Shown here in pieces: positions 1-64,000 of a stretch of DNA of 64,000 nt; the first letter of the stretch is position 1; the number at the start of each line of letters is the position of its first letter. The notes under the pieces were generated by a model. That model had not been told where the DNA came from and ran no database searches. It saw only the letters and a program-made list of their open reading frames with translations. The position numbers were made by a program, and so were the translations under genes. Location of the stretch: positions 810,277 to 874,276 of the forward strand of contig NZ_LR881183.1 of NCBI RefSeq assembly GCF_904067545.1. Direction: 5' to 3'. The stretch is from Thermococcus camini (GTDB lineage: Archaea; Methanobacteriota_B; Thermococci; Thermococcales; Thermococcaceae).

Positions 1-208
1 GCGGTCTCCAGGCGCCGGCCATGACTATTATCGGCTGTCCGGTGGTGTAAACCTGCTGGAAGATCCACGCCGCGATTCCGGTCTGGACTGCGGTGACGGC
101 TATGAGGTAGTACTTAACGGCCTTCTTTCCGGCGCCCTTTATCAGGGGCACGAAGAAGGCGCTTATGAGGGGCAATGCTATGAGGAGTGAAGCGTACTGC
201 CCGTTCAT
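1..208 (-). CDS. MrpD/MbxH-type proton-translocating membrane subunit, N-terminal part
   Basis: Partial gene; only the first 69 codons lie in the window and the rest continues beyond base 1. The visible N-terminus (MNGQYASLLIALPLISAFFV) is a hydrophobic helix followed by a second one, as in the MrpD/NuoN-like antiporter subunits called MbhH or MbxH in Thermococcales. These carry ions across the membrane in the MBH hydrogenase and MBX/MBS sulfane reductase complexes. Its ATG overlaps the stop of the upstream subunit gene (ATGA), so it is the seventh gene of the operon that starts at 2716. The family is inferred from gene order as much as from the fragment. Confidence 0.75.
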   Translation of the reverse strand, partial: MNGQYASLLIALPLISAFFVPLIKGAGKKAVKYYLIAVTAVQTGIAAWIFQQVYTTGQPIIVMAGAWRP

Positions 209-549
209 CCTCTCAACCTCCTTATCTCCTCAACGTTAAGGGTTCCGTACTTTTCGTGGAGTATCATGGCGACGCTAAGGGCCATAGCTGTGGTGGCAAC
301 GCCTATGACTATTGCCGTGAGAACCAGCGCCTGGGGAATCGGATCAACGGCCTGGTTCGGCCCGATCCCCTCGCTCAGTATGGGCGCGCTCCTTCCGGCA
401 ACGTAGCCGACGCTGACCAGGAGGAGGTTCACGCCGGTCTCCATTATACTGAGCCCGATGAGCATCTTAAGGAGGTTCTTCTTAACGAGGACGGCGTAGA
501 GGCCTATCAGTATGAGGGAGATGGCACCGAAGTAGTAGACTGAAATCAT
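205..549 (-). CDS. MnhC/MrpC-like subunit (MbhG/MbxG)
   Basis: A 114-residue protein with three hydrophobic segments (about residues 1-22, 28-52 and 72-95) and the NuoK-like motif KMLIGLSIMETGVNLLL. NuoK/MrpC subunits sit in the membrane next to the MrpD-type channel and take part in ion translocation. The gene overlaps both neighbours by four bases (ATGA), so it is translationally coupled inside the Mrp module. Length and order match subunit G of the MBH and MBX complexes. Nothing is odd in the sequence. Confidence 0.85.
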   Translation of the reverse strand: MISVYYFGAISLILIGLYAVLVKKNLLKMLIGLSIMETGVNLLLVSVGYVAGRSAPILSEGIGPNQAVDPIPQALVLTAIVIGVATTAMALSVAMILHEKYGTLNVEEIRRLRG

Positions 550-1253
550 TCGCTCACCTCCTCCTTGAGCATGTTGTCGATGATTCCGCTCAGCTCGGTG
601 CCGACCTTGAGGCCGATGATGGTGTAGATTATGGGGATGAATCCTCCGCTGAGGAGCCTGCCGATGTTGTCAACGCCGAAGCCCCAGTCCTGCCATATCC
701 AGTCGTAGAGGAAGTAGCCACCTATGGCAAGGCCTATGAGGCCGACGAGCACGTAGGCCATTCCGACCGCGCCCTCGGTCTTCTCGAAGGCCCTGTGCGG
801 TATCTCGTAGGTGGTAAAGGCCATGTAGAGCAGCAGGAACGCGGTGGCTATGGTGGCTCCGCCGGGGAATCCTCCACCTGGGGTGAGGTGTCCGTGGATG
901 AAGATGTACGCACCGAAGAGCATCACAAACGGCACGAGGAGCCTGGTTCCGGTCGTGAGAACTATTGAGCCCTCGGTCCTGGCAGTCCTCTGCTTCTTCC
1001 TCCTCCAGAGGAGTGCTCCAACTCCGGTTGAGGCTATGAACAGAACGGTGACCTCACCGAGGGTATCGAATCCACGGTAGTTAACGACTATTGCGGTGAC
1101 GGCATTGACCGCGCCGGTCTGTTCCTTAACGTGGTCAAGGTAGTACTGGGCAACGAGCATCCTGTCCTGCCCGAAGGGGACTCCCGCCAGCCCCTGGGCG
1201 ATCCAGTAGCCTATGAGGAGCAGGGAAATTATCGCGAGCGCACGCTTGAGCAT
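546..1253 (-). CDS. Fused MbhE-MbhF-like (MrpA C-terminal + MrpB) membrane subunit
   Basis: A membrane protein of about 235 residues. The N-terminal ~95 residues resemble the short MbhE subunit (the MrpA C-terminal piece, with YRGFDTLGEVTVLFIASTGV). The rest is an MnhB/MrpB domain with the hallmark GHLTPGGGFPGGA. In the MBH operon E and F are separate genes. A joint E-F gene agrees with my recollection that the 13-gene MBX/MBS operon lacks a separate E. The start is set at the ATG at 1253 because GAGGTGG lies just upstream and it follows the previous stop by two bases; an in-frame GTG at 1271 is possible. It forms part of the cation antiporter module. Confidence 0.8.
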   Translation of the reverse strand: MLKRALAIISLLLIGYWIAQGLAGVPFGQDRMLVAQYYLDHVKEQTGAVNAVTAIVVNYRGFDTLGEVTVLFIASTGVGALLWRRKKQRTARTEGSIVLTTGTRLLVPFVMLFGAYIFIHGHLTPGGGFPGGATIATAFLLLYMAFTTYEIPHRAFEKTEGAVGMAYVLVGLIGLAIGGYFLYDWIWQDWGFGVDNIGRLLSGGFIPIIYTIIGLKVGTELSGIIDNMLKEEVSE

Positions 1254-1255
1254 TT

Positions 1256-1540
1256 TCACCACCTCACCCACCAGCCGGGCTTCTCCTCTTCCTCGGTCTC
1301 AAAGCGCTGGGTCCTCTTGATGGCGAAGATGAATATCGCACCGCTGAGCGCTGCGCCTATGGCTGCCTCTGTCATCGCAACGTCCGGAGCCTGCAGCATG
1401 AAGAACAGCAGCGACGCGAATAGACTGACCGCCGCCATTCCAACGGCCGCCGCGAGCAGGTCCCTCCACTCGACGGCAAGTACTGCGGAGATTATCATTA
1501 TGCCCACTATGATGTACTCGATGCAGGTTATGCAGTTCAT
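1256..1540 (-). CDS. MbhD-like (DUF4040) Mrp antiporter subunit
   Basis: A 94-residue, three-helix membrane protein with the sequence FFMLQAPDVAMTEAAIGAAL, the signature of the DUF4040/MbhD piece of MrpA-type subunits. In the complex it joins the E/F subunits to build the sodium-translocating part. It overlaps the upstream MnhG-like gene by four bases and is followed after two bases by the E-F fusion. The C-terminus ends in an acidic then tryptophan-rich tail. The length is usual for the family. Confidence 0.85.
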   Translation of the reverse strand: MNCITCIEYIIVGIMIISAVLAVEWRDLLAAAVGMAAVSLFASLLFFMLQAPDVAMTEAAIGAALSGAIFIFAIKRTQRFETEEEEKPGWWVRW

Positions 1541-1938
1541 TCCTCACCACCCTCCTCAGCGGGTGTTTCTTCGACTTCCTCCCTCTCCTTGGCCTCCAGG
1601 TGCTCGCGGTACTTATCGACAACGCTGCCCTCCCAGAGGGGTACGCCGCTCTTGTACGCTGCCCTGATGAGGGCGTGGGCGCTTATCGGGTTGGTGAGCA
1701 GCAGGAAGATCGCGATGACCACGGTCTTGGTGAGCCAGGCGGCGCTTCCGAAGTCAGTACCGAGCGCCCAGATGCCAACACCAACCATGACGCCGAGGCT
1801 TCCAAGGGTCGCGCTCTTGGTTGAAGTCTGCATTCTGTTGTACACGTCGGGCATCCTGATGAGACCCAGGGCCGACAGGAAGTAGAAGAACGTTCCTATG
1901 AGGACGAGAGCTTCCCCTATCGCGGTCAGGGCGTTCAT
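1537..1938 (-). CDS. MnhG/MrpG-like antiporter subunit (MbhC/MbxC)
   Basis: A 133-residue protein with three hydrophobic segments and the conserved MrpG stretch GLIRMPDVYNRMQTSTKSATLG at residues 25-46. The C-terminal 30 residues are a highly charged, glutamate-rich tail on the cytoplasmic side. It is the third gene of the operon and overlaps both neighbours by four bases. It belongs to the Na+/H+ antiporter module of an MBX/MBH-type complex. Confidence in the family is high; which of the two complexes is an inference from the operon. Confidence 0.85.
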   Translation of the reverse strand: MNALTAIGEALVLIGTFFYFLSALGLIRMPDVYNRMQTSTKSATLGSLGVMVGVGIWALGTDFGSAAWLTKTVVIAIFLLLTNPISAHALIRAAYKSGVPLWEGSVVDKYREHLEAKEREEVEETPAEEGGEE

Positions 1939-2189
1939 AGTCCTCCCTCCATGTAGCGTGCGAAGGCTATGACTCCACCGAAGGCGAGTATCGCGTAGAC
2001 CAGGGCCACGTCGAGGAATATCATTCTCCTGTAGTAGAGTGCGAAGAGCACCATGAGTCCCGCGGTGATGGTGGTCATGATATCAACCGCAACGAGCCTG
2101 TCGACGGTAGTCGGTCCCCTGAAAACCCTGTACACGCTGAGCAGCGTTGCTATCGCTATCAGGGCGAGGTAGATGTTTATCCCTATCAT
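1935..2189 (-). CDS. MnhF/MrpF-like antiporter subunit (MbhB/MbxB)
   Basis: An 84-residue, three-helix membrane protein with VYRVFRGPTTVDRLVAVDIMTT, the conserved core of MrpF subunits, at residues 20-41. It is the second gene of the operon and overlaps its neighbours by four bases on each side. It has no catalytic residues of its own and acts as a structural part of the antiporter module. Confidence 0.87.
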   Translation of the reverse strand: MIGINIYLALIAIATLLSVYRVFRGPTTVDRLVAVDIMTTITAGLMVLFALYYRRMIFLDVALVYAILAFGGVIAFARYMEGGL

Positions 2190-2716
2190 CCGAAGATCAC
2201 CTTCAGGAACTTTTCGAAGGGAACGGTTATTCCCTCGGAGGAGGCCTTAACGTGCTCCTCTTCGCTCTCGGTCAGGGCCTCATCCGGAACCCATATCCAG
2301 TGGATGAAGTATTCATCTTCGTCGACGTCGAGGGTTATTGTTCCCGGCGTAAGTGTTATCGAGTTGGCCAGGGCGAGCTTTCCGACATCGCTGTTGAGGA
2401 CGGTCTTGCACTTCACTATTCCGGGCCTTATGGGCCTCTTGGGGTGGAGGACCCTGTAGGCAACGTCGAGGTTGGCCTTAATCATTGCCCACAGGAAGTA
2501 GGGTATGTACGCTATCATGTACGCTATCCTCTTGGGGTTGAGGTTCGCCAGGCCGTTGGTGGTGAATATCTCGTAGGTGAATGCCGCGACTATGAGCGAC
2601 AGCAGTAGGCCGAATCCTAGCTCCTGTACGTCCAGGCTGGCAGTTATGGCCAGCCATATCAAGAACAGCACGATCACCGTGTACAGGTATCTGCTTATTT
2701 TGCTTGCTTCTCCCAT
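2186..2716 (-). CDS. MnhE/MrpE-like antiporter subunit, first gene of the operon (MbhA/MbxA)
   Basis: A 176-residue protein with two or three N-terminal helices and the MrpE-type soluble part containing SITLTPGTITLDVD. The start ATG is preceded by GGAGGT seven bases upstream. The TATA element TTTATAAG (minus strand) lies about 80 bases upstream, leaving a leader of roughly 50 bases. This is the promoter-proximal gene of a seven-gene visible operon. Two SurR-type motifs flank the TATA element, which suggests that elemental sulfur controls transcription through SurR. Confidence 0.85.
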   Translation of the reverse strand: MGEASKISRYLYTVIVLFLIWLAITASLDVQELGFGLLLSLIVAAFTYEIFTTNGLANLNPKRIAYMIAYIPYFLWAMIKANLDVAYRVLHPKRPIRPGIVKCKTVLNSDVGKLALANSITLTPGTITLDVDEDEYFIHWIWVPDEALTESEEEHVKASSEGITVPFEKFLKVIFG

Positions 2717-2777
2717 ATCATCAACCTCCAGCGGTTGGTGGACATGTCCGAACAGAGTTAAGTGAAGCTAATCTTTG

Positions 2778-2837
2778 GTTTTTAACATTGACTTATAAAC
2801 CTTACCTGCGAAGAACAAAGGTTTAAAACTTTTGGTT
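2778..2837 (-). promoter_or_regulatory. Promoter of the Mrp/MBX operon with two SurR-type motifs
   Basis: The minus-strand TATA element (TTTATAAG) is at about 2792-2799. An extended SurR motif GTTn3AACn5GTT (GTTTAAAACTTTTGGTT) occupies 2821-2837, some 25 bases upstream of the TATA box, where an activator would sit. A second simple motif GTTn3AAC (GTTTTTAAC) lies at 2778-2786, between the TATA box and the expected start site, where a bound protein would block transcription. SurR is the known redox-sensitive regulator of hydrogenase and sulfur-reduction operons in Thermococcales. The motif matches are seen directly; binding is inferred. Confidence 0.7.
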
Positions 2838-3049
2838 AAAATGGGGGCATCAGATTTGTTCTTTGATGACAAGAGGGGTTCTTCATGGAGCACCGCTTTA
2901 TAGGAGCCAATACCTCCAGTTTGTCCATCTCCATCTGAGGGATGAGAATCCATGGGTTGCGTTTAGAAATCGGGATCCGGACGGAGGATGTTGGAACAAG
3001 AATTGCAGGATTCAAAATGATGAAAGATGGGAAGGGTGGGAACGAACCA
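2838..3049. other. Gene-free stretch between the Mrp operon promoter and the ACT regulator
   Basis: Together with the promoter this makes a 333-base stretch without a credible gene. Small open frames exist on both strands here but have no ribosome binding site and look unlike proteins. A TTTATA element at about 2895 (CCGCTTTATAGGAGCC) has no obvious transcript downstream. I see no clear guide-RNA boxes or repeats. Confidence 0.5.
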
Positions 3050-3550
3050 TCAGTATATCGAAATCCTCTTGACACCCTCAAGCTTGGAGAGCTCATTGAT
3101 GAGGTCGCCGGGAATGGGCTTCTCGGTAATTATCGTTAGGGTTGCCTCGGGATAAAGTTCCGGGTCCTCCGCGACGACCTGGACAATGTTGATGTCGCGC
3201 TCGGCTATCTTGAGGGCTATCTTGGCGAGTATTCCTATCGCCCTTGGCTCCGGCTCTATCTCGATGACACCGTAGCCGACGTGTCTGCCGACGTACTTCA
3301 TGTGAACCGTCGGCTCGAGGTTGGTGTATATCTCCTTCAGCTCGGGTATCTTGAGTATCATGCCGACGGTCTCCTTGACGACCCTCCTGTCCACGTCGAG
3401 GGCCTTGGCGATCTTGGTGTACGGAACCTCGATATCACCTGCCTTGATCTTGAGGTCATCGGAGACCTTGAGGCCGTACTTGAGGAGGGTCTTGGCTATC
3501 TGCTTCCTGACTGGATACTCGTCAAAATAATGCTCGATCTTTCCCCACAT
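3050..3550 (-). CDS. Predicted regulator of amino acid metabolism, HTH + ACT domain
   Basis: A 166-residue protein. Residues 45-75 (VPYTKIAKALDVDRRVVKETVGMIL) form a probable helix-turn-helix, and residues 95-166 form an ACT-like domain (GVIEIEPEPRAIGILAKIALKIAERDINIVQVV). This architecture matches the archaeal COG2150 family annotated as an amino acid metabolism regulator that binds small ligands through ACT. The start ATG follows GGTGAT by five bases. The gene is a single transcription unit upstream of, and codirectional with, the Mrp operon. Its target genes cannot be read from the sequence. Confidence 0.75.
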   Translation of the reverse strand: MWGKIEHYFDEYPVRKQIAKTLLKYGLKVSDDLKIKAGDIEVPYTKIAKALDVDRRVVKETVGMILKIPELKEIYTNLEPTVHMKYVGRHVGYGVIEIEPEPRAIGILAKIALKIAERDINIVQVVAEDPELYPEATLTIITEKPIPGDLINELSKLEGVKRISIY

Positions 3551-3738
3551 TCCATATCACCCACACTAGTCCATCGGTAGACTGTTTAATTCAATAATAT
3601 TAAAATGTTTCCATGCCCGCATGATGCCAACAGGTCTTCCTTTAAAAACCTTTGGGCAGTGAGGCCCCTGGAGGCCCACCCGTGTCGGGATGTTTTATCC
3701 ATCGTCGGATTTTTAAGAATGGTTCCAAACCCCGGAAC

Positions 3739-4998
3739 ATGATCGAGGTTCACCTTCCCCACGTCACCTTTGAGGATGCCGGCGAGAGCATCAGGCTGAT
3801 ATGGAGAGAGACCCTCTACGCGGACTTCGACAAGGGTGAGCTGGCAAGGATTATACGGCGGAAGTACCGCGTTGAGCCCGAGATAACGGTACGCAACGGG
3901 GCCATGGTCATCGACACGGACTACTCTGGCATCGAGAAGTTCGTGGCGATATACATTCAGAACAACCTGGGGGCGCTGTTAAGAAACAGGTACACCGGCA
4001 GAAAGGTCCTGTACATTCACGAGGGAATGGAAATCCCCCTGCTCGGTTACAACGCCTTCGGCCTGATTGACAGGGGGACCAACCTGATTCAGATTCGCGG
4101 CGTGAGCGGCTGCAACCTCAGCTGCGTCTTCTGCTCCGTTGATGAGGGGCCGTATTCGAGGACGAGGAAGCTCGACTACGTGGTTGATGTTGACTACCTG
4201 ATGAAATGGTTCGATGAAGTTGCGAGAATAAAGGGAAAAGGCTTGGAGGCCCACCTCGACGGCCAGGGGGAGCCACTGATCTACCCCTTCCGCGTTGAGC
4301 TTGTCCAGGCACTCCGGGAACACCCGAACGTGTCCGTAATCTCAATGCAGAGCAACGGGACACTCCTCACGGACAAACTCATCGAGGAGCTGGCGGAGGC
4401 CGGCCTCGACCGTGTGAACCTTTCGCTCCACTCCCTCGACCCGGACAGGGCCAGGATGCTCATGGGAATGAAAAGCTACGACCTTGAGCACGTTCTGGAC
4501 ATGGCCGAGGCCATGGTGAACGCTGGCATCGACGTCCTAATCGCCCCGGTCATAATATTCGGCATAAACGACGACGAGGCCGAGGCCTTCATCGAGTTTG
4601 CAAGGAAAATCGGTGCCGGGAAGCGCTGGCCGGCCCTCGGCTTCCAGAACTACATTCCCTACAAGTTCGGAAGGAACCCCACAATAGCGAAGCTCGTTCC
4701 CTTTAAGGACTTCTACGCCTGGCTCAGGAAGCTTGAGGAGAAAACCGGAATGAAACCGCTCGTCCTGAAGCCCAAACACTTCGGAATGGAGAAGAGAGAA
4801 TTTATACCCCTCTCCTTCCGGCCGGGGGAAATCATCAAGGCGGAGGTCGTCCTCCCGGGCAGGATAAAGGGCGAGATGCTCGCGAAGGCCAGGAACCGTC
4901 TCATAGAGGTCATCAACACCGACGCCGAGGTTGGGGACAGAGTGAGGGTGCGGATAGTAAGGACGAGGCACGGCATTTACATCGGAACACCCGTTTAA
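3739..4998 (+). CDS. Radical SAM protein with C-terminal TRAM domain
   Basis: A protein of about 419 residues. The radical SAM cysteine motif CNLSCVFC (C125, C129, C132) opens a barrel with GQGEP and SMQSNGT elements. The last ~65 residues (PGEIIKAEVVLPGRIKGEMLAKARNR...) look like a TRAM-type RNA-binding beta-barrel. It matches the uncharacterised archaeal COG2100 Fe-S oxidoreductases; TRAM suggests an RNA substrate, but that is inference. I chose the ATG at 3739 because a TATA element (ATTTTTAAG, about 3710) sits some 27 bases upstream, giving a leaderless start. The open frame extends upstream to 3652 without support. Confidence 0.8.
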   Translation: MIEVHLPHVTFEDAGESIRLIWRETLYADFDKGELARIIRRKYRVEPEITVRNGAMVIDTDYSGIEKFVAIYIQNNLGALLRNRYTGRKVLYIHEGMEIPLLGYNAFGLIDRGTNLIQIRGVSGCNLSCVFCSVDEGPYSRTRKLDYVVDVDYLMKWFDEVARIKGKGLEAHLDGQGEPLIYPFRVELVQALREHPNVSVISMQSNGTLLTDKLIEELAEAGLDRVNLSLHSLDPDRARMLMGMKSYDLEHVLDMAEAMVNAGIDVLIAPVIIFGINDDEAEAFIEFARKIGAGKRWPALGFQNYIPYKFGRNPTIAKLVPFKDFYAWLRKLEEKTGMKPLVLKPKHFGMEKREFIPLSFRPGEIIKAEVVLPGRIKGEMLAKARNRLIEVINTDAEVGDRVRVRIVRTRHGIYIGTPV

Positions 4999-5001
4999 CG
5001 C

Positions 5002-5007
5002 TTTTTT
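5002..5007 (+). terminator. Oligo-T terminator after the radical SAM gene
   Basis: A run of six T residues starts a few bases after the stop codon. Archaeal RNA polymerase terminates at such U-tracts. A new TATA-like element (TTATTTAAG, about 5025) follows for the next gene. Confidence 0.4.
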
Positions 5008-5066
5008 GCTCACAAGTCCAAAAATTATTTAAGTGCCTCCTCCAACTTCTACCCTGGTGAGTAGTT

Positions 5067-5729
5067 ATGAAGAAGGCGCTGTTAATAGTCGTCCTTCTCA
5101 CAGTTCTCGCGGTCCCAACGCTTATTATGGCCTCCCAGGACAGCGTATTTACTGAGTACTCCGGAGGAGAAGTGGTTACAAGCAGTCCGGGTATAGATGA
5201 GCGCAACTCGACCCGCGTCCCCCTTGACCCGAACGAGCTTTACATCGTGGTCGTGGCGAGGGAACCTCTGAAGTCCAAACTTGAGGTCGCCATTCCGCCT
5301 GTGGCCCGGAGGTACGGACTTGACCCGGGGGTCGTTGCCACGGAAATAGATAGCCTTCCCGCGGTTCAATTCAAGGGCAGACTGCTCGTCGTCTATGTTC
5401 TCTCGGAGGACGAGAAGGGCGGACTTCTCTCCAGGGCCTGCGAGCTGAACGTCGTTGCGTACTACTCCTCCGTCGGAGACGTCCAGAGCTTCCTGGCCGC
5501 TTACGCGACAATCAAGACAAGCGACCCCGAGGCCTTCGCGGAGGAGCTTAAGTCCCGGGCAACGATGTATCTCGGGACCAATGCGCTCCTGGGGGACGTT
5601 GGGATAGCGTGGTGGAGGGGAATGAAGGCTGAGAGGGGCCGCTTGGTTGGAGGCGATCCCTGCGAGGGCGCGGTTGAGGCCATAGCCGAAGGAGTTGGAG
5701 AGCTTCTTCAGACGTCGGGGGTGTCGTGA
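5067..5729 (+). CDS. Secreted/anchored protein of unknown function, paralog 1 of 3
   Basis: A 220-residue protein with an N-terminal hydrophobic signal segment (residues 4-22, cleavage plausible near MAS). The rest is predicted to lie outside the membrane. Two cysteines (in SRACELNVV and GGDPCEGA) could pair. It shares a pattern with the next two genes: a beta strand GRLLVVYVL, then VVAYYSSVGDVQSFL, then a C-terminal helix after GRLVGGDPC. GGTGA precedes the ATG. It begins a three-gene unit with a stop-start junction (TGAATG) to the next gene. I do not recognise the family. Confidence 0.6.
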   Translation: MKKALLIVVLLTVLAVPTLIMASQDSVFTEYSGGEVVTSSPGIDERNSTRVPLDPNELYIVVVAREPLKSKLEVAIPPVARRYGLDPGVVATEIDSLPAVQFKGRLLVVYVLSEDEKGGLLSRACELNVVAYYSSVGDVQSFLAAYATIKTSDPEAFAEELKSRATMYLGTNALLGDVGIAWWRGMKAERGRLVGGDPCEGAVEAIAEGVGELLQTSGVS

Positions 5730-6299
5730 ATGAGGAAGCTCCACCTCGCGGCCGCGGTTTTCCTGGTACTCCTTCTTGCCTTCTACTTCGGTCCCTTCGT
5801 TTTCGGAAGCTCGAAAACGGACTCCAGGGCAGTGGTGATGCCGGGCCAGGTGAACGTCTCCGCGGGTTCCGGCTTTTGCGTTTATCCCGACTCTACCCTC
5901 GGAAACCTCGTGGCATCGGAACTCAGGTCCAGGGGGTACAGGGTCCTTCTCCTATCGGCCCCCGTTGAGTGCGACGGTCAATTCTTAGCCGTCTGGGTTG
6001 AGCGGATCAACGTCACCTACTTCCCGGTCTTCGCACGGGGGCACGTCAGGGTCGGCGCGTTTTACTCAGGCTCCGGTGACCCCGGCCACCTCGACGACTC
6101 GGATTCGTCCAGAACGAAGACTCTGGGATTCTCCGGGGAGAACTGCACTTCAGGTTATGGGGTCTGCGTTCTGGTGGACGTCTCGGATGAATCCCGGGGT
6201 ATCATCGGCTTTATCGGGTACAACCGGCACCTGCTGAGGGCCTCTTCCGAGGCAGTGGTCGATCGCGTCGAGCGCCTTTTGAGGGGTGAAGGCGGGTGA
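5730..6299 (+). CDS. Secreted/anchored protein of unknown function, paralog 2 of 3
   Basis: A 189-residue protein with one N-terminal hydrophobic segment (residues 6-26) and an extracytoplasmic remainder holding four cysteines, in GFCVYPDS, PVECDGQF, ENCTSG and GVCVLV. The core GQFLAVWVE followed by VRVGAFYSGSGD matches the same region of the flanking genes. It starts immediately after the stop of paralog 1, and its own end overlaps paralog 3 by four bases (GTGA). Co-translation implies a shared process at the cell surface. No known domain is recognisable. Confidence 0.6.
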   Translation: MRKLHLAAAVFLVLLLAFYFGPFVFGSSKTDSRAVVMPGQVNVSAGSGFCVYPDSTLGNLVASELRSRGYRVLLLSAPVECDGQFLAVWVERINVTYFPVFARGHVRVGAFYSGSGDPGHLDDSDSSRTKTLGFSGENCTSGYGVCVLVDVSDESRGIIGFIGYNRHLLRASSEAVVDRVERLLRGEGG

Positions 6300-6982
6300 A
6301 CCGTTCCGGGAAGATCCTTATGCTGCTGATGTTCGTGGCGTATTCAACCGTGGGCTATCTCCTCTTCACGGCCGACGTCTCGTGGAAATCCTCCGGTGAG
6401 TTCAGCCACCTCGAGAACGTGACGACGGAAAAGCGTGTAGTGGTTGATTTTCCCCTGGAGGTGGAACTTGCCTCCGACGTTTACCCGGAGTTTGGTCTTC
6501 GCGGGGATTTTGAAAGCGCCATCAAATCCTCCATCAGGGAGGTCTTCGAGGGGAGGAACATCAGTGTGGAGTTTGCCCACGTCAGGCCGGTAATAATAAT
6601 GCCCGGCGAGAGTCCGCCGGATTGGATAGACGGGCCAGTGGTGGTTCTGTTCATACCCTTCCAGGGGCACGAGGATAGGTTCTACTACGAGACCTGCTAC
6701 GCCAGCGTTCTGCTTTACGCGAGCTCCAGCGGCGACGTTGGGAGCTATCTTTCCGTTGAGGAAAGGTACCAGGGGGACACGGACGACCTGGGGAACTTTG
6801 CCCGTGAGCTGTTCCAGACGGCGGAGGCGAGGGAGTACAGCGGTAGGCCTTACTCCACGCTGGTTGTTTACTGGAACACCCTTGAGGTCAGGAACGGAAA
6901 GCTCAGCGGCGAGGACTGCTGGGAACTCCTTTCCCGGGAGGTGGCGAGGGAGCTGGAAGCCTGGGCGGAGACCCTGAACTAG
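6296..6982 (+). CDS. Secreted/anchored protein of unknown function, paralog 3 of 3
   Basis: A 228-residue protein that starts at a GTG overlapping the previous stop. It has one N-terminal membrane segment (residues 7-26) and an extracytoplasmic domain. The segment GPVVVLFIPF, then CYASVLLYASSSGDVGSYL, then NGKLSGEDCWELL with a terminal helix repeats the layout of paralog 1, including the cysteine positions. The gene converges on wecB and shares two or three bases with its stop. Function unknown; tandem duplication followed by divergence is the simplest reading. Confidence 0.6.
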   Translation: MNRSGKILMLLMFVAYSTVGYLLFTADVSWKSSGEFSHLENVTTEKRVVVDFPLEVELASDVYPEFGLRGDFESAIKSSIREVFEGRNISVEFAHVRPVIIMPGESPPDWIDGPVVVLFIPFQGHEDRFYYETCYASVLLYASSSGDVGSYLSVEERYQGDTDDLGNFARELFQTAEAREYSGRPYSTLVVYWNTLEVRNGKLSGEDCWELLSREVARELEAWAETLN

Positions 6983-8112
6983 ATGAACTTCGAGCTTTTC
7001 ACCTTCAGCTTTCCCTCCTTGTACAGCCCCATCAGGATTTCCGCTATCCTCTCCCCGGCCTTCCCGTCGCCGAAGGGATTCGCCGCCCCTGCCATTTTCC
7101 GGTATAACTCCCCATCCTTCAGGAGTCTCTGGAGATACCCCAGGGCGCGCTCTTTCTCCAGGCCCACGAGAACGTTGCCGCCCGCCTTTACCGTTTCCGG
7201 CCTCTCGGTGTTGTACCGGAGCGTTAGGCAGGGTACGTTGAGGATTATGGCCTCCTCCTGTATTCCGCCCGAGTCGGTCATTATCGCGAATGCATTCTTC
7301 TCGAGCTTCAAGAAGTCGAGGTAGCCGAGGGGCTTTGTCACGGTCAGGTTCTCTATCGAGGCCATCCTCTCCCAGAGGCCGAACTCCTCGAGCCTGCCCC
7401 TCGTGCGGGGATGCATCGGGTAGACCGCCCTTGTTGGAAGCCCTTCCAGAATCTCAATGAGTCTCTCAAGGTTCTCCCTTCGGTCGGTGTTCTCGGCGCG
7501 GTGGGCGGTGATGAGGACGTACTCCTTCGGCTTCAGCCCGAACCTTTCCAGAACGTCGCTCTTCCTCTCCGCCACCTCCGCGTTCTGAAGAACGGCATCC
7601 ACAACGGTGTTGCCAACGACGTAAACGTTCTCAGTTATGCCCTCGCGCTCCAGGTTTTTCCGGGCCTCCTCCGTTGGGGGGAAGAGAACCTCGCTCGCGT
7701 GGTCTGCAAGAATCCTGTTTATCTCCTCCGGCATCGTCCGGTCAAAGCTTCTGAGGCCTGCCTCCACATGGGCAACGGGGATTTTGAGCTTGACGCTGGC
7801 TAGAGCCCCGGCCAGCACGGTGTTGGTGTCCCCCTGAACGAGCACGACGTCTGGCCTCTCGTCCACCAGGACCTTCTCGATCTTAATCATCGCGAGACCC
7901 GTCTGCTCGGCCTGCGTTCCCGAACCGACCTCAAGGTGATGGTCTATGGGGGGCATCTCCAGCTCTTCCAGAAAGACGCTGCTCATCTCGTAGTCGTAGT
8001 GCTGTCCGGTGTGAATCAGGAGCGGCTCAACGCCCCTATCAAGGAACGCCCGTATTACCGGCGCGAGCTTTATTATCTCCGGTCGGGTTCCGAATACAAA
8101 GGCTGGTTTCAA
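6979..8112 (-). CDS. wecB: UDP-N-acetylglucosamine 2-epimerase
   Basis: A 377-residue non-hydrolysing epimerase that interconverts UDP-GlcNAc and UDP-ManNAc. The N-terminus FGTRPEIIKLAPVI, the motifs QGDTNTVLAGALA and HVEAGLRS, and the C-terminal TDSGGIQEEA are all conserved. The product feeds the next enzyme, encoded just upstream. The start codon is TTG, which overlaps the wecC stop (TTGA) and is preceded by GGGGAG. A TTG start is unusual, but the family N-terminus begins exactly there. The pair provides UDP-ManNAcA for surface polysaccharide or N-glycan synthesis. Confidence 0.93.
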   Translation of the reverse strand: MKPAFVFGTRPEIIKLAPVIRAFLDRGVEPLLIHTGQHYDYEMSSVFLEELEMPPIDHHLEVGSGTQAEQTGLAMIKIEKVLVDERPDVVLVQGDTNTVLAGALASVKLKIPVAHVEAGLRSFDRTMPEEINRILADHASEVLFPPTEEARKNLEREGITENVYVVGNTVVDAVLQNAEVAERKSDVLERFGLKPKEYVLITAHRAENTDRRENLERLIEILEGLPTRAVYPMHPRTRGRLEEFGLWERMASIENLTVTKPLGYLDFLKLEKNAFAIMTDSGGIQEEAIILNVPCLTLRYNTERPETVKAGGNVLVGLEKERALGYLQRLLKDGELYRKMAGAANPFGDGKAGERIAEILMGLYKEGKLKVKSSKFI

Positions 8113-9395
8113 TACTCTCCCCTCCCAACGCCTTTGAAGACGAACCCTTCGGGCGGCATCTCGACCACGTGACGGCCGTCGATGAGAACGCGGTTCCGCA
8201 TGAGCTTCCCGAGGGTTTCCCAGTCGAGGGATCTGAAGACCGTGTGGTCCGTCGCTATTACTACCGCGTCGGCGCCCCTCAGGGCCTCCTCAAGGCTCCC
8301 GTGGGTTCCTTCCACGAACGGGTCATAGGTTCTTACCTCCGCCACGTCATCCACGATGGCTTCCACGAATGCGGAGGCGGGGGAGTTCCTGGTGTCGTCG
8401 CTGTCCCCCTTGTAAGCCAGCCCAAGGACCGCGACCACGGCCTTTTCCGGCGGGAGGTTGATGGTTCTCAGCGCCTCGAAAAGAAGATCCTTGGCGAGGA
8501 GGGGCATACCGTCGTTTATCTCCCGCGCGAGCCTTATGAGGCCAAAGTCGTCCCTCGCCGGCCAGACGAGCAGGTGGGGGTCCTTTGGAAGGCAGTGGCC
8601 GCCAACGCCTATCCCCGGAACGTGGATTTTAACGCGCGGGTGGCTGTTGGCCAGTTCTATCGCCTCGAAGACGTTTATCCCGTACTGGTGGGCGAGGTAT
8701 GCGAACTCGTTTGCGAGGGCGATGTTAACGTCCCTGAACGTGTTCTCCATGAGCTTGACGACCTCACTGACGGTTGATTTTGTCCTGAATACCTGTCCTT
8801 TGACGAAGGAGCGGTAGAGCCTTTCGGCAATCTCGGCGCTTTCGGGGGTTATCCCACCGAGAATGCGCGAGTTGTACACCAGCTCCCGGAATATCCTGCC
8901 CGGCATCACCCTCTCCGGCGCGTGGACCATGTAAAAATCCCTTCCCGGCTTCAATCCGGTCAGCTCCTCGATGAACTCGGCCATTCTAACCGTCGTGAGT
9001 GGTGGAATGGTGCTCTCGATAACGATGAGTGCGCCCGGTTTCATAGCCTTTGCGACGGTTTCAACGGCGCTTTCCAGATAGGTGAGGTTGGGCGTCCTGT
9101 CCTCCCTCAGGGGCGTTTGGACACAGATTATGTAAACGTCCTTTTCTCTGATGTCTGCGGGGTTCGACGTTGCCCGCAGCTTTCCGCTCTCAATGACCTT
9201 CCTGAGGAGATCGTCTATGTCCGGCTCGACTATATGGGCCTTTCCGGAGTTTATTCTCTCAACAACATCTTTTCTTATTTCATACCCGGTAACATTGAAG
9301 CCCGCATTGGCGAACATTATCGCGGTCGGGAGGCCTATGTACCCGAGGCCGATGACGGCTATCTCTGCCATTCTCTTCTCTATCCTGTCCCGCAT
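8109..9395 (-). CDS. wecC: UDP-N-acetyl-D-mannosaminuronate dehydrogenase
   Basis: A protein of about 428 residues of the UDP-glucose/GDP-mannose dehydrogenase family, oxidising UDP-ManNAc to UDP-ManNAcA with NAD. The Rossmann motif GLGYIGLP is near residue 16, and the catalytic cysteine lies in GIGVGGHCLPKDP. The start is placed at the ATG at 9395, preceded by GGGTGA; a GTG at 9404 and an internal ATG at 9371 are alternatives. It is the first gene of a two-gene leftward unit with wecB. A TATA-like element (CTTTTATTC) lies at about 9430. Confidence 0.92.
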   Translation of the reverse strand: MRDRIEKRMAEIAVIGLGYIGLPTAIMFANAGFNVTGYEIRKDVVERINSGKAHIVEPDIDDLLRKVIESGKLRATSNPADIREKDVYIICVQTPLREDRTPNLTYLESAVETVAKAMKPGALIVIESTIPPLTTVRMAEFIEELTGLKPGRDFYMVHAPERVMPGRIFRELVYNSRILGGITPESAEIAERLYRSFVKGQVFRTKSTVSEVVKLMENTFRDVNIALANEFAYLAHQYGINVFEAIELANSHPRVKIHVPGIGVGGHCLPKDPHLLVWPARDDFGLIRLAREINDGMPLLAKDLLFEALRTINLPPEKAVVAVLGLAYKGDSDDTRNSPASAFVEAIVDDVAEVRTYDPFVEGTHGSLEEALRGADAVVIATDHTVFRSLDWETLGKLMRNRVLIDGRHVVEMPPEGFVFKGVGRGEY

Positions 9396-9637
9396 TCGTG
9401 TCACCCATCAACGCTTTTCCCGCATGAATAAAAGCCTTTTCCAGAAAACGGTTTCCGCCCCGGTTTCCTGGAATCCAGGGGTTTTTGCACTATTTTGCGG
9501 GGCCAGAACATATTTACAAGGCTTTTACCTTCGGTCGAGGTTGTTTTCATGGAAAGAAAGCGTTCTAAACGTTCTTTTGTTTGAAAACATACTGTTAAAG
9601 CTTTGAAAAGAAGACTTCACAACCGTTTTTGGGAAAG

Positions 9638-9661
9638 CCTTATATTGAACAGAGCTGTTCA
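9638..9661 (+). promoter_or_regulatory. Promoter with 16-base inverted repeat overlapping the start region
   Basis: A TATA element (CCTTATAT, 9638-9645) is followed at once by TGAACAGAGCTGTTCA (9646-9661), two perfect 6-base arms around GAGC. A protein bound there would cover the expected transcription start of the DUF354 gene. The arrangement looks like a repressor operator. No regulator is identified. Confidence 0.45.
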
Positions 9662-9678
9662 GTAACATGGTGGGTAGA

Positions 9679-10818
9679 ATGAAGGTATGGATCGACATAA
9701 CAAACTCCCCTCACGTTCACTTCTTCAAGGGTATAATCAGGGAACTCGAAAAGGTCGGGCATGAGGTTTTAATAACCACGCGCGAATTCGACGGCCTCAC
9801 GGGCATCCTCGATATGTACGGGTTTGATTACTACGTCGTCGGAAGGCACGGGGGTGCCACTCTCGAGGGCAAGCTCGTGGCCGGTACCGAGAGGATGTAC
9901 CGCCTCAGCAAGCTCATTGTGGAGGAGAAGCCGGACCTGGCTCTGTACAAGCACTCCGCGGAGGCACCGCGCGTCGCCTTTGGTCTTCAGATTCCTTCGA
10001 TAGGCTTCGTGGACAACGAAACCGCCGTTGGCCAGAACAAGCTTATACTCCCGTACACCGAACTTCTGGTGTTTCCCAAGGCCATAGACGCCTACGAACT
10101 GATCAGATGCGGCGCCGACCCCAACGGTATGAGGCCGATAAACGGCTTTTCCGAGCTGTCCCACCTCTACGGCTTCGTTCCAGACAGGAAGGTTCTGAAC
10201 GAGCTCGGCGTCAGGAGGAACGGGTACATCGTCATGCGCACCGAGCCTGTTAAGGCCAACTACTTCAACGGGAACGGGAAGAGCGTACTTGAGGACGTTA
10301 TACCCCTTCTACCGGAGGTGCCCATAGTTCTCTTCCCCAGGACCCCTGAGCAGAGGGAGCGCTTCGAGCGCTTTGACAACGTGGTCATGCCGGAGGAGCC
10401 CGTTGACAGCCTCAGCCTGCTCTACTACGCCAGGCTCATGATAGGGGCGGGCGGAACGATGAACCGTGAGGCCATAGCCCTTGGAACCCCCACGATCTCC
10501 ACCTACCCCGGCAGACTGCTCGCGGTGACACGGTGGCTCGTCGAGAAGGGCGTCAAGTTCCACTCAACTGATCCTGTGAAGGTCGCTATGATGGCAGAGC
10601 GCATGATGGGGATGAACGGAAGCTACCGGGCGTACCTCAGGAGCGTTGTGAGCGGGTTTGAGAACCCAATGGACGTTATACTCGACGAGATCGAGACGTA
10701 CGAAGAGTTCGGAACGTTCAGCGCGATGAAGATTGGGGAGGCAGGGATTTCAGAGGCCCGCAACCCTGGGGGTTACGTAGGCCTCAATGAGGGCCGCGAC
10801 GAAAAGGAACAGAACTGA
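9679..10818 (+). CDS. DUF354 family protein, glycosyltransferase-like
   Basis: A protein of about 379 residues of the archaeal DUF354 (COG1817) family, which has the GT-B glycosyltransferase fold. The N-terminal MKVWIDITNSPHVHFF and the later GAGGTMNREAIALGTPTIS are characteristic. GGTGGGT precedes the ATG at 9679, four bases away; an in-frame ATG at 9667 near the predicted transcription start is the alternative. Divergence from wecC suggests a surface-glycan role, as an inference. The last ~25 residues (after about 355) run antisense through the end of the SpoIIM-like gene and look like a non-conserved tail. Confidence 0.75.
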   Translation: MKVWIDITNSPHVHFFKGIIRELEKVGHEVLITTREFDGLTGILDMYGFDYYVVGRHGGATLEGKLVAGTERMYRLSKLIVEEKPDLALYKHSAEAPRVAFGLQIPSIGFVDNETAVGQNKLILPYTELLVFPKAIDAYELIRCGADPNGMRPINGFSELSHLYGFVPDRKVLNELGVRRNGYIVMRTEPVKANYFNGNGKSVLEDVIPLLPEVPIVLFPRTPEQRERFERFDNVVMPEEPVDSLSLLYYARLMIGAGGTMNREAIALGTPTISTYPGRLLAVTRWLVEKGVKFHSTDPVKVAMMAERMMGMNGSYRAYLRSVVSGFENPMDVILDEIETYEEFGTFSAMKIGEAGISEARNPGGYVGLNEGRDEKEQN

Positions 10819-11319
10819 CAGGGCAAAAAGCTTCAGGCCCTTAACTGCCCCCCTTCTGAACCTTTCTCCCCCCTCGCCTTCTCCTGAGATTATCTCCCTG
10901 TACCAGACGATACCGGCGACGCCGGCGAGGGCTATCGCGGGTATCTCGACGACACCGTGGGGCACCAAGCCGAGGAGTATCTGTCCCATCGGCATCCCAC
11001 CCATCCTGTGAACCGCAAGTACCACCAGTCCAACGACGAAGCCGTTGAAGGCCATTATAAGCCACGGACCGAGACCGAAGAAAAGGCCCGATATGAAGGT
11101 GAGGAGCGCCACCATAGAGTTGTTGGTGAATATCTTGACGAAGTTGTGGAAGCTGGAGTCAGAGATAGGCCCGATCTGCTCGATTATCCTGCGAACTGCC
11201 TCGAGGGCCGTGTCCGGACTGGCGGCCCCGGCCCAGTATCCTCCGAGGGCCGAGAGAATGAACACCAGCAGCAGGTGCCCCATGGTTCTCTTCGGAACTT
11301 TCACATCGAGCACGTCCAT
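10750..11319 (-). CDS. Stage II sporulation protein M-like membrane protein (DUF95)
   Basis: A 189-residue protein with about five membrane segments and the SpoIIM/DUF95 signature FGLGPWLIMAFNGFVVG followed by LLGLVPHGVVEIPAIALAG. In archaea the role of this family is unknown; it has been linked to membrane remodelling in bacteria. Its ATG overlaps the upstream stop (TGATG), so it is coupled to the LplA C-terminal gene. The 3' end overlaps the convergent DUF354 gene by 69 bases. A GTG at 11322 is a possible start. Confidence 0.75.
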   Translation of the reverse strand: MDVLDVKVPKRTMGHLLLVFILSALGGYWAGAASPDTALEAVRRIIEQIGPISDSSFHNFVKIFTNNSMVALLTFISGLFFGLGPWLIMAFNGFVVGLVVLAVHRMGGMPMGQILLGLVPHGVVEIPAIALAGVAGIVWYREIISGEGEGGERFRRGAVKGLKLFALSVLFLFVAALIEAYVTPRVAGL

Positions 11320-11597
11320 CACTCCTTCAGCGCGTTTTTGAGGGCGATTTTGAAGTCCTCTATGTTTACGTAGGGCATCTCAATGTCCATCCTCATAGCA
11401 AAGAACTCGTCCATCAGAGATTCCAGCTCGTCGATCCCGTGCCCCTCGAGCTTTTGCTCCAGCTCATGGACCGCCTCCTCGGGATGCATGAAGAAATCTC
11501 CCGTGATCCTGACGTGCTCGACCCTGCCGTCCCTCTCATCAAACTCTATCCTTATGAGTCCCTTCTTCGCCTTGTGCTCGCCCACATGGTGTTTCAT
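11319..11597 (-). CDS. Lipoate-protein ligase C-terminal domain subunit
   Basis: A 92-residue protein matching the stand-alone LplA C-terminal domain found in archaea (LplB type), with GLIRIEFDERDGRVEHVRITGDFFMHPEEAVHELEQKL. In Thermoplasma, such a small subunit is needed by the catalytic LplA for lipoate activation. No catalytic LplA gene is in the window. The ATG at 11597 follows GGAGGTGGGTAG, which decides it over an in-frame upstream start at 11693. It forms an operon with the SpoIIM-like gene. Confidence 0.75.
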   Translation of the reverse strand: MKHHVGEHKAKKGLIRIEFDERDGRVEHVRITGDFFMHPEEAVHELEQKLEGHGIDELESLMDEFFAMRMDIEMPYVNIEDFKIALKNALKE

Positions 11598-11738
11598 TCT
11601 ACCCACCTCCAAAGTAAATTGGTGGGAGAAGTTTTTAAAGTTGGTCCTCAGCCCTCGCCTTTCCGGGATTTTCTGTCCTCTCATCATCACCACGCAAAAC
11701 TTTATAGTCCATACCCCAAATCACGACCGGTGGTGTGA

Positions 11739-13664
<1,926 letters not shown>

Positions 13665-14738
13665 TCACTCCCTCAGCACTTTTTCCACCACGGGGTCTAT
13701 TATCCTGTATCCGCCATTTTCTTTCTTTATCCATCCCATCTTTTCCAGGTTTCTGAGGAGAGTGGCCATCCTGGCGTTCGTTATGGGGCCACTCTTTGTC
13801 TCCACGTAGTCCCTTATCCCAGACCACCTCGATAGTCCCATGGAGACCGCGCGCAGGATGAGGGTGTACCTTGGGGAGCGTCTTTCAAGTTCCAGCAGTT
13901 CCTCCCGTATCATGCTCCTCGCCTTTGCCATCGTGGTTTCCAGGGCCTTTTTGGGGTCTCCCTTTTTCCAGTAATTGAATCCAAACTCAACGAGCCATCC
14001 GGGTATTCCATCCAGCTCTTCAACGGCCCTTTTGATGTCATCCTGCGGTACGTTCAACCCAACCTCCGAGAAGCCCGCCCTAAGGAACTCCTCGGAAAGC
14101 TCCCTCGGAAACGGCCTGACCTCAACCTCCTCGTAGATTCTTCCGTAGAGGGGACTTGAGTAGTCATCCAGTCCCAGAAAGTCGTGGAGAAGTCCGACCT
14201 CCGAGCCTGTGAATACAAAACCCAGGTTGGGCATTGAGTCGTAGGCGTGGGCTATGGCAGCCAGCAGATCCTTTCCACCCCGGGAACCGTAGAATCTTAG
14301 ATACTGGGCCTCGTCAAAGGCCAGTATGGCCTTATGGCCCGTTTTTTCCCCAATTCTGTTGATAACCTCAAGGATGTCCATGAACCCCATGTCACGGGGT
14401 TTGATCTGGATGCCTCCAAGGTTCACCTTCTCAATGTTCATGCCCCGGAGAAATCCAAAACGGCCCCTTCCCAGGAGTACTCTACTAAGCTCGTCCGTTA
14501 TCACTGAGGCGCTTATATTTCCGCTCCCTGCCGCGTAGAGCCTGCGGGCATCGAGGTAGAGTCCGATTCCCCAATATTCGTTAAGGGCCGCCTTTAGAAG
14601 GGAGCTCTTACCCACGCGGCGGATTCCTATGATAAGGGTTATTGGATACTCCCCCATGCCTCTGAGGATGGCTTCAAGTTCTTTCTCTCTATCAAACATC
14701 TCCTCCCTTCTCTCCTTTGGTCTCGGGTCAAAGAGCAT
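13665..14738 (-). CDS. Archaeal-type P-loop ATPase with C-terminal winged helix
   Basis: A protein of about 357 residues of the archaeal ATPase family (AAA/STAND-like). The Walker A motif GIRRVGKSS is at residues 38-46 and the Walker B-like AFDEAQYL follows. Residues after about 290 form a likely winged helix (NARMATLLRNLEKMGWIKKENGGYRI). These ATPases are abundant in Thermococcales and their function is unknown. I chose the ATG at 14738, with GGGGGCGAT upstream; the longer open frame reads through an operator-like palindrome and is rejected. The winged helix plus the palindromes suggests autoregulation, as an inference. Confidence 0.75.
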   Translation of the reverse strand: MLFDPRPKERREEMFDREKELEAILRGMGEYPITLIIGIRRVGKSSLLKAALNEYWGIGLYLDARRLYAAGSGNISASVITDELSRVLLGRGRFGFLRGMNIEKVNLGGIQIKPRDMGFMDILEVINRIGEKTGHKAILAFDEAQYLRFYGSRGGKDLLAAIAHAYDSMPNLGFVFTGSEVGLLHDFLGLDDYSSPLYGRIYEEVEVRPFPRELSEEFLRAGFSEVGLNVPQDDIKRAVEELDGIPGWLVEFGFNYWKKGDPKKALETTMAKARSMIREELLELERRSPRYTLILRAVSMGLSRWSGIRDYVETKSGPITNARMATLLRNLEKMGWIKKENGGYRIIDPVVEKVLRE

Positions 14739-14739
14739 A

Positions 14740-14783
14740 GGTATCGCCCCCGATACCAGGTATCGGTACCGATACTTAAAAAC
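14740..14783 (-). promoter_or_regulatory. Tandem palindromic operator between TATA box and ATPase start
   Basis: A perfect 16-base palindrome GTATCGGTACCGATAC (14760-14775) abuts the minus-strand TATA element TTTTTAAG. Next to it is a second inverted repeat, GGTATCG-CCCC-CGATACC (14740-14757), reaching the start codon. Four half-sites of the same GTATCG sequence thus fill the space from the TATA box to the gene. This is a strong repressor-type operator layout. It differs from the TATCAC-N5-GTGATA glycolytic motif of Thermococcales. Confidence 0.65.
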
Positions 14784-14833
14784 TTCCCGGAACCCTAAAA
14801 TACCCCCTTTCTCTAACACCTCCCGGTGGTTCC

Positions 14834-15715
14834 ATGCGCGGTGTTATAGTGCCCCTTGTGACGCCTTTCAATGAGGACTACTCCATTGATGTTCCGGCCC
14901 TCGAGGAGCACATTGAGTTTCTCCAGACGGTCGGCGTCCATGGGATATTCATCAACGCTACAACCGGAGAGTTCACGAGTCTCAGCGTCGAGGAGAGAAA
15001 GTTTCTGGCCGAGAAGGGCAGGGAGCTCGTTAACGCGTCCTTCTATCTTGTCGGTACCGCATCATCCAACACCTCTGAGGTCGTTGAGCTTACGAAGCAC
15101 GCCCAGGATATAGGGGCTGACTACGCCGTCATAGCGCCCCCTTACTACTGCCCCCTGAACGACGAGGCCCTATTTAGGCACTACTCGATGGTCGCCGAGA
15201 GAACTGATATTCCTATTATACTTTACAACATCCCCTCCTGTGCCAATGCCCTCAGTGTTTCCCTCATCAAGCGCCTAACCTTGGAGTATTCAAATATCGC
15301 CGGCGTAAAGGAGACCATCGACAGCATAAACCACATCAGGGATGTTATCCTTGATGTCAAGGGCGAGAGGAATGACTTCAGGGTCTTCACCGGTCTAGAC
15401 CAGCACTTTCTGAACACACTCGCCCTCGGCGGCGACGGCGGTATAATGGCCTGCGCCAACTTCGCGCCAGAGGTTCATCTTGCCCTCTGGAAGGCGTTTC
15501 AGGAGAAGCGGTTCGAGGATGCCTTTGAGTATGCCCGCAGACTGGCAAAGCTGTCGAGGGTCTACGACCTTGCCTCCTCCTTTGGCTCGGCAATAAAGCT
15601 CGCCATGTCCCTCAGGGGATTCTCAATAAGGCCTGTCCTAAGGCCTCCGTATCTGATGGATGGGGAGAACGTAAAAGAGGGGATAAGAAAACTGCTCGCC
15701 GAGGTGCTGGGCTGA
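14834..15715 (+). CDS. DapA/NanA-family class I aldolase
   Basis: A 293-residue protein of the dihydrodipicolinate synthase/N-acetylneuraminate lyase family, a TIM barrel that forms a Schiff base. The catalytic lysine is in AGVKETIDS and the partner tyrosine in IILYNIPS. The N-terminus MRGVIVPLVTPFNED and NATTGEFTSLS (usually GTTGE) are typical. The substrate could be dihydrodipicolinate, a 2-keto-3-deoxy sugar acid or a sialic-acid-like sugar; the sequence does not decide. No lysine-synthesis genes are nearby. GGTGG lies upstream of the ATG. Confidence 0.75.
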   Translation: MRGVIVPLVTPFNEDYSIDVPALEEHIEFLQTVGVHGIFINATTGEFTSLSVEERKFLAEKGRELVNASFYLVGTASSNTSEVVELTKHAQDIGADYAVIAPPYYCPLNDEALFRHYSMVAERTDIPIILYNIPSCANALSVSLIKRLTLEYSNIAGVKETIDSINHIRDVILDVKGERNDFRVFTGLDQHFLNTLALGGDGGIMACANFAPEVHLALWKAFQEKRFEDAFEYARRLAKLSRVYDLASSFGSAIKLAMSLRGFSIRPVLRPPYLMDGENVKEGIRKLLAEVLG

Positions 15716-15770
15716 GTTTGAGGACGAAAAGTAGAAATAGTTAGAAGAAGAACCGCTAAATGGTGAGACT

Positions 15771-15989
15771 ATGGAGAGAGTAAGTGAGGCGAACATAAAG
15801 TACGTTATGGAAGAGCTTGAGCGCCTAAAAGTTGAAATCCAGCGCCTTGAGGCCATGCTGGTTCCAATGGTTAAAAACGAGATTTCGGCGGAGGAAATTG
15901 AAGAAATAGAACGAGAAGCCAGGGAATTTTATGAGGAGGAATGGATTGACGCAGATGATCTTGAGGGGCTCCTGGAGGATGATTCATGA
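15771..15989 (+). CDS. RelB-type antitoxin
   Basis: A 72-residue, strongly acidic helical protein whose C-terminus (EFYEEEWIDADDLEGLLEDD) would wrap the basic toxin. It overlaps the next gene by four bases (ATGA), the usual arrangement of antitoxin before toxin. Archaeal RelB antitoxins have this size and charge. Identification rests mainly on the partner gene. Antitoxin-toxin complexes normally repress their own promoter. Confidence 0.7.
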   Translation: MERVSEANIKYVMEELERLKVEIQRLEAMLVPMVKNEISAEEIEEIEREAREFYEEEWIDADDLEGLLEDDS

Positions 15990-16258
15990 CGTTCGACGTT
16001 AAAATAAAGAAGGAAGTCATCAAAGCCCTTAAATCTCTCCCTAAAGCCAACCGAAGAAAGTTCATGGAACTAAAGGATGCCCTTCACTATGAGGCAGTTC
16101 CAAAAGACAGGTTCGACATCGTCAAAATAAAAGGCTCTAGGGATTTGGACATATATCGGGTTAGAATCGGGGAATATAGAATCATCTACTCCGTAAACTG
16201 GGAAAAACGCCTGGTACTAATCCATAGGCTGAAGAAAAGGGGAGATGCGTACAAATAA
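15986..16258 (+). CDS. RelE-family toxin (ribosome-dependent mRNA interferase)
   Basis: A 90-residue basic protein with the RelE/ParE fold pattern: an N-terminal strand and helices (KKEVIKALKSLPKANRRKF), then KIKGSRDLDIYRVRIGEYRIIYSV, then a final basic strand VLIHRLKKRGDAYK. Archaeal RelE cleaves mRNA in the ribosomal A site using basic residues, and the arginines in YRVRIGEYR are plausible catalytic residues. It is translationally coupled to the antitoxin and converges with the aRF1 gene. Confidence 0.85.
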   Translation: MTFDVKIKKEVIKALKSLPKANRRKFMELKDALHYEAVPKDRFDIVKIKGSRDLDIYRVRIGEYRIIYSVNWEKRLVLIHRLKKRGDAYK

Positions 16259-16259
16259 C

Positions 16260-17507
16260 TCACTGAATTTTGTACCTCAGGAACGCCGCTATTCCTCCAA
16301 AGGCCTTGTAGAACTGCTGGCCCTCCTCGGTGTCGAGTGATATTATCTCCACCTCGGAGCCGCTCTCCTCCGCCATTTTTATTAGCTCTTCAGCGACGTC
16401 CCACTTCTCGAAGCTGAGGTTCTGACTGCCGCACTTGGGGCAGTGGGTGAGCTTCTTCCTGTAAACATGGAACTCGGACTCACTCATGGTCTTGAGGTCT
16501 TCCCAGCCGCAGCTGTTGCACTTAACCTTGACCCTGACCCTGTCGTAGCCCTCGCTGAGGAGGAGCGTATCTACCGCTCCAAGCTCAAGGGCCTTCCTGA
16601 CCTCGTTCTCACCGTACGTTATCATCCCGGTGTCCTTGACGAGGTGCCTGAAGAAGTTCTGTATGAGGTGGCGCTCCTTTATGGCCTCGTGGTCCTTCAG
16701 GATGTCGCTGGCCTTCTCGACGAGCTCCTTGAGGCCGTAGGCCCCGCTGTAGCTGATATCAACGACGCCGATTATCTTCTTCCTGAGCTCGTGGTGGAGG
16801 TACTCGCCGTCTATGAAGTCCTCCTTGGTCGGCCCGGGGCCGCCTATGATTATGCCCCTCAGCTCGCCCTTCTCCAGGAGGGGAAGGAAGGCCTTGTTGG
16901 CGTGCTCTGCGATGCGTTTCATGAACTCATGCGTTTCTTGCTCACGGATGCGCTCGTAACGCCTGGCCGACTGACCACCGGCGCGGGTCTTCCCGGGAAC
17001 GTTTGAGGTTAGCTCGTCTATGACGTCGATGCGCTTTCCGCGGAGGACTCCGATGGTGGCCTCGTTCTTCTCAACGGTTATGAGGCCATACGCATCTTTA
17101 ACGCGGAGCATCTCCTCAAGCGGTTCGGTGATGAAGGTCTGGTCGCATCGGTAGAGCCTGACCTTCAGCGGCTCGGGCGGGACTATCGCCCACAGCCTTA
17201 TGTCGCTTACCCCCTCCTGCTCGCTGACGTTGCCGACAAAGAGGGCCAGGCCGGTCTCGGGGGTCTTGCGGTAGAGCTTGAGGTGCTGCATCGCCCTTTC
17301 GAGGGCACCGAGGACGTTCTTTCGGGTTGATTTACTCTTGATGTTCTGGGCCGTTCCGTACTCCTCTCGCAACTGCTGCATGACCTTGTTCAGGTCGTAC
17401 CCGGCAGGAACGTAGAGGCTCACCAGTTCTGTGGCTCGACCTCGATAACCCTTCAGCTCCTCGACCTTCTTCTTTAGTTCATACATCTCCGCAGACTTGT
17501 GAGACAT
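16260..17507 (-). CDS. prf1: Peptide chain release factor aRF1
   Basis: A protein of about 415 residues, the archaeal homolog of eRF1, which reads all three stop codons and triggers peptide release. The NIKS codon-recognition motif is at residues 55-58 and the catalytic GGQ at 177-179. A zinc ribbon CNSCGW...CPKCGS is near the C-terminus. The homologous start [13 protein letters not shown] is the ATG at 17507; an ATG at 17513 and a GTG at 17516 lie in frame just before. A TATA element (TTTTATAAAT, about 17578) lies upstream. Confidence 0.95.
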
Positions 17508-17608
17508 GAGCATCACTCTCCTTCAGAACGTTTTTCCAGCCAGTTTCCGCTACCTGAGAATGAAAAAGCAGGGAATTTATAAAAGTTTAGGAATGGAGGA
17601 GGATTCAG

Positions 17609-17845
17609 CTAGAACCAGGAGATTATTATGAGTGCTATCACTCCGAGTACACCGCCTATAGCTACAATGAGCACGTTCAACAACGTAAACGGGACGCTTG
17701 AAAGGCCAATCCAGTTCGTGAACCACAGAATTATCAGGCCGATTACCGCGTTGGCCACGAGGTATCTGACTATGGCAAAACCAACCTTGACTATCAGCAC
17801 TACGGCCAGGAGCAGGAAAAACAGGAACAGCAACTCCGCTATCAT
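17609..17845 (-). CDS. BofA-like small membrane protein
   Basis: A 78-residue protein made almost wholly of three hydrophobic segments, with the pattern VLIVKVGFAIVRYLVANAVIGLIILW that resembles the pro-sigmaK processing inhibitor BofA family. BofA restrains an intramembrane protease in Bacillus; archaeal members have no assigned role. GGTGAT precedes the ATG. A TATA-like element lies about 50 bases upstream. It is a single-gene unit. Confidence 0.6.
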   Translation of the reverse strand: MIAELLFLFFLLLAVVLIVKVGFAIVRYLVANAVIGLIILWFTNWIGLSSVPFTLLNVLIVAIGGVLGVIALIIISWF

Positions 17846-17937
17846 GGTATCACCTTAAGTAGTTAAAAAGAACGGGCTTATTAATCTTTCGCAACATAAA
17901 TGGAATTATGAAAGAAATGTATTGATTCGATTTCAGT

Positions 17938-18498
17938 TTATGGAAGTTTTTCAAGAACCTCTTTGGCTATCTCCCCCAGCGGGACCCACTTCCTGCCCTC
18001 GAACGGGAGTATAACCTTGTCCTCGACGCTGACGAGCTCTTCAACGTGTTCTCTTGCCTCCTTAGCCCCAAGCTCCCCGATTAGTATCAACGCGAACCCC
18101 TTTGTGTTTCTGTCACCTTCCTTCAGTGCATCGATTAGGTCGTTGATTACTGTACCCTTCAGGGCCCTTGCCCGGTCAGGAAACCTGCGGGCGAGTTCGT
18201 AAGAGAGAACCATAGCGTTTTCCTTCACGTAGGGGTTCCTGTTTCCGGTAAGTTCGATGGCTTTGGGGAATATTTTATCGACGTGGGGTTCGATAACGTC
18301 CGCCCTCTGCCCGACTACCATTCCCAGAATCAGCAGCGCATCTCCCCTGATTCCCGGTGCTGTGTCGTTGAGGAGTTCGATGAGTCCGTTGAGTGCCTTC
18401 TTGTCCTTCACCACCATGGAGACTATCTCGTCAAAGCGTTCCGCTTCGATGAGCTTTTTTATTTTATCCCTCTTCGAACCGAAGGAGAGGAACGCCAT
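17938..18498 (-). CDS. HEAT-repeat protein
   Basis: A protein of about 186 residues built of HEAT-like helix pairs (LNDTAPGIRGDALLILGMVVG, GNRNPYVKENAMVLSYELAR, KEGDRNTKGFALILIGELGAK). Such solenoids mediate protein-protein contacts, and no enzymatic motif is present. The ATG at 18498 is preceded by the full anti-SD match GGTGATC. It is adjacent to, but not clearly cotranscribed with, the glycosyltransferase gene upstream. Partner unknown. Confidence 0.7.
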   Translation of the reverse strand: MAFLSFGSKRDKIKKLIEAERFDEIVSMVVKDKKALNGLIELLNDTAPGIRGDALLILGMVVGQRADVIEPHVDKIFPKAIELTGNRNPYVKENAMVLSYELARRFPDRARALKGTVINDLIDALKEGDRNTKGFALILIGELGAKEAREHVEELVSVEDKVILPFEGRKWVPLGEIAKEVLEKLP

Positions 18499-18534
18499 GG
18501 GGATCACCTAATTAGTCACTTACGGCAATCCTAG

Positions 18535-19275
18535 TTAAGACTTTCGCTTTGAGAATCTTGGAGCTCCAAACCTGAACCTGAGAAGGGATATGAACATCTC
18601 GATGATGTCCCTTTTCAAATTCAACCTGCTGTCCCGCTCGCTCTCGTTCCATACTACCGGCAACTCGCACACCTTTAGGCCCTTCCGCTTGAGCCTTACC
18701 AGAATCTCGGTATCCCAAAACCACCCGCTGTCTTGGGCTTCCAGTAGAGAATCCCTTGTTGTTTCGAGGTTAAACGCCTTGAAGCCGCATTGGTGATCCG
18801 TGATTCCCGTGCGGAAGAGAACGTTAACAAGCAGGTTGTAGCCTATACTCAGAATCTGACGGTAGAGGCTTCTGTTCACCGTGGAGCCTGGTCGAAGTCT
18901 AGAGCATATCACGGAATCACAGCCTGTCTCCGTGATGTGCTTAACCGCAAGCGGGATATACTCCGGGGGCACGGAAAGATCGACATCGAGGTGTATCATT
19001 ATCCCTGTGTTGGGAAGATTCCTGATGGATCTCTTGATGGCGCCGCCTTTTCCCAGTCTGCGTTTGCTATGAATGCACAGAACCCGTGAATACTTCCGCG
19101 ATAATTTCATGCAGATCACGTCGCTTCCGTCCGTGCTCCCATCTTCAGCAATGAGTATGGTATAATCACTAATTTCCGAGCGCGCCAGAACTCTTATGAC
19201 ACTATCAACGGCATTTTCAAGGAAGTCCTGCTCATTATACGCTGGAATTATCACGTATACCTTTGGAGGTCTCAT
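18535..19275 (-). CDS. Family 2 glycosyltransferase, dolichyl-phosphate hexose synthase type
   Basis: A protein of about 246 residues with a GT-A fold: VYVIIPAYNEQDFLENAVDSV, EDGSTDGS, and the metal-binding DVDLSVPPEY, with an NESERDSRLNLKRD C-terminal motif typical of ALG5/DPM1-like enzymes. It probably transfers a hexose from a nucleotide sugar to dolichyl phosphate, making a lipid donor for the GT-C enzymes next door (inference). It has no transmembrane anchor. The ATG at 19275 is preferred to 19311; even so it overlaps the methyltransferase by 41 bases. Base composition is AT-richer than the flanks. Confidence 0.75.
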   Translation of the reverse strand: MRPPKVYVIIPAYNEQDFLENAVDSVIRVLARSEISDYTILIAEDGSTDGSDVICMKLSRKYSRVLCIHSKRRLGKGGAIKRSIRNLPNTGIMIHLDVDLSVPPEYIPLAVKHITETGCDSVICSRLRPGSTVNRSLYRQILSIGYNLLVNVLFRTGITDHQCGFKAFNLETTRDSLLEAQDSGWFWDTEILVRLKRKGLKVCELPVVWNESERDSRLNLKRDIIEMFISLLRFRFGAPRFSKRKS

Positions 19276-20005
19276 GACAATCTTCCCCCGATTGACAGGG
19301 TTTCTGGGCAATCACCACTATCGAGGTTCCAATGGGCAGTTTCAGTCCTCGAAGAATTAAGTAATTATCGAGTTTGGATATCGCATAGAGAGCGTCGTTT
19401 AGTGGTTTGGGAAGGCGAACTAGGCTGTGAGATTTTCCCAGTTTCTTCTGGATTGCTGAGGGGATGAACAATATAAAATTCCAGTACGACCAGAAAACAA
19501 TGTTGAATCCTGTACCCTGAGTTAATTTCAGCACCTGCCTTGCAGAGTACCTTCGCTTGTGGCCATGAACGTCGTCGTGAATGCCCCAAAGCCACATAAA
19601 AGCAGGTACGGTTATTAGGAGTTTCCCTCCCGGCTTTAGAACACGCCATATCTCCTTGATAGCGCGTCTGTCGTCCACGTGCTCCAGTATATCCAGGGCT
19701 GCAACGCTCATAAACGTTGAATCATCAAATGGAAGTGCTTCTACGTTGCCCCGTATGATGTTTCTCCCTAATTTTGAAGCGTACTCAATCATAGTGTCCG
19801 ACAATTCCACTCCAACCGAGTGGGGAACTATGCCTTTGATAGCTTCTAGATTTTCACCGCTTCCGGAACCAACGTCCAGAAGAGGTCCGTGAAAGTGGAA
19901 TTTTAATAAGAGCGACTTAATGAGATCTCTGCGGGATTTAAACCACCAGTAGGTCCTTTCAAAATCCAGATGAATCATTTCTATTTCATCGCTCATAAGT
20001 CCCAT
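19235..20005 (-). CDS. Class I SAM-dependent methyltransferase
   Basis: A 256-residue protein with motif I LLDVGSGSGENLEAI, then EALPFDDSTFMSVAALDILEHVDD and RVLKPGGKLLITVPAF, all standard for Methyltransf_11-type enzymes. The N-terminal FERTYWWFKSRRDLI motif is common in methyltransferases of polysaccharide clusters. Its substrate is likely a glycan or a lipid carrier, judged only from the neighbours. It shares the transcript with the downstream GT2 gene through a 41-base overlap. No ribosome binding site is visible. Confidence 0.75.
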   Translation of the reverse strand: MGLMSDEIEMIHLDFERTYWWFKSRRDLIKSLLLKFHFHGPLLDVGSGSGENLEAIKGIVPHSVGVELSDTMIEYASKLGRNIIRGNVEALPFDDSTFMSVAALDILEHVDDRRAIKEIWRVLKPGGKLLITVPAFMWLWGIHDDVHGHKRRYSARQVLKLTQGTGFNIVFWSYWNFILFIPSAIQKKLGKSHSLVRLPKPLNDALYAISKLDNYLILRGLKLPIGTSIVVIAQKPCQSGEDCHETSKGIRDNSSV

Positions 20006-20063
20006 TCTGGGTTTCCCCTAGAACAACTTTGGAAACGGCACAATATAAATGTTTGGCATCTAT

Positions 20064-20083
20064 AGGATAACCTTATATATCCT
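20064..20083 (+). promoter_or_regulatory. TATA element inside an inverted repeat, promoter of the DUF2079 gene
   Basis: AGGATA-N8-TATCCT surrounds the TATA element CCTTATAT. The start codon at 20103 is about 25 bases downstream of the TATA centre and has no ribosome binding site, so the mRNA is probably leaderless. A protein bound to the repeat would block TBP. Confidence 0.4.
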
Positions 20084-20102
20084 CCACCCCTTAAACCACT
20101 AG

Positions 20103-21749
20103 ATGTGGCGCAGAGATGCGTTTTACAAGGCCATTACTGCTCGATTGTGGATCATACTGCTAGTAGTCTATGCGTTCGAACTGTGGCTGAGGCTGATGAT
20201 TCGGCACTGGCTTTTCCTAACGGGGGCTTTCGATTTGGGCCTGTTTTCTCAGTCACTGTGGACGACCGCTCATTCGGAGGGGCTTCTGTTTAACACCCCG
20301 GAGTTCATAGAGCTGGGTGTTAAGTCCCATATGGAGGTACACTTTCAGCCGATCCTCTTTATTTTAGTTCCTCTTTATTACCTGTATTCGCGCCCTGAAT
20401 TGCTTCTCACACTGGTCCCTATTGCTATGTTTGTCGCAGGGGTGATTTTCTACCTCTTTTCGCGGGACGCTCTTGAAGGTATTGAGCATTCAGTATATGT
20501 TATTTTATTTTTCATTCTGTGTCCATTTGCATGGATTACTGACGATTTTCACCCCTCAGTTCTGGCAGTTCCTGTAATTTTTGCCATCGTTTATTTTGCC
20601 CACAGGATACTGGTAATGGGGGACTCCTCCCCATCAAACAAGCTCGGAGTCATTCTTCTCTCGATTCTGCTGTTGTCCACTAAGGAAGATGCGGGAATTG
20701 CTCTCGTTAGCATTGGCGTCCTATTTATCCTTGTAAGGGAGAGGAGAAGTTTGTGGAGCATCTTAAGGAACATGGCCTCAATCAAAGGACTTCGGGAATT
20801 TTGTATGGCTCATCAGCTTGAAGTGACCTTTATACTCGTTGGAATCACGTCGGTTATCGTTGAAACATTTGTGCTGGTTCCAATGTTTAATCCCACCGGC
20901 CATTATCCTTTCCTGTCAGGAGATGTGGGAAAGATTTACTTGGATCTCGATTCTTTTTATCTGAGGGCGATATACATAGTAGTATGGTTGGGTTACTTTG
21001 GGATACCGCTGCTTAAAAATCCCCGGTTTTTGATTCCGCCTTTGATTCCATTAGCGGAGATCATAGTTATGGGCTCGTGGAGCCCGGTGGTGGCTATTGG
21101 AACGCACTATTCATATATTCTCCTTCCTATGAGCCTTGTGTCTTCAATCTACGCGCTTCGTGCCCTGAGATCATCTGAAAACAGTCCTCTTTTAAAAACG
21201 ATGAGGTTTAGCCTTGGTATGGCAATGATGATTTTTCTTTTGGTCGCACCTCCCATAAACTTCTCGGAATACATTGGAGTCTGGGGGACCTCTTCCTACA
21301 CACTTTCCAGCGTGTGGGACGTATGGGATGGTTATATGGAAATCCTAGATGAGAGCTTGCCTGTATTCTACGAGGCAGACAGGAGATGTGCACTGGTAGT
21401 CCAGGGAAACATATTCCCACGCCTTGCCAACAGGAACACCACTTATGTAGTAAGGACAGTTTTTGGCAACTCTTACCTCCAGAACAACAGCATAGTTATC
21501 GTAGACTCACTGTATGGAAGATTATTCAACTCTTCCATGAAGGTCATTAATGGGAGACTCCAAAACGGCAGCTACTCCAACGTTCAGGTAATTGACTTGA
21601 GGCAGGTGGTGTACAGGTGCTCCGGCCAGGACCCCGCTATGACTCCAATACGCCCCGAGGACTCAGTGGTAAAGTGTGTCACGGAGACCTTTAAGCATTA
21701 TATACATCGGTGCGAAAGTCAATTGACTGAAGTTTCAGGCAATGGCTAG
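20103..21749 (+). CDS. DUF2079 polytopic membrane protein, GT-C-like
   Basis: A 548-residue protein with about ten membrane helices in the first ~400 residues and an extracytoplasmic C-terminal part. The early loop LTGAFDLGLFSQSLWTTAHSEG carries the acidic residue expected in GT-C glycosyltransferases; HMEVHFQPILFILVPLY follows. DUF2079 proteins are predicted lipid-linked sugar transferases. The start is apparently leaderless. The gene is AT-richer than most of the window and lies in the glycosylation block, so surface glycan assembly is the best inference. Confidence 0.65.
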   Translation: MWRRDAFYKAITARLWIILLVVYAFELWLRLMIRHWLFLTGAFDLGLFSQSLWTTAHSEGLLFNTPEFIELGVKSHMEVHFQPILFILVPLYYLYSRPELLLTLVPIAMFVAGVIFYLFSRDALEGIEHSVYVILFFILCPFAWITDDFHPSVLAVPVIFAIVYFAHRILVMGDSSPSNKLGVILLSILLLSTKEDAGIALVSIGVLFILVRERRSLWSILRNMASIKGLREFCMAHQLEVTFILVGITSVIVETFVLVPMFNPTGHYPFLSGDVGKIYLDLDSFYLRAIYIVVWLGYFGIPLLKNPRFLIPPLIPLAEIIVMGSWSPVVAIGTHYSYILLPMSLVSSIYALRALRSSENSPLLKTMRFSLGMAMMIFLLVAPPINFSEYIGVWGTSSYTLSSVWDVWDGYMEILDESLPVFYEADRRCALVVQGNIFPRLANRNTTYVVRTVFGNSYLQNNSIVIVDSLYGRLFNSSMKVINGRLQNGSYSNVQVIDLRQVVYRCSGQDPAMTPIRPEDSVVKCVTETFKHYIHRCESQLTEVSGNG

Positions 21750-21776
21750 AAATCCCGCAACTGAGGAGGAGGCAAA

Positions 21777-21803
21777 ATGAAAGGCTGTGAAACCGTGAGA
21801 TAA
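21777..21803 (+). other. Eight-codon micro-ORF with strong ribosome binding site
   Basis: GAGGAGGAGG is followed four bases later by an ATG that opens MKGCETVR and a stop. It lies in the 84-base gap between the two large membrane-protein genes. It may be a leader peptide, a remnant of a gene start, or chance. No homology can be judged at this length. Confidence 0.2.
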
Positions 21804-21833
21804 GAATCTCCATTAGGTACTGGGGGGGATTCA

Positions 21834-24071
21834 ATGAAGAGAGCAGCTCTTGAAAGATTGATTCCTGGGCTCATTCTTTTGATATATGCCATTACGCGGG
21901 TTACGCTCTTGTTCCAGATGAACGAATACATCGACTATGACGAGGGGACATACCTACTAATAGCTAGACTTATCAACCAGGGATACCTCCCATACCGGGA
22001 TATCTTTGCCGTTCATCCTCCCCTCTACTACTACATCCTGGCTTTATGGCTGCGTGTTTTTGGGGATAGCTACATCGTTGGACGGATGCTTTCCGTGGTG
22101 GCCGGTGGAATTTCCATCATCATAGCATATAAAATTGGAAGCGAGCTTAGAGATGAAAAACTGGGGATACTGTTCGCGCTTGCTTTAGTTCTTGACCCGA
22201 CGATACTTCGAGTCAATCGGCTAGTACTACACGATACCTTCGTGGAACTTTTCGTGATTTTTTCAATGTATTATTTTATCAGATACAAAAAGACCCGTTT
22301 GATTAAATACGCCTATATCTCCCTTGCTCTGGCTGGAATTGGAAGCGCCATCAAGTTCACAATTATACCGTATATTGTGGCCCTGTACATTGTGTTCGTG
22401 CTTATGTTGCTGGGGGAAAAATCCTGGGAGTACATTGAATCTGGCCTTCGAACAGTACTCTCCAGCTCCCAGGTCCTCGTTGTCATGGCGCTATACCTGC
22501 TCCTTGCCGCCGTATTCGTCTCACTCCGAATGGCTTGGCCTTCGTGGGTTACCGAGAAAATCCTCGTGCTCCTGGGGATACATCCGTTTTCTCTAGTAGG
22601 TCATAAATACGTTGGGGGGCTCATCGTCGTTGCATGGGCATTCCTAACGATTTACGTATTCGGTTGCAGATATGTCGGGAAGTTGGTGCATATAGCCCGC
22701 GAGACAATGGGACACTTAAAACCTGCGGCGTACCTGTTGCTTTCCCTCTTGATCCCCAAGGCTGTGGTTGAGCTCCTGCTTGGATACGCAGTATCCACCG
22801 ATTACCTAAACCAGACCTACCTTCTCCAGAGTAGCAGGTACTTCTCGTTCGCCGCGCTCTTCCAGCTCTCCAGTGAGGTTATTAATACATTCTATTCCGG
22901 CGTTCAGGAACGTGCATCGGTCTTCGTTCCGATGTTTTTCCTGACCGCTGTCACCCTGGTGCTGCTGCTCAGGGAAAATCAGCTTAAACGGGACAGTGCT
23001 GTCTCACTCCTGTTTCTATTGAATTTCGTGATGTATATGCTGCTGTTCCCAATAATCCCCAACCTTAGGTTTTTGATTCCTTTCATCCTGGTGTTTTATC
23101 TGTTTGCCCTTGATGTGGTAATGTCCGCCGGTTCGATGGGAAACTTTAGAAACCTCATGGTGTTTGGAACAGTGTTTCTCCTGCTTATGTCCATGACCGA
23201 CTATGGACTCCTCATCAACGCCCCCCGCGGCAGTTTGGAACTTCCCATGAGCATTCACTCAAAGTCCCTGAGAGACGGTGCCGATGCTTATCTTGAGTCT
23301 CATCCATGTAATGTGACGTATTCGATAAACCCGATGAACGCTTATTATCTGGGTCTCAATGTTCCACCGTGGTTCGTTGACTCATTTGGGCTGCTGTACA
23401 TGGCAGAATATCCTCCAGGCCGACTGGTGGAAGATCTTAAGGAAATCGGTGTGGATTGCATTGTACTCGGTACATGGATGGATAAAATCTCAGATAGAAA
23501 CTCTGACTTAAATGCGCTGTACTCCCCGATCAAATCGTTTGCCTTGGTAAATGGAACCCCCATCTTTTCGGGCTCTTACTCGAATGGAGATCTGATCCTG
23601 GTATCCAGGATTGACTATCCTGCAAGGATGCTCACCCCTGAATCCAGGGAAGGAAAATTATGGCTCTTAGATGGAATCCACGAGACCTTTGCAGTTTATC
23701 CAATTGCCTCGAACCAGAGCTTTAACTTCAGCACGGTTCTGGAAAGGCTCGATGGGGATAGTTTTCTTGTTAAATGGTACAATGAAGATAGTGTCTATGT
23801 GGTTGCTACTGTTGTAGCAAATGCTAGTGGGGTCATGATCACTCTTAAAAACGATACCGCAGAGCTTGTCGTGACGTTTTCGGGGATTGCCATAGACGAT
23901 GACGGAAACGTCCCCGATCCCGACATGCGTGAGGATGTCTTGAATATATACGTCGGTACCGAGAAATTCTGGGTGGCTGGGAGAGAACTGCACTACACGT
24001 CAAAGGGTCGGGTTCTCGTGAGGGGCAAACTCCTGAAGATTACCAAGGTTATCCATTCTGGCCGTTCATAG
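21834..24071 (+). CDS. GT-C family glycosyltransferase (PMT/ArnT-like)
   Basis: A 745-residue membrane protein with about a dozen helices to residue ~460 and a C-terminal extracytoplasmic domain. The first loop holds DYDEGTYLLIARLINQG followed by DIFAVHPPLYYY, the acidic motif and layout of the PMT_2/ArnT glycosyltransferases that use polyprenyl-phosphate sugar donors. It probably glycosylates a surface protein or lipid. The ribosome binding site is GGGGGGAT. Its 3' end overlaps the convergent pilin gene by 23 bases. AT-richer composition suggests transfer of the block. Confidence 0.75.
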   Translation: MKRAALERLIPGLILLIYAITRVTLLFQMNEYIDYDEGTYLLIARLINQGYLPYRDIFAVHPPLYYYILALWLRVFGDSYIVGRMLSVVAGGISIIIAYKIGSELRDEKLGILFALALVLDPTILRVNRLVLHDTFVELFVIFSMYYFIRYKKTRLIKYAYISLALAGIGSAIKFTIIPYIVALYIVFVLMLLGEKSWEYIESGLRTVLSSSQVLVVMALYLLLAAVFVSLRMAWPSWVTEKILVLLGIHPFSLVGHKYVGGLIVVAWAFLTIYVFGCRYVGKLVHIARETMGHLKPAAYLLLSLLIPKAVVELLLGYAVSTDYLNQTYLLQSSRYFSFAALFQLSSEVINTFYSGVQERASVFVPMFFLTAVTLVLLLRENQLKRDSAVSLLFLLNFVMYMLLFPIIPNLRFLIPFILVFYLFALDVVMSAGSMGNFRNLMVFGTVFLLLMSMTDYGLLINAPRGSLELPMSIHSKSLRDGADAYLESHPCNVTYSINPMNAYYLGLNVPPWFVDSFGLLYMAEYPPGRLVEDLKEIGVDCIVLGTWMDKISDRNSDLNALYSPIKSFALVNGTPIFSGSYSNGDLILVSRIDYPARMLTPESREGKLWLLDGIHETFAVYPIASNQSFNFSTVLERLDGDSFLVKWYNEDSVYVVATVVANASGVMITLKNDTAELVVTFSGIAIDDDGNVPDPDMREDVLNIYVGTEKFWVAGRELHYTSKGRVLVRGKLLKITKVIHSGRS

Positions 24072-24243
24072 CGCTCTCTATGTCCTCTGATATTTCGCTC
24101 TCGATCGTGTTCTGGAGCTCTCCAGTCTTGTGGATGGTACCAAAGCGGGGATCAAAGAACTTGCGTACGAACACGAATATCATAACGATAGCTATGGCTA
24201 CCATGAAAAGGTACTCCACTGAACCCTGGGCATTTCTCCGCAT
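24049..24243 (-). CDS. Class III signal peptide pilin-like protein 1
   Basis: A 64-residue protein beginning MRRNAQGSVEYLFMVAIAIV. The QGSVEYL motif after a basic stretch is the archaeal class III signal peptide, cut before Q by a prepilin peptidase (EppA type). A single hydrophobic helix follows, then an acidic tail. Such proteins are minor or major subunits of adhesive pili. GGGTGATT precedes the ATG. The gene is paired with the next one, and its tail overlaps the glycosyltransferase. Confidence 0.8.
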   Translation of the reverse strand: MRRNAQGSVEYLFMVAIAIVMIFVFVRKFFDPRFGTIHKTGELQNTIESEISEDIESAMNGQNG

Positions 24244-24302
24244 TCCAAATCACCCAATACCTTAAGAAGTATTAAAAGTTTAAAAAAGTTTAGAACAAAA
24301 CT

Positions 24303-24476
24303 TCAGCTACCGATCTCGCTGTTGAGCTCCTCACTTATCTGCTGCTCTGCAGTGTCGGCTATGTCACTGGCGCTCTGTCCCCTGTTCTTGAGCTGCCTCC
24401 AGACTATAAGCACTATAACCAGAGCGGCAGCGATCATAAACAGGTACTCAATCGCACCCTGGGCCTTCCTCTTCAT
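24303..24476 (-). CDS. Class III signal peptide pilin-like protein 2
   Basis: A 57-residue protein beginning MKRKAQGAIEYLFMIAAALV, again with the QGAIEYL processing motif and a hydrophobic helix, followed by DIADTAEQQISEELNSEIGS. The ATG at 24476 is selected because GGAGGTGG lies six bases upstream. It is a paralog of the downstream pilin. The pair is likely transcribed leftward from the symmetric TATA element at 24521-24537. Confidence 0.8.
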   Translation of the reverse strand: MKRKAQGAIEYLFMIAAALVIVLIVWRQLKNRGQSASDIADTAEQQISEELNSEIGS

Positions 24477-24520
24477 GTTATCCACCTCCAAAGGATTACT
24501 TCATACCTAAATGCACCGAA

Positions 24521-24537
24521 AAAGCTTATATAGCTTT
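24521..24537. promoter_or_regulatory. Symmetric TATA element shared by pilin and HTH genes
   Basis: AAAGCT-TATAT-AGCTTT is a perfect inverted repeat centred on a TATA sequence. It is placed suitably for transcription in both directions: leftward into the pilin gene at 24476 and rightward into the HTH gene at 24594. A second TATA-like sequence (AAATTTAAGG, about 24545) may serve the rightward gene instead. Confidence 0.45.
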
Positions 24538-24593
24538 CTCCCCAAATTTAAGGAGATGGCCCCCAATACTGCGGAAACAGCAGGGGTGGTTTC

Positions 24594-25166
24594 GTGGAGT
24601 TGGTAAGCGTCCAATGTGAATCATCGAGCATTGAAGATTGTATAAACAATATACTATTAAAGTCAAGGGAACTGCTGTACCCCCTGCCGGGTTCTATCGT
24701 TTCCTCCAAAATAAACCTCACGTTCGGTGCCTTCATGAACCTCACGGTAACAATGTTGCTTGATACCCGTAATGATATGAAAAAAGGTATCCTCGCGGAC
24801 TACGCCCACGGGAAAAACAAAGAGGACGCCATAAGCAAGACAATGGACAAGATCAACAGGCTCCTACCGAAGAACGCCAGGATTGTGGACTTCGAGGTAG
24901 GCACCTATACAACCCCTGTGACCAGGAGGACCTACGCCGTCGTGGTCGTGGTCTACAACGCGCCCCTGGAGGAGAAGCCCCTCAACGAGTTCACAATAAA
25001 GGAACGCAGGGAGCTCCTGGCGAGAATTCTGGAGACGTTCAACTACAACCCCCGCGTCCTAAACATCTCCGAAATAGCGAGGATGTTCAGCGTCTCAAGG
25101 GACTCGATATACTACGACATCGAGCAGATACTCAAGGAGAAAAAGAAGGGGCGGGTCAGCCGGTAG
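24594..25166 (+). CDS. HTH protein of unknown family next to pilin genes
   Basis: A 190-residue soluble protein. Residues 155-183 (VLNISEIARMFSVSRDSIYYDIEQILKEKKK) form a clear helix-turn-helix. The N-terminal 140 residues, with alternating strands such as TYAVVVVVYNA, may bind a ligand or partner. The GTG start follows GGGGTGG. It is divergent from the pilin gene with a shared promoter, so pilin regulation is a reasonable guess. The 3' end overlaps the convergent protease gene by 11 bases. Confidence 0.6.
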   Translation: MELVSVQCESSSIEDCINNILLKSRELLYPLPGSIVSSKINLTFGAFMNLTVTMLLDTRNDMKKGILADYAHGKNKEDAISKTMDKINRLLPKNARIVDFEVGTYTTPVTRRTYAVVVVVYNAPLEEKPLNEFTIKERRELLARILETFNYNPRVLNISEIARMFSVSRDSIYYDIEQILKEKKKGRVSR

Positions 25167-26430
25167 CGCTTATCGGGGCAGGGGTTGCGGAGAGTATGAA
25201 GAGCACCAGCGCCGCCAGCGCCAGGGCGATTCTCTTCTTCGATATCGGGGACACCTCATCAAGCGCCCCGGGGTTGCCCATGGCCCCCATCATGAGGACG
25301 AGGATTCCCCATATCAGCCATCCTACCCAGAGGAAGCTCATGCCTATGAGCACGAGCCCAACGGCCGTGGTCAGGTAGCGGTGCGTCCTCTCGCTCAGAA
25401 AGGCTCTCGCTATGTGGCCCCCGTCAAGCTGGGCAGCGGGGATGAGGTTCAGGAAGGTCACCAGTATTCCGACCCACCCCGCTATGGCGACCGGATGGAG
25501 GAACACGACGCTGTTCTCGGGGAACGTCACCAAGTACTTCTCAATGAACATGAAAAAGAGGTTCTCGCCGAAGGTTATTCCCCCCGTTGGCGGCACCATA
25601 CTGACGGGAACCGGAACCGATAGCTTCAACCCTATTATGCTGACGGGGATGGCAACGAGAAAACCCGCTATTGGGCCGCTCACGCCGAGGTCAATGGCGG
25701 CGTTCCTCGTTGGCAGGGGGGATTTCACCCTTATCACAGCGCCCATCGTTCCGAGCATGCTGGGGAACGGGATGAAGTAGGGCATCGTTGCTCTAACGCC
25801 GTGGTAGGCGGCTGCAATCTTGTGGCCCAGCTCGTGGGTTCCGAGTATCGCCATGACGCTTATTGAAAATGCCAGCGCGTTGACGTAGGGGTTTCTTATC
25901 CCGGGCAGACCGTATTCGTCGAGGAGGGAGATGTAGCTCAGGGAGAGCCAGTACCCGGCGAGGAACGTGGTGAATATCGTCGCGATTAGGAAAACCCAGG
26001 GGAGCCAGCGGTTGTCCTCCCTGACCTCCCCGGCGGGAAAGACGTAGAGGAGAACCCTCCCCCCGCGCCTCTTGAGGGCCGCCCAGTAGCCGAGCTCCTC
26101 GAGCTCCCTCAGGACCCTTTCAAAGTCCCCCTCCAGGACATCCCTGACCTCGAAGACGAAGACGTTGCCCTCGACCCCGCGGGGTTCGATGACGTAGAAC
26201 TCACTCAGCTTTGCCTCCACGGCAGGCGGAAGTGCCGCGGGATGAACGGTGTGGAGAGGAATACGCTGGGAGACGGATGGTTCGTTCGGGGCGTTTTCGG
26301 CCCCGGCCTCAAAGCCCACCAGAACCATGTCACCGCCGCACTCGGGGCAACCATTCTCCAGAACCGGCTCGCTGGAATCGATGACTTCCCTGTGACCGCA
26401 CCTGACGCACTCGTAAATTCCCCTCGACAT
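25156..26430 (-). CDS. Site-2-type (M50) intramembrane zinc metalloprotease with N-terminal zinc ribbon
   Basis: A protein of about 424 residues. The N-terminus has a zinc ribbon (CVRCGH...CPECGG), then a soluble domain to about residue 145, then six to eight helices. The catalytic HELGH motif sits in a helix, and the second motif NLIPAAQLDGGHIARA provides the third zinc ligand (Asp). Site-2 proteases cut transmembrane regulators or leftover signal peptides; the target is unknown. GGGAGGAAAA precedes the ATG at 26430. The upstream in-frame extension is rejected. Confidence 0.88.
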   Translation of the reverse strand: MSRGIYECVRCGHREVIDSSEPVLENGCPECGGDMVLVGFEAGAENAPNEPSVSQRIPLHTVHPAALPPAVEAKLSEFYVIEPRGVEGNVFVFEVRDVLEGDFERVLRELEELGYWAALKRRGGRVLLYVFPAGEVREDNRWLPWVFLIATIFTTFLAGYWLSLSYISLLDEYGLPGIRNPYVNALAFSISVMAILGTHELGHKIAAAYHGVRATMPYFIPFPSMLGTMGAVIRVKSPLPTRNAAIDLGVSGPIAGFLVAIPVSIIGLKLSVPVPVSMVPPTGGITFGENLFFMFIEKYLVTFPENSVVFLHPVAIAGWVGILVTFLNLIPAAQLDGGHIARAFLSERTHRYLTTAVGLVLIGMSFLWVGWLIWGILVLMMGAMGNPGALDEVSPISKKRIALALAALVLFILSATPAPISATG

Positions 26431-26470
26431 TTTTCCTCCCAGAATAAAGAGTCGGGAGGGGTTAAAAACC

Positions 26471-26872
26471 CTACTCCCGGGGTTCGGGAACCTCCACCTC
26501 CCCGGAGTCAGCATCAACCTTAACGCGCTCCCCGCTCCTCAGCCTCGAAACGTCTATCCCGTCCACCATGGGGATGCCGGCTATTATTGCACCCGTCGCG
26601 ACTATGGTCTCCGCTTCGCCAACGATTATGGCCTTCGGCGCCTTCCCGTTTTTCTTGAGGGCATAGATTACATAGGAGCCAACCGTCGAGCCCTTCCCGC
26701 GGGGAAACGCGAGTATCTTTCCGGCTATGCTCTGCCCCCTTATGTCGCTCTCTGCATCCGTAACTATTCCCGTTTCGGGGTCAACGCCGCCGAGGAACGA
26801 AAGGGCTTTCCTGGAAACTATCAGCTCTCCTTCTGCCTTTCCCCCGACTATCTTCCTTCCCCGGAGCTTCAT
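26471..26872 (-). CDS. Phosphomevalonate dehydratase small subunit (aconitase X swivel domain, DUF126)
   Basis: A 133-residue beta-rich swivel domain with GGVDPETGIVTDAESDIRGQSIAGKILAFPRGKGSTVGS, the signature of the aconitase-X small subunit. With the large subunit it dehydrates (R)-5-phosphomevalonate to trans-anhydromevalonate 5-phosphate, the step that defines the archaeal mevalonate pathway to isoprenoid lipids. The gene follows the large-subunit gene after nine bases, and GGTGATACC precedes the ATG. Length and motifs are normal. Confidence 0.88.
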   Translation of the reverse strand: MKLRGRKIVGGKAEGELIVSRKALSFLGGVDPETGIVTDAESDIRGQSIAGKILAFPRGKGSTVGSYVIYALKKNGKAPKAIIVGEAETIVATGAIIAGIPMVDGIDVSRLRSGERVKVDADSGEVEVPEPRE

Positions 26873-26881
26873 GGTATCACC

Positions 26882-28042
26882 TCACGGCGCCTCCCGTATC
26901 AGGTTCTCCGCATCGTCGAGCCTCACGCTGAACCCGAATGAGCGGAAGTAAAACGCGGATTTTCCGCTGTTGGTTGCTATACCCGAATACCACCCCTTTA
27001 TCGGGGAGACAACGAAGCAGGCGTCCGCTATTATTCTCCCGTTGTAGCGCTCTATTATCTCCGTGTAGCCGAGGGCATCGGCCAAAGCCTTGACCGCGCC
27101 GCTTGCCGTGATGAACAGGGGTATCCTGAGGGGCCTCCCGCGCATCCTGAGGAGCTCCGCGATCTCCTTTACCTCCTGCAGTGAGGCATGGGGACAGCCG
27201 ATGAGGATCATGTCTATCTCGCTCCAGTCGTCCCTGAACTCCTCCCGTACGGCCCTAATATCGGAGTCCTCAACGGTTATCGTCTCAAGTTCCTCCGCTA
27301 TTGCGGTGCGGTACTCGGGGGTCTCGCCCTCCACGTGGTAGAGCGCTATTGATCCGCTCGCTGCCATCGCCGCTCCCATCTCCTTGAGGAACTCGGTTCT
27401 CGCGGGTTTTGGCCCCCTGAGGTAGGGCACATCGTTGCCGAGCGTCCTGCCCAGGTGGTAGCCGAGGGCCGCGTAGTCAACGAAGGTTTCCATCTTCGCG
27501 TCAACGTTGACCATCACCGTCGCTTTCCTGTTCTCGTCCAGGTGGAGGCCGTAGTTGGGGGTCTTGCCGACTATCGCGGCGGCCAGGCTTGAGGGGCCGC
27601 CTTCTCTGTTCGTCCTTGCACCCAGGATGGAGTTGGCGAAGCTTACCGCAGAACTTTCGCTCCATGCTATATGGTCGCCGAACTTCGGAAGGTTCGCGCC
27701 GTAGTAGGGGGTGCAGGTTGAGGTGATCTCGATTCCCATCCTTCTGTAAAGCTCAAGAACTTCCCTCTGCTTCTCCATGAATTCATCGTCGCCTATGCCC
27801 GCTGGGTTGAGGGTCGTGTAGACGCTGACCTTTGCTCCAGCATTGACGAAGTCCCTCAGAAACTCCATCCCCGCATCGCCGATGTTCTTGTAGGAAACGC
27901 CAGCAATCTGAGCGCTCTTTATCGGGATGAGCCTATCAGCACCGTAAATTTCCCCAAGGGCGACGAGTATCTCCATCGCCTTCTGGAGGGCGTAGCCGTA
28001 CTCCCCCGCCAGAATCAGCTCCTCCTCCTTAGTCAGGTACAT
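26882..28042 (-). CDS. Phosphomevalonate dehydratase large subunit (aconitase X catalytic, DUF521)
   Basis: A protein of about 386 residues. The catalytic aconitase-X domain binds a [4Fe-4S] cluster through cysteines seen in TSTCTPYYGAN, IGCPHASL and ADACFVVSP. SAQIAGVSYKNIGDAG and SSAVSFANSILGARTNREGGPSSL are family signatures. The ATG at 28042 is chosen because GGTGGTG lies just upstream; the longer frame has no support. TATA element CTTATAAAAG at about 28075. It forms an operon with the small subunit. Confidence 0.88.
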   Translation of the reverse strand: MYLTKEEELILAGEYGYALQKAMEILVALGEIYGADRLIPIKSAQIAGVSYKNIGDAGMEFLRDFVNAGAKVSVYTTLNPAGIGDDEFMEKQREVLELYRRMGIEITSTCTPYYGANLPKFGDHIAWSESSAVSFANSILGARTNREGGPSSLAAAIVGKTPNYGLHLDENRKATVMVNVDAKMETFVDYAALGYHLGRTLGNDVPYLRGPKPARTEFLKEMGAAMAASGSIALYHVEGETPEYRTAIAEELETITVEDSDIRAVREEFRDDWSEIDMILIGCPHASLQEVKEIAELLRMRGRPLRIPLFITASGAVKALADALGYTEIIERYNGRIIADACFVVSPIKGWYSGIATNSGKSAFYFRSFGFSVRLDDAENLIREAP

Positions 28043-28186
28043 GACACCACCTTTCACATAATGAGCGTCCCCTTTTATAAGCCCTCCCTTCCATTTTTGA
28101 AAGTCAGTACATGGATATTGACCAACAGAAACAGTTATTTGATGTTTGATAATAATACTAATGCCCACTCTCAGGAGGGACCTGTG

Positions 28187-28636
28187 ATGGGAGCTGTGGA
28201 GAAGGGTGCAGTAGTGTTGTTATTTTTGGTACTATTTGGGATGGGTGCGACCCCAGTAACCGGGACAATAGCGGGGCCCACCTATGACGTTGTGTTATCG
28301 GACAATGGCCCAACGTTCTACGACAACACAGTGGTCGGCGAATGGCCCAACTACTATCCCTTCGAGATGAAGGGCAGGGTGGAGTCCTACTCGACCTCCT
28401 GGTACTCAGGCTCGGGAGCTTCCCACATTGCAGTGATTGTGCTCGGGACATACGACCTCGACTATGCCTCGGCGAAGCTCACAAACACCGCAGGGTATTC
28501 CCTGTACAGGACGTATTCTTCGGCCACGTTCACGGCGAACTTCTACTACCCGTTCCTGGACGACGCCGACGGCGGACCGAGCTCCACCCTCACGATGAGG
28601 TGGCACTACAAATTCCTCGGAGGAGGGGGATACTGA
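28187..28636 (+). CDS. Small secreted protein of unknown function
   Basis: A 149-residue protein with a signal peptide (residues 1-27, MGAVEKGAVVLLFLVLFGMG...). The mature part is rich in tyrosine, serine and glycine (SYSTSWYSGSGASHIAVIVLG), predicted to be beta-stranded, with a GGGGY end. GGAGGG is seven bases before the ATG at 28187, which rules out the longer frame. It is followed closely by another secreted protein, probably in the same transcript. Family not recognised. Confidence 0.6.
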   Translation: MGAVEKGAVVLLFLVLFGMGATPVTGTIAGPTYDVVLSDNGPTFYDNTVVGEWPNYYPFEMKGRVESYSTSWYSGSGASHIAVIVLGTYDLDYASAKLTNTAGYSLYRTYSSATFTANFYYPFLDDADGGPSSTLTMRWHYKFLGGGGY

Positions 28637-28648
28637 GGAGGGATGGAT

Positions 28649-29356
28649 ATGAGGAAGTATCTGGTTCCTATACTCGCGCTGGTGATCCTTGGGGGAGTGT
28701 TGAGCACGGCCTACGCCCTTTCCCAGCCGCCGGCACAGAAGACGCTTGTGGTAGCTCTGGAGAACATGAAAACGTACCGTTTTACCCGTGAGATCAACTT
28801 CAACCAGTACAGGGTCTATGTAGTTGATAACGGAGATTCAAGGAGCATCAGGAAACAGTTTCTGTACACCGGCAGAATGATGGCGACGGGTAGCGTGGAT
28901 CTTACCTCGGGTAGAGTCCAGGAGCACGAGGAATTTTACATAAACGGCTCACTTGCCATGGAGGGAGACGCGCTCGTTGACCTCAACACGGGGAAGATCT
29001 CGGGAACCGTGACCCTGGCGGATGGAACGAGCATGGACATAGTAACCTTCTGGGAGAAGTACTATGGTATCAGCCAGGAGCAGGCGCTTGAGGCGATTAA
29101 AGCGAGCCTTCCCACCCTGCTACTTCGTAATGTCGCCGTTAACTCCGGAAACGTCCAGATAGTCAGTGACTCCCCATCCCTGATGGACAGGATCCTGATG
29201 GGTCTCGGGCTGAAGGAGAAGCTCTTCAAGTACCGCATTCAGGTCGGAAGCGGAAAGGAGTGGCAGGTGCTTGTAACGTCCAGGGGCGTCCCGGTGGAGT
29301 TCGAGTACACGGACCCAGACGCCCATATGGTGATTCACATTACGCCGAAGGAGTAA
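28649..29356 (+). CDS. Secreted lipoprotein-like protein of unknown function
   Basis: A protein of about 235 residues with a cleavable signal sequence (MRKYLVPILALVILGGVLSTAYA). The mature domain alternates strands with GSVDLTSGRVQEHEEFYINGSLAMEGDALVDLNTGKISGTVTL, resembling the fold of outer lipoprotein carrier-like or DUF-type beta half-barrels; this is only a visual impression. The ATG at 28649 is six bases after GGAGGG; an in-frame ATG at 28643 is too close to it. Function unknown; it likely acts with the upstream secreted protein. Confidence 0.6.
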   Translation: MRKYLVPILALVILGGVLSTAYALSQPPAQKTLVVALENMKTYRFTREINFNQYRVYVVDNGDSRSIRKQFLYTGRMMATGSVDLTSGRVQEHEEFYINGSLAMEGDALVDLNTGKISGTVTLADGTSMDIVTFWEKYYGISQEQALEAIKASLPTLLLRNVAVNSGNVQIVSDSPSLMDRILMGLGLKEKLFKYRIQVGSGKEWQVLVTSRGVPVEFEYTDPDAHMVIHITPKE

Positions 29357-29368
29357 CCCGGTCTGGCC

Positions 29369-29380
29369 TTTTTTATTTTT
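29369..29380 (+). terminator. T-rich terminator after the secreted-protein genes
   Basis: A TTTTTTATTTTT tract twelve bases after the stop codon fits archaeal U-tract termination. The tRNA promoter follows. Confidence 0.5.
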
Positions 29381-29446
29381 GCCTGTCTCTGGGAGCATCC
29401 GCAAAATTTATAAACCCTCCACGGTTCACTAACTAACGGGTCGAGC

Positions 29447-29524
29447 AGCGGGGTGGGGCAGCTAGGAGTGCCCGCCGGGCTCATAACCCGGAGGTCGGAA
29501 GTTCAAATCTTCCCCCCGCTACCA
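29447..29524 (+). tRNA. Initiator tRNA-Met (anticodon CAT), 3' CCA encoded
   Basis: The acceptor strand AGCGGGG (29447) pairs with CCCCGCT before ACCA (29521-29524). The anticodon arm is CCGGG-CTCATAA-CCCGG, giving anticodon CAT with the three G-C pairs typical of initiator tRNA. The A1-U72 pair is also an archaeal initiator trait. The T arm is GGAAG-TTCAAAT-CTTCC. No intron is seen. A TATA element TTTATAAA (29407-29414) lies at promoter distance. Confidence 0.95.
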
Positions 29525-29651
29525 GCTTATTTTGTGCATTGCTGTTCTTGTATGGTGCTTGGTGTTTCTTTTTAGTCATTTGGACTCTTGAACCCACATC
29601 ATCGAAGGGCGAAATATTTTTATAATTCCGTTGTTACTGCTATAGATAGTC

Positions 29652-30665
29652 ATGCGGCGAATTAAGGACCTCCATATTGATGAACTTCATGAGGTCGTAG
29701 AACGTGTGAAGGTACTGCGTTCTGAGGGACACAGCTATGGGAGAATTGTCGGAATGATTTCTGACGAATACAATGTCCGACTCTCAAAGGCAGCTGTGAT
29801 TCGTTGGTCTAAAGGTACGCATAGCCCATTTAACAGAATTAGAGCCATTTCCATGGAACCCTCCCCCGAGCTTTCCTACATAATCGGTGTTTACCTGGGA
29901 GATGGTAGCATCCACATGAAGGGCAACGGACGGTACGTGGTTAAACTTAAGGTCATTGACCGGGAATTTGCGGAGGCGTTTGCTAACGCTTTAGACAAAC
30001 TCGGGATTAGGGCCACGATGGGATTTGAAAGGGACTCAACCCGCGTGGATAGATTTTACGTGGAAGGGAGCAATAAGACCCTATTTCAGCTCCTGAGTGG
30101 CCCTAGGGAGAGGCTGTTTTCTCTGGCCGGCGAATATCCTGCGGAATTCCTCAGGGGGTTCTTTGATAGTGAGGGGTTCCCTACAATATCCGCTGGAAAG
30201 ACCTTTACAGTGCAGGTTGCCGCAGTCAACTCGGATCTGGTGGTTTTGGAGTTCGTTAGAAAGCTGTTGGAAGCACTTGGAATGATCTCCAAAATATCCA
30301 GACTGTATTCAAAAGGGCATAGAGTCGTTATCCGCGGTGGGGAGTACTCATCAAACGTTGATATGTTCATCCTACGGATTTCCCGCTTTGGTGACGTCAT
30401 GCGGTTTGCCAAAGAGATTGGTTTCACTGCGGGGAGAAAAGAAGCAAAACTCAGGCGAGCGATTGAATTAAAACTTGATTATCCAAACAGGAAGGCCGTA
30501 AGTCTCTGGCATGAGGAGTATGAGAAGGGAAGCAGGGGATACGTCATAAGGGCAAACCTTTTTAAACCTCCCCTCAATTCCCAACGCGAAGGGGCGGCTG
30601 GCGGGAGCTGGCCGTCACCGGGAGGTGTATGGTATGGCAAGGATACACGCGAGAAAGAGGGGTAA
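29652..30665 (+). CDS. Free-standing LAGLIDADG homing endonuclease
   Basis: A 337-residue protein with two LAGLIDADG motifs, [10 protein letters not shown] (about 77-86) and [11 protein letters not shown] (about 165-175), each carrying the catalytic acid. The N-terminal [33 protein letters not shown] is an HTH-like DNA-binding element. The gene is AT-richer than its neighbours and starts nearly leaderless (TATA TTTTTATAAT about 29620). The last ~35 codons read through the rpsO promoter and leader and end 31 bases inside rpsO in another frame. It is not within an intron or intein, so it is an independent mobile gene next to the initiator tRNA. Confidence 0.85.
30559..30566 (+). promoter_or_regulatory. 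TATA element of the rpsO (S15) gene, inside the endonuclease ORF
   Basis: TTTTTAAA preceded by a purine-rich BRE-like AAACC lies about 75 bases before the S15 start. Transcription would begin near 30590, giving a leader of about 45 bases with GGAGGTG. The element is overlapped by the 3' part of the homing endonuclease frame. Confidence 0.55.
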
Positions 30666-31089
30666 GTCTGGTTCTAAGAGGCCACCGAGGACCGCTCCGC
30701 CGACCTGGGTTGAGTACACGGCGGAGGAGGTTGAGGGACTCGTTATCAAGCTCAGGAAGGAAGGCTACAGCGCGGCAATGATAGGAACCATCCTCAGGGA
30801 CCAGTACGGAATCCCGAGCGTCAAGCTCGTCACCGGCAAGAAGATAACCAAGATCCTTGAGGAGAACGGCCTCGCGCCGAACATCCCGGAGGACCTCATG
30901 GCTCTCATCAGGAAGGCGGTTAAGCTCAGGAAGCACCTCGAGATGCACCCGAAGGACAAGCACTCAAGGCGCGGTCTCCAGCTCACCGAGAGCAAGATCA
31001 GGCGCCTCGTCAAGTACTACCGCAGGACCGGCAAGCTTCCGGCCAAGTGGCGCTACGATCCGGAGCAGGCCAAGCTCCTGGTCCGCTGA
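30634..31089 (+). CDS. rpsO: 30S ribosomal protein S15 (uS15)
   Basis: A 151-residue archaeal/eukaryotic-type uS15 with N-terminal [17 protein letters not shown] and the core [32 protein letters not shown], which binds 16S rRNA helices. GGAGGTG is six bases before the ATG at 30634. The next genes (GAN, Pcc1, S3Ae) follow in the same direction at short distance, a conserved Thermococcales cluster linking translation and replication. Confidence 0.96.
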
Positions 31090-31128
31090 TCCTTTCCTTC
31101 TTCTTAAACCTGCGGTGGTGAACCTGCC

Positions 31129-32559
31129 GTGGATAGAGGGGCGTTTTTGGAGCGGGCCAGGGAAGGCGCCGAACTGATCAAGATGCACATTGAGTTAGGG
31201 CACACCATCCGCATAGTCTCCCACCGCGACGCTGACGGCATAACCGCCGGGGCGATTCTGGCGAGGGCTGTTGCACGCGAGGGCGGAACCTTCCAGCTCA
31301 GCATCGTCAAACAGGTGAGCGAGGAGCTCATCAAGGACCTGGCCGCTGAAAAGCACAGGATATATGTCTTCAGTGACCTGGGAAGCGGCTCGATGGGTCT
31401 CATCGAGAAGTACCTTGAAGGCGCCACGGTCGTTGTTGCTGACCACCACCCGCCCGAGAAGGAGAGCTTCTCCACGGAGTCCCACGTTCTCGTTAATCCG
31501 GTCCCCTTCGGCGCCAACAGCGTCCGCGATCTCAGCGGTTCGGGCGTTGCCTACTTTGTCGCCAGGGAGATGAACGAGAAGAACCGTGATCTGGCCTATA
31601 TAGCCCTCGTCGGTGCAGTCGGTGACATGCAGGAGATAGACGGCACGTTCCACGGCATGAACATGGACATCATAGAGGACGGAAAGGGTCTCGGTATCCT
31701 GGAGATCCGGAAGGAACTTCGCCTCTTCGGACGCGAAAGCCGGCCTCTGCGCCAGATGCTGGCCTATTCCACCAACCCGGAGATTCCCGAGGTAACCGGC
31801 GATGAGCGGAAGGCCATAGAGTGGCTCCGCGCCAAGGGCTTCGACCCGGACGTGAGGTACTGGCAGCTCCGCGAGGAGGAGAAGAGGAAGCTTCACGATG
31901 CACTCGTGATACATCTCATCAAGCACGGCGCCCCAAAGGAGGCCATAGACAGGCTCATAGGCGACGTGGTGGTAAGCCCGCTCTATCCCGAGGGCGACCC
32001 GAGGCACGAGGCGAGGGAGTTCGCAACTTTGCTCAACGCCACCGGCAGACTGAACGCCGGGACGCTGGGAGTTGCGATATGTCTCGGCGACGAGGATGCC
32101 TACAGGAAGGCCAGAAAGATGCTTGACGACTACAAGCGGGAACAGATAGAGGCCAGGAAGTTCATAATCCAGAACTGGAGCATGGCGGATGAGGGAGAGC
32201 ACGCCTACGTCTTCTACGCGGGCAGGAGCATCCGGGACACTCTCGTCGGCATCGCCGCCAACATAGCGATAAACGCCGGGCTGGTTGACCCAGAGAAGCC
32301 GGTCGTGGTGCTGGCCGACAGCGACGAGGACGAGAGCCTCGTGAAGGGATCCGCAAGGACAACCGAGAAAGCCCTGGCGAAGGGCTATCACCTCGGCGAT
32401 GCACTGCGTGAGGTCGCGGAGAAGCTCGGCGGAGAGGGCGGAGGGCATGCGATAGCCGCAGGAATTCGCTTCCCGAGGGACAGGATCGAGGAGTTCATCA
32501 GGCTCTTCAACGAGGCCCTTGGAAGGCAGCTCCGGGAGGGAAAATCCGGTGAGAATTGA
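31129..32559 (+). CDS. GINS-associated nuclease GAN / RecJ-like DHH phosphoesterase
   Basis: A 476-residue DHH-DHHA1 protein. Motif I is [12 protein letters not shown] (from residue 31), motif III is VVADHHPP, and the DHHA1 GGGH is [10 protein letters not shown] near 445. In Thermococcus this protein is GAN, a 5'-3' exonuclease that binds GINS in the replisome and is related to Cdc45. The GTG start follows GGTGGTGA. Its end overlaps the Pcc1 gene start by 11 bases. The family and position (between S15 and S3Ae) agree. Confidence 0.9.
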
Positions 32560-32809
32560 GGCCAGGGTGGAGATGATCTGGCACTACGGCGATCCGGAGA
32601 GGGCGGAGGCCATAGCCCGGTCCCTTGAAGTGGACAACGCGAACATTCCGGATGACCTAAAGAAAAGTTTAAATGTGCTGACCCGATGGGAAAATGGGGA
32701 CGTCATAACAAAGGTTAAATACTCGGGTGAGATTGAAACACTCATCAAAGCGCTGGACGATTTGGTGTTTTCAATCAAAATCGCCGAAGATGTAACCGAA
32801 AAGGTGTGA
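32549..32809 (+). CDS. KEOPS complex subunit Pcc1
   Basis: An 86-residue protein with [33 protein letters not shown] and [39 protein letters not shown], matching Pcc1, the dimerisation subunit of KEOPS that makes t6A in tRNA. The GTG start at 32549, seven bases after GGGAGGG, lies inside the end of the GAN gene. An upstream in-frame start at 32519 is less likely. Other KEOPS genes are not in the window. Confidence 0.8.
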
Positions 32810-32824
32810 AGTGGAGGTGTTAAG

Positions 32825-33427
32825 ATGGCAAAAGTTAACCCAAGGAAGAAGGCTGCCGCTACCAAGGATAAGTGGAAGAGCAAGGAGTGGTATATAGTTT
32901 ACGCTCCGGACTTCTTCGGGAGCAAGGAGATAGGCCTTACCCCGGCCGACGAGCCGGAGAAGGTCATAGGAAGGGTCATCGAGACCACCCTCAAGGACCT
33001 CACCGGCGACTTCACCAAGGGCCAGGTCAAGCTCTACTTCCAGGTCTACGACGTCAAGGGCCAGAACGCCTACACCAAGTTCAAGGGCCACACCCTCTCA
33101 AGGAGCTACATAAGGAGCCTCGTCAGGAGGAGAACCACCCGCGTTGACGGTATCTACAACGTCACCACCAAGGACGGCTACAAGCTCCGCGTCATGGGCA
33201 TGGTCATCGCCTACAGGCGCATCCAGACCAGCCAGGAGAGGGCCATCAGGGAGATCATCAGGGACATCATCTACAAGAAGGCCGAGGAGCTTGACTACAG
33301 GGACTTCGTTCTTGAGGCCGTCAGCGGCAAGATGGCGGCTGAGATAGCCAAGGAAGCCAGGAAGATTTACCCGATCAAGAGGGCTGAGATCAGGAAGATC
33401 AAGGTTCTCGCCGAGCCGGAGGCCTGA
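32825..33427 (+). CDS. rps3ae: 30S ribosomal protein S3Ae (eS1)
   Basis: A 200-residue eS1 family protein with N-terminal [23 protein letters not shown] and the conserved [21 protein letters not shown]. It belongs to the small-subunit platform near the mRNA exit. GGAGGTGTTAAG precedes the ATG. It is the last gene of the S15-GAN-Pcc1-S3Ae cluster. Codon use is strongly biased, as expected for a ribosomal protein. Confidence 0.95.
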
Positions 33428-33514
33428 TGGCCTCTCAATTCTCTATTCTCTGACCTCCTGCCGCTGCCCACATGCTTTTAAATACTCCCGCGAGTGTTTC
33501 CTGGGGGTGAGGGT

Positions 33515-34570
33515 GTGAAGTTTCTCGTGAAGACCCAGCGGGGTATGGAGGGCGTTGCAGCCAATTATATCAGGGAGGCACTTCCGGACGCGGAGATATG
33601 GATCTCCCCGATGGGCTATTACGGACTCGTCATCGTGGAGACTGGGGACGAGAATGCGGGCGAGGTGATGCTCGGCATTCCCGAGATCGAGAGGGTAATT
33701 CCCGTTCTCGCGGAGGTTCCTGCCGAGCTTGAGAGGATCGTTGAAACCGCCGAGAAGGTGGTCCCGCTCATAGGGGAAAACGAGACCTTCGCAGTGAAGA
33801 CAAAGAGGCGCGGAAAGCACGGGTTCTCAAGCATCGACGTCAACAGGGAGCTCGGAGCAAAGGTGCGCGAGCTCACGGGCGCCGACGTGAACCTCAGCTG
33901 GCCGGACAAGATTGTCCAGGTCGAGATAATCGGGGACAGAGCATACGTTTCGGTTCTCCCGGGCGAGGAGTTCAGGAAGTTCACTCCCGACAAGAAGGAC
34001 GCAAGGGAGCTCTTCCGCAAGGTCACCGTGGTTCAGATGCCGTACTGGGGAGGCCTTAAGGTCTGCCGCTCCTTCGGGGAGAAGATCGGAAGGGCCGCCC
34101 AGGCCTTTGAGGTGAAGGAGCTCATAATAGCCCCGAAGGGAAAGATGGACGCCCTTGAGCTGGCCGAGTTCATCAAAGGGGTCCGGGTTGGTCAGGAGAG
34201 CAGGCACAGAATACAGCGTGAGAGCTATCCATGGAAGGTTGAGAAGGTTCCCGTCAGCGTGTGGGACCTTTATCAGGTAGTTCGCGACAAAAGGAGGGAC
34301 AAAAGGCTCCTCATAATAACGGATCCCAAAGGCCCAACCGTGGCGGAGGTGGGAGAGAGGCTTGCGCGTGACATGTTCCATGCGAAGGAGGTCGTTGTGT
34401 TCATCGGCTCCCGCGAGGGGATTCCGAGGGGCCTCTTCAGGTTCGCGGATTACGTGATCGACCTTGCCCCGTATATGACCTTTGCCACCGAGCACGGCAT
34501 TCCAGCCGCACTCGTGTCCCTCTGGGAGGTTTACGAGGAATACACAGGGAAGCGGGAGGAAAAAACCTGA
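33515..34570 (+). CDS. THUMP domain protein, predicted SPOUT-type RNA methylase
   Basis: A protein of about 351 residues. The N-terminal half (FLVKTQRGMEGVAANYIREA ... FAVKTKRRGKHGFSSIDVNRELG ... VQVEIIGDRAYVSVLPG) is a THUMP RNA-binding domain. The C-terminal half (KRLLIITDPKGPTVAEVGERLAR ... EVVVFIGSREGIPRGLFRFADYVIDLAPYMTFATEHGIPAALVSLWEVYEE) looks like a SPOUT methyltransferase with its knot. This matches archaeal COG1818. The substrate, probably tRNA, is not known to me. The GTG start at 33515 follows GGTGAGGGT. Confidence 0.78.
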   Translation: MKFLVKTQRGMEGVAANYIREALPDAEIWISPMGYYGLVIVETGDENAGEVMLGIPEIERVIPVLAEVPAELERIVETAEKVVPLIGENETFAVKTKRRGKHGFSSIDVNRELGAKVRELTGADVNLSWPDKIVQVEIIGDRAYVSVLPGEEFRKFTPDKKDARELFRKVTVVQMPYWGGLKVCRSFGEKIGRAAQAFEVKELIIAPKGKMDALELAEFIKGVRVGQESRHRIQRESYPWKVEKVPVSVWDLYQVVRDKRRDKRLLIITDPKGPTVAEVGERLARDMFHAKEVVVFIGSREGIPRGLFRFADYVIDLAPYMTFATEHGIPAALVSLWEVYEEYTGKREEKT

Positions 34571-34611
34571 GTTTTCTTTAATTCTTCAATTCTTGAATTA
34601 TGCTTTGGCGA

Positions 34612-34669
34612 GGCGTCAGACCCTAAGGTCGTCCTCACCGCTCGGGAATCCGCCGTAGTCATCATCCGC
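34612..34669 (-). ncRNA. Candidate box C/D guide RNA
   Basis: On the minus strand GGATGATGA (34659-34667) is a perfect box C and CTGA (34616-34619) a perfect box D. Between them lie a degenerate D' CCGA (34642-34645) and a C'-like GTGAGGA (34632-34638). This leaves guides of 13 and 12 bases. The D guide is CGACCTTAGGGT, so the complementary target would read ACCCTAAGGTCG. A TATA-like ATTTTAAAA at about 34690-34699 is 25-30 bases upstream. Promoter spacing and box order support it; the weak internal boxes lower the score. Confidence 0.6.
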
Positions 34670-34700
34670 CGAGGGGAATTCCCGTTTAGGTTTTAAAATC

Positions 34701-35423
34701 TCACGCCCCTCCGTTGAGGAGGTAGAACAGGCCGGCGCCCACGAAGCCGCCCAGAAGTGAGGCCAGGAAATTGGTGGAGTTGTTGTTGGTGATGCCCTCG
34801 TTCTCCAGGGTTGCTCCGATGAGGCTGTCCAGATTGACCCCGATGAAACCGCCCAGGGTCACCGCGAGGAGCATGGGGCCCGTTTCCGGGGTCAGGGGGA
34901 GGGCAAACAGAGCTATTACCAGCGCTCCGGCAAGGGCAAAGAGCTCACCTGCCAATGACACGGCGCCGTTGGTTCCGGGCCTGGCGGGTTTAAAGTTGGT
35001 TATCAGTTTCGGGCTCCTTCCGAAGACCTTTCCGAGCTCGCTGGCGAGTGTGTCTCCGTTTGCTGTTGCGATGGCCGCGAACGTCGCCGCCCAGAAGACG
35101 CCCATATGGGACAGCTGCTCGAAGACTAGGAAGATGGCGGCAGCGAGCCCGTTTCCAAGTACGTTGCCCCAGCTCCGGACTCCGTTTCTGCTCTGGGCCG
35201 TGCCGAGTTTGACCTTCTCCATAAACCGGTACCTGGTTGCAAGAACGCCGATGACAACGAAGGTCACCATGGCCAGGAACGGATAAATCCCGCCGAGCTC
35301 TATGACAACAAGCCCCAGCGCCGCCGCCGCTGCAGCACCCTTTGCATCGAGGGCCTTGAACCGATACGAGCCGAGGCCCAGCCCGGCGACCACTGCCACG
35401 TCCACGGCGATTCTTTCGAGCAT
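34701..35423 (-). CDS. DUF92 family membrane protein
   Basis: A protein of about 240 residues with six to eight hydrophobic segments. SRNGVRSWGNVLGNGLAAAIF, FAAIATANGDTLASELGKVFG and the GTNGAVSLAGELFALAG region are DUF92 (TIGR00297) signatures. Plant members (VTE6) are phytyl-phosphate kinases, so an isoprenyl-phosphate kinase activity is possible in archaea; this is only by analogy. The ATG at 35423 has GGTGG five bases upstream and is preferred over a GTG at 35432. Confidence 0.8.
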   Translation of the reverse strand: MLERIAVDVAVVAGLGLGSYRFKALDAKGAAAAAALGLVVIELGGIYPFLAMVTFVVIGVLATRYRFMEKVKLGTAQSRNGVRSWGNVLGNGLAAAIFLVFEQLSHMGVFWAATFAAIATANGDTLASELGKVFGRSPKLITNFKPARPGTNGAVSLAGELFALAGALVIALFALPLTPETGPMLLAVTLGGFIGVNLDSLIGATLENEGITNNNSTNFLASLLGGFVGAGLFYLLNGGA

Positions 35424-35501
35424 CTTTGCCACCTTGGGAAGAAGTGCTGCGGTGCGTTTATTATTCTTTCTCTCGGCGGTTGACGAAGGAAGTAAAGGAA
35501 A

Positions 35502-35951
35502 TCAAAGAACCTCGAACTTGACGGTCTCGGTCACGAAGGTTATGTCGAGCTTGTCGATTCCGGGTATCTTTCTGGAGACCTCTGCGATGATTCTCTCGAG
35601 CTCCTTCATGTCCTTCGGTCCAACTATGTGGACGACCAGGCTGTGGGAGCCGATGGCACGCTGGACTATCTTGATGTTCTCATCCTCAACCAGGGTGGGG
35701 ATTATCTCGTCGATGTTGACCGACGGCTTGAGGGTTATTCCGAGGATCACGTGGACGTAGCCGAGGGCGTCGTAGTCGGGTATGACGGTGTACTTCTTTA
35801 TGACGCCGTTCCTCTCAAGGCGGTCCATCCTCCTGGATATCCTCTGTCTGGTGGTGCCAAGGATCTCGGCGAGCTCCTTATAGGTAAGGCGGGCGTTCCT
35901 TGAGAGAAGCTTTAAAATGCGGATGTCGATTCCGTTTATTTTATCAGCCAT
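35502..35951 (-). CDS. Lrp/AsnC family transcriptional regulator
   Basis: A 149-residue regulator. The N-terminal HTH is ILKLLSRNARLTYKELAEILGTTRQRISRRMDRLERNGVIKKYTV. The C-terminal RAM domain with the beta-alpha-beta pattern binds amino acids or other effectors and assembles octamers. The promoter lies in the AT-rich stretch above 35960 (TTAAAAATA on the minus strand), with further AT-rich blocks where it may bind its own gene. Specific targets cannot be read. Confidence 0.88.
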   Translation of the reverse strand: MADKINGIDIRILKLLSRNARLTYKELAEILGTTRQRISRRMDRLERNGVIKKYTVIPDYDALGYVHVILGITLKPSVNIDEIIPTLVEDENIKIVQRAIGSHSLVVHIVGPKDMKELERIIAEVSRKIPGIDKLDITFVTETVKFEVL

Positions 35952-36108
35952 CTCTTCACCCCCCAGTATTTTTAATCCTGGTTGGTCGTTCGATTATAAA
36001 AATGTTTCTATAAGTTGGATTATTTCTAACCCTCCGGTCACTCTGCGGGCCCCTAATGGCCGTAAAACCTGGTTATACAGTGGAACCAGTTGTTACAGTG
36101 GAAGACCT
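35952..36108. other. Intergenic region with two TACAGTGGAA direct repeats
   Basis: The stretch between the Lrp start and the MazG stop holds AT-rich promoter elements for Lrp and two identical TACAGTGGAA copies (36076-36085 and 36094-36103), spaced 18 bases apart. The first copy lies in a small GGTT...AACC hairpin. It is just downstream of the MazG stop, so terminator function is possible. Confidence 0.35.
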
Positions 36109-36423
36109 TTATCCCTTGATGTCCTCATCGGGTTCTCCCCATCGGTTCTTGTCGCGGGCCCGGTACTTTTTCACACTTTTCTCCAGCGCTGTGAGGAGGT
36201 CGACACCGTAGTGGTTCGCGATGCAGGCGAGTGCGAAGACCACGTCGCCAATTTCTTCCTCCAGACTTTCCCTCCCGCCGGTGCCTTTTACACCCTCAAC
36301 CTTCAGAAGCTCGTCCGCCAGCTCGCCGACCTCCTCCACCAGCGCCGCTAGCATCTCGAAGGGGCTCCAGTAGCCGCCGAACTCCCTGACAAGCCTATCA
36401 ACTTTTTCCTGGTGCTCGTTCAC
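36109..36423 (-). CDS. MazG-like nucleotide pyrophosphohydrolase
   Basis: A 104-residue protein with the MazG helical motif EEVGELADELLKVEG...ESLEEEIGDVVFALACIANHYGVD, in which the ExxE...ExxD acids bind magnesium. It would hydrolyse non-canonical or excess nucleoside triphosphates to monophosphates. The GTG start (36423) comes one base after the ArsR stop, so the two are coupled. The longer upstream frame overlaps ArsR and is rejected. Archaeal MazG-like proteins are usually this short single-domain type. Confidence 0.85.
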   Translation of the reverse strand: MNEHQEKVDRLVREFGGYWSPFEMLAALVEEVGELADELLKVEGVKGTGGRESLEEEIGDVVFALACIANHYGVDLLTALEKSVKKYRARDKNRWGEPDEDIKG

Positions 36424-36424
36424 G

Positions 36425-36802
36425 TCACACCAGCCCCTCGCGGACCTTTGTGAGATACTCCTCGAGCACCTCTCTGTTGGTTCTGTAGAAGTGCATCTTG
36501 CCCTCCTTGCGCTCATCGATCAGGTTTAGGGCCTTAAGGGTACGGAGGTGGTGGCTGATCAGGGTCTGGTCCTGCTCGAGTATCTTGGATATCAGGCACA
36601 CGCACATCCAGTTGTCCTTCAGAAGCTTGAGTATCCTGAACCTCAGGGGGTTGGATATCGCCTTGAGGAACCGCATAGTTTCGTCATCGACGTGGATGTC
36701 CAATTCCCTGTCGAGGTCTGGGATGCTGCATGTCTCAAAACACTGCATCACTGTCTTCTTCTGCTTCTCGTCCAGCTTGTCCAGGACGTCACGCACCTTC
36801 AT
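36425..36802 (-). CDS. ArsR family winged-helix regulator with cysteine pairs
   Basis: A 125-residue protein. The winged helix is FLKAISNPLRFRILKLLKDNWMCVCLISKILEQDQTLISHHLRTLKALNLIDERKEG. Cysteines occur as QCFETCS in the N-terminal part and MCVC at the start of helix 3, where ArsR/SmtB proteins carry metal or thiol sensors. It is therefore a possible metal or redox sensor. The ATG at 36802 follows GGTG by six bases; a TTG at 36814 is not needed. It is cotranscribed with MazG. Confidence 0.82.
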   Translation of the reverse strand: MKVRDVLDKLDEKQKKTVMQCFETCSIPDLDRELDIHVDDETMRFLKAISNPLRFRILKLLKDNWMCVCLISKILEQDQTLISHHLRTLKALNLIDERKEGKMHFYRTNREVLEEYLTKVREGLV

Positions 36803-36883
36803 GTCCAACACCAAAACTCTTAGTGCGGCCCACCTTTTTAAGAATTTTCACATGAACGAGCGTCGATCCCTTGTGCGGTGGTC

Positions 36884-37255
36884 TCAGTCCACTATCTCCA
36901 TCCTGATGCGCTCGCCGCTGCTTGAGTATGCTCTAACGGCGTCTTCAGTAAAGGGATACGCTATTATCAGGTGAACGCCCCCGAACTTCGAGAAGAAGTG
37001 AAGGTCAGCCTGTGAGGGCCAGGCGCTCGGGCCGGGATGTGAGTGAACGGTTCCCTTTATGCTCTCGTCATAGGGTAGCATCCAGGTGTCGAAGAAAGCG
37101 GAACTCGTGCCGAAGTGGGGGTTGGGGGCTATGAGGACTTCCTCGAAAACCCCGTCCTTCTCCCTCAGGAATCCGGCGAACTCGTTCGGGTAGAACTCGC
37201 GCGCCAGCTCCAGCAGGTATTCGAGCAGCTCCCTCCTTATTCTCACGACTTCCAT
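36884..37255 (-). CDS. JAMM/MPN+ metalloprotease, probable desampylase
   Basis: A 123-residue protein with the zinc-binding JAMM motif HSHPGPSAWPSQAD (H71, H73, D84) and the upstream glutamate in YPNEFAGFL (E25). Archaeal single-domain JAMM proteins, such as that of Pyrococcus furiosus, remove ubiquitin-like SAMP modifiers. The protein is the minimal catalytic core. The TATA region lies near the RidA stop. It may be an independent unit or cotranscribed with RidA upstream. Confidence 0.85.
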   Translation of the reverse strand: MEVVRIRRELLEYLLELAREFYPNEFAGFLREKDGVFEEVLIAPNPHFGTSSAFFDTWMLPYDESIKGTVHSHPGPSAWPSQADLHFFSKFGGVHLIIAYPFTEDAVRAYSSSGERIRMEIVD

Positions 37256-37291
37256 GCTTTCACCTTCTTGTCTGTGAAAATAGGAAAAGAC

Positions 37292-37675
37292 TCAGAGGAC
37301 GGCGATGGCCTCTATCTCAACCGCCACACCCTTGGGCAGGTTTGAGACCTCAACGACAGCCCTCGCGGGTCTGGAGGCCGAGAAATACCTCTCATAGACC
37401 TCGTTGAATCGGGCGTAGCCCTTCATGTCCCTGAGGTAGACGGTTACCTTGGCGATGTTCTTCGCGCTCCCTCCGGCGGCCTCAACGACCGCAAGGAGGT
37501 TTCTGATGGCTCTTTTCGCCTGCTCCTCTATCGGCCCCTTCACGAGCTCCCCGGTCTCAGGGTCTATTGGAATCTGCCCTGAGACGAAGAGAAACTTCCC
37601 CTCGGCGATAACTCCCTGGCTGTAGGGACCTATCGGCCTGGGGGCCCTCTCGGTAAAGACGGTTTCCTTTTTCAT
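37292..37675 (-). CDS. ridA: RidA family enamine/imine deaminase
   Basis: A 127-residue protein with all RidA landmarks: [52 protein letters not shown], and the active-site arginine in [25 protein letters not shown]. It hydrolyses reactive 2-aminoacrylate-type intermediates in the cytosol and works as a trimer. GAGGTGAGAG precedes the ATG. No TATA box is obvious immediately upstream, so it may be read from the DUF2666 gene. Confidence 0.93.
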
Positions 37676-37691
37676 TCTCTCACCTCTAAAA

Positions 37692-37755
37692 TGAATCAGC
37701 GAAGCGAAGACTCCTCATCGGTTCCCCCTCGGGTGTCCTCGGCTTCATCACTCTC
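37692..37755 (-). ncRNA. Weak candidate box C/D guide RNA between DUF2666 and ridA
   Basis: On the minus strand GTGATGA (37745-37751) is a good box C and CTGA (37696-37699) a good box D. Inside are CCGA (D'-like) and CCGATGA (C'-like, 37715-37721), which leave guides of 12 and 15 bases. The internal boxes are imperfect and no promoter of its own is visible. It could be processed from the mRNA, or be chance. Confidence 0.35.
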
Positions 37756-37762
37756 CCCGGGT

Positions 37763-38566
37763 TCACTTCTTCTCCAGGTACTTCTCAAGGCTCTTGGCAG
37801 GGACATCGAGGGGCAGGCCTATCTTCTCCAGGGCCTTCCTCAGGGCGTAAACACGTGCATGCTCAACGAACGGCCTGGGGGCGTAGTTCTCAGCCGGGAA
37901 GTGCATGTACTTCTCAACGACCGCCGGGATTTCGGCCTTTCTAACCTTCTTGAACTCCCCGAACCATGCGTCTATCCCATCCACGTCGATGCCGGCATAG
38001 ACGGGGAGCTTCAGGGTTATGCTCTCGTTTATGCCCGCGAGGAGCCTTGCGACGTCCGCCATCGGCGTCTTGTCGTCGATGATGAGCCTCCTAACAGCTC
38101 TCCACTTGCCGTGCTCCGCGCTGAGGTGGAACGCCGTAAAGTTGACATGGTCCTCGTTGTAAGGGAAGACTATCCTGACCTCGCTCAGCGGCTCTTCGGG
38201 GTAGTCCACGGGGACTTTCGTGGAGAGAACCTCCCTGACTAGGAGTGCCTTGGCAACGTCAACGAGGTGCTTCCTGAGCTTCTTGTCGTCCTCGAAGACG
38301 AGCTGGCCCAGCTTCCTCGCGGTTCCCGGGGATTTGAGCGCTACGACAGCATCGCTCAGGTTCTTCTGCGCCAGCTCCTCGGCGAGGCTTGCTATTCCCG
38401 CGACGTTCATGACCTCCGTGAGGTACTCCGGTATCTTCGCGTTGACCGTGTTGGAGATGCTCGCTATGAAGTGGGCCACCTTCTCATCGTCCATATCAAG
38501 GAGTCTGTCCGCCACCTTCCAGTTCCCGTGATGCGCCGTAAACACTATCTGATCCTCTACCCTCAT
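37763..38566 (-). CDS. DUF2666-like protein with internal duplication
   Basis: A protein of about 267 residues built of two similar halves. [43 protein letters not shown] in the N-terminal half matches [51 protein letters not shown] in the C-terminal half. I believe this is the archaeal DUF2666 family, with no known function. The ATG at 38566 follows GGTGA. Divergent from lon with about 115 bases between starts. Confidence 0.65.
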
Positions 38567-38683
38567 CGCTTTCACCATTCATTATGGATTCTATGCACTA
38601 TTTTAGCTTTTTCTCAGGTGCCTCAAAAAAGTTATAAATCGCCCCGAGCATTCAGGGTTGAGAGAACGAAAGAGGGAAGAAAA

Positions 38684-40588
38684 ATGGGGGACAAAGAAAA
38701 GATTGAAGAGGCCCTGGCCCCCAGGGAGTACGGCGAGAGCCTGGAGCTGGGCGTGGATTTCAGCACCACCGAGGAGATCAAGGTTCCGGAGAAGCTAATA
38801 GACCAGGTCATCGGCCAGGAACATGCCGTCGAGGTCATCAGAACTGCAGCGAACCAGAAGAGGCACGTCCTTCTAATCGGAGAGCCCGGAACAGGCAAGT
38901 CCATGCTCGGTCAGGCCATGGCGGAGCTTCTCCCGACGGAGAACCTCGAAGACATACTGGTCTTCCCGAACTCAGAAGACGAGAACATGCCCAGGATAAA
39001 GACCGTTCCCGCCTGCCAGGGGAGAAGGATAGTCGAGAAGTACCGGGAGAAGGCCAAGGGTCAGGAGAGTATAAAATCGTATATCCTCCTGTTCGTTATG
39101 TTCACCGTCATGCTCGCCCTCTTCATAGACTTCAGTGCGACCACGCTCCTTATGGGCCTTTTCGTTGTAATACTCACCATAATGGCGCTCTCCAACATGC
39201 GCCTCCGCAATACTGTCCTCGTCCCGAAGCTTCTCGTGGACAACTGCGGCAGAACCAAGGCACCGTTCATCGACGCTACAGGCGCCCATGCCGGAGCGCT
39301 CCTCGGTGACGTGCGCCACGACCCGTTCCAGAGCGGCGGTTTAGGAACGCCCGCCCACGAGCGCGTTGAGCCGGGAATGATTCACCGCGCCCATAAAGGG
39401 GTGCTGTTCATAGACGAGATAGCGACCCTCTCCCTTAAGATGCAGCAGAGCCTCCTCACCGCCATGCAGGAGAAGAGGTTCCCGATAACCGGCCAGAGCG
39501 AGATGTCGAGCGGCGCGATGGTCAGGACCGAGCCGGTCCCATGCGACTTCGTCCTCGTCGCGGCTGGAAACCTCGATACCGTTGACAAGATGCACCCTGC
39601 CCTGCGCTCCCGTATAAGGGGCTACGGCTACGAGGTTTACATGCGCACGACGATGCCGGACACCCTGGAGAACAGGAAGAAGCTCGTCCAGTTCGTCGCA
39701 CAGGAGGTAATCCGCGACGGAAAGATACCCCACTTCACCAGGGAGGCCGTTGAGGAGATAGTGAGGGAAGCGCAAAAACGGGCCGGCAGAAAGGGACACC
39801 TTACCCTCCGCCTCCGCGACCTCGGTGGTATCGTTAGGGCCGCTGGAGACATTGCAATCAAGAAGGGCAGGAAGTACGTCGAGAGGGAGGACGTTATAGA
39901 GGCCATCAGGATGGCGAAGCCGCTCGAGAAGCAGCTCGCCGACTGGTACATCGAGAGGAAGAAGGAGTACCAGGTCATCAAGGCGGAGGGCAAGGGAATC
40001 GGCCGCGTGAACGGTCTCGCCGTCATAGGCGAGCAGAGCGGTATAGTCCTGCCGATAGAGGCGGTCGTCGCCCCCGCCGCCAGCAAGGAGGAGGGCAAGA
40101 TTATAGTCACCGGAAAGCTGGGCGAGATAGCTAAGGAAGCAGTTCAGAACGTCTCGGCGATAATCAAGCGCTACAAGGGCGAGGACATAAGCAAGTATGA
40201 TATCCACGTCCAGTTCCTCCAGACCTACGAGGGTGTCGAGGGCGACTCGGCGAGCATAAGCGTGGCCACCGCGGTTATATCCGCGCTGGAGGAGATACCG
40301 ATAAGGCAGGACGTTGCCATGACGGGCTCGCTCAGCGTCCTCGGTGAGGTGCTCCCCATAGGGGGTGCCACGCCGAAGATAGAAGCAGCTATCGAGGCCG
40401 GCATAAAGACCGTCATAATCCCCAAGGCCAACGAGAAGGACGTCTTCCTCAGCAGGGACAAGGCGGAGAAGATACAGATATTCCCGGTCGAGACCATTGA
40501 CCAGGTCCTCGAGATCGCTCTCGTGGACAACGAGAAGAAGGAAGAACTCCTCAGGCGCATAAGGGAGGCCCTTCCGCTTTCCCTTTGA
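38684..40588 (+). CDS. lonB: Membrane-anchored ATP-dependent protease LonB
   Basis: A 634-residue archaeal Lon. Walker A is GEPGTGKS (66-73), and a two-helix membrane insertion (about residues 127-172, [25 protein letters not shown]...) sits between Walker A and Walker B (GVLFIDEIA). The C-terminal protease domain has the catalytic serine in EGDSASIS (about 522) and the lysine in [14 protein letters not shown]. No intein is present. It is the main membrane protease of archaea, which lack FtsH. GAGGGA precedes the ATG at 38684; TATA GTTATAAAT at about 38630. The long upstream extension of the frame is rejected. Confidence 0.95.
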
Positions 40589-40697
40589 ACTTTCCTTCCC
40601 TCTTCTTCCGTCGTCCGCAATTTCGGTTCGTGGTTCCCATTAATGTCCAGAAATGCTTAAAAAACGTCCCATCCACGTTACCCACGGAGGTGAGCTA

Positions 40698-41438
40698 ATG
40701 CTCAAAGTTGAGAACCTTCACGTCTCGGTAGAGGGCAGGGCCATACTCAAAGGCCTCACCCTTGAGGTGAATCCCGGTGAGTTTCACGTTGTCATGGGGC
40801 CGAATGGCTCTGGGAAATCAACGCTGGCCCTCACAATAGCGGGTCATCCAAGGTACTCCGTGGAGAGTGGAAGGATACTCTTCGACGGGGAGGATATAAC
40901 CGGCCTTGGCCCCGACGAGAGGGCCAAGAGGGGAATAATGCTGGCCTTCCAGCACCCTCACGAGGTAGAGGGCGTTAGGATCATCGAGTTCCTTCAGCAG
41001 GTTCTGGTTGAGACGAAGGGCGTTGATCCCGTAGAGGCCTACGACAGGATAGTCAAAAAGGCGGAGGAGCTGTGGTTCCGGGAGGAGGACCTTCACCGCT
41101 ACGTTAACGTTGGCTTCTCCGGTGGCGAGAGGAAACGGCTTGAGCTCCTCCAGGCGCTCCTCATAGAACCGAAGCTTCTCATCCTCGACGAGCCCGACAG
41201 CGGCGTCGACGTTGACTCCCTGAGTGTCATCAGCAGAAAGATAGAGGAGCTACACCAGCGCGGCACGGCCGTGCTCCTCATCACCCACTACGGCAGGATA
41301 CTCGGACACCTAGATAGGGAGAAGCTCAGGGTCCACGTCATGAAGGACGGCAGGATAGTGAAGACCGGAAGCGGTAAGCTGGTGGAGAGAATAGAGAGCG
41401 AGGGCTTCAGCAGGATATTCGAGGAGGTGGGAGAATGA
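40698..41438 (+). CDS. sufC: Fe-S assembly ATPase SufC
   Basis: A 246-residue ABC ATPase. Walker A is GPNGSGKST (34-42), the signature GFSGGERKRLEL follows, and Walker B is LLILDEPDSGVDVDS. The insertion typical of SufC (AFQHPHEVEGVRIIEFLQQVL) separates it from transporter ATPases. It powers the SufB scaffold for Fe-S cluster assembly. GGAGGTGAG precedes the ATG at 40698. It overlaps sufB by four bases. Only B and C are present, the minimal two-gene system common in archaea. Confidence 0.93.
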   Translation: MLKVENLHVSVEGRAILKGLTLEVNPGEFHVVMGPNGSGKSTLALTIAGHPRYSVESGRILFDGEDITGLGPDERAKRGIMLAFQHPHEVEGVRIIEFLQQVLVETKGVDPVEAYDRIVKKAEELWFREEDLHRYVNVGFSGGERKRLELLQALLIEPKLLILDEPDSGVDVDSLSVISRKIEELHQRGTAVLLITHYGRILGHLDREKLRVHVMKDGRIVKTGSGKLVERIESEGFSRIFEEVGE

Positions 41439-42775
41439 CCGAAACCATAACAATCAAAGATGCCAAGGCAATAATCGAGAATCAGATTGAAGAGCTTTCA
41501 AAGAGGAACAAAGAACCGGAGTGGATGACAAGGATAAGGTACAAGGCACTGGAAGCCTTTGAGAAAGCTCCCCACAGGGATCCCGTTATAAGCGAGGAGG
41601 AGCTGCTCCACTTCATAGCGAAGCCCGAGATAGAGGGCGTTCCCTCTCACATAGAGAGCCTCGATGACCTACCTCCAGAGATGAAGGCCCTCCTCGACAG
41701 ACTCGGTATCAGTGAGGTCGAGCAGAAGTACATAGCCGGTCTGGCGGTTCAGACGGACACCGGGGTCATCTACAACGAGTTCCTCAGGGAGTGGGAAAAG
41801 AAGGGGCTCATCGTTCTCCCAACAGAGGAGGCGGTAAGAAAGTACCCGGACATCGTTAGAGAGCACTTCCTCAGGCTCTTCCGCGTTGACGAGAGCAAGC
41901 TGACGGCCTACCACACTGCCGTCTGGAACGGTGGAATCTTCCTCTACGTCAAGGAGGGCCTTAAAGTCCCGTTCCCGCTGCACTTGTTCTTCCTCATCCA
42001 GGAGAGTGCACTGGCCCAGGCGCCGCACATTATCATAATAGCCGAGCCGAACAGCGAGTTCCACCTCATCGAGGGCTGTACTGCACCGATTCTGCTCAAG
42101 CACTCTTTACATCTTGACATGACCGAGGCCTACTTCCACGATGGTGCGAAGGGTCAACTGACGGTTCTCCAGAACTGGCCGGAGTACGTTCACACGAGGC
42201 CGATGACGAGGGCGAGGATAGGAAAGGGCGCGAGATTCATCAACACCACCGTTACCCTTGGCTCCGGAAAGAGCAACATAGGCGATCCGAGGTACTGGGT
42301 AGCGGAGAACGGTTACGTTGAGCTGAACGGCATTCTTCTCGGCCAGAAGGATTTCTACGTTGATTTGGGTGGAAGGATGTACCTCCAGGGCAAAGGTTCG
42401 GCTGGAATAAACGCGAGCAAAGCCGTCATAATGGACGAAAGCACGGTGATAACGAGGGGAATAATCCAGGCCGAGGCGCCGAAGACCAAAGGGCACATAA
42501 GCTGTGACGCGTTGCTGATGAGCGACAAAGCCACGATGGAAACTTACCCGGGACTGATAAGCAAGGTCGATGACGCCCAGCTCAGCCACGAGGCAGCTAT
42601 CGGCAAGATACGCGAGGAAGAGCTGTTCTACCTGATGAGCCGTGGACTGGATGAAGAAAAAGCGACCCAGCTCATAGTCAAGGGCTTTCTCGAACCGATG
42701 CTCAAGGACATTCCGATGGAGTTCCTCGTGGAGATACGGAAGATAATCGAGTTAGCGGTCAGCGGGGGCATGTGA
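41435..42775 (+). CDS. sufB: Fe-S assembly scaffold SufB/SufD-type protein
   Basis: A 446-residue protein. The beta-helical core with NEFLREWEKKGLIVLPTEEAV, AEPNSEFHLIEGCTAPIL, and the C-terminal helices DDAQLSHEAAIGKIREEELFYLMSRGLDEEKATQLIVKGF that contact SufC are diagnostic. The C-terminal HEA..GKI motif is shared by SufB and SufD. It is translationally coupled to sufC. Sulfur donor genes (SufS/SufE) are not in the window. The hydrogenase genes that need many clusters lie just downstream. Confidence 0.92.
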   Translation: MTETITIKDAKAIIENQIEELSKRNKEPEWMTRIRYKALEAFEKAPHRDPVISEEELLHFIAKPEIEGVPSHIESLDDLPPEMKALLDRLGISEVEQKYIAGLAVQTDTGVIYNEFLREWEKKGLIVLPTEEAVRKYPDIVREHFLRLFRVDESKLTAYHTAVWNGGIFLYVKEGLKVPFPLHLFFLIQESALAQAPHIIIIAEPNSEFHLIEGCTAPILLKHSLHLDMTEAYFHDGAKGQLTVLQNWPEYVHTRPMTRARIGKGARFINTTVTLGSGKSNIGDPRYWVAENGYVELNGILLGQKDFYVDLGGRMYLQGKGSAGINASKAVIMDESTVITRGIIQAEAPKTKGHISCDALLMSDKATMETYPGLISKVDDAQLSHEAAIGKIREEELFYLMSRGLDEEKATQLIVKGFLEPMLKDIPMEFLVEIRKIIELAVSGGM

Positions 42776-42812
42776 GCCCCCGGCCGATTCTTTGATTATT
42801 CAATTATTTAAT

Positions 42813-43262
42813 TCATTCTTTGCAGAGTTCTTCAACCAGCTCGACGACCCTTGGCAGGGCCTTTTCAACTTCCTCGGTGAGCCCCATTCCGAGGTCTATC
42901 TCCCTGGCAACGACGCCGATGAAGTGTATATCCGCTTTAGCAAGGCGCTCGTCCATCGCCATCAGAAGCTTAAGCCCGTCTATGGCCCCAATGAAGTGGG
43001 CGCTCCTTATCTCCCCCTTCAGCTTCTCGAAGACATCTTTACCTGCGAGGTGAATTATCTTTCCCGGCTGAAACTTTTCACTCAGAATCGCGTCGATGAT
43101 TATCAGCCTTTCCTCCCCATTGTAATGGGCGGAGAGCATGAATATGTCCGTGCCAACGTCGAGAACGTTGTAGCCCTTTTTCGCGAGTATTCTGCCGGCC
43201 TTCAGTCCGACTCCATCGTCCTTCATCAGCTCGTTGCCGAGGGCTAAGATGAGCGTTCTCAT
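42813..43262 (-). CDS. Hydrogenase maturation endopeptidase
   Basis: A 149-residue HycI/HyaD-family nickel-dependent peptidase. LALGNELMKDDGVG carries the first metal-ligand acid, and IIDAILSEKFQPGKIIHL and FIGVVAREIDLGMGLTEEVEKALPRVVE follow the family pattern. It trims the C-terminus of a NiFe large subunit after nickel insertion. The hydA product here ends [13 protein letters not shown], whose last four residues are the expected cut. GGGGTGAT precedes the ATG. A VapBC pair separates it from hydA. Confidence 0.88.
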   Translation of the reverse strand: MRTLILALGNELMKDDGVGLKAGRILAKKGYNVLDVGTDIFMLSAHYNGEERLIIIDAILSEKFQPGKIIHLAGKDVFEKLKGEIRSAHFIGAIDGLKLLMAMDERLAKADIHFIGVVAREIDLGMGLTEEVEKALPRVVELVEELCKE

Positions 43263-43266
43263 GGAA

Positions 43267-43698
43267 TCACCCCGTTACGAGTTCAACCCCTTCCTTCTTT
43301 GCCGGCTCGAAGAAGTCCTCATCGAGGGTTGCCAGGGCAAAGCCATGTTCTATGCAGGTGGCTAAAATTAGAGCGTCGTTGGGCAGCATGGCGTACTTCT
43401 CGATGAGCTCCATAGCCTTGAAGAGCGTCCTTTGCGATGACTCAACAAATCCAAAGCTTCTCAGAGCTTTGAAAACGACCTGAATCTCCGACGGCAGTTT
43501 GCCTTTTTTGCCTTTGATGGTTCGAGGTGCAAGCTTCGAGAAGTAGCCAAGGAGAAGATACGTGACCTCACTAGACACTGTTTCGGTTATGTAAAGAGCA
43601 AGGTCTTCGTTCTCGAAGGACTCAAAGAGTTCAACCGCCCGCTCGTTGCCTTTGAAGTACTCCACAATGAGAGAGCTGTCAATAAGTAAATCCTTCAT
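43267..43698 (-). CDS. vapC: PIN-domain toxin VapC
   Basis: A 143-residue PIN ribonuclease. The first acid is D7 in LLIDSSLIVEYF; further acids are in ETVSSEVTYL, LPNDALILATCIEHGFALATLDEDF. VapC toxins cut tRNA or rRNA. It overlaps the upstream antitoxin gene by 20 bases, the usual arrangement. The pair sits inside the hydrogenase region between hydA and its protease gene. Confidence 0.87.
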   Translation of the reverse strand: MKDLLIDSSLIVEYFKGNERAVELFESFENEDLALYITETVSSEVTYLLLGYFSKLAPRTIKGKKGKLPSEIQVVFKALRSFGFVESSQRTLFKAMELIEKYAMLPNDALILATCIEHGFALATLDEDFFEPAKKEGVELVTG

Positions 43699-43888
43699 AA
43701 ATCTCCCTCTTGAGCTCCTTCCAGGTTTTGTCGGTCTTCATGATACCCTTGAGCTTTCTCATGTTCTCAAAGAGTTCGTCCTTGTGGGAGAGATACCATG
43801 CCATAGCCTCAACGTCCTTCCTGAATGTCTCGGCATACTTCTTTGGCACCTTCACGTGTATAACAACATCAACGATTTCTTCAGCCAT
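43679..43888 (-). CDS. vapB: VapB-type antitoxin
   Basis: A 69-residue protein. The N-terminal strand EEIVDVVIHVKVPKKYAETFRKDVEAM resembles an AbrB/RHH-like dimer region, and the C-terminal helix (KTDKTWKELKREIYEGFTY) would bind the toxin. Identified mostly by its overlap with vapC. Such pairs repress their own promoter; an AT-rich promoter lies at 43890-43925. Confidence 0.7.
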   Translation of the reverse strand: MAEEIVDVVIHVKVPKKYAETFRKDVEAMAWYLSHKDELFENMRKLKGIMKTDKTWKELKREIYEGFTY

Positions 43889-43936
43889 AATACCCCCGGT
43901 ATTTTTCTGTAACTATCCCTTAAAAAAGTTGAGAAA

Positions 43937-45223
43937 TCAAAGCTTAGCAACGTGCACCGAACAGGAGATGCACGGGTCGTAGGCCCTTACCACCATCTCG
44001 GTGAGGTACTTGAGCCTCTCCGGGTCTTCGTTGTAGTGCTTCTCCGCCATCATCCTGACGTGGACCTCCATCATGGCGAGGTTAAACGCTGTGGGAGTTA
44101 TGATGTCCGCATAAGCTACTCTTCCGTCCTTGACCTCGAGGGCATAGACGAGGATTCCACGCGGTGCCTCCGTCGTTGAGACGCCGAAGCCGTCTTTCAG
44201 GACAACCTCGTCCCTGGGCCGTATCGGCCACTTCGCGAGGGCTTCGTCTATCAAATCGATAGCCCTCTCGGTGAAGTAAACCAGCTCAAGGGCCTGGGCC
44301 AGGTTGTTGGCGAAGGGGTTGGTTGGCCTGAGCAGATCCCTGTGGCTCTCGTAGAGCTCTTTCGCCCTTCCGTAGAGCTTGTTAGCGTGGTTGACGACGC
44401 GGGATATGGCTCCGGTCATGAAGGGCCTCTCGCGATAGAAAGAGTGCTTGGCGAAGCTGTGCTCCACAACGCGCTCGACCATGTACTTCTTGTAGTCCTC
44501 GCTCGGGAACTCGAAGCCGTCGCTGACGCTTATGGCGTCGCCATATATGCCGTAGACGTCTCCCCTCGGTTTCACAGCCATGTGGATTATCGGCCCCTCG
44601 ACTTCAGCGTACTGCTCAAGCTTTGCGAAGAGCTCGAAGGTGTACTCAGCCTTGGGTAGTGCCTCGCTGAGGCGCTTCTTCATAAGCTCAAGGGTGGCCT
44701 TGTCCGGAAGTTTTCCAAAGCCTCCGAGTACCGCGTTCTCCTGATGTATCGCCCTGCTTCCAAGCTCGTCCATCATCCAGCTTCCGAGGTTCTTAAGCTC
44801 CAGGGCTATGCCTATCTCCTTCTTGTACTCGTCCACCATCTTGAGCGGGTTGGAGTAGCCGAGGTAGTCCGGAAGGACTAGGAGGTAAAGGTGCAGGGCG
44901 TGGCTCTCTATCATGTCGCCGATGTAGAGGACCTCCCTGAGCGCTTGGATCTCCTCGCGCGGTTCAAAGCCAACAGCCTTTTCAGCGGCTTCCACCGCTG
45001 TGAGCTTGTGGGCAGCCGAACAGAAGGAGCATATCCTTGGGTAGACGGCTAACGCCTCTTCGAGCTTCTTGCCCACCGTTATGGCCTCAAAGAACCTCGG
45101 ACCCTCTATGATGTTGAGCTTGACTTCCTTAACACCATCGTCTCCAACGACTATCTCAACGCCGCCCTTGCCCTCAACGCGCGCTATGTGATCAACGGTG
45201 ATGGGAAGGTAGAGGTTCTTCAT
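43937..45223 (-). CDS. hydA: Cytosolic NiFe sulfhydrogenase alpha (large) subunit
   Basis: A 428-residue NiFe catalytic subunit. The nickel ligands are in RICSFC (C65, C68) and DPCISC (C418, C421). The C-terminal VAKL after His424 is the peptide removed on maturation. Size and sequence fit the SHI-type group 3b hydrogenase of Thermococcales, which couples H2 to NADPH and can reduce polysulfide. It overlaps hydD by four bases. It is the last of four genes hydB-hydG-hydD-hydA. Confidence 0.94.
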
Positions 45224-46011
45224 TCTTCCACCCCCTGGAATATCTTCTCAACCATTTCCTCGAGCTTCGGGTTGTGGGCGTTGAACATCTTCATGCGCTG
45301 GAGTATCTCCTCCTTGCTGATTCCCTTCTCCTTGAACGTCCTGGCGAGTGAGTCGAACCAGGCAACGTCGTAGCCTATAGCTCCCCTGCAACCGATGCAC
45401 GCCACGCCAAAGCCGGGACAGCGAGCGTCGCAACCAGCCCTCGTTATCGGCCCGAGGCACGGCTCGCCCTTCTCGATGAGTATGCACGGGTGCCCCTTCA
45501 GCCTGCACTCGACGCAGACCGGGTAATCTATGTCCTCTGGCCAAGAGCCGACAAGGAACGTGCCGAGCGCGTAGAGGAAGTCCCGCTTTTCAGGAGGGCA
45601 CCCGTAGATGCGGTAGTCAACCTTGATGTAGTTCTCCACCGGCTCGGCCATCTTCGGCTCGAACTTGACCTTCCCGTCGCCGTAGACGGTCTTCCAGAGC
45701 TCCTCAAGGCTCTTGTCTTTCTCCCAGCTCTGCACACCGCCGTGGACTGCACAGGAGCCAACGGCCACAACGATTTTCGCGTTCTCGCGTATCTTCTTGA
45801 CAAGCTCGACCTCCTCCTCGGTGGAGACGCTTCCCTCGATGAAGGCTATGTCCACCGGCTCGTCCTCGTAGCTGTCCCTCTCGACCATGAACCAGCAGAC
45901 GATTTCAGCGTGCGGAAGCAGCTGAAGGAGCTCATCCATCATGGCCAGCTGGAGCTGACAGCCGTAGCATGAGGTGAGAGCGTAAAACCCAATTCTGACC
46001 TTTCCTTCCAT
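45220..46011 (-). CDS. hydD: Sulfhydrogenase delta (small) subunit
   Basis: A protein of about 263 residues, the NiFe small subunit. The proximal cluster motif [12 protein letters not shown] opens it, followed by [20 protein letters not shown], and more cysteine pairs ([35 protein letters not shown]) for three [4Fe-4S] clusters. It passes electrons between the NiFe site and the HydB/HydG module. The ATG at 46011 has GAGGTGG upstream; GTG codons at 46020 and 46017 are less likely. Confidence 0.93.
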
Positions 46012-46021
46012 CTCCACCACC

Positions 46022-46906
46022 TCAGTCCAGTAAGCCAGGTGTTGATACTATGTCGAAGTACGTGAAGACCGGGCCGTCCTTGCAGATGTACTTCCAGCTC
46101 GTGCTCGTTCCGACGTTGCAGTGGCCGCACTTTCCTATTCCGCACTTCATCTTCCTCTCCAGCGTGACGAATATGTTCTCAGGCCTGTAACCGTAGTTGA
46201 TGAGGGACTCGAAGACGGCCTTGTACATCCTCGGCGGGCCGCATATGGCAACGGCTGTGTTCTTCGGGTTGGTGTTGGCCTCAACTATAAAGTTCTGCGG
46301 CCTTCCGTGAAGTCCCGGCCACTCGGGGTCTCTGGTTACGCTCTGGATTATCTTGACGTTCTCGGCCTCGGCAAGGTCCTTCATGGCCTCAAGCTCCTTG
46401 TAGAACAGAAGGTCCTTTCCATAGCGGGCGGTGTTGATGAAGGTTATGTTGCCGTACTTCCATCGGTTGTCCATGGCGTAGAGGAAGACGCTCCTGAGCG
46501 GGGCGGTTCCAAGGCCAGCGGCGATTAGGAGCAGATCCATGCCCTCCCAGTCGTCAACGGGGAAGCCGTTGCCGTAGGGGCCGCGGACGAGGACTGTATC
46601 TCCGGGCTGGAGTCTGTGGATGACCGTGGTGACCCTTCCAGCCTTCCTGATGCAGAGCTCGAAGAAGCCCTTCCTCATCGCGGAGGAGCATATGCTTATC
46701 GGAACCTCACCGATGCCGGGGATGGTGAGCTGGACGAACTGTCCCGGCTTGAAGGTCCACTTCTCGGCCAGCTCTGGGTCCTCAAACCTGAACAGGAACA
46801 GCTTCTCCTTCTCGGTGAGCGGATAAACCTTGAGAACCTTGACCCTGTGGAGCGCGTAGGGGTTTTCGTTGGGCATCATAATCTCCCTGGGAACTACCTC
46901 GCTCAT
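46022..46906 (-). CDS. hydG: Sulfhydrogenase gamma subunit, FAD/NAD(P)-binding
   Basis: A 294-residue ferredoxin-NADP reductase-like subunit. The FAD-binding beta barrel holds VPISICSSA, the NAD(P)-binding part has [14 protein letters not shown], and the C-terminal [26 protein letters not shown] binds a [2Fe-2S] cluster. It connects the enzyme to NADP(H). It overlaps hydB by four bases. Confident on all motifs. Confidence 0.94.
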
Positions 46907-48006
46907 ATGTCCTCACCCCTTATCTCCGAGGCATAGGCGAATCCCCTCTTCGGGATTTCCTCGCTTATCTCGGACGGACAGGTCTTCTCCTCAAGTCCCA
47001 TGATCGTGCGCAGGTTCTTCACGAAGCTTATACCCGCCGGGCAGAAGTAGGTGCACCTGCCGCAGCCGACACAGAAGCTTATGCCGAGTTTCTCGTTGTA
47101 GGAGTTCTTACAGAGGTACCTGTTGCGGAAGCGGCTCTTCTTGGTCGGCCTGAAGTTGTGGTTTCCCGCAACGAGGCCGTGGCTCCTGAGCTGGCAGGAG
47201 TCCCAGCGCCTCTCGCGGTAGCCGGTTTCACCGTCGAGGCTGACTATGTCCTGAACCTCGTAGCAGCGGCAGGTCGGGCAGGTGGTGTTGCAGTTGCCGC
47301 AGGCGAGGCATATCTCAGCCTGCTCGTCCCACATCGGGTGCTCCATTTCGAGCTCGAGCAGGTAACGCAGATTGCTCCAGTCCTCGTGGTACTTGAAGGC
47401 CTTCGAGCGTTTGTTCTCGAACTCGCGGAAGTTGCAGATGTCCTCGGTGGTGACCTCCTCGAAGAGCTTGATGTTCTTGTCCACTATCCTGTGGCCTGTT
47501 GGCGTGCCGACCCTTACGAGCCAGCCGTCCGGGAGCTCGTGGAGGAAGAGGTCGAAGCCGTCGTCGGCAAAATCCGTCTCACGGAGGTTGCAGAAGCAGT
47601 ACTCGTCGGGCATACAGCTGATGCCTATGATGATGCCCTTCTCCCTGCGAACCTTGTAGTACTTATCCGGTAGCTCGTCGAGGTAAACGGTGTCGAGCAC
47701 CTTGAGGCCGAAGATGTCGCAGGCGTGAAGGCCGAAGAGCACAAAGGGCTCGACGTCCTCTATGACCTCCCTGTACTCGGCTTTGGTGAGGTTGAACTCG
47801 AAGAGCTTCTCCCTGGGAAGGAAGAAGAACTTCTTCGGCGGCATTATCGTTCTGTTGTAGCTGAACTCCACCTGTTTGACGTCGTCTATCTCCCTGAAGT
47901 CGTAGAACTTCTCGGATATCTTAACCGGGGCGTAGAGTTTGCCCCACTCCTTGAGCCTTTCAAGGAACGCGTAGGTGTTCTCCTTCGGGAGCTTAACGTA
48001 TCTCAA
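46903..48006 (-). CDS. hydB: Sulfhydrogenase beta subunit, Fe-S electron transfer
   Basis: A protein of about 367 residues with two ferredoxin-type [4Fe-4S] clusters, [14 protein letters not shown] and [14 protein letters not shown], and further cysteines in [11 protein letters not shown]. It mediates electron flow and is implicated in polysulfide reduction. The family N-terminus is [11 protein letters not shown], placing the start at a TTG (48006) six bases after GGAGGTG; a GTG at 48015 overlaps that site. First gene of the operon; a GATAAAC TATA element lies at about 48044-48053. Confidence 0.92.
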
Positions 48007-48086
48007 ACCGACCACCTCCAGTGAACATAAATATACACGTGCTCATGTTTATCCCCTCAATTGATGCTTGGCCAGAGGTTAAAAAA

Positions 48087-48113
48087 GCGTTTTTAAACCC
48101 GAAAATTCTAAAC
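48087..48113 (-). promoter_or_regulatory. Degenerate SurR-like site upstream of the hydrogenase operon
   Basis: On the minus strand GTTTAGAAT followed by GGGTTT resembles GTTn3AACn5GTT with one mismatched base and one extra spacer base. It lies about 40 bases upstream of the likely TATA element. SurR control of this operon is known in Pyrococcus; here the motif is too weak to claim on its own. Confidence 0.3.
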
Positions 48114-48136
48114 CAAAGGTTGAGAAGGGTTCGTTG

Positions 48137-48215
48137 AGCCTAATGCGCAATCTTTTGGAAAATCCGGGGCGGCAGTTTTTGGCACGTCCTGAACAGCCAG
48201 GCACTGCATTAGGCT
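48137..48215. repeat. 79-base element bounded by perfect 10-base inverted repeats
   Basis: AGCCTAATGC (48137-48146) and GCATTAGGCT (48206-48215) are exact inverted copies around 59 bases. A second, inner pair GCAGT/ACTGC also exists. There is no open frame. It could be a folded RNA, a small mobile-element remnant, or an operator pair between the divergent hyd and beta-propeller genes. Confidence 0.5.
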
Positions 48216-48268
48216 TCTGAACCATTAACCATTTAAGGCGGAGGTTCCTAGGGGGCGTGGTGGGTTGG

Positions 48269-49435
48269 ATGAGAAGGTACCATTGGAGGGCAATCCCGTT
48301 CATCCTGTTCATTATCCTGTCTGCTGTAGAGCCCGTTTTGGCCGAGCCGGCCTGGAGCTGGCACTACCACGATGACTGCATCGTCTTCTCGGCGGCATTC
48401 AACGACAACGGCGACCTGGGCCTTGGCTTTGGATACTACGCGATAATCCTAGGCCGCGATGGTGAGAGGCTTCTCCGTGCTCCCGTGAGGGGCTTTGCAT
48501 ACTCCTCCGCCCTGAGCGACAACGATACCCTCATCATCGGGACAGACGGCCACTGGATACAGTTCTTCGCTCCCGAGAAGGGGCTCGTGAACGAGTACAG
48601 GGCAGACGATGTTGTCTGGAGCGTTGATATAAGCCCCGACGGAAAGTACGCGGTTGCGGGGAGTGGCGATGGGAACGTTTATTTCTTCAGGGGAACCGAG
48701 CTTGCGTGGAAACACAACACGGGCGCCTTCGTGTGGAGCGTTGATCTCTCCGGAGACCAGGTGGTGGCGGGAAACGACAACGGCGACCTTGTGGCACTCC
48801 GCGCGGATGGCTCCGAAATCTTCTCGGCGCACCTAAACGGGACCATCAAGAAGGTCTCGGCCTCCCCGGAGAGGATAGTCGTCCTGGTGCTGGCCCCCGA
48901 CGGGTCGTGGAGCGAGGTTGTCTCCCTCAACTGGAGGGGGGAACTCCTGTGGACGAAGCACTTCAACGGGAAGCTCATGGACATGTCCTTTGACGGCAGC
49001 AGCGTGGCCGTTGCGGGGGCCGTGAACAGCGTCATCCTGCTTGACGGGGATGGAAATGAGGTTTACTCCGTGCCGTTCCTGCTCGAGGCGTTCGACGTGG
49101 ACACTGCGAGGGGCTACACGATAGTCGCCGGCGGGGACGACGCGTTCTTCATAGGGCCCGACGGGAACGTGCTCTGGGACTACTACCCGAACGAGACCGT
49201 TGAACGTGTGGCCATCTCGAAGGACGCCCGCTACCTGGCGGTCACCCACAGGGTTCACGGGAAGGACATCTGCGAGGGTACCGTTGATTTTGCCGTCCTT
49301 GGCGGGGGTTCTCCCACTGAGACGACAACTGGGGCAGAGGGTAAGAGTGACCTCGGAAACCCCCTCGTTGCCGGTGGAATACTGGCCCTCGTGGCGGCTC
49401 TAGCGGTGCTCATGTGGAGGGAGATGAGAGAGTGA
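48269..49435 (+). CDS. Membrane-anchored extracellular beta-propeller protein
   Basis: A protein of about 388 residues with a signal sequence (FILFIILSAVEPVLAEPA), then six or seven WD/PQQ-like blades (ISPDGKYAVAGSGDGNVYFFRG, LSGDQVVAGNDNGDLVALRADG, ISKDARYLAV). A Thr/Glu linker and a C-terminal membrane helix (GGILALVAALAVLMW) followed by basic residues end the protein. It is anchored outside the cell. The stop overlaps the start of an ABC transporter ATPase gene (GTGA), so the propeller and transporter work together. Ligand unknown. Confidence 0.75.
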   Translation: MRRYHWRAIPFILFIILSAVEPVLAEPAWSWHYHDDCIVFSAAFNDNGDLGLGFGYYAIILGRDGERLLRAPVRGFAYSSALSDNDTLIIGTDGHWIQFFAPEKGLVNEYRADDVVWSVDISPDGKYAVAGSGDGNVYFFRGTELAWKHNTGAFVWSVDLSGDQVVAGNDNGDLVALRADGSEIFSAHLNGTIKKVSASPERIVVLVLAPDGSWSEVVSLNWRGELLWTKHFNGKLMDMSFDGSSVAVAGAVNSVILLDGDGNEVYSVPFLLEAFDVDTARGYTIVAGGDDAFFIGPDGNVLWDYYPNETVERVAISKDARYLAVTHRVHGKDICEGTVDFAVLGGGSPTETTTGAEGKSDLGNPLVAGGILALVAALAVLMWREMRE

Positions 49436-50373
49436 GGGCCATAATAGAGGCTGTAAACCTGACCAAGCGCTACGGAGACTTCACCGCCGTCGATGGAATA
49501 AGCTTTGAGGTGAAGCGGGGGGAAATATTCGGATTCCTCGGCCCCAACGGAGCTGGCAAGACGACGACGGTCAGAATGCTCTCCACGCTGACTCCTATAA
49601 CGGAGGGGGAGGCCTACATTGACGGCCACGACGTCCGTCGTGAAAAACTGGCCGTGAAGAGGAGTATCGGCGTTGTGCAGGACGTGTCGAACCTCTACGA
49701 TGAGCTCACCGTGGAGGAAAACCTCCGCTTCCTGGCCAGGCTTTACGATGCTCCCATGGAGAACGTCTCCCGGCTGATAAAGGACTTCAACCTTCCGGCA
49801 AGGAAGAAGTTCGGGAAGCTGAGTTCTGGATACAAAAGAAGAGCAGCCATAGTGGCTGCCCTCATACACGAGCCACCGGTGATTTTCCTGGACGAGCCCA
49901 CAGTAGCCCTGGACGTCCAGTCAGCTAAGATGGTTAGAGCAATGGTCAGGCTTCTCAACAAGGAGGGGAAGACGATATTCCTGACGACCCACAATATGGC
50001 GGAGGCCGAGACGTTGCCTCACAGGATAGCCATAATCAACAGGGGAAAGATAGTGGCTATAGGCGGAAGGAACGAGCTGAGGAAGCTGGTCGGGGGTGGA
50101 GTGAGGGTGCGCCTTCGCCTTGAGCCCCTGGGCAACAAACTGCTGCGCCTCCTCGAGCATTACTCGCCCAAACCGGACGGAGATTCAATTGTTGTAACCG
50201 TTGATGACACCGATAGGTTTCTCGATGAGTTCTGGCAATGGAAGGAAGAGCTTGGCTTCAGGGTTCTCCACCTCTCAACCGAGCTGCCCAGCATAGAGGA
50301 GGTGTTCCTTCAGCTGACCGAGAGCAACGAGGATCGCGAGAGACCCTGCACCTGTGGGGGGTGTCCGCTGTGA
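49432..50373 (+). CDS. ABC-type exporter ATPase
   Basis: A 313-residue ABC ATPase of the ABC-2 (drug/Nod) type. Walker A is GPNGAGKTTT, the signature LSSGYKRRAAIVAAL, and Walker B VIFLDEPTVALD, then H-loop LTTHNMAEA. The C-terminal 90 residues form the accessory domain found in DrrA-like ATPases. Unusually, the tail ends RPCTCGGCPL, three cysteines that could bind metal. The GTG start at 49432 overlaps the propeller stop; the permease start overlaps this stop. Confidence 0.9.
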   Translation: MRAIIEAVNLTKRYGDFTAVDGISFEVKRGEIFGFLGPNGAGKTTTVRMLSTLTPITEGEAYIDGHDVRREKLAVKRSIGVVQDVSNLYDELTVEENLRFLARLYDAPMENVSRLIKDFNLPARKKFGKLSSGYKRRAAIVAALIHEPPVIFLDEPTVALDVQSAKMVRAMVRLLNKEGKTIFLTTHNMAEAETLPHRIAIINRGKIVAIGGRNELRKLVGGGVRVRLRLEPLGNKLLRLLEHYSPKPDGDSIVVTVDDTDRFLDEFWQWKEELGFRVLHLSTELPSIEEVFLQLTESNEDRERPCTCGGCPL

Positions 50374-51080
50374 AGGTCGTCCCTATAATGGCCAAGGAAC
50401 TCAGGGAGTACCTGCTCAAGCCGGGTTCGATAAGCTGGGGGCTGATATTCCCCCTCGTCTTCACGCTCTCCTTCATAGTCCGCTTCGGCGACATCGACCA
50501 CCTCGCCCCGGGCCTGGTGAGCATCTCAGCCCTATTCGCCACGACTTCCTTCGTTGCCTCCTCCCTGATATTTGAGCGCAGGCTCAAGACCTTCGAGCGT
50601 CTCCTGCTGGCACCGGTGAGCTACGGCGAGATAATCCTCGCCAAGGTTCTGGTGGGGGCTCTCTTTGGGCTGATGGTGAGCCTCATAACCCTTGCCCTGG
50701 TGAGGTACTTCATGGTTTATCCCGTCTGGAGCTGGCCGCTGACGGTTGCTTTTGTGCTCCTTGCCAACCTGACCTTCTCCGCTTTGGGCGTCTACGTTTC
50801 TCTGGCCGTTGAGAACCCGATAAACGTCATGACTTGGCTCAACGTGATAAGGCTGCCGATGATATTCACAAGCGGCGCGCTGGCATCGCTGACGCTCTTT
50901 CCCGCGTGGTTCATGGCGATTGGTCTCCTGACCCCGATGACCTACTCCGTTGAGGGGCTCCGCTATGCCCTCCTAGGCTACTACGACGTGGTTCCACCGC
51001 TTTATTCGCTCTCCCTCCTGCTCCTGATAGCCCTGGGACTTATTCTCCTCTCAGTGAGAGCCCTGCGAAAGGCCTATTAG
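50370..51080 (+). CDS. ABC-2 type exporter permease
   Basis: A 236-residue protein with six membrane helices, in the ABC2_membrane pattern (KELREYLLKPGSISWGLIFPLVF, FERLLLAPVSYGEIILAKV, GLRYALLGYYDVVPPLYSLSLLLLIALGLILL). The GTG start overlaps the ATPase stop and has GGGGGGTGTCC upstream. The substrate cannot be told from the sequence. Together with the propeller protein it makes a three-gene unit. Confidence 0.88.
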   Translation: MKVVPIMAKELREYLLKPGSISWGLIFPLVFTLSFIVRFGDIDHLAPGLVSISALFATTSFVASSLIFERRLKTFERLLLAPVSYGEIILAKVLVGALFGLMVSLITLALVRYFMVYPVWSWPLTVAFVLLANLTFSALGVYVSLAVENPINVMTWLNVIRLPMIFTSGALASLTLFPAWFMAIGLLTPMTYSVEGLRYALLGYYDVVPPLYSLSLLLLIALGLILLSVRALRKAY

Positions 51081-51253
51081 GGCTCTCCCCGTGACATCCT
51101 GTCCAGCTTGAGATAGAAGAAGAGGACTATCATGAACAGCGTGATGTAGTAGCTCCACCGGAAGGGTATGACGCCCATTATTCCAAGGGTGTAAATCACC
51201 GTGAGGACCAGAACCACGGCGAGCAGGATTCTGTAGAACGTCTTCCTCTCCAT
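51077..51253 (-). CDS. Small two-helix membrane protein
   Basis: A 58-residue protein, MERKTFYRILLAVVLVLTVI as its first 20 residues, with a second hydrophobic segment SYYITLFMIVLFFYL and a charged C-terminus. GGTGGGAGC precedes the ATG. The stop overlaps the convergent permease stop by two to four bases. It is transcribed leftward, against the transporter genes. No family recognised; the clean hydropathy and ribosome binding site support a real gene. Confidence 0.6.
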   Translation of the reverse strand: MERKTFYRILLAVVLVLTVIYTLGIMGVIPFRWSYYITLFMIVLFFYLKLDRMSRGEP

Positions 51254-51301
51254 GCTCCCACCGTGGGAAAATAGGAGAGGGAGCTTTTAACGTTATTGAA
51301 C

Positions 51302-52321
51302 CTAATAGATGTCCTCCTCCAGCACAAGGAACGCCGAGAAAACCTTAAACGCCAGACCCCTGGCCCTACCCTCCCTTTCAGCGGCCACTATGCTTTTCCC
51401 AGTCATCTCTGCTATTTCAACGTCGCTCCTTGACTTCGACCTCCTGGAGGCCCCAATGGCGACCTTGAATTCACCGTTCCCTGCTGGAGAGACCCGGACC
51501 CAATTCACTTTGACCTCCTCGGTCCCGGAAAGCCTCTCCAGGAGGAACGCTTCCAGCGCCCTTGCCGAAACGCCCTTTCCACCGCCCTCCTTGAGCTTTC
51601 CGGCGAGCTCTCCTATCCCCGCCTCACGGAGTATTCTCTCGACCTCCGCCTCCACCTTCTCCCTGTTTATCGCCGCGGTGTCCTTTCCACCGAGGGGCAC
51701 CTCGAGAACCCTTCCTCCCCTGACGTGAGTCCTCGCCACTGGCACCTTCAGCACGGGTTTTCCGGGGGTTCTGGTCAGGCTGAGCTCCCTTATCACAACC
51801 CTGGTGTCGAAGCCGGTCTCCCGGGATATTGCCTCTGACAGAACCCGCGCCAGATTGGTTTTTTCCACTTCACCGGTCGAGAACGCCTCCACGTTCCCCC
51901 TAACGAGGAGTATGTCCCTGCCGGTTGCGCCGTACCTCACGGAAGCCTTCAGCTCGGCCTGTCCAACGGCAACACCGAGGGTCTTGTAGGCCCTTGACAC
52001 CGCCTTGAGGAGGGCTTCCTCGAGGCGCAGGTAGACGTCGCTCGGGGCTTCGAGGGAGTATGAAAACTCCACCACCGTCGGGGTGTCCCGGGATTCGTCT
52101 TCCTGGAGGTGGTCGAGAAACTCGAACTTATCCAGTTCTACTATCTCGACGTTTCTCAGCTTCTCAGGGGGTTCGGTGTATTTCTTCACAATCCTGCCGC
52201 CCCCGTGGAGGAGAATCTTCTCCCCGGACGCCCTAACGAGAAGAAGCTTGTTCCCCATGTCTCCGAGCCTCTCAAGCAGTTCGTCGAGTTTAATCGAGTC
52301 GAGCGATTCGATCGCCCGCAT
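51302..52321 (-). CDS. Uncharacterised protein related to the DUF2226-like protein at 56.3 kb
   Basis: A 339-residue soluble protein. The N-terminal ~80 residues (KLLLVRASGEKILLHGGGRIVKKY) may be a small ligand or protein module. The segment KVEAEVERILREAGIGEL at about 220 closely resembles EKEVEQLLKQAGIDEL in the protein encoded at 56274-57971, and both continue with a strand pattern VKVNWVRVSP / VTFKWLKLNH. GGTGATACC precedes the ATG; TATA TTTTATAC at about 52355. Function unknown. Confidence 0.55.
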   Translation of the reverse strand: MRAIESLDSIKLDELLERLGDMGNKLLLVRASGEKILLHGGGRIVKKYTEPPEKLRNVEIVELDKFEFLDHLQEDESRDTPTVVEFSYSLEAPSDVYLRLEEALLKAVSRAYKTLGVAVGQAELKASVRYGATGRDILLVRGNVEAFSTGEVEKTNLARVLSEAISRETGFDTRVVIRELSLTRTPGKPVLKVPVARTHVRGGRVLEVPLGGKDTAAINREKVEAEVERILREAGIGELAGKLKEGGGKGVSARALEAFLLERLSGTEEVKVNWVRVSPAGNGEFKVAIGASRRSKSRSDVEIAEMTGKSIVAAEREGRARGLAFKVFSAFLVLEEDIY

Positions 52322-52415
52322 GGTATCACCGTTGGTGTTATGTGCATTCGAGTATAAAACAGTTACCTCGGGAATGTGTTATGGCATTCATGGACAAAGA
52401 AGAAAAGTGGAAGGT

Positions 52416-54260
52416 TCAGCCCCCGGTCTCGGCCGTTGCGTTGCAGGCCAGGGGCTGGGGCTGAAGGTTAAAGACGTCGGGGTGGAGGTACTCCGCTATC
52501 TCCTCCAGCCCGTGCACTATCCTCGGCCCGGGCCTCACGACCAGGTTCTCGTCGCTGAGGACGTAGACCCTTCTGTTCTTCACCGCATCGACTTCCGCGA
52601 GGGGGCCGGAGCAGAGGTCTTCGGGCTTTATTCCCGCGTTGGGTGAGATTATTATGACCTCGGGGTTCCTGGCTATTATCTGCTCCTCGCTCGCCGCTCC
52701 CCAGCCGCTCACATCGCCGAAGATGTTCTCGCCGCCCGCGAGCCTTATGAGGTCATCGATGAAGGTTCCCTTGCCAGAGGTCCAGTAGCCGTTGTAATAG
52801 CTCAGGAGGAAGAAGGTCTTGACCTTTGGCTGGTCTGAGACCATGGAAGTGACGTAGGCTACTCTGGCCTTCATCTCGGCTACGACCGCTCTCGCGCCCT
52901 CCTCGCGGTTGGTTACTCTTCCGAGGAGCTCAAGGGCGTCGTAGACCTGACTTAGGTTCTTGGGGTCAATTACGACGACCGGCGCTATCTTCTCCAGGCT
53001 CCCGAGTATCTCCAGCGAGAAGCCGTCCGCGAGAATGAGGTCCGGCTCGAGCGATGCTATGGCCTCGAGGTTGGCGTACTTGCCGTAGCCGCCTATCCTG
53101 GTGATGTTCCTAACCGCCGGCGGGAAGTCATCGTAGTCGGTAACCCCGATGACCTTGTCGCCCGCACCTATGTAGAAGAGGCCCTCCGTTATGCTTGGAG
53201 CCAGGGTGACTATTCTCATAGGCTCGCTCTCGATGGTCACCTCCCTGCCCGCGAAGTCGGTCACGGTGAGCGGGTACTCGACCTTAAAGGCCTCCGGGTG
53301 GAGGAGCCTGGCAACGGTCTCAAGGCCCCTGACGACGCGCGGGCTCGGGTGTATCAGGTCGTTCTCGTTCTCGATGATGTAAACCATTCCATTCCTCGCG
53401 GCGCTGGTGCCGGCGAGCGGGCCGTTGTAGACGTCCTGGACGGTCATGCCACAGTGAGGGGTGAGGATTATGACGTCCGGGTCGCGCTCGATGACCTGCT
53501 CGGGACTCACCGTCGGCCAGCCGGTGGTGTCGTTGAAGATGTTGGTTCCCCCTGCGAGCTTTATGACGTCGCTTATGAAGGTTCCGCCGCCGGCGGTCAT
53601 GAGCGGGTTGTTCCAGACGACGTAGAAGACCTTGAGCCTGGGCTCGTCCTTCACCGCCGAGCTTATCTCCTCTACCCCCGCCTGAAACTCTGCGGTTGTC
53701 CTCTTTGCCCCCTCTTCGGCGTTGAAGACTCTGCCTAAGAGGTCGACGGCCCTTGGGATGTCATCGATGCTGTGTGGATCGACCACGAGAACAGGGGCTA
53801 TCCTCTGGAGGTCTTCGAGGATCGTCATGGAGTAACTGTCCACCAGTATCAGGTCTGGGTTGAGCGATGCTATCACTTCAAGGTTGGCGTACTGGCCGTA
53901 ACCGCCCACGCGGGTGACGTTGGCAACTCCTGCTGGAAAATCATCGAAGTCCGTAACCCCAACGACTCTGTCAAAGAGACCGAGGTAGTAGAGGTCCTCT
54001 GTGATGCTCGGGGCCAGCGTCACAACGCGCTCAGGGGGTTTCTCAATCGTGAGGGTTCTGTTGGCGAAGTCCGTTACGGTTATTGGATAGTACGGCTTCT
54101 CGGTCTCGGTGGGTATGGTAGTCGTTTCGGTTGGAGTCTTGCTCGGGGTAGTGCTGGGAGTCGTTCTCGGAGTGGTTGATGTCCCTCCACCGTTCAGACA
54201 GCCCGAGGCAACGACGGCTCCGATGAGGAGCACCAGGAGCAGAAGGGCGGTTCTCTTCAT
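52416..54260 (-). CDS. Lipoprotein with two tandem BtuF/FepB-type binding domains
   Basis: A 614-residue secreted protein. The lipobox-like VVASGC (Cys 21) ends the signal peptide, followed by a Thr/Pro linker to about residue 53. Two complete periplasmic-binding domains of the iron-siderophore/cobalamin type follow: ITVTDFANRTLTIEKPPERVVTLAPSITEDLYYLG and, from about 330, LTVTDFAGREVTIESEPMRIVTLAPSITEGLFYIG. Each keeps the GGYGQYANLE/GGYGKYANLE and PDLIL motifs. Such proteins are normally single. No matching BtuCD-type permease is nearby. Confidence 0.85.
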   Translation of the reverse strand: MKRTALLLLVLLIGAVVASGCLNGGGTSTTPRTTPSTTPSKTPTETTTIPTETEKPYYPITVTDFANRTLTIEKPPERVVTLAPSITEDLYYLGLFDRVVGVTDFDDFPAGVANVTRVGGYGQYANLEVIASLNPDLILVDSYSMTILEDLQRIAPVLVVDPHSIDDIPRAVDLLGRVFNAEEGAKRTTAEFQAGVEEISSAVKDEPRLKVFYVVWNNPLMTAGGGTFISDVIKLAGGTNIFNDTTGWPTVSPEQVIERDPDVIILTPHCGMTVQDVYNGPLAGTSAARNGMVYIIENENDLIHPSPRVVRGLETVARLLHPEAFKVEYPLTVTDFAGREVTIESEPMRIVTLAPSITEGLFYIGAGDKVIGVTDYDDFPPAVRNITRIGGYGKYANLEAIASLEPDLILADGFSLEILGSLEKIAPVVVIDPKNLSQVYDALELLGRVTNREEGARAVVAEMKARVAYVTSMVSDQPKVKTFFLLSYYNGYWTSGKGTFIDDLIRLAGGENIFGDVSGWGAASEEQIIARNPEVIIISPNAGIKPEDLCSGPLAEVDAVKNRRVYVLSDENLVVRPGPRIVHGLEEIAEYLHPDVFNLQPQPLACNATAETGG

Positions 54261-54377
54261 TGCTCATCACCTGGATTAATTGTCCATCACTGGTTTGGCT
54301 GGGGGTATATAAAGTTGTTGGATATTTTTGCCACGGAGGTTAGAAGAGGGGAACGTAAAGTTGCCTGCGCGGGAAAC

Positions 54378-54950
54378 TCAGCCGCGGCCTTTCCCTATCC
54401 TGAATATATCCACCCGCGTGATGATGCCGGTTATCCTGCCCTCCCTGTTCTGGACGAGAACAGCTGGGTGCTCCTCCAGGAGGTACTTGACGACCTCCAG
54501 GTCTTCGTCCTCGTTCACTATCGGGAACGGCTCTTCCATGACCTCCATAACCTTGTGGTCGTAGATGTCCTCGTACTCGAGGCTCTGCCTGACGAGGGTT
54601 CTCTCCGTGACGGAGCCAACGACCTTGTTGCCCGCTATGACCGGAATCTGGGATATGTTGTGTTCGTTCATGAGCTTTATAACGTTCTCAACGCTGTCGT
54701 AGGGTTTGACTGAGAGAACCGGGGATGACATGACGTCCCTCGCAGTCAGCTGGGCCTTCTTACACTCGAGCAGAGCCTGGAGGATTCGGTTGAAGGTCGA
54801 GAGTCGCGGGTCCACCTTTCCGGTCTCCAGCTTGGCGATGTACGCCTGCGTGACCCCTGCCTTCTCCGCAAGCTCCTCCTGGGTTATTCCGAGCTCCTTG
54901 CGAATTCGCCTTATCTCCTGCGGTTCTATCGGTCGGGGAATTATCACCAT
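54378..54950 (-). CDS. HTH (Xre-type) regulator with paired CBS domains
   Basis: A 190-residue protein. Residues 10-60 are a Cro/CI helix-turn-helix (IRRIRKELGITQEELAEKAGVTQAYIAKLETGKVDPRLSTFNRIL). Residues 70-188 hold two CBS motifs (MSSPVLSVKPYDSVENVIKLMNEHNISQIPVI, MEEPFPIVNEDEDLEVVKYLLEEHPAVLVQ) that probably sense adenine nucleotides. GGTGG precedes the ATG. A TTATAA promoter element lies at 55003-55008. Target genes unknown; the binding protein gene lies downstream. Confidence 0.9.
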   Translation of the reverse strand: MVIIPRPIEPQEIRRIRKELGITQEELAEKAGVTQAYIAKLETGKVDPRLSTFNRILQALLECKKAQLTARDVMSSPVLSVKPYDSVENVIKLMNEHNISQIPVIAGNKVVGSVTERTLVRQSLEYEDIYDHKVMEVMEEPFPIVNEDEDLEVVKYLLEEHPAVLVQNREGRITGIITRVDIFRIGKGRG

Positions 54951-55032
54951 AAATAACCACCGATTATGTCGGCTTCTCAGAAACTAACTCCCGCCCTCCC
55001 GGTTATAAGCCTTCCTCAGAAGTGCATCGAAT

Positions 55033-55190
55033 TGTGGGCCGGGTACAGAGGCCCGCGTTCATTCGCTCGCGCGGGTGGATGCTCCCGGCCCTGTGGGCTC
55101 GGCGTGAGCACGCTCCGCTCACGGAACCCGGTGCCTCGCGGAGGCGGGTTGACCGAGCCCATGAGGAGACGCATTGTCCCCTCACTGTCG
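55033..55190 (-). ncRNA. GC-rich structured RNA, probable H/ACA guide RNA
   Basis: Read on the minus strand, stem GGGCTCGG/CCGAGCCC (55153-55160 and 55095-55102) is followed by ACA (55092-55094). A second stem GGGCCGGG/CCCGGCCC (55084-55091 and 55036-55043) is also followed by ACA (55033-55035). The second stem has an 8+8-base internal loop (AGCATCCA, CCTCTGTA) and an upper stem CCCGCG/CGCGGG whose loop holds GA/TGA as for a kink-loop. The top of the pocket is 16 bases from ACA, the right distance. A 5' hairpin (55162-55184) pairs fully only on this strand (G-U instead of A-C). TATA GGTTTTTAAGG at 55214-55224 fits a start near 55193. Confidence 0.65.
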
Positions 55191-55230
55191 GCGATTTGTT
55201 CTATGACCGACCACCTTAAAAACCTGAGCC

Positions 55231-56100
55231 TCAGCCGGTGGAGATTAGTATTACCCCGAGAACTGCCAGGATCAGTCCCTCGAGTATCCTCCTGTTGGGC
55301 GGTTCTTTGAGGACTAATATCGCCAGGGTGGAGGCTATTATGGGGTTTATAGCCGAAACGGGGGCCGATATCTGGGAGCCCACGAGGTTTATCGAGTAGA
55401 CGAAGAGGTACTGCCCGAGGAGCAGGCCGGTGGCCGCGGCGCCGGTCAGGAGGAGCGCTTCCCGGAGGGTTATCCTCCTCAGCTCACCCGCGTACCTCGG
55501 CAGGAACAGCGACACGGCCAGGGCCGCGAACATCATTCTTATCCCCGCGAGTGTGAGCACGTCCACGTAACCTGTGAGCCAGTCCATGGTGAGTATCGCG
55601 AAGCTCCATGAGATTGGGGCTAAGATCGCGAAGAGAAATCCCTTTGGGTTTATCCTCTCTTCCTCCTCCGCCTTCCTCACGACCACTATCGCGGAAACCA
55701 CCAGCGCGGCGCCCACTATTATCTGGGCACTTACATCTCTCCCGAGGAAGAGGAAGGCCCACAGTATGGCCCACAGCGGGTAGGTGGAGGTTATCGGGAC
55801 GGTTCTTGAGACGCCCATCATCTTGAGGGCGTTGAGGTAGAAGTAGTCGCCTATGACGAAGCCGAAGGCACCGGAGATGAACGCGACCGCGAGCAGCTTT
55901 GCCGGCAGCTCGGCGACCTTCGAGAAGGTGCCGTTTATCAGGAAGATGGCCACAAACATCGCTGAGACGGCGTAGAGGCGGAATATGTTGGCTGCCACCG
56001 GGCTCTTGTCCCGCATTCCGGCTTTTATCAGTATCGTCGATGCCGCCCACGAGAATGCCGATGCCAGCGCCGCCAAGACTCCGAGGATTAAGCCGTCCAT
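55231..56100 (-). CDS. EamA/DMT family permease
   Basis: A 289-residue protein with ten hydrophobic helices in two EamA halves: the first begins SAFSWAASTILIKAGM and the second SWSFAILTMDWLTGYV. The motif PVSAINPIIASTLAILVLKE is typical of the second half. It exports or imports a small metabolite; the substrate is unknown. The TATA element GTTTTTAAAC (about 56121-56130) is 25 bases from the ATG and no ribosome binding site is present, so it is probably leaderless. Confidence 0.87.
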   Translation of the reverse strand: MDGLILGVLAALASAFSWAASTILIKAGMRDKSPVAANIFRLYAVSAMFVAIFLINGTFSKVAELPAKLLAVAFISGAFGFVIGDYFYLNALKMMGVSRTVPITSTYPLWAILWAFLFLGRDVSAQIIVGAALVVSAIVVVRKAEEEERINPKGFLFAILAPISWSFAILTMDWLTGYVDVLTLAGIRMMFAALAVSLFLPRYAGELRRITLREALLLTGAAATGLLLGQYLFVYSINLVGSQISAPVSAINPIIASTLAILVLKEPPNRRILEGLILAVLGVILISTG

Positions 56101-56193
56101 GTTGATGAGGGCGGGTACTTAGTTTAAAAACTTAGCGTTTAGATGCTCGACGAAATGCCGTCAAAGTTATTAAACCTCCCGCAGAATTGGAAT

Positions 56194-56249
56194 GGATGAT
56201 GACCTCGGCATATCTGACGTCAGGATGATGACGATCTTGAGTGCTGATT
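56194..56249 (+). ncRNA. Box C/D guide RNA
   Basis: GGATGATGA (C, 56194-56202), CTGA (D', 56214-56217), GGATGATGA (C', 56223-56231) and CTGA (D, 56244-56247) appear in the exact order and spacing of an archaeal C/D sRNA. The D' guide is CCTCGGCATAT and the D guide CGATCTTGAGTG, so targets would read ATATGCCGAGG and CACTCAAGATCG, with 2'-O-methylation at the fifth base from the box. TATA GTTATTAAAC (56166-56175) is about 25 bases upstream. All four boxes match consensus. Confidence 0.87.
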
Positions 56250-56273
56250 CGTGAATGCAATAGAAAAAAGGAA

Positions 56274-57971
56274 TCAGCGGAGGATTATGTTCAATCTCCG
56301 CATGTTGATCGCGATTCCGTACTCCCTGGACACGTCCTTGATGACCCGCTGAATCGTCGCCGCTATGTCCTGCTTTATTTTTTCGTCGGAGACTCCGGAG
56401 AACGAACCGAAGAGGCCTCCAACGTTTTCCCTGAGGAAGCTGGCCTCGATATCAACGTAAACGGTGGAACCCTTGATTTCGTGGTTGAGTTTGAGCCATT
56501 TGAACGTGACGCGCGGGACGAGCTTGAGCTCCGCGTGAACCCTGTTCTTTAGGGTCTCCACTGCGGGTTCTATGCGGCTCTTCAGCATGGTTTCCTCGCT
56601 TTCCTTCTTCTTTTCCTCCGTGAGGACGGAGAGCTCATCTATTCCAGCCTGTTTAAGGAGCTGCTCGACCTCCTTCTCCAGGAGTTCCTTCTTGGCGATT
56701 ATCTCCGCGGCCTTGCCGCTGGTCTCAACGGCCACAGGGACAGCTGCAGAACCTGAGACACTCGCCTTTGACACCGTTTCAACCTCTATGCTGTGAACGG
56801 TTATATAGCGCTTCAGACTTCTTCCGAGCTCCCTTGCGTGCCTGTTCAGGATGTCCTTGACTATTCTCTGGACGGAATCCTTGGTCATACCGGTCTCAAC
56901 CACGAGGGACAGGTTTATCTCGAACTCCTTCCGGCCCCTGATGTCGAAGTGGGCCTTGTCGATCTTTATCCCCGCGCTTTCTATCTCCGTCACAACGGTC
57001 CTGGCGTAGGCGCTGAAGTACGGCCACACGTCCTCAAGAACGGACAGGGAAATCCTCCCGTCCTTTGTGACGTTTCCGGTCTTCTTCTTGTCCCTGTCCA
57101 CTATCTCCTGGGGCTTGAGCTCCTGGCCGTCGATGATTATGCCCACATCCCTAATTATCGGCTTTATCTCGGCCTCCCTGAGGAGAACGGGGGCGTACTT
57201 GCTAACGGCGTGGAGCATCCTCTTCTCCGCCACTTCTATGTCCCTTGAATCGCCGGTGGAGTTTCCGTGGATGTGGACGTTAAGATAGACAACGCCCTCT
57301 CCCACGCTGGCATCGAACTCTATTCTGTTTATTGTAAGACCCTTTATCCTCTTGGCCTCCTTGAGGAGGTCCTCTGCATAGACCTGGAATGCCTTCTCAG
57401 GTATGCTCCCACCGGTCAGGTTGACCACAACCTCGGGCTTCCCCGCAGGGGTTGGGGCGGGCTTGGGCTTTTCTGCCTCCACCGCCAGGGGCTGGGAGGT
57501 CACCGCGGCTCCCACCGTTGCTGCCATCGCTGCCCCCCTCTCAGCGGGTTCCTCCCTCTTTGCGGGCTCTGCGGGAGGCCCCTCGCCGGGGACTTTGAAG
57601 AGTTCATCCAGCGGGACTTTTGGGGTCTGAGTGTATGCGTCGATATTATCCGCCACGGACAGTTTGAGCTCGAGTTCATCGAGGGTATAAACGTCAACGA
57701 CCATTGGTTTGCCAACGGATGACTTCAGCACCCTGATTGCTTCCTCTCCCGAGAGGTTCTGCTTCGTGTCAACCACGAGGCACTCCGCTGCGAGCACCTT
57801 TGACCTGTCAAGGAGGACGGTTATGTAGTACTTACCTTCTGCGCTCCTGGCAAATATCTTTAGAAAAGCCCCGTTGCCCTGGGAAAGCGCCTTCTGAATG
57901 AGCGCTCCCAGCTCCCCTGCGGAGGTTGCTACCACGTTCTCCATGAATGGCCCCTTGTCTGGCAGCTGCAT
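56274..57971 (-). CDS. DUF2226-like multi-domain protein
   Basis: A protein of about 565 residues. The N-terminal ~100 residues (MQLPDKGPFMENVVATSAGELGALIQKAL ... YYITVLLDRSKVLAAECL) resemble archaeal DUF2226. A Pro/Ala/Glu-rich linker covers about 130-180. Several repeated strand-helix units follow (NRIEFDASVGEGVVYLNVHIHG, DKAHFDIRGRKEFEINLSLVV, VTFKWLKLNHEIKGSTVYVDIEA). It shares a segment with the gene at 51302. The ATG at 57971 is chosen by GGTGAT upstream. Role unknown; the protein is cytoplasmic. Confidence 0.6.
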   Translation of the reverse strand: MQLPDKGPFMENVVATSAGELGALIQKALSQGNGAFLKIFARSAEGKYYITVLLDRSKVLAAECLVVDTKQNLSGEEAIRVLKSSVGKPMVVDVYTLDELELKLSVADNIDAYTQTPKVPLDELFKVPGEGPPAEPAKREEPAERGAAMAATVGAAVTSQPLAVEAEKPKPAPTPAGKPEVVVNLTGGSIPEKAFQVYAEDLLKEAKRIKGLTINRIEFDASVGEGVVYLNVHIHGNSTGDSRDIEVAEKRMLHAVSKYAPVLLREAEIKPIIRDVGIIIDGQELKPQEIVDRDKKKTGNVTKDGRISLSVLEDVWPYFSAYARTVVTEIESAGIKIDKAHFDIRGRKEFEINLSLVVETGMTKDSVQRIVKDILNRHARELGRSLKRYITVHSIEVETVSKASVSGSAAVPVAVETSGKAAEIIAKKELLEKEVEQLLKQAGIDELSVLTEEKKKESEETMLKSRIEPAVETLKNRVHAELKLVPRVTFKWLKLNHEIKGSTVYVDIEASFLRENVGGLFGSFSGVSDEKIKQDIAATIQRVIKDVSREYGIAINMRRLNIILR

Positions 57972-58085
57972 ATCCATCACCATTAGCTATATATATCCCT
58001 CAGCCAAAAAATCCCAGAGAGGAATTCACCGTCCTAGTATATCGGCGCTTGTATTTAAACATTATTGTGCAAAAAGGTGGGGAAC

Positions 58086-59549
58086 ATGCGGGTGCTGGTA
58101 CTCGGAGGCGGGGCAATCGGCCGTGCGATAGCCGAATCCCTGAGAGGGGAGTTTGAGGTGGTGGTTATAGAGAAGGATGAAATCCGTGCCAAGGCCCTTG
58201 AGGAGAGCGGGTTCCAGGTCATCAACGGGGACTTCTCATACACCGCCACCCTCCTGAAGGCGGGAGTTGACAAAGCCGAGCTCGTCATAATAACCACAAT
58301 GAACGTTGATGTAATCAGAAAAACCGTCTACGTGATAAGGACCAACAACAAAGACGTGCCGATCGTTACGGTTCTTCCCGACGATGTTGGCCTGGATGAC
58401 CTCGTCTCCCAGATAAACGAGGAGTACGAGGCGGAGGTTAAGGTTGACTACGCAGTCTCGCCCAGGAACGCCCTTAAAGAGGCCTTGATCAGAACGGTCG
58501 AGAGGATCGGCGAGCGGAAAAACGCTAACCTACTCGTCAGGAAGCTCAAGGAGCTCAGGAACCAGGCAGATTCCCTTCTGATAGTCATGCACGACAACCC
58601 CGACCCTGACGCAATAGCCAGCGCCACGGCCTTGAGCGTCATAGCCCAGACCCTCGGCTTCAAGACCCAGATAGTCTACGGCGGCGAGATAGCGCACCAC
58701 GAGAACAGGGCCTTCGTGAACCTGCTCGGCGTCGACCTCAGGAAGGTTTCCAGAGGCTCCTACGAGCTGAAGCGCTACCCGTTCATAGCCCTCGTGGACT
58801 GCCAGCCGAACGGAAACCTCACGACCCTTGATCAGTCAGATTACAGGAAGATAAAGATACTCATCGACCACCACCAGATACTCCAGCACCTTCAGGAACT
58901 CATCCCCGAGGACGCGTTCCTCGACATACGGCCCGATGTCCACTCCTCCGCCGCGATCCTCGCCGAGTACCTCAGGATGCTCAACATCTCCCTGTCTCCC
59001 CTCATGGCCACCGCCCTCTTCTACGGCATTTACATCGACACCAAGAAGTTCTCCAAGCTGAGCCATGTCGACCTCAGGGCCATCGAGTTCCTGGCGGGCA
59101 AGGTGGACTACGAGCTCCTTGACAAGATAGAGCACCCGGACATAAGCACCGAGACGGCGGAGATACTGGCGAAGGCAATAATGAACAGGCGCATCTACAA
59201 GAACGTTGTCGTCAGCAACGTGGGCTTCATCACCAACCGCGACGCCATAGCGGAGTCAGCAGATTTTCTCCTCCGCCTGGAGGGCATAACCACGGTCCTT
59301 GTCTTTGGCATAGTGGACGACAGAATAGAGATTTCCGCCAGGACCCGCGACGTCAGGGTGAACATCGGGGCGGTCCTCAGGGAGGCCTTCGGCGACATAG
59401 GAAGCGGTGGCGGCCACTCCCAGTCGGGTGGGGCGAGAATCCCGCTTGGAATTTTCAAGCTTGCCAAGGACAAGGGCTCGCTCCTCAGGCTGGCGGAGGA
59501 GGCCATAACGGAGAAGTTCCTGGAGGCGCTAAAAGTTAAAGAAGGCTGA
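58086..59549 (+). CDS. Fusion of TrkA-N (RCK) NAD-binding domain and DHH-DHHA1 phosphoesterase
   Basis: A 487-residue protein. Residues 1-135 are an RCK_N/TrkA-N Rossmann domain (MRVLVLGGGAIGRAIAES). From about 165 it is a DHH phosphoesterase with IVMHDNPDPDAIASA, LVDCQPNG and ILIDHHQ, ending in a DHHA1 GSGGGHSQSGGARI. DHH-DHHA1 proteins include c-di-AMP and pApA phosphodiesterases, and RCK domains sense nucleotides in K+ transport, so a cyclic dinucleotide link is plausible. GGTGG precedes the ATG at 58086. All metal-binding motifs are intact. Confidence 0.82.
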   Translation: MRVLVLGGGAIGRAIAESLRGEFEVVVIEKDEIRAKALEESGFQVINGDFSYTATLLKAGVDKAELVIITTMNVDVIRKTVYVIRTNNKDVPIVTVLPDDVGLDDLVSQINEEYEAEVKVDYAVSPRNALKEALIRTVERIGERKNANLLVRKLKELRNQADSLLIVMHDNPDPDAIASATALSVIAQTLGFKTQIVYGGEIAHHENRAFVNLLGVDLRKVSRGSYELKRYPFIALVDCQPNGNLTTLDQSDYRKIKILIDHHQILQHLQELIPEDAFLDIRPDVHSSAAILAEYLRMLNISLSPLMATALFYGIYIDTKKFSKLSHVDLRAIEFLAGKVDYELLDKIEHPDISTETAEILAKAIMNRRIYKNVVVSNVGFITNRDAIAESADFLLRLEGITTVLVFGIVDDRIEISARTRDVRVNIGAVLREAFGDIGSGGGHSQSGGARIPLGIFKLAKDKGSLLRLAEEAITEKFLEALKVKEG

Positions 59550-59759
59550 TCACTCTTCTTTTGCCTTTACGAGTATTATATCACCTATCGCGGTAACCCT
59601 GTTGTAGGGCACGCCGACCTTTTCACCCGGCAGTCCAAGGGCTAGCACCTTTCCCTGGCCCCGGTCAATATCGATCAGAATCTCGTCGACGTAGCCGACG
59701 TAGTAGCCCCTGGTGTTGTATATCTGCTTCCCGTAGAGCTTTGAGAGGCGCATCACCAT
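59550..59759 (-). CDS. PRC-barrel domain protein
   Basis: A 69-residue protein, RLSKLYGKQIYNTRGYYVGYVDEILIDIDRGQGKVLALGLPGEKVGVPYNRVTAIGDIILV, which is a single PRC-barrel. PRC proteins bind RNA or other proteins; in archaea small ones such as CdpB-type are linked to cell division, but this one is not clearly of that group. GGTGATT is just before the ATG at 59759; an ATG at 59753 is also possible. It converges with the RCK-DHH gene. Confidence 0.8.
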   Translation of the reverse strand: MVMRLSKLYGKQIYNTRGYYVGYVDEILIDIDRGQGKVLALGLPGEKVGVPYNRVTAIGDIILVKAKEE

Positions 59760-59800
59760 TTTAATCACCGGAATAGGTTGTTGGTGGACGTATTTAAACG

Positions 59801-60337
59801 TTACCTCCTGGGAATGCTCCTGGCCACCTCAAAGGCCCACCTTGCAAATACCGCGAAGAACGCCAGCACTGCCCCCATGACCCCAACGACGAACAGGCTC
59901 GCAACGGCCCCCTCAGTGCCCTGGAGGGGTTCGTACCCTTTGAAGACCAGCATTGCCACGGCGAAGCCACCGAAGTAACTGAGCGGGACGAGGAACATGT
60001 CCAGGTAGCTGGAGGGGCCAACGATAATCATGACCGCCATGACGACGGCTATGAATGCGTACGCCCCTGAGGGGCCGACGTCCCTTACCGTCCACAGACC
60101 CGCCAGCAGGGAAGTGGCCAGGAACCCCATGGGGAACGCGTATGCAGAGGCCCCGACGTTAGCGGGGTATCTGAGGCCCAGCAGGACTCCCGCGAGCAGG
60201 CCGACGTATATCAGATACACGAACCCCTCGTTTCCAGCCCCGGGCGAGTACATGGCCACCGCTACCGCAAAGCCTATGAACGAACCCACCCCTGCCCAGG
60301 CAAGGAGCGACCTCCAGTTTACATCCCGCAGGTTCAT
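59801..60337 (-). CDS. Six-helix membrane protein of unknown function
   Basis: A 178-residue protein with about six hydrophobic segments and short polar loops ([31 protein letters not shown]). The C-terminus is basic (ARSIPRR). Its ATG overlaps the end of ribK by four bases, so it is the last gene of an endV-ribK-membrane protein unit. No family recognised. Confidence 0.6.
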
Positions 60338-60972
60338 GATTTCACGACCTTTATCGTTATCTTTGAGCCGTCCTGAAGGTTCAGCTTCTCCCTGAGGTAG
60401 GTAGGGGCCACTATTTCCGCTATCTTCGGTGGATGGACCGTCCGCGAGGGGATAACTATTGCACCCTCGGCGTCCCCTATCCTAACCCGGTATGCTTTGA
60501 CGTCTCCGAAGGTCCTTCCATCCTTCACGAATCCCGGAAGGATGACCGGCCTGACGCCGCAGAGGGCATCAAACACCGTCCTCGGGAAGATAACGCGGAT
60601 ATTCAGCGTTCCTGGATACGGTTTGAAGCCCAGGTACTCCTCGATTAACTGGGAGTACTGCCTTACGTAATATGCCCCTTCCCCTATTCCAGAGATAACC
60701 TCGCCGATTATAACGCCGTTGTAAAGAACGCCCGATATGGCATCGCAGAGTTCCTCCAGAAAGGCCAGACCGTTGGGGCTTATCTCGACGTATGTTTTCT
60801 TCCCCTCGACGGACTTCTCTATGAATCCCTCCCCCTCCATGTCCTCGAGGAGCCTCAGAACGGACTGCGGGGAAACCCCGAGCTCATCGCCCAGATCCCT
60901 CAGCGTCACCTTGACCTTCTCTCCAATAGCCCCCCTTCTGGCCAGCAGGATGAGCAGTTTTATCCTCTTCAT
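60334..60972 (-). CDS. ribK: CTP-dependent riboflavin kinase with N-terminal winged helix
   Basis: A 212-residue protein. Residues 1-75 are a winged helix ([47 protein letters not shown]). Residues 88-212 are the DUF120 kinase domain with [27 protein letters not shown] and the [28 protein letters not shown] motif. It makes FMN from riboflavin using CTP, and the HTH may sense flavins. Its start overlaps the end of the endonuclease V gene. Confidence 0.92.
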
Positions 60973-61544
60973 AGCGTTTCCCTCTTCGACAGTCTGTCAG
61001 CGAGCCTGAGCGGTTTGGGATAACCCCCCTCGAGCAGCGGCTCAATGATTCTCACTGCGGATTCCAAGTCGATTAAATGGCCGACGCTTACATAAGCTTT
61101 TCCCATCCGTCTGAACGAGCCCTCCGGCGCACCCCTCAGCGGCCCTTTGGCAACGCCTATGGCTGGCCGTCCGACCAGCAGACCGATGTGGGAAGCCAGT
61201 CCGTAGCCGCGCGGGTGCGCCCTTCCATGTCCTTCGACGAGTAGAACATCGAACTCCTCACCACGGAGCACCAGGAGAACCGGCCTGGTTTCTCTCAGGA
61301 AAAAATATGTGGGAATGTACGGGAACGTGACATCGACCATGGCTGTTTTTGAGCCCAGAACCTCGCAGTCGGGGAAGGTGCAGAGAACTAGGGCCGCCCT
61401 TGCCCGGTTCTCCCTGTACGATACGTCTACTGCGGCGACAACCTGCACACTATCAGGGTCAACGGGTCTCTCCACGACCCTTCCTGCGAGTTTCATCTGG
61501 GCCGCGGCGATCCTCTCAAGTTTTTCTTGCAATTCTGCAACCAC
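60969..61544 (-). CDS. nfi: Endonuclease V
   Basis: A 191-residue nuclease that cleaves DNA one base 3' of deoxyinosine. [14 protein letters not shown] carries the first catalytic Asp (about 40). [22 protein letters not shown] and [27 protein letters not shown] supply the PYIP wedge and the second acid. The start is GTG (61544) a few bases after GGTGAT, with an out-of-frame ATG one base before it. The gene begins a three-gene unit with ribK. Confidence 0.93.
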
Positions 61545-61577
61545 ATAATCACCGAATTATATTTTTATGTGATCATT

Positions 61578-62225
61578 TCATCCGTTTGCCCCGTCTTCCC
61601 GTTTTTCCAGCACTCCTGCCGCGAGATCGAGCTTTATCTCCAGACTCCTGCTCAGCTTTGCCCTCATAAGGTCCTCGAGGGTCCTTTCAAGGATGTTCCT
61701 TGCCTGGTCCTGCTTTCCCCTTACGTTTACGAGGCCCTTTGGATATTCCAGCGTCATCAGCTCCTCGTAGGTCTTCTCCATGGTGCGGTAGGTTCTCTCC
61801 GCCTCTTCGAGGCTCCCGTCGAGGAGGAGCAGCAGGAAGTGCCTCCTGAGTTCACCTATGAAGTCCCCGATACCGAGGGCGTAGTCGGCGTGGGGCACGC
61901 CAAGCTCTCCCGGCGAGGGATAGTCCTTTCCGGTCATGTACGCGAAGAACAGGCTGGCCTCAACGAACTCCTGATGGGCGTTCTGGACGTAGCCTGTGTG
62001 GTAGAGGTCTGGGTGATCCTTCAGCTTCCTCCGCAGCTCCTCGACCTTCTCGCGGACGAGTCTCAGCCGTTTCTCAGCCTCCCCAATCTCCCCCCTGTGC
62101 AGGGCCTTTATCGTGTCCCCGCTCATCCTGACTATCTCCCTCGTCAGTCTCAACGCCTCCTCCCTGAGCGAATCCTTCTCATCGAGAACCTCTCTAATCT
62201 CGGCTATTATTTTCTTCAGCTCCAT
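61578..62225 (-). CDS. Translin-family protein
   Basis: A 215-residue all-helical protein matching archaeal translin-like proteins (COG2178), with SLREEALRLTREIVRMSGDTIKALHRGE, VQNAHQEFVEASLFFAYMTGKDYPSPGELGV and DYALGIGDFIGELRRHFLLLLLDG. Translins bind single-stranded RNA/DNA, and archaeal members can process tRNA 5' leaders. The glutamates in ALGIGDFIGELRR/EFVEAS fit the catalytic surface. The promoter is ATTTTTAAC at about 62256; GGTGAGAT precedes the ATG. Confidence 0.85.
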   Translation of the reverse strand: MELKKIIAEIREVLDEKDSLREEALRLTREIVRMSGDTIKALHRGEIGEAEKRLRLVREKVEELRRKLKDHPDLYHTGYVQNAHQEFVEASLFFAYMTGKDYPSPGELGVPHADYALGIGDFIGELRRHFLLLLLDGSLEEAERTYRTMEKTYEELMTLEYPKGLVNVRGKQDQARNILERTLEDLMRAKLSRSLEIKLDLAAGVLEKREDGANG

Positions 62226-62552
62226 GATCTCACCGGAAGAAGTTCGACAAAGGGGTTAAAAATGTGGGCTCGGCCCATCTCCATCCATCATCGGCGGCCG
62301 GACGGCGTCCTCCGGCGGTCCGGAGGGCGAGCCCTGTCCGCCCGGCATCGTCGCACCCGCTCATCGCTGCCCGAACGCTCCCGGGACCGGGCCACCGGGC
62401 GTCGTCGGATGCTCGTACGAATTATTTTCGGGGAAAATTTTAAGGGTTTCGGGATAAATAACTGACAGGAATATTCGGCTCTCGAATTCATGCCGAAAAG
62501 TATATAAATGGATGCACAGACCCGACCATACAAACCCTGAGAGGTGACGCTC
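62226..62552. other. Gene-free region holding a structured RNA and two promoters
   Basis: This stretch contains the translin promoter (about 62256), the GC-rich RNA, its own promoter (about 62440) and the rightward metK promoter AAGTATATAAATGG (about 62498-62511). The last sits about 28 bases before the expected start of a short metK leader. The structured part lies upstream of that promoter, so it is not a metK riboswitch. Confidence 0.6.
62263..62415 (-). ncRNA. GC-rich structured RNA, probable two-hairpin H/ACA guide RNA
   Basis: On the minus strand, stem CGCCCGG/CCGGGCG (62395-62401 and 62339-62345) is followed by GACA (ACA at 62335-62337). Stem GGGCTCG/CGAGCCC (62328-62334 and 62266-62272) is followed by ACA (62263-62265) and a T5 tract. 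Inner pairings include CCTCCGG/CCGGAGG. The TATA-like CTTAAAAT (about 62437-62444) predicts a start near 62415. The segment is far richer in GC than its surroundings and has no coding frame. The pseudouridylation pockets cannot be drawn as clearly as in the RNA at 55.1 kb. Confidence 0.55.
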
Positions 62553-63770
62553 ATGGCTGAGAAGGTCAGGAACATAGTTGTTGAGGAGCTTATGAGGACC
62601 CCCGTTGAGATGCAGAAGGTCGAGCTCGTTGAGAGGAAGGGAATAGGCCACCCTGACAGCATTGCTGACGGCATAGCCGAGGCCGTCAGCAGGGCGCTCA
62701 GCAGGGAGTACGTGAAGAGGTACGGCATCATCCTCCACCACAACACCGACCAGGTGGAGGTCGTTGGTGGAAAGGCCTACCCGCGCTTCGGCGGCGGTGA
62801 GGTCATCAAGCCGATATACATCCTTCTCTCCGGAAGGGCCGTTGAGATCGTTGACCGCGAGCTCTTCCCGGTTCACGAGGTTGCCATTAAAGCCGCCCGC
62901 GAGTACCTCAAGAAGGCCGTCAGGCACCTCGACCTTGAGAACCACGTCGTCATCGACTCCCGCATCGGACAGGGCAGTGTGGACCTTGTCGGTGTCTTCA
63001 ACAAGGCCAAGGAAACCCCGATTCCGCTCGCCAACGACACCAGCTTTGGAGTCGGCTACGCTCCTCTCAGCGAGACCGAGAGGATTGTTTACGAGACCGA
63101 GAAGCTCCTCAACAGCGACGAGTTTAAGAAGAAGTACCCCGCCGTTGGTGAGGACATCAAGGTCATGGGCCTCAGGAAGGGCGATGAGATAGACATCACC
63201 ATCGCGGCCGCCATGGTGGACAGCGAGGTTGCCGGTCCGGACGAGTACATGGCCGTTAAGGAGGCCATCTACGAGGCTGCCAAGGGCGTCGCCGAGGCCC
63301 ACACCGAGAGGAAGGTCAACATCTACGTCAACACCGCCGACGACCCGGAGAAAGGCATCTACTACATAACCGTCACCGGAACCAGTGCGGAAGCTGGAGA
63401 CGACGGTAGCGTTGGAAGGGGCAACCGCGTTAACGGCCTCATCACCCCGAACAGGCACATGAGCATGGAGGCTGCTGCCGGAAAGAACCCTGTCAGCCAC
63501 GTTGGAAAGATATACAACCTCCTCTCGATGCTCATCGCCAGCGACATCGCCGAGCAGGTTGAGGGAGTGGAAGAGGTCTACGTCAGGATACTCAGCCAGA
63601 TAGGCAAGCCCATTGACGAGCCGCTCGTCGCGAGCGTTCAGGTTATCCCGAAGAAGGGCTACAGCCTCGAGACCATCCAGAAGCCGGCCTATGAGATAGC
63701 CGACGCCTGGCTCGCCGACATAACGAAGATACAGAAGATGATTCTCGACGACCAGCTCAACGTCTTCTGA
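62553..63770 (+). CDS. mat: S-adenosylmethionine synthetase, archaeal type
   Basis: A 405-residue archaeal methionine adenosyltransferase making SAM from methionine and ATP. The archaeal signatures are [41 protein letters not shown], and [47 protein letters not shown]. It is unlike bacterial MetK in sequence. GAGGTGA precedes the ATG at 62553, which is preferred over an in-frame start nine bases earlier. Codon use is highly biased, as for an abundant protein. A single-gene unit. Confidence 0.96.
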
Positions 63771-63838
63771 TCCTTTTCTCTTTCAAAGTTTTCTAAGCCT
63801 GAGATCGGATCGGGAGTTTAAAAGTTTTGGAAGAAGCC

Positions 63839-64000
63839 TCAGACGGCAGGGTAGCCGCTCTGCTTGAGGACCCTTATGAGCTTCGCCTCTTCGAGGGCTA
63901 TGGCGACCTTCTCCTTCTTGACCTTCGCAAGCTGGGAAGCGGCGGCCTTCTTCTGGCGGGCCATCCTCACGAGGCGGGCCTCCTCAAGGGCGAGGAGCTC
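63839..64000 (-). CDS. C-terminal end of an alanine/lysine-rich helical protein (partial)
   Basis: The last 53 codons of a leftward gene whose start lies beyond base 64000. The visible part is highly charged and helical (LVRMARQKKAAASQLAKVKK, then EKVAIALEEAKLIRVLKQSG) and ends YPAV. The strong codon bias and composition recall ribosome-associated proteins, but I cannot name it. It converges with the metK gene. Confidence 0.5.
   Translation of the reverse strand, partial: ELLALEEARLVRMARQKKAAASQLAKVKKEKVAIALEEAKLIRVLKQSGYPAV

Follow-up and report, generated by a model that had tools for sequence, protein, structure and literature searches.

The HgcF (Pab35) double H/ACA guide RNA gene of Thermococcus camini and its candidate sites in 23S rRNA

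The RNA called Pab35 in Pyrococcus abyssi is HgcF (PMC4652768). RNA-seq in that species placed its transcript at 318,227-410, as a discrete RNA with an end 12 nt past the Rfam end (PMC4652768). The sites given for Pa35.1 and Pa35.2 in P. abyssi are L2672 and L2549, respectively, and the pairing of Pa35.2 with L2549 has only one 3' pair (PMC4652768). For P. abyssi pairs, PMC4652768 cites published in vitro work on pseudouridine formation at the target and on the binding of L7Ae, Cbf5, Nop10 and Gar1. HgcF is also among the characterised ncRNAs of Thermococcus onnurineus (PMC5316973). We describe here the corresponding locus in a stretch of 64,000 nucleotides from Thermococcus camini (the window).

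The window was scanned against all Rfam families. Positions 55022-55192 of the minus strand match RF00058 (HgcF, Pab35) from end to end, and the score exceeds the curated cut-off, which is 70 bits. The next best families in the same scan all fall under their own cut-offs. On the minus strand, the leader GCCGACA precedes a 5' hairpin, and then come two GC-rich hairpins with an ACA after each of them. The window thus holds two motifs of the archaeal H/ACA kind, a hairpin with an internal guide loop and then ACA/ANA. The coordinates of these features are collected in the table. The fold of 55022-55192, at -90.6 kcal/mol, is more stable than those of shuffled versions (z = -5.0), 1 in 200 of these being equally good.

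A sequence-only reading of this DNA had proposed an H/ACA-type RNA on the minus strand, with two GC stems each ending in ACA, and had asked for a comparison with the Hgc RNAs. All of this agrees with the family match: both ACA hairpins and the 5' hairpin lie on that strand, and the RNA is HgcF itself. The span it gave, 55033-55190, is correct at the 3' end, the second ACA. At the 5' end the RNA goes slightly further, to about 55192 (GCCGACA). The RNA is real and its class was rightly assigned. It is an already known RNA, with nothing new in kind.

Table. Features of the HgcF locus in the window (positions of the whole stretch)
Feature	Position	Strand	Basis or detail
HgcF (Pab35) H/ACA sRNA gene	55022..55192	minus	Rfam RF00058, 140 bits, E 3.8e-32, model 1-168/168
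TATA-like box TTTTTAAG of the HgcF promoter	55214..55221	minus	A/T conservation in 86 relatives
Conserved 5' leader GCCGACA	55186..55192	minus	near-invariant in 87 sequences; 24-28 nt 3' of the TATA-like box
5' hairpin, no guide pocket	55161..55185	minus	pairing in relatives and Rfam consensus
H/ACA motif 1 (Pab35.1 type)	55092..55160	minus	lower stem GGGCUCGG/CCGAGCCC, K-turn GA...UGA, ACA at 55092-55094
Motif 1 left guide UCAACC	55147-55152	minus	
Motif 1 right guide GCUCACG	55103-55109	minus	
H/ACA motif 2 (Pab35.2 type)	55033..55091	minus	lower stem GGGCCGGG/CCCGGCCC, kink-loop, ACA at 55033-55035
Motif 2 left guide AGCAUCC	55077-55083	minus	
Motif 2 right guide CUCUGUA	55044-55050	minus	
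HTH + CBS-domain regulator gene, not part of the RNA	54378..54950	minus	Pfam HTH_3 and CBS

The covariance search across Thermococcales found HgcF in 91 of 94 genomes. It is present in all 74 genomes of good quality, that is, at least 90% complete and clean. No match appeared in the 14 control genomes. Each of the 91 carries one full-score copy. Second matches are few and score well under the cut-off; that of T. camini (872528-872703 of the genome) overlaps HgcE. In one of the genomes, the match lies at 318231-318398, where PMC4652768 places the Pab35 of P. abyssi.

Upstream of the RNA, 86 relatives are 99-100% A/T at positions -28 to -24 relative to GCCGACA, with the consensus GTTTTTAAG. This conserved box is TATA-like, placed as would be expected of an archaeal TATA box, and GCCGACA is likely the transcript start. 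The 5' hairpin that follows had been noticed from the sequence, at the same place and on the same strand, and it is conserved: of 86 sequences, 85 form its first six pairs, and pair 2 exchanges C-G for U-A. It had also been taken as a possible sign of a non-standard guide. However, the hairpin belongs to the Rfam consensus of HgcF; being part of the published family, it is no departure from it. We rejected it as a third H/ACA motif, seeing neither a pocket nor an ACA box. PMC4652768 lists Pab35.1-.3 once, but Pa40.3 also occurs in its text, so the third label is perhaps that of Pab40.

Motif 1 was compared by aligning 87 distinct sequences from relatives and counting pairs. The sequence-only reading had described its first stem as an unusual three-way layout and thought that the guide might not be a standard one. 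In an alternative along these lines, motif 1 would normally be three-way and its guide strands would be locked by the internal target-like GGGUU and GUGAGC. Computed for the naked window RNA, the three-way junction is indeed the fold of lowest energy (-39.2 kcal/mol; a canonical fold drawn by hand, with no K-turn energy included, has -26.8 kcal/mol), which explains the earlier remark. At 37 C, 39 of the 87 relatives also fold three-way. Nevertheless, another 39 adopt the canonical fold and 9 some other, in an energy model without a K-turn or protein term.

The covariation favors the canonical stem. The K-turn stem keeps its pairing through double changes, with compensatory exchanges at four pairs (U-A/C-G, C-G/U-A, G-C/C-G/U-A and C-G/U-A/A-U). 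These are changes of the type for which the sequence-only reading had told one to look in related species. The three-way hairpins, in contrast, have no compensatory changes and are absent or broken in several relatives. In the second of them, the first three pairs consist of the K-turn's UGA and for that reason do not vary; whenever one of the remaining two pairs changes, the hairpin is broken. In five relatives (L053, L054, L092, L093 and L094), the apical hairpin of motif 1 is lost, and a short, plain kink-loop replaces the K-turn. The three-way junction was rejected on these two grounds, the missing covariation and the apical hairpin absent in five relatives. It is very unlikely to be the normal state of motif 1. 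There is a small chance, judging from the energy folds, that in the free HgcF of about half of the Thermococcales a three-way motif 1 would mask both guides by its target-like internal segments, L7Ae binding being the switch that exposes them.

Motif 1 is then, on comparative evidence, a K-turn H/ACA motif of the ordinary type, since the covariation backs the K-turn stem and not the three-way hairpins. Its UGA lies 10-11 nt 5' of UGCUCAC in every relative. The UGA/GA is placed about 10 stacked layers above the pocket, as is usual for such motifs. From the pocket-closing pair to the ACA we counted 16 nt, within the expected 14-16 nt; the P. abyssi fold notation has 15 nt between the stem and the ACA of this motif, versus the 16 drawn here. 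An AA stands in place of GA opposite the UGA in 36 of the 87 sequences (from Pyrococcus and several other genera, L003-L011 among them). It makes a non-standard first sheared pair.

In motif 2, the kink-loop GA...UGA sits on ten stacked layers and is found in nearly all the relatives' sequences. The second ACA box is kept in 84 of 86 scored sequences. The distance from the pocket-closing pair to this ACA is 15 nt by counting. The earlier description, with an 8+8 pocket, a kink-loop (GA ... UGA) and a spacing of 16 nt, is valid if both C's of CCUCUGUA count as pocket. In the register taken from the comparison, the spacing of motif 2 is 15 nt.

For the targets, we scanned the 16S and 23S rRNA of the T. 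camini genome itself. Several registers were tried, so the counts from 150 shuffled guides are indicative only. Complementarity on both sides of an rRNA uridine was found at U2675 and at U2552/U2700, although U2552 is weak alone. Motif 1 fits best at LSU U2675, within GAACGTGAGC-TG-GGTTTA, where seven pairs form on one flank and four on the opposite one. Its score of 29 was equalled by 1 of the 150 shuffled guides. By this complementarity, U2675 is the most likely target of motif 1.

Motif 2 pairs at LSU U2552 (ACAGAG-TC-G) with six pairs and one pair. This register is not distinctive (14 of 150 shuffles reach the best score, which falls elsewhere), so the assignment of U2552 leans on PMC4652768. 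With its right guide moved by one base, motif 2 fits LSU U2700 (ACAGG-TC-GGATGCT) with five pairs, including one G-U, and seven. The score of 28.8 was reached by none of the 150 shuffles. The most likely targets of motif 2 are U2552 and, with the right strand shifted in this way, U2700.

In P. abyssi, the equivalents of U2552, U2675 and U2700 are 2575, 2698 and 2723 in a model-based numbering. An offset of 26 converts them to L2549, L2672 and L2697. The first two are the published sites of Pa35.2 and Pa35.1, and the single 3' pair reported at L2549 agrees with the pairing at U2552. These uridines, which lie close to the ribosomal catalytic centre, would be the HgcF guide sites in T. camini. 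The one-piece target TACAGAGG-TN-TGGATGCT, predicted by the sequence-only reading, is out of register. The prediction combines the 5' half of one site with the 3' half of a second: its right half matches U2552, its left half U2700. As a single 8+8 piece it was rejected: TACAGA was not found in the genome's own 16S or 23S rRNA, and the best 8/8 scores fall elsewhere (24.8 at SSU 1374 and 22.4 at LSU 2641).

The next gene on the HgcF strand encodes the HTH-CBS regulator, a frequent neighbour of this RNA. Among 47 loci with enough flank, it starts 46-88 nt past the second ACA in at least 29. This arrangement would suit an RNA that is mainly a 5' leader regulating the HTH-CBS gene, its H/ACA-like parts being the regulatory structure. 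But in 18 of those loci the neighbour is another gene or is not recognised, several with a different following sequence, and the RNA stays. Likewise, the conservation of guides, ACA boxes and K-turns follows the pattern of H/ACA RNAs, and the P. abyssi transcript is discrete, ending shortly past the Rfam model. These points make a leader highly improbable. The possibility of chance GC-rich hairpins between genes has nothing for it beyond the high G+C and is negligible, refuted by the match to a curated family (E 3.8e-32) and opposed by the presence in nearly all the genomes, the covariation and the conserved promoter.

Two sequence elements were noticed around the start of the HTH-CBS gene. 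At 54950-54970 of the minus strand, an imperfect inverted repeat (ATAATC-GGT-GGTTAT) covers the likely ribosome-binding site, with AATAACCGGTGGTTATT in the corresponding position of relatives. The repeat may serve as an operator, or it may form a hairpin that masks the ribosome-binding site. The spacer past the second ACA (54990-55030, minus) is conserved in many Thermococcus, with TTCGAYGCMCTTCTGAGGAAG and then CTTATAA. It perhaps holds the 3' end of the RNA and, after it, the HTH-CBS promoter.

We consider it almost certain that 55022-55192 holds the gene of HgcF (Pab35), the double H/ACA guide RNA of Thermococcales, with its own promoter and acting in the manner known for H/ACA RNAs. L7Ae would bind each motif at the K-turn or kink-loop, and Cbf5-Nop10-Gar1 would bind it at the stem and the ACA box. 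The internal loop of each motif would pair with 23S rRNA on either side of one uridine, which Cbf5 would turn into pseudouridine. Protein binding, catalysis and modification in T. camini are assumed here from the published P. abyssi work and from general knowledge of H/ACA RNAs; by the same analogy, HgcF is presumably expressed. The present analysis itself gives the family membership, the conservation of the RNA and of its promoter, the covariation and the rRNA complementarity. The comparison presents a known guide RNA, complete and conserved in the T. camini genome. It also fixes the fold of motif 1 from 87 sequences and offers three candidate pseudouridine sites.

Compared with HgcF/Pab35 of Pyrococcus and Thermococcus, the window RNA is alike in length, 5' hairpin, two H/ACA motifs, guides, ACA boxes and rRNA sites. 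The difference lies in motif 2. In Pyrococcus, its stem has a G-U closing pair and a bulged base, whereas in T. camini the closing pair is an A-C mismatch, without that bulge. A difference of this kind is known, since the motif 2 internal loop of T. kodakarensis is reported to switch subfamily, 56 to 66 (PMC4652768).

Other RNAs were noticed in the window. The box C/D RNA sR45 (RF01274) is at 37694-37755 of the minus strand, with 64.1 bits. HgcE (Pab105, RF00060) is at 62247-62372, with 64.6 bits, about 7 kb from HgcF and on the same strand. Like HgcF, it is a double H/ACA sRNA of Thermococcales, with a weak cross-match of 19.1 bits, below the cut-off. However, it is a separate gene.

Outside the archaea, the parallel lies in the aligned positions. 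U2552, U2675 and U2700 align with 2457, 2580 and 2605 of E. coli 23S rRNA, the positions that the bacterial stand-alone pseudouridine synthases RluE, RluC and RluB modify. Unlike HgcF, these enzymes are protein-only and use no guide RNA. Because the three HgcF sites align with positions of stand-alone synthases, the same rRNA sites would be reached by unrelated means, by synthases in bacteria and by a guide RNA in archaea.
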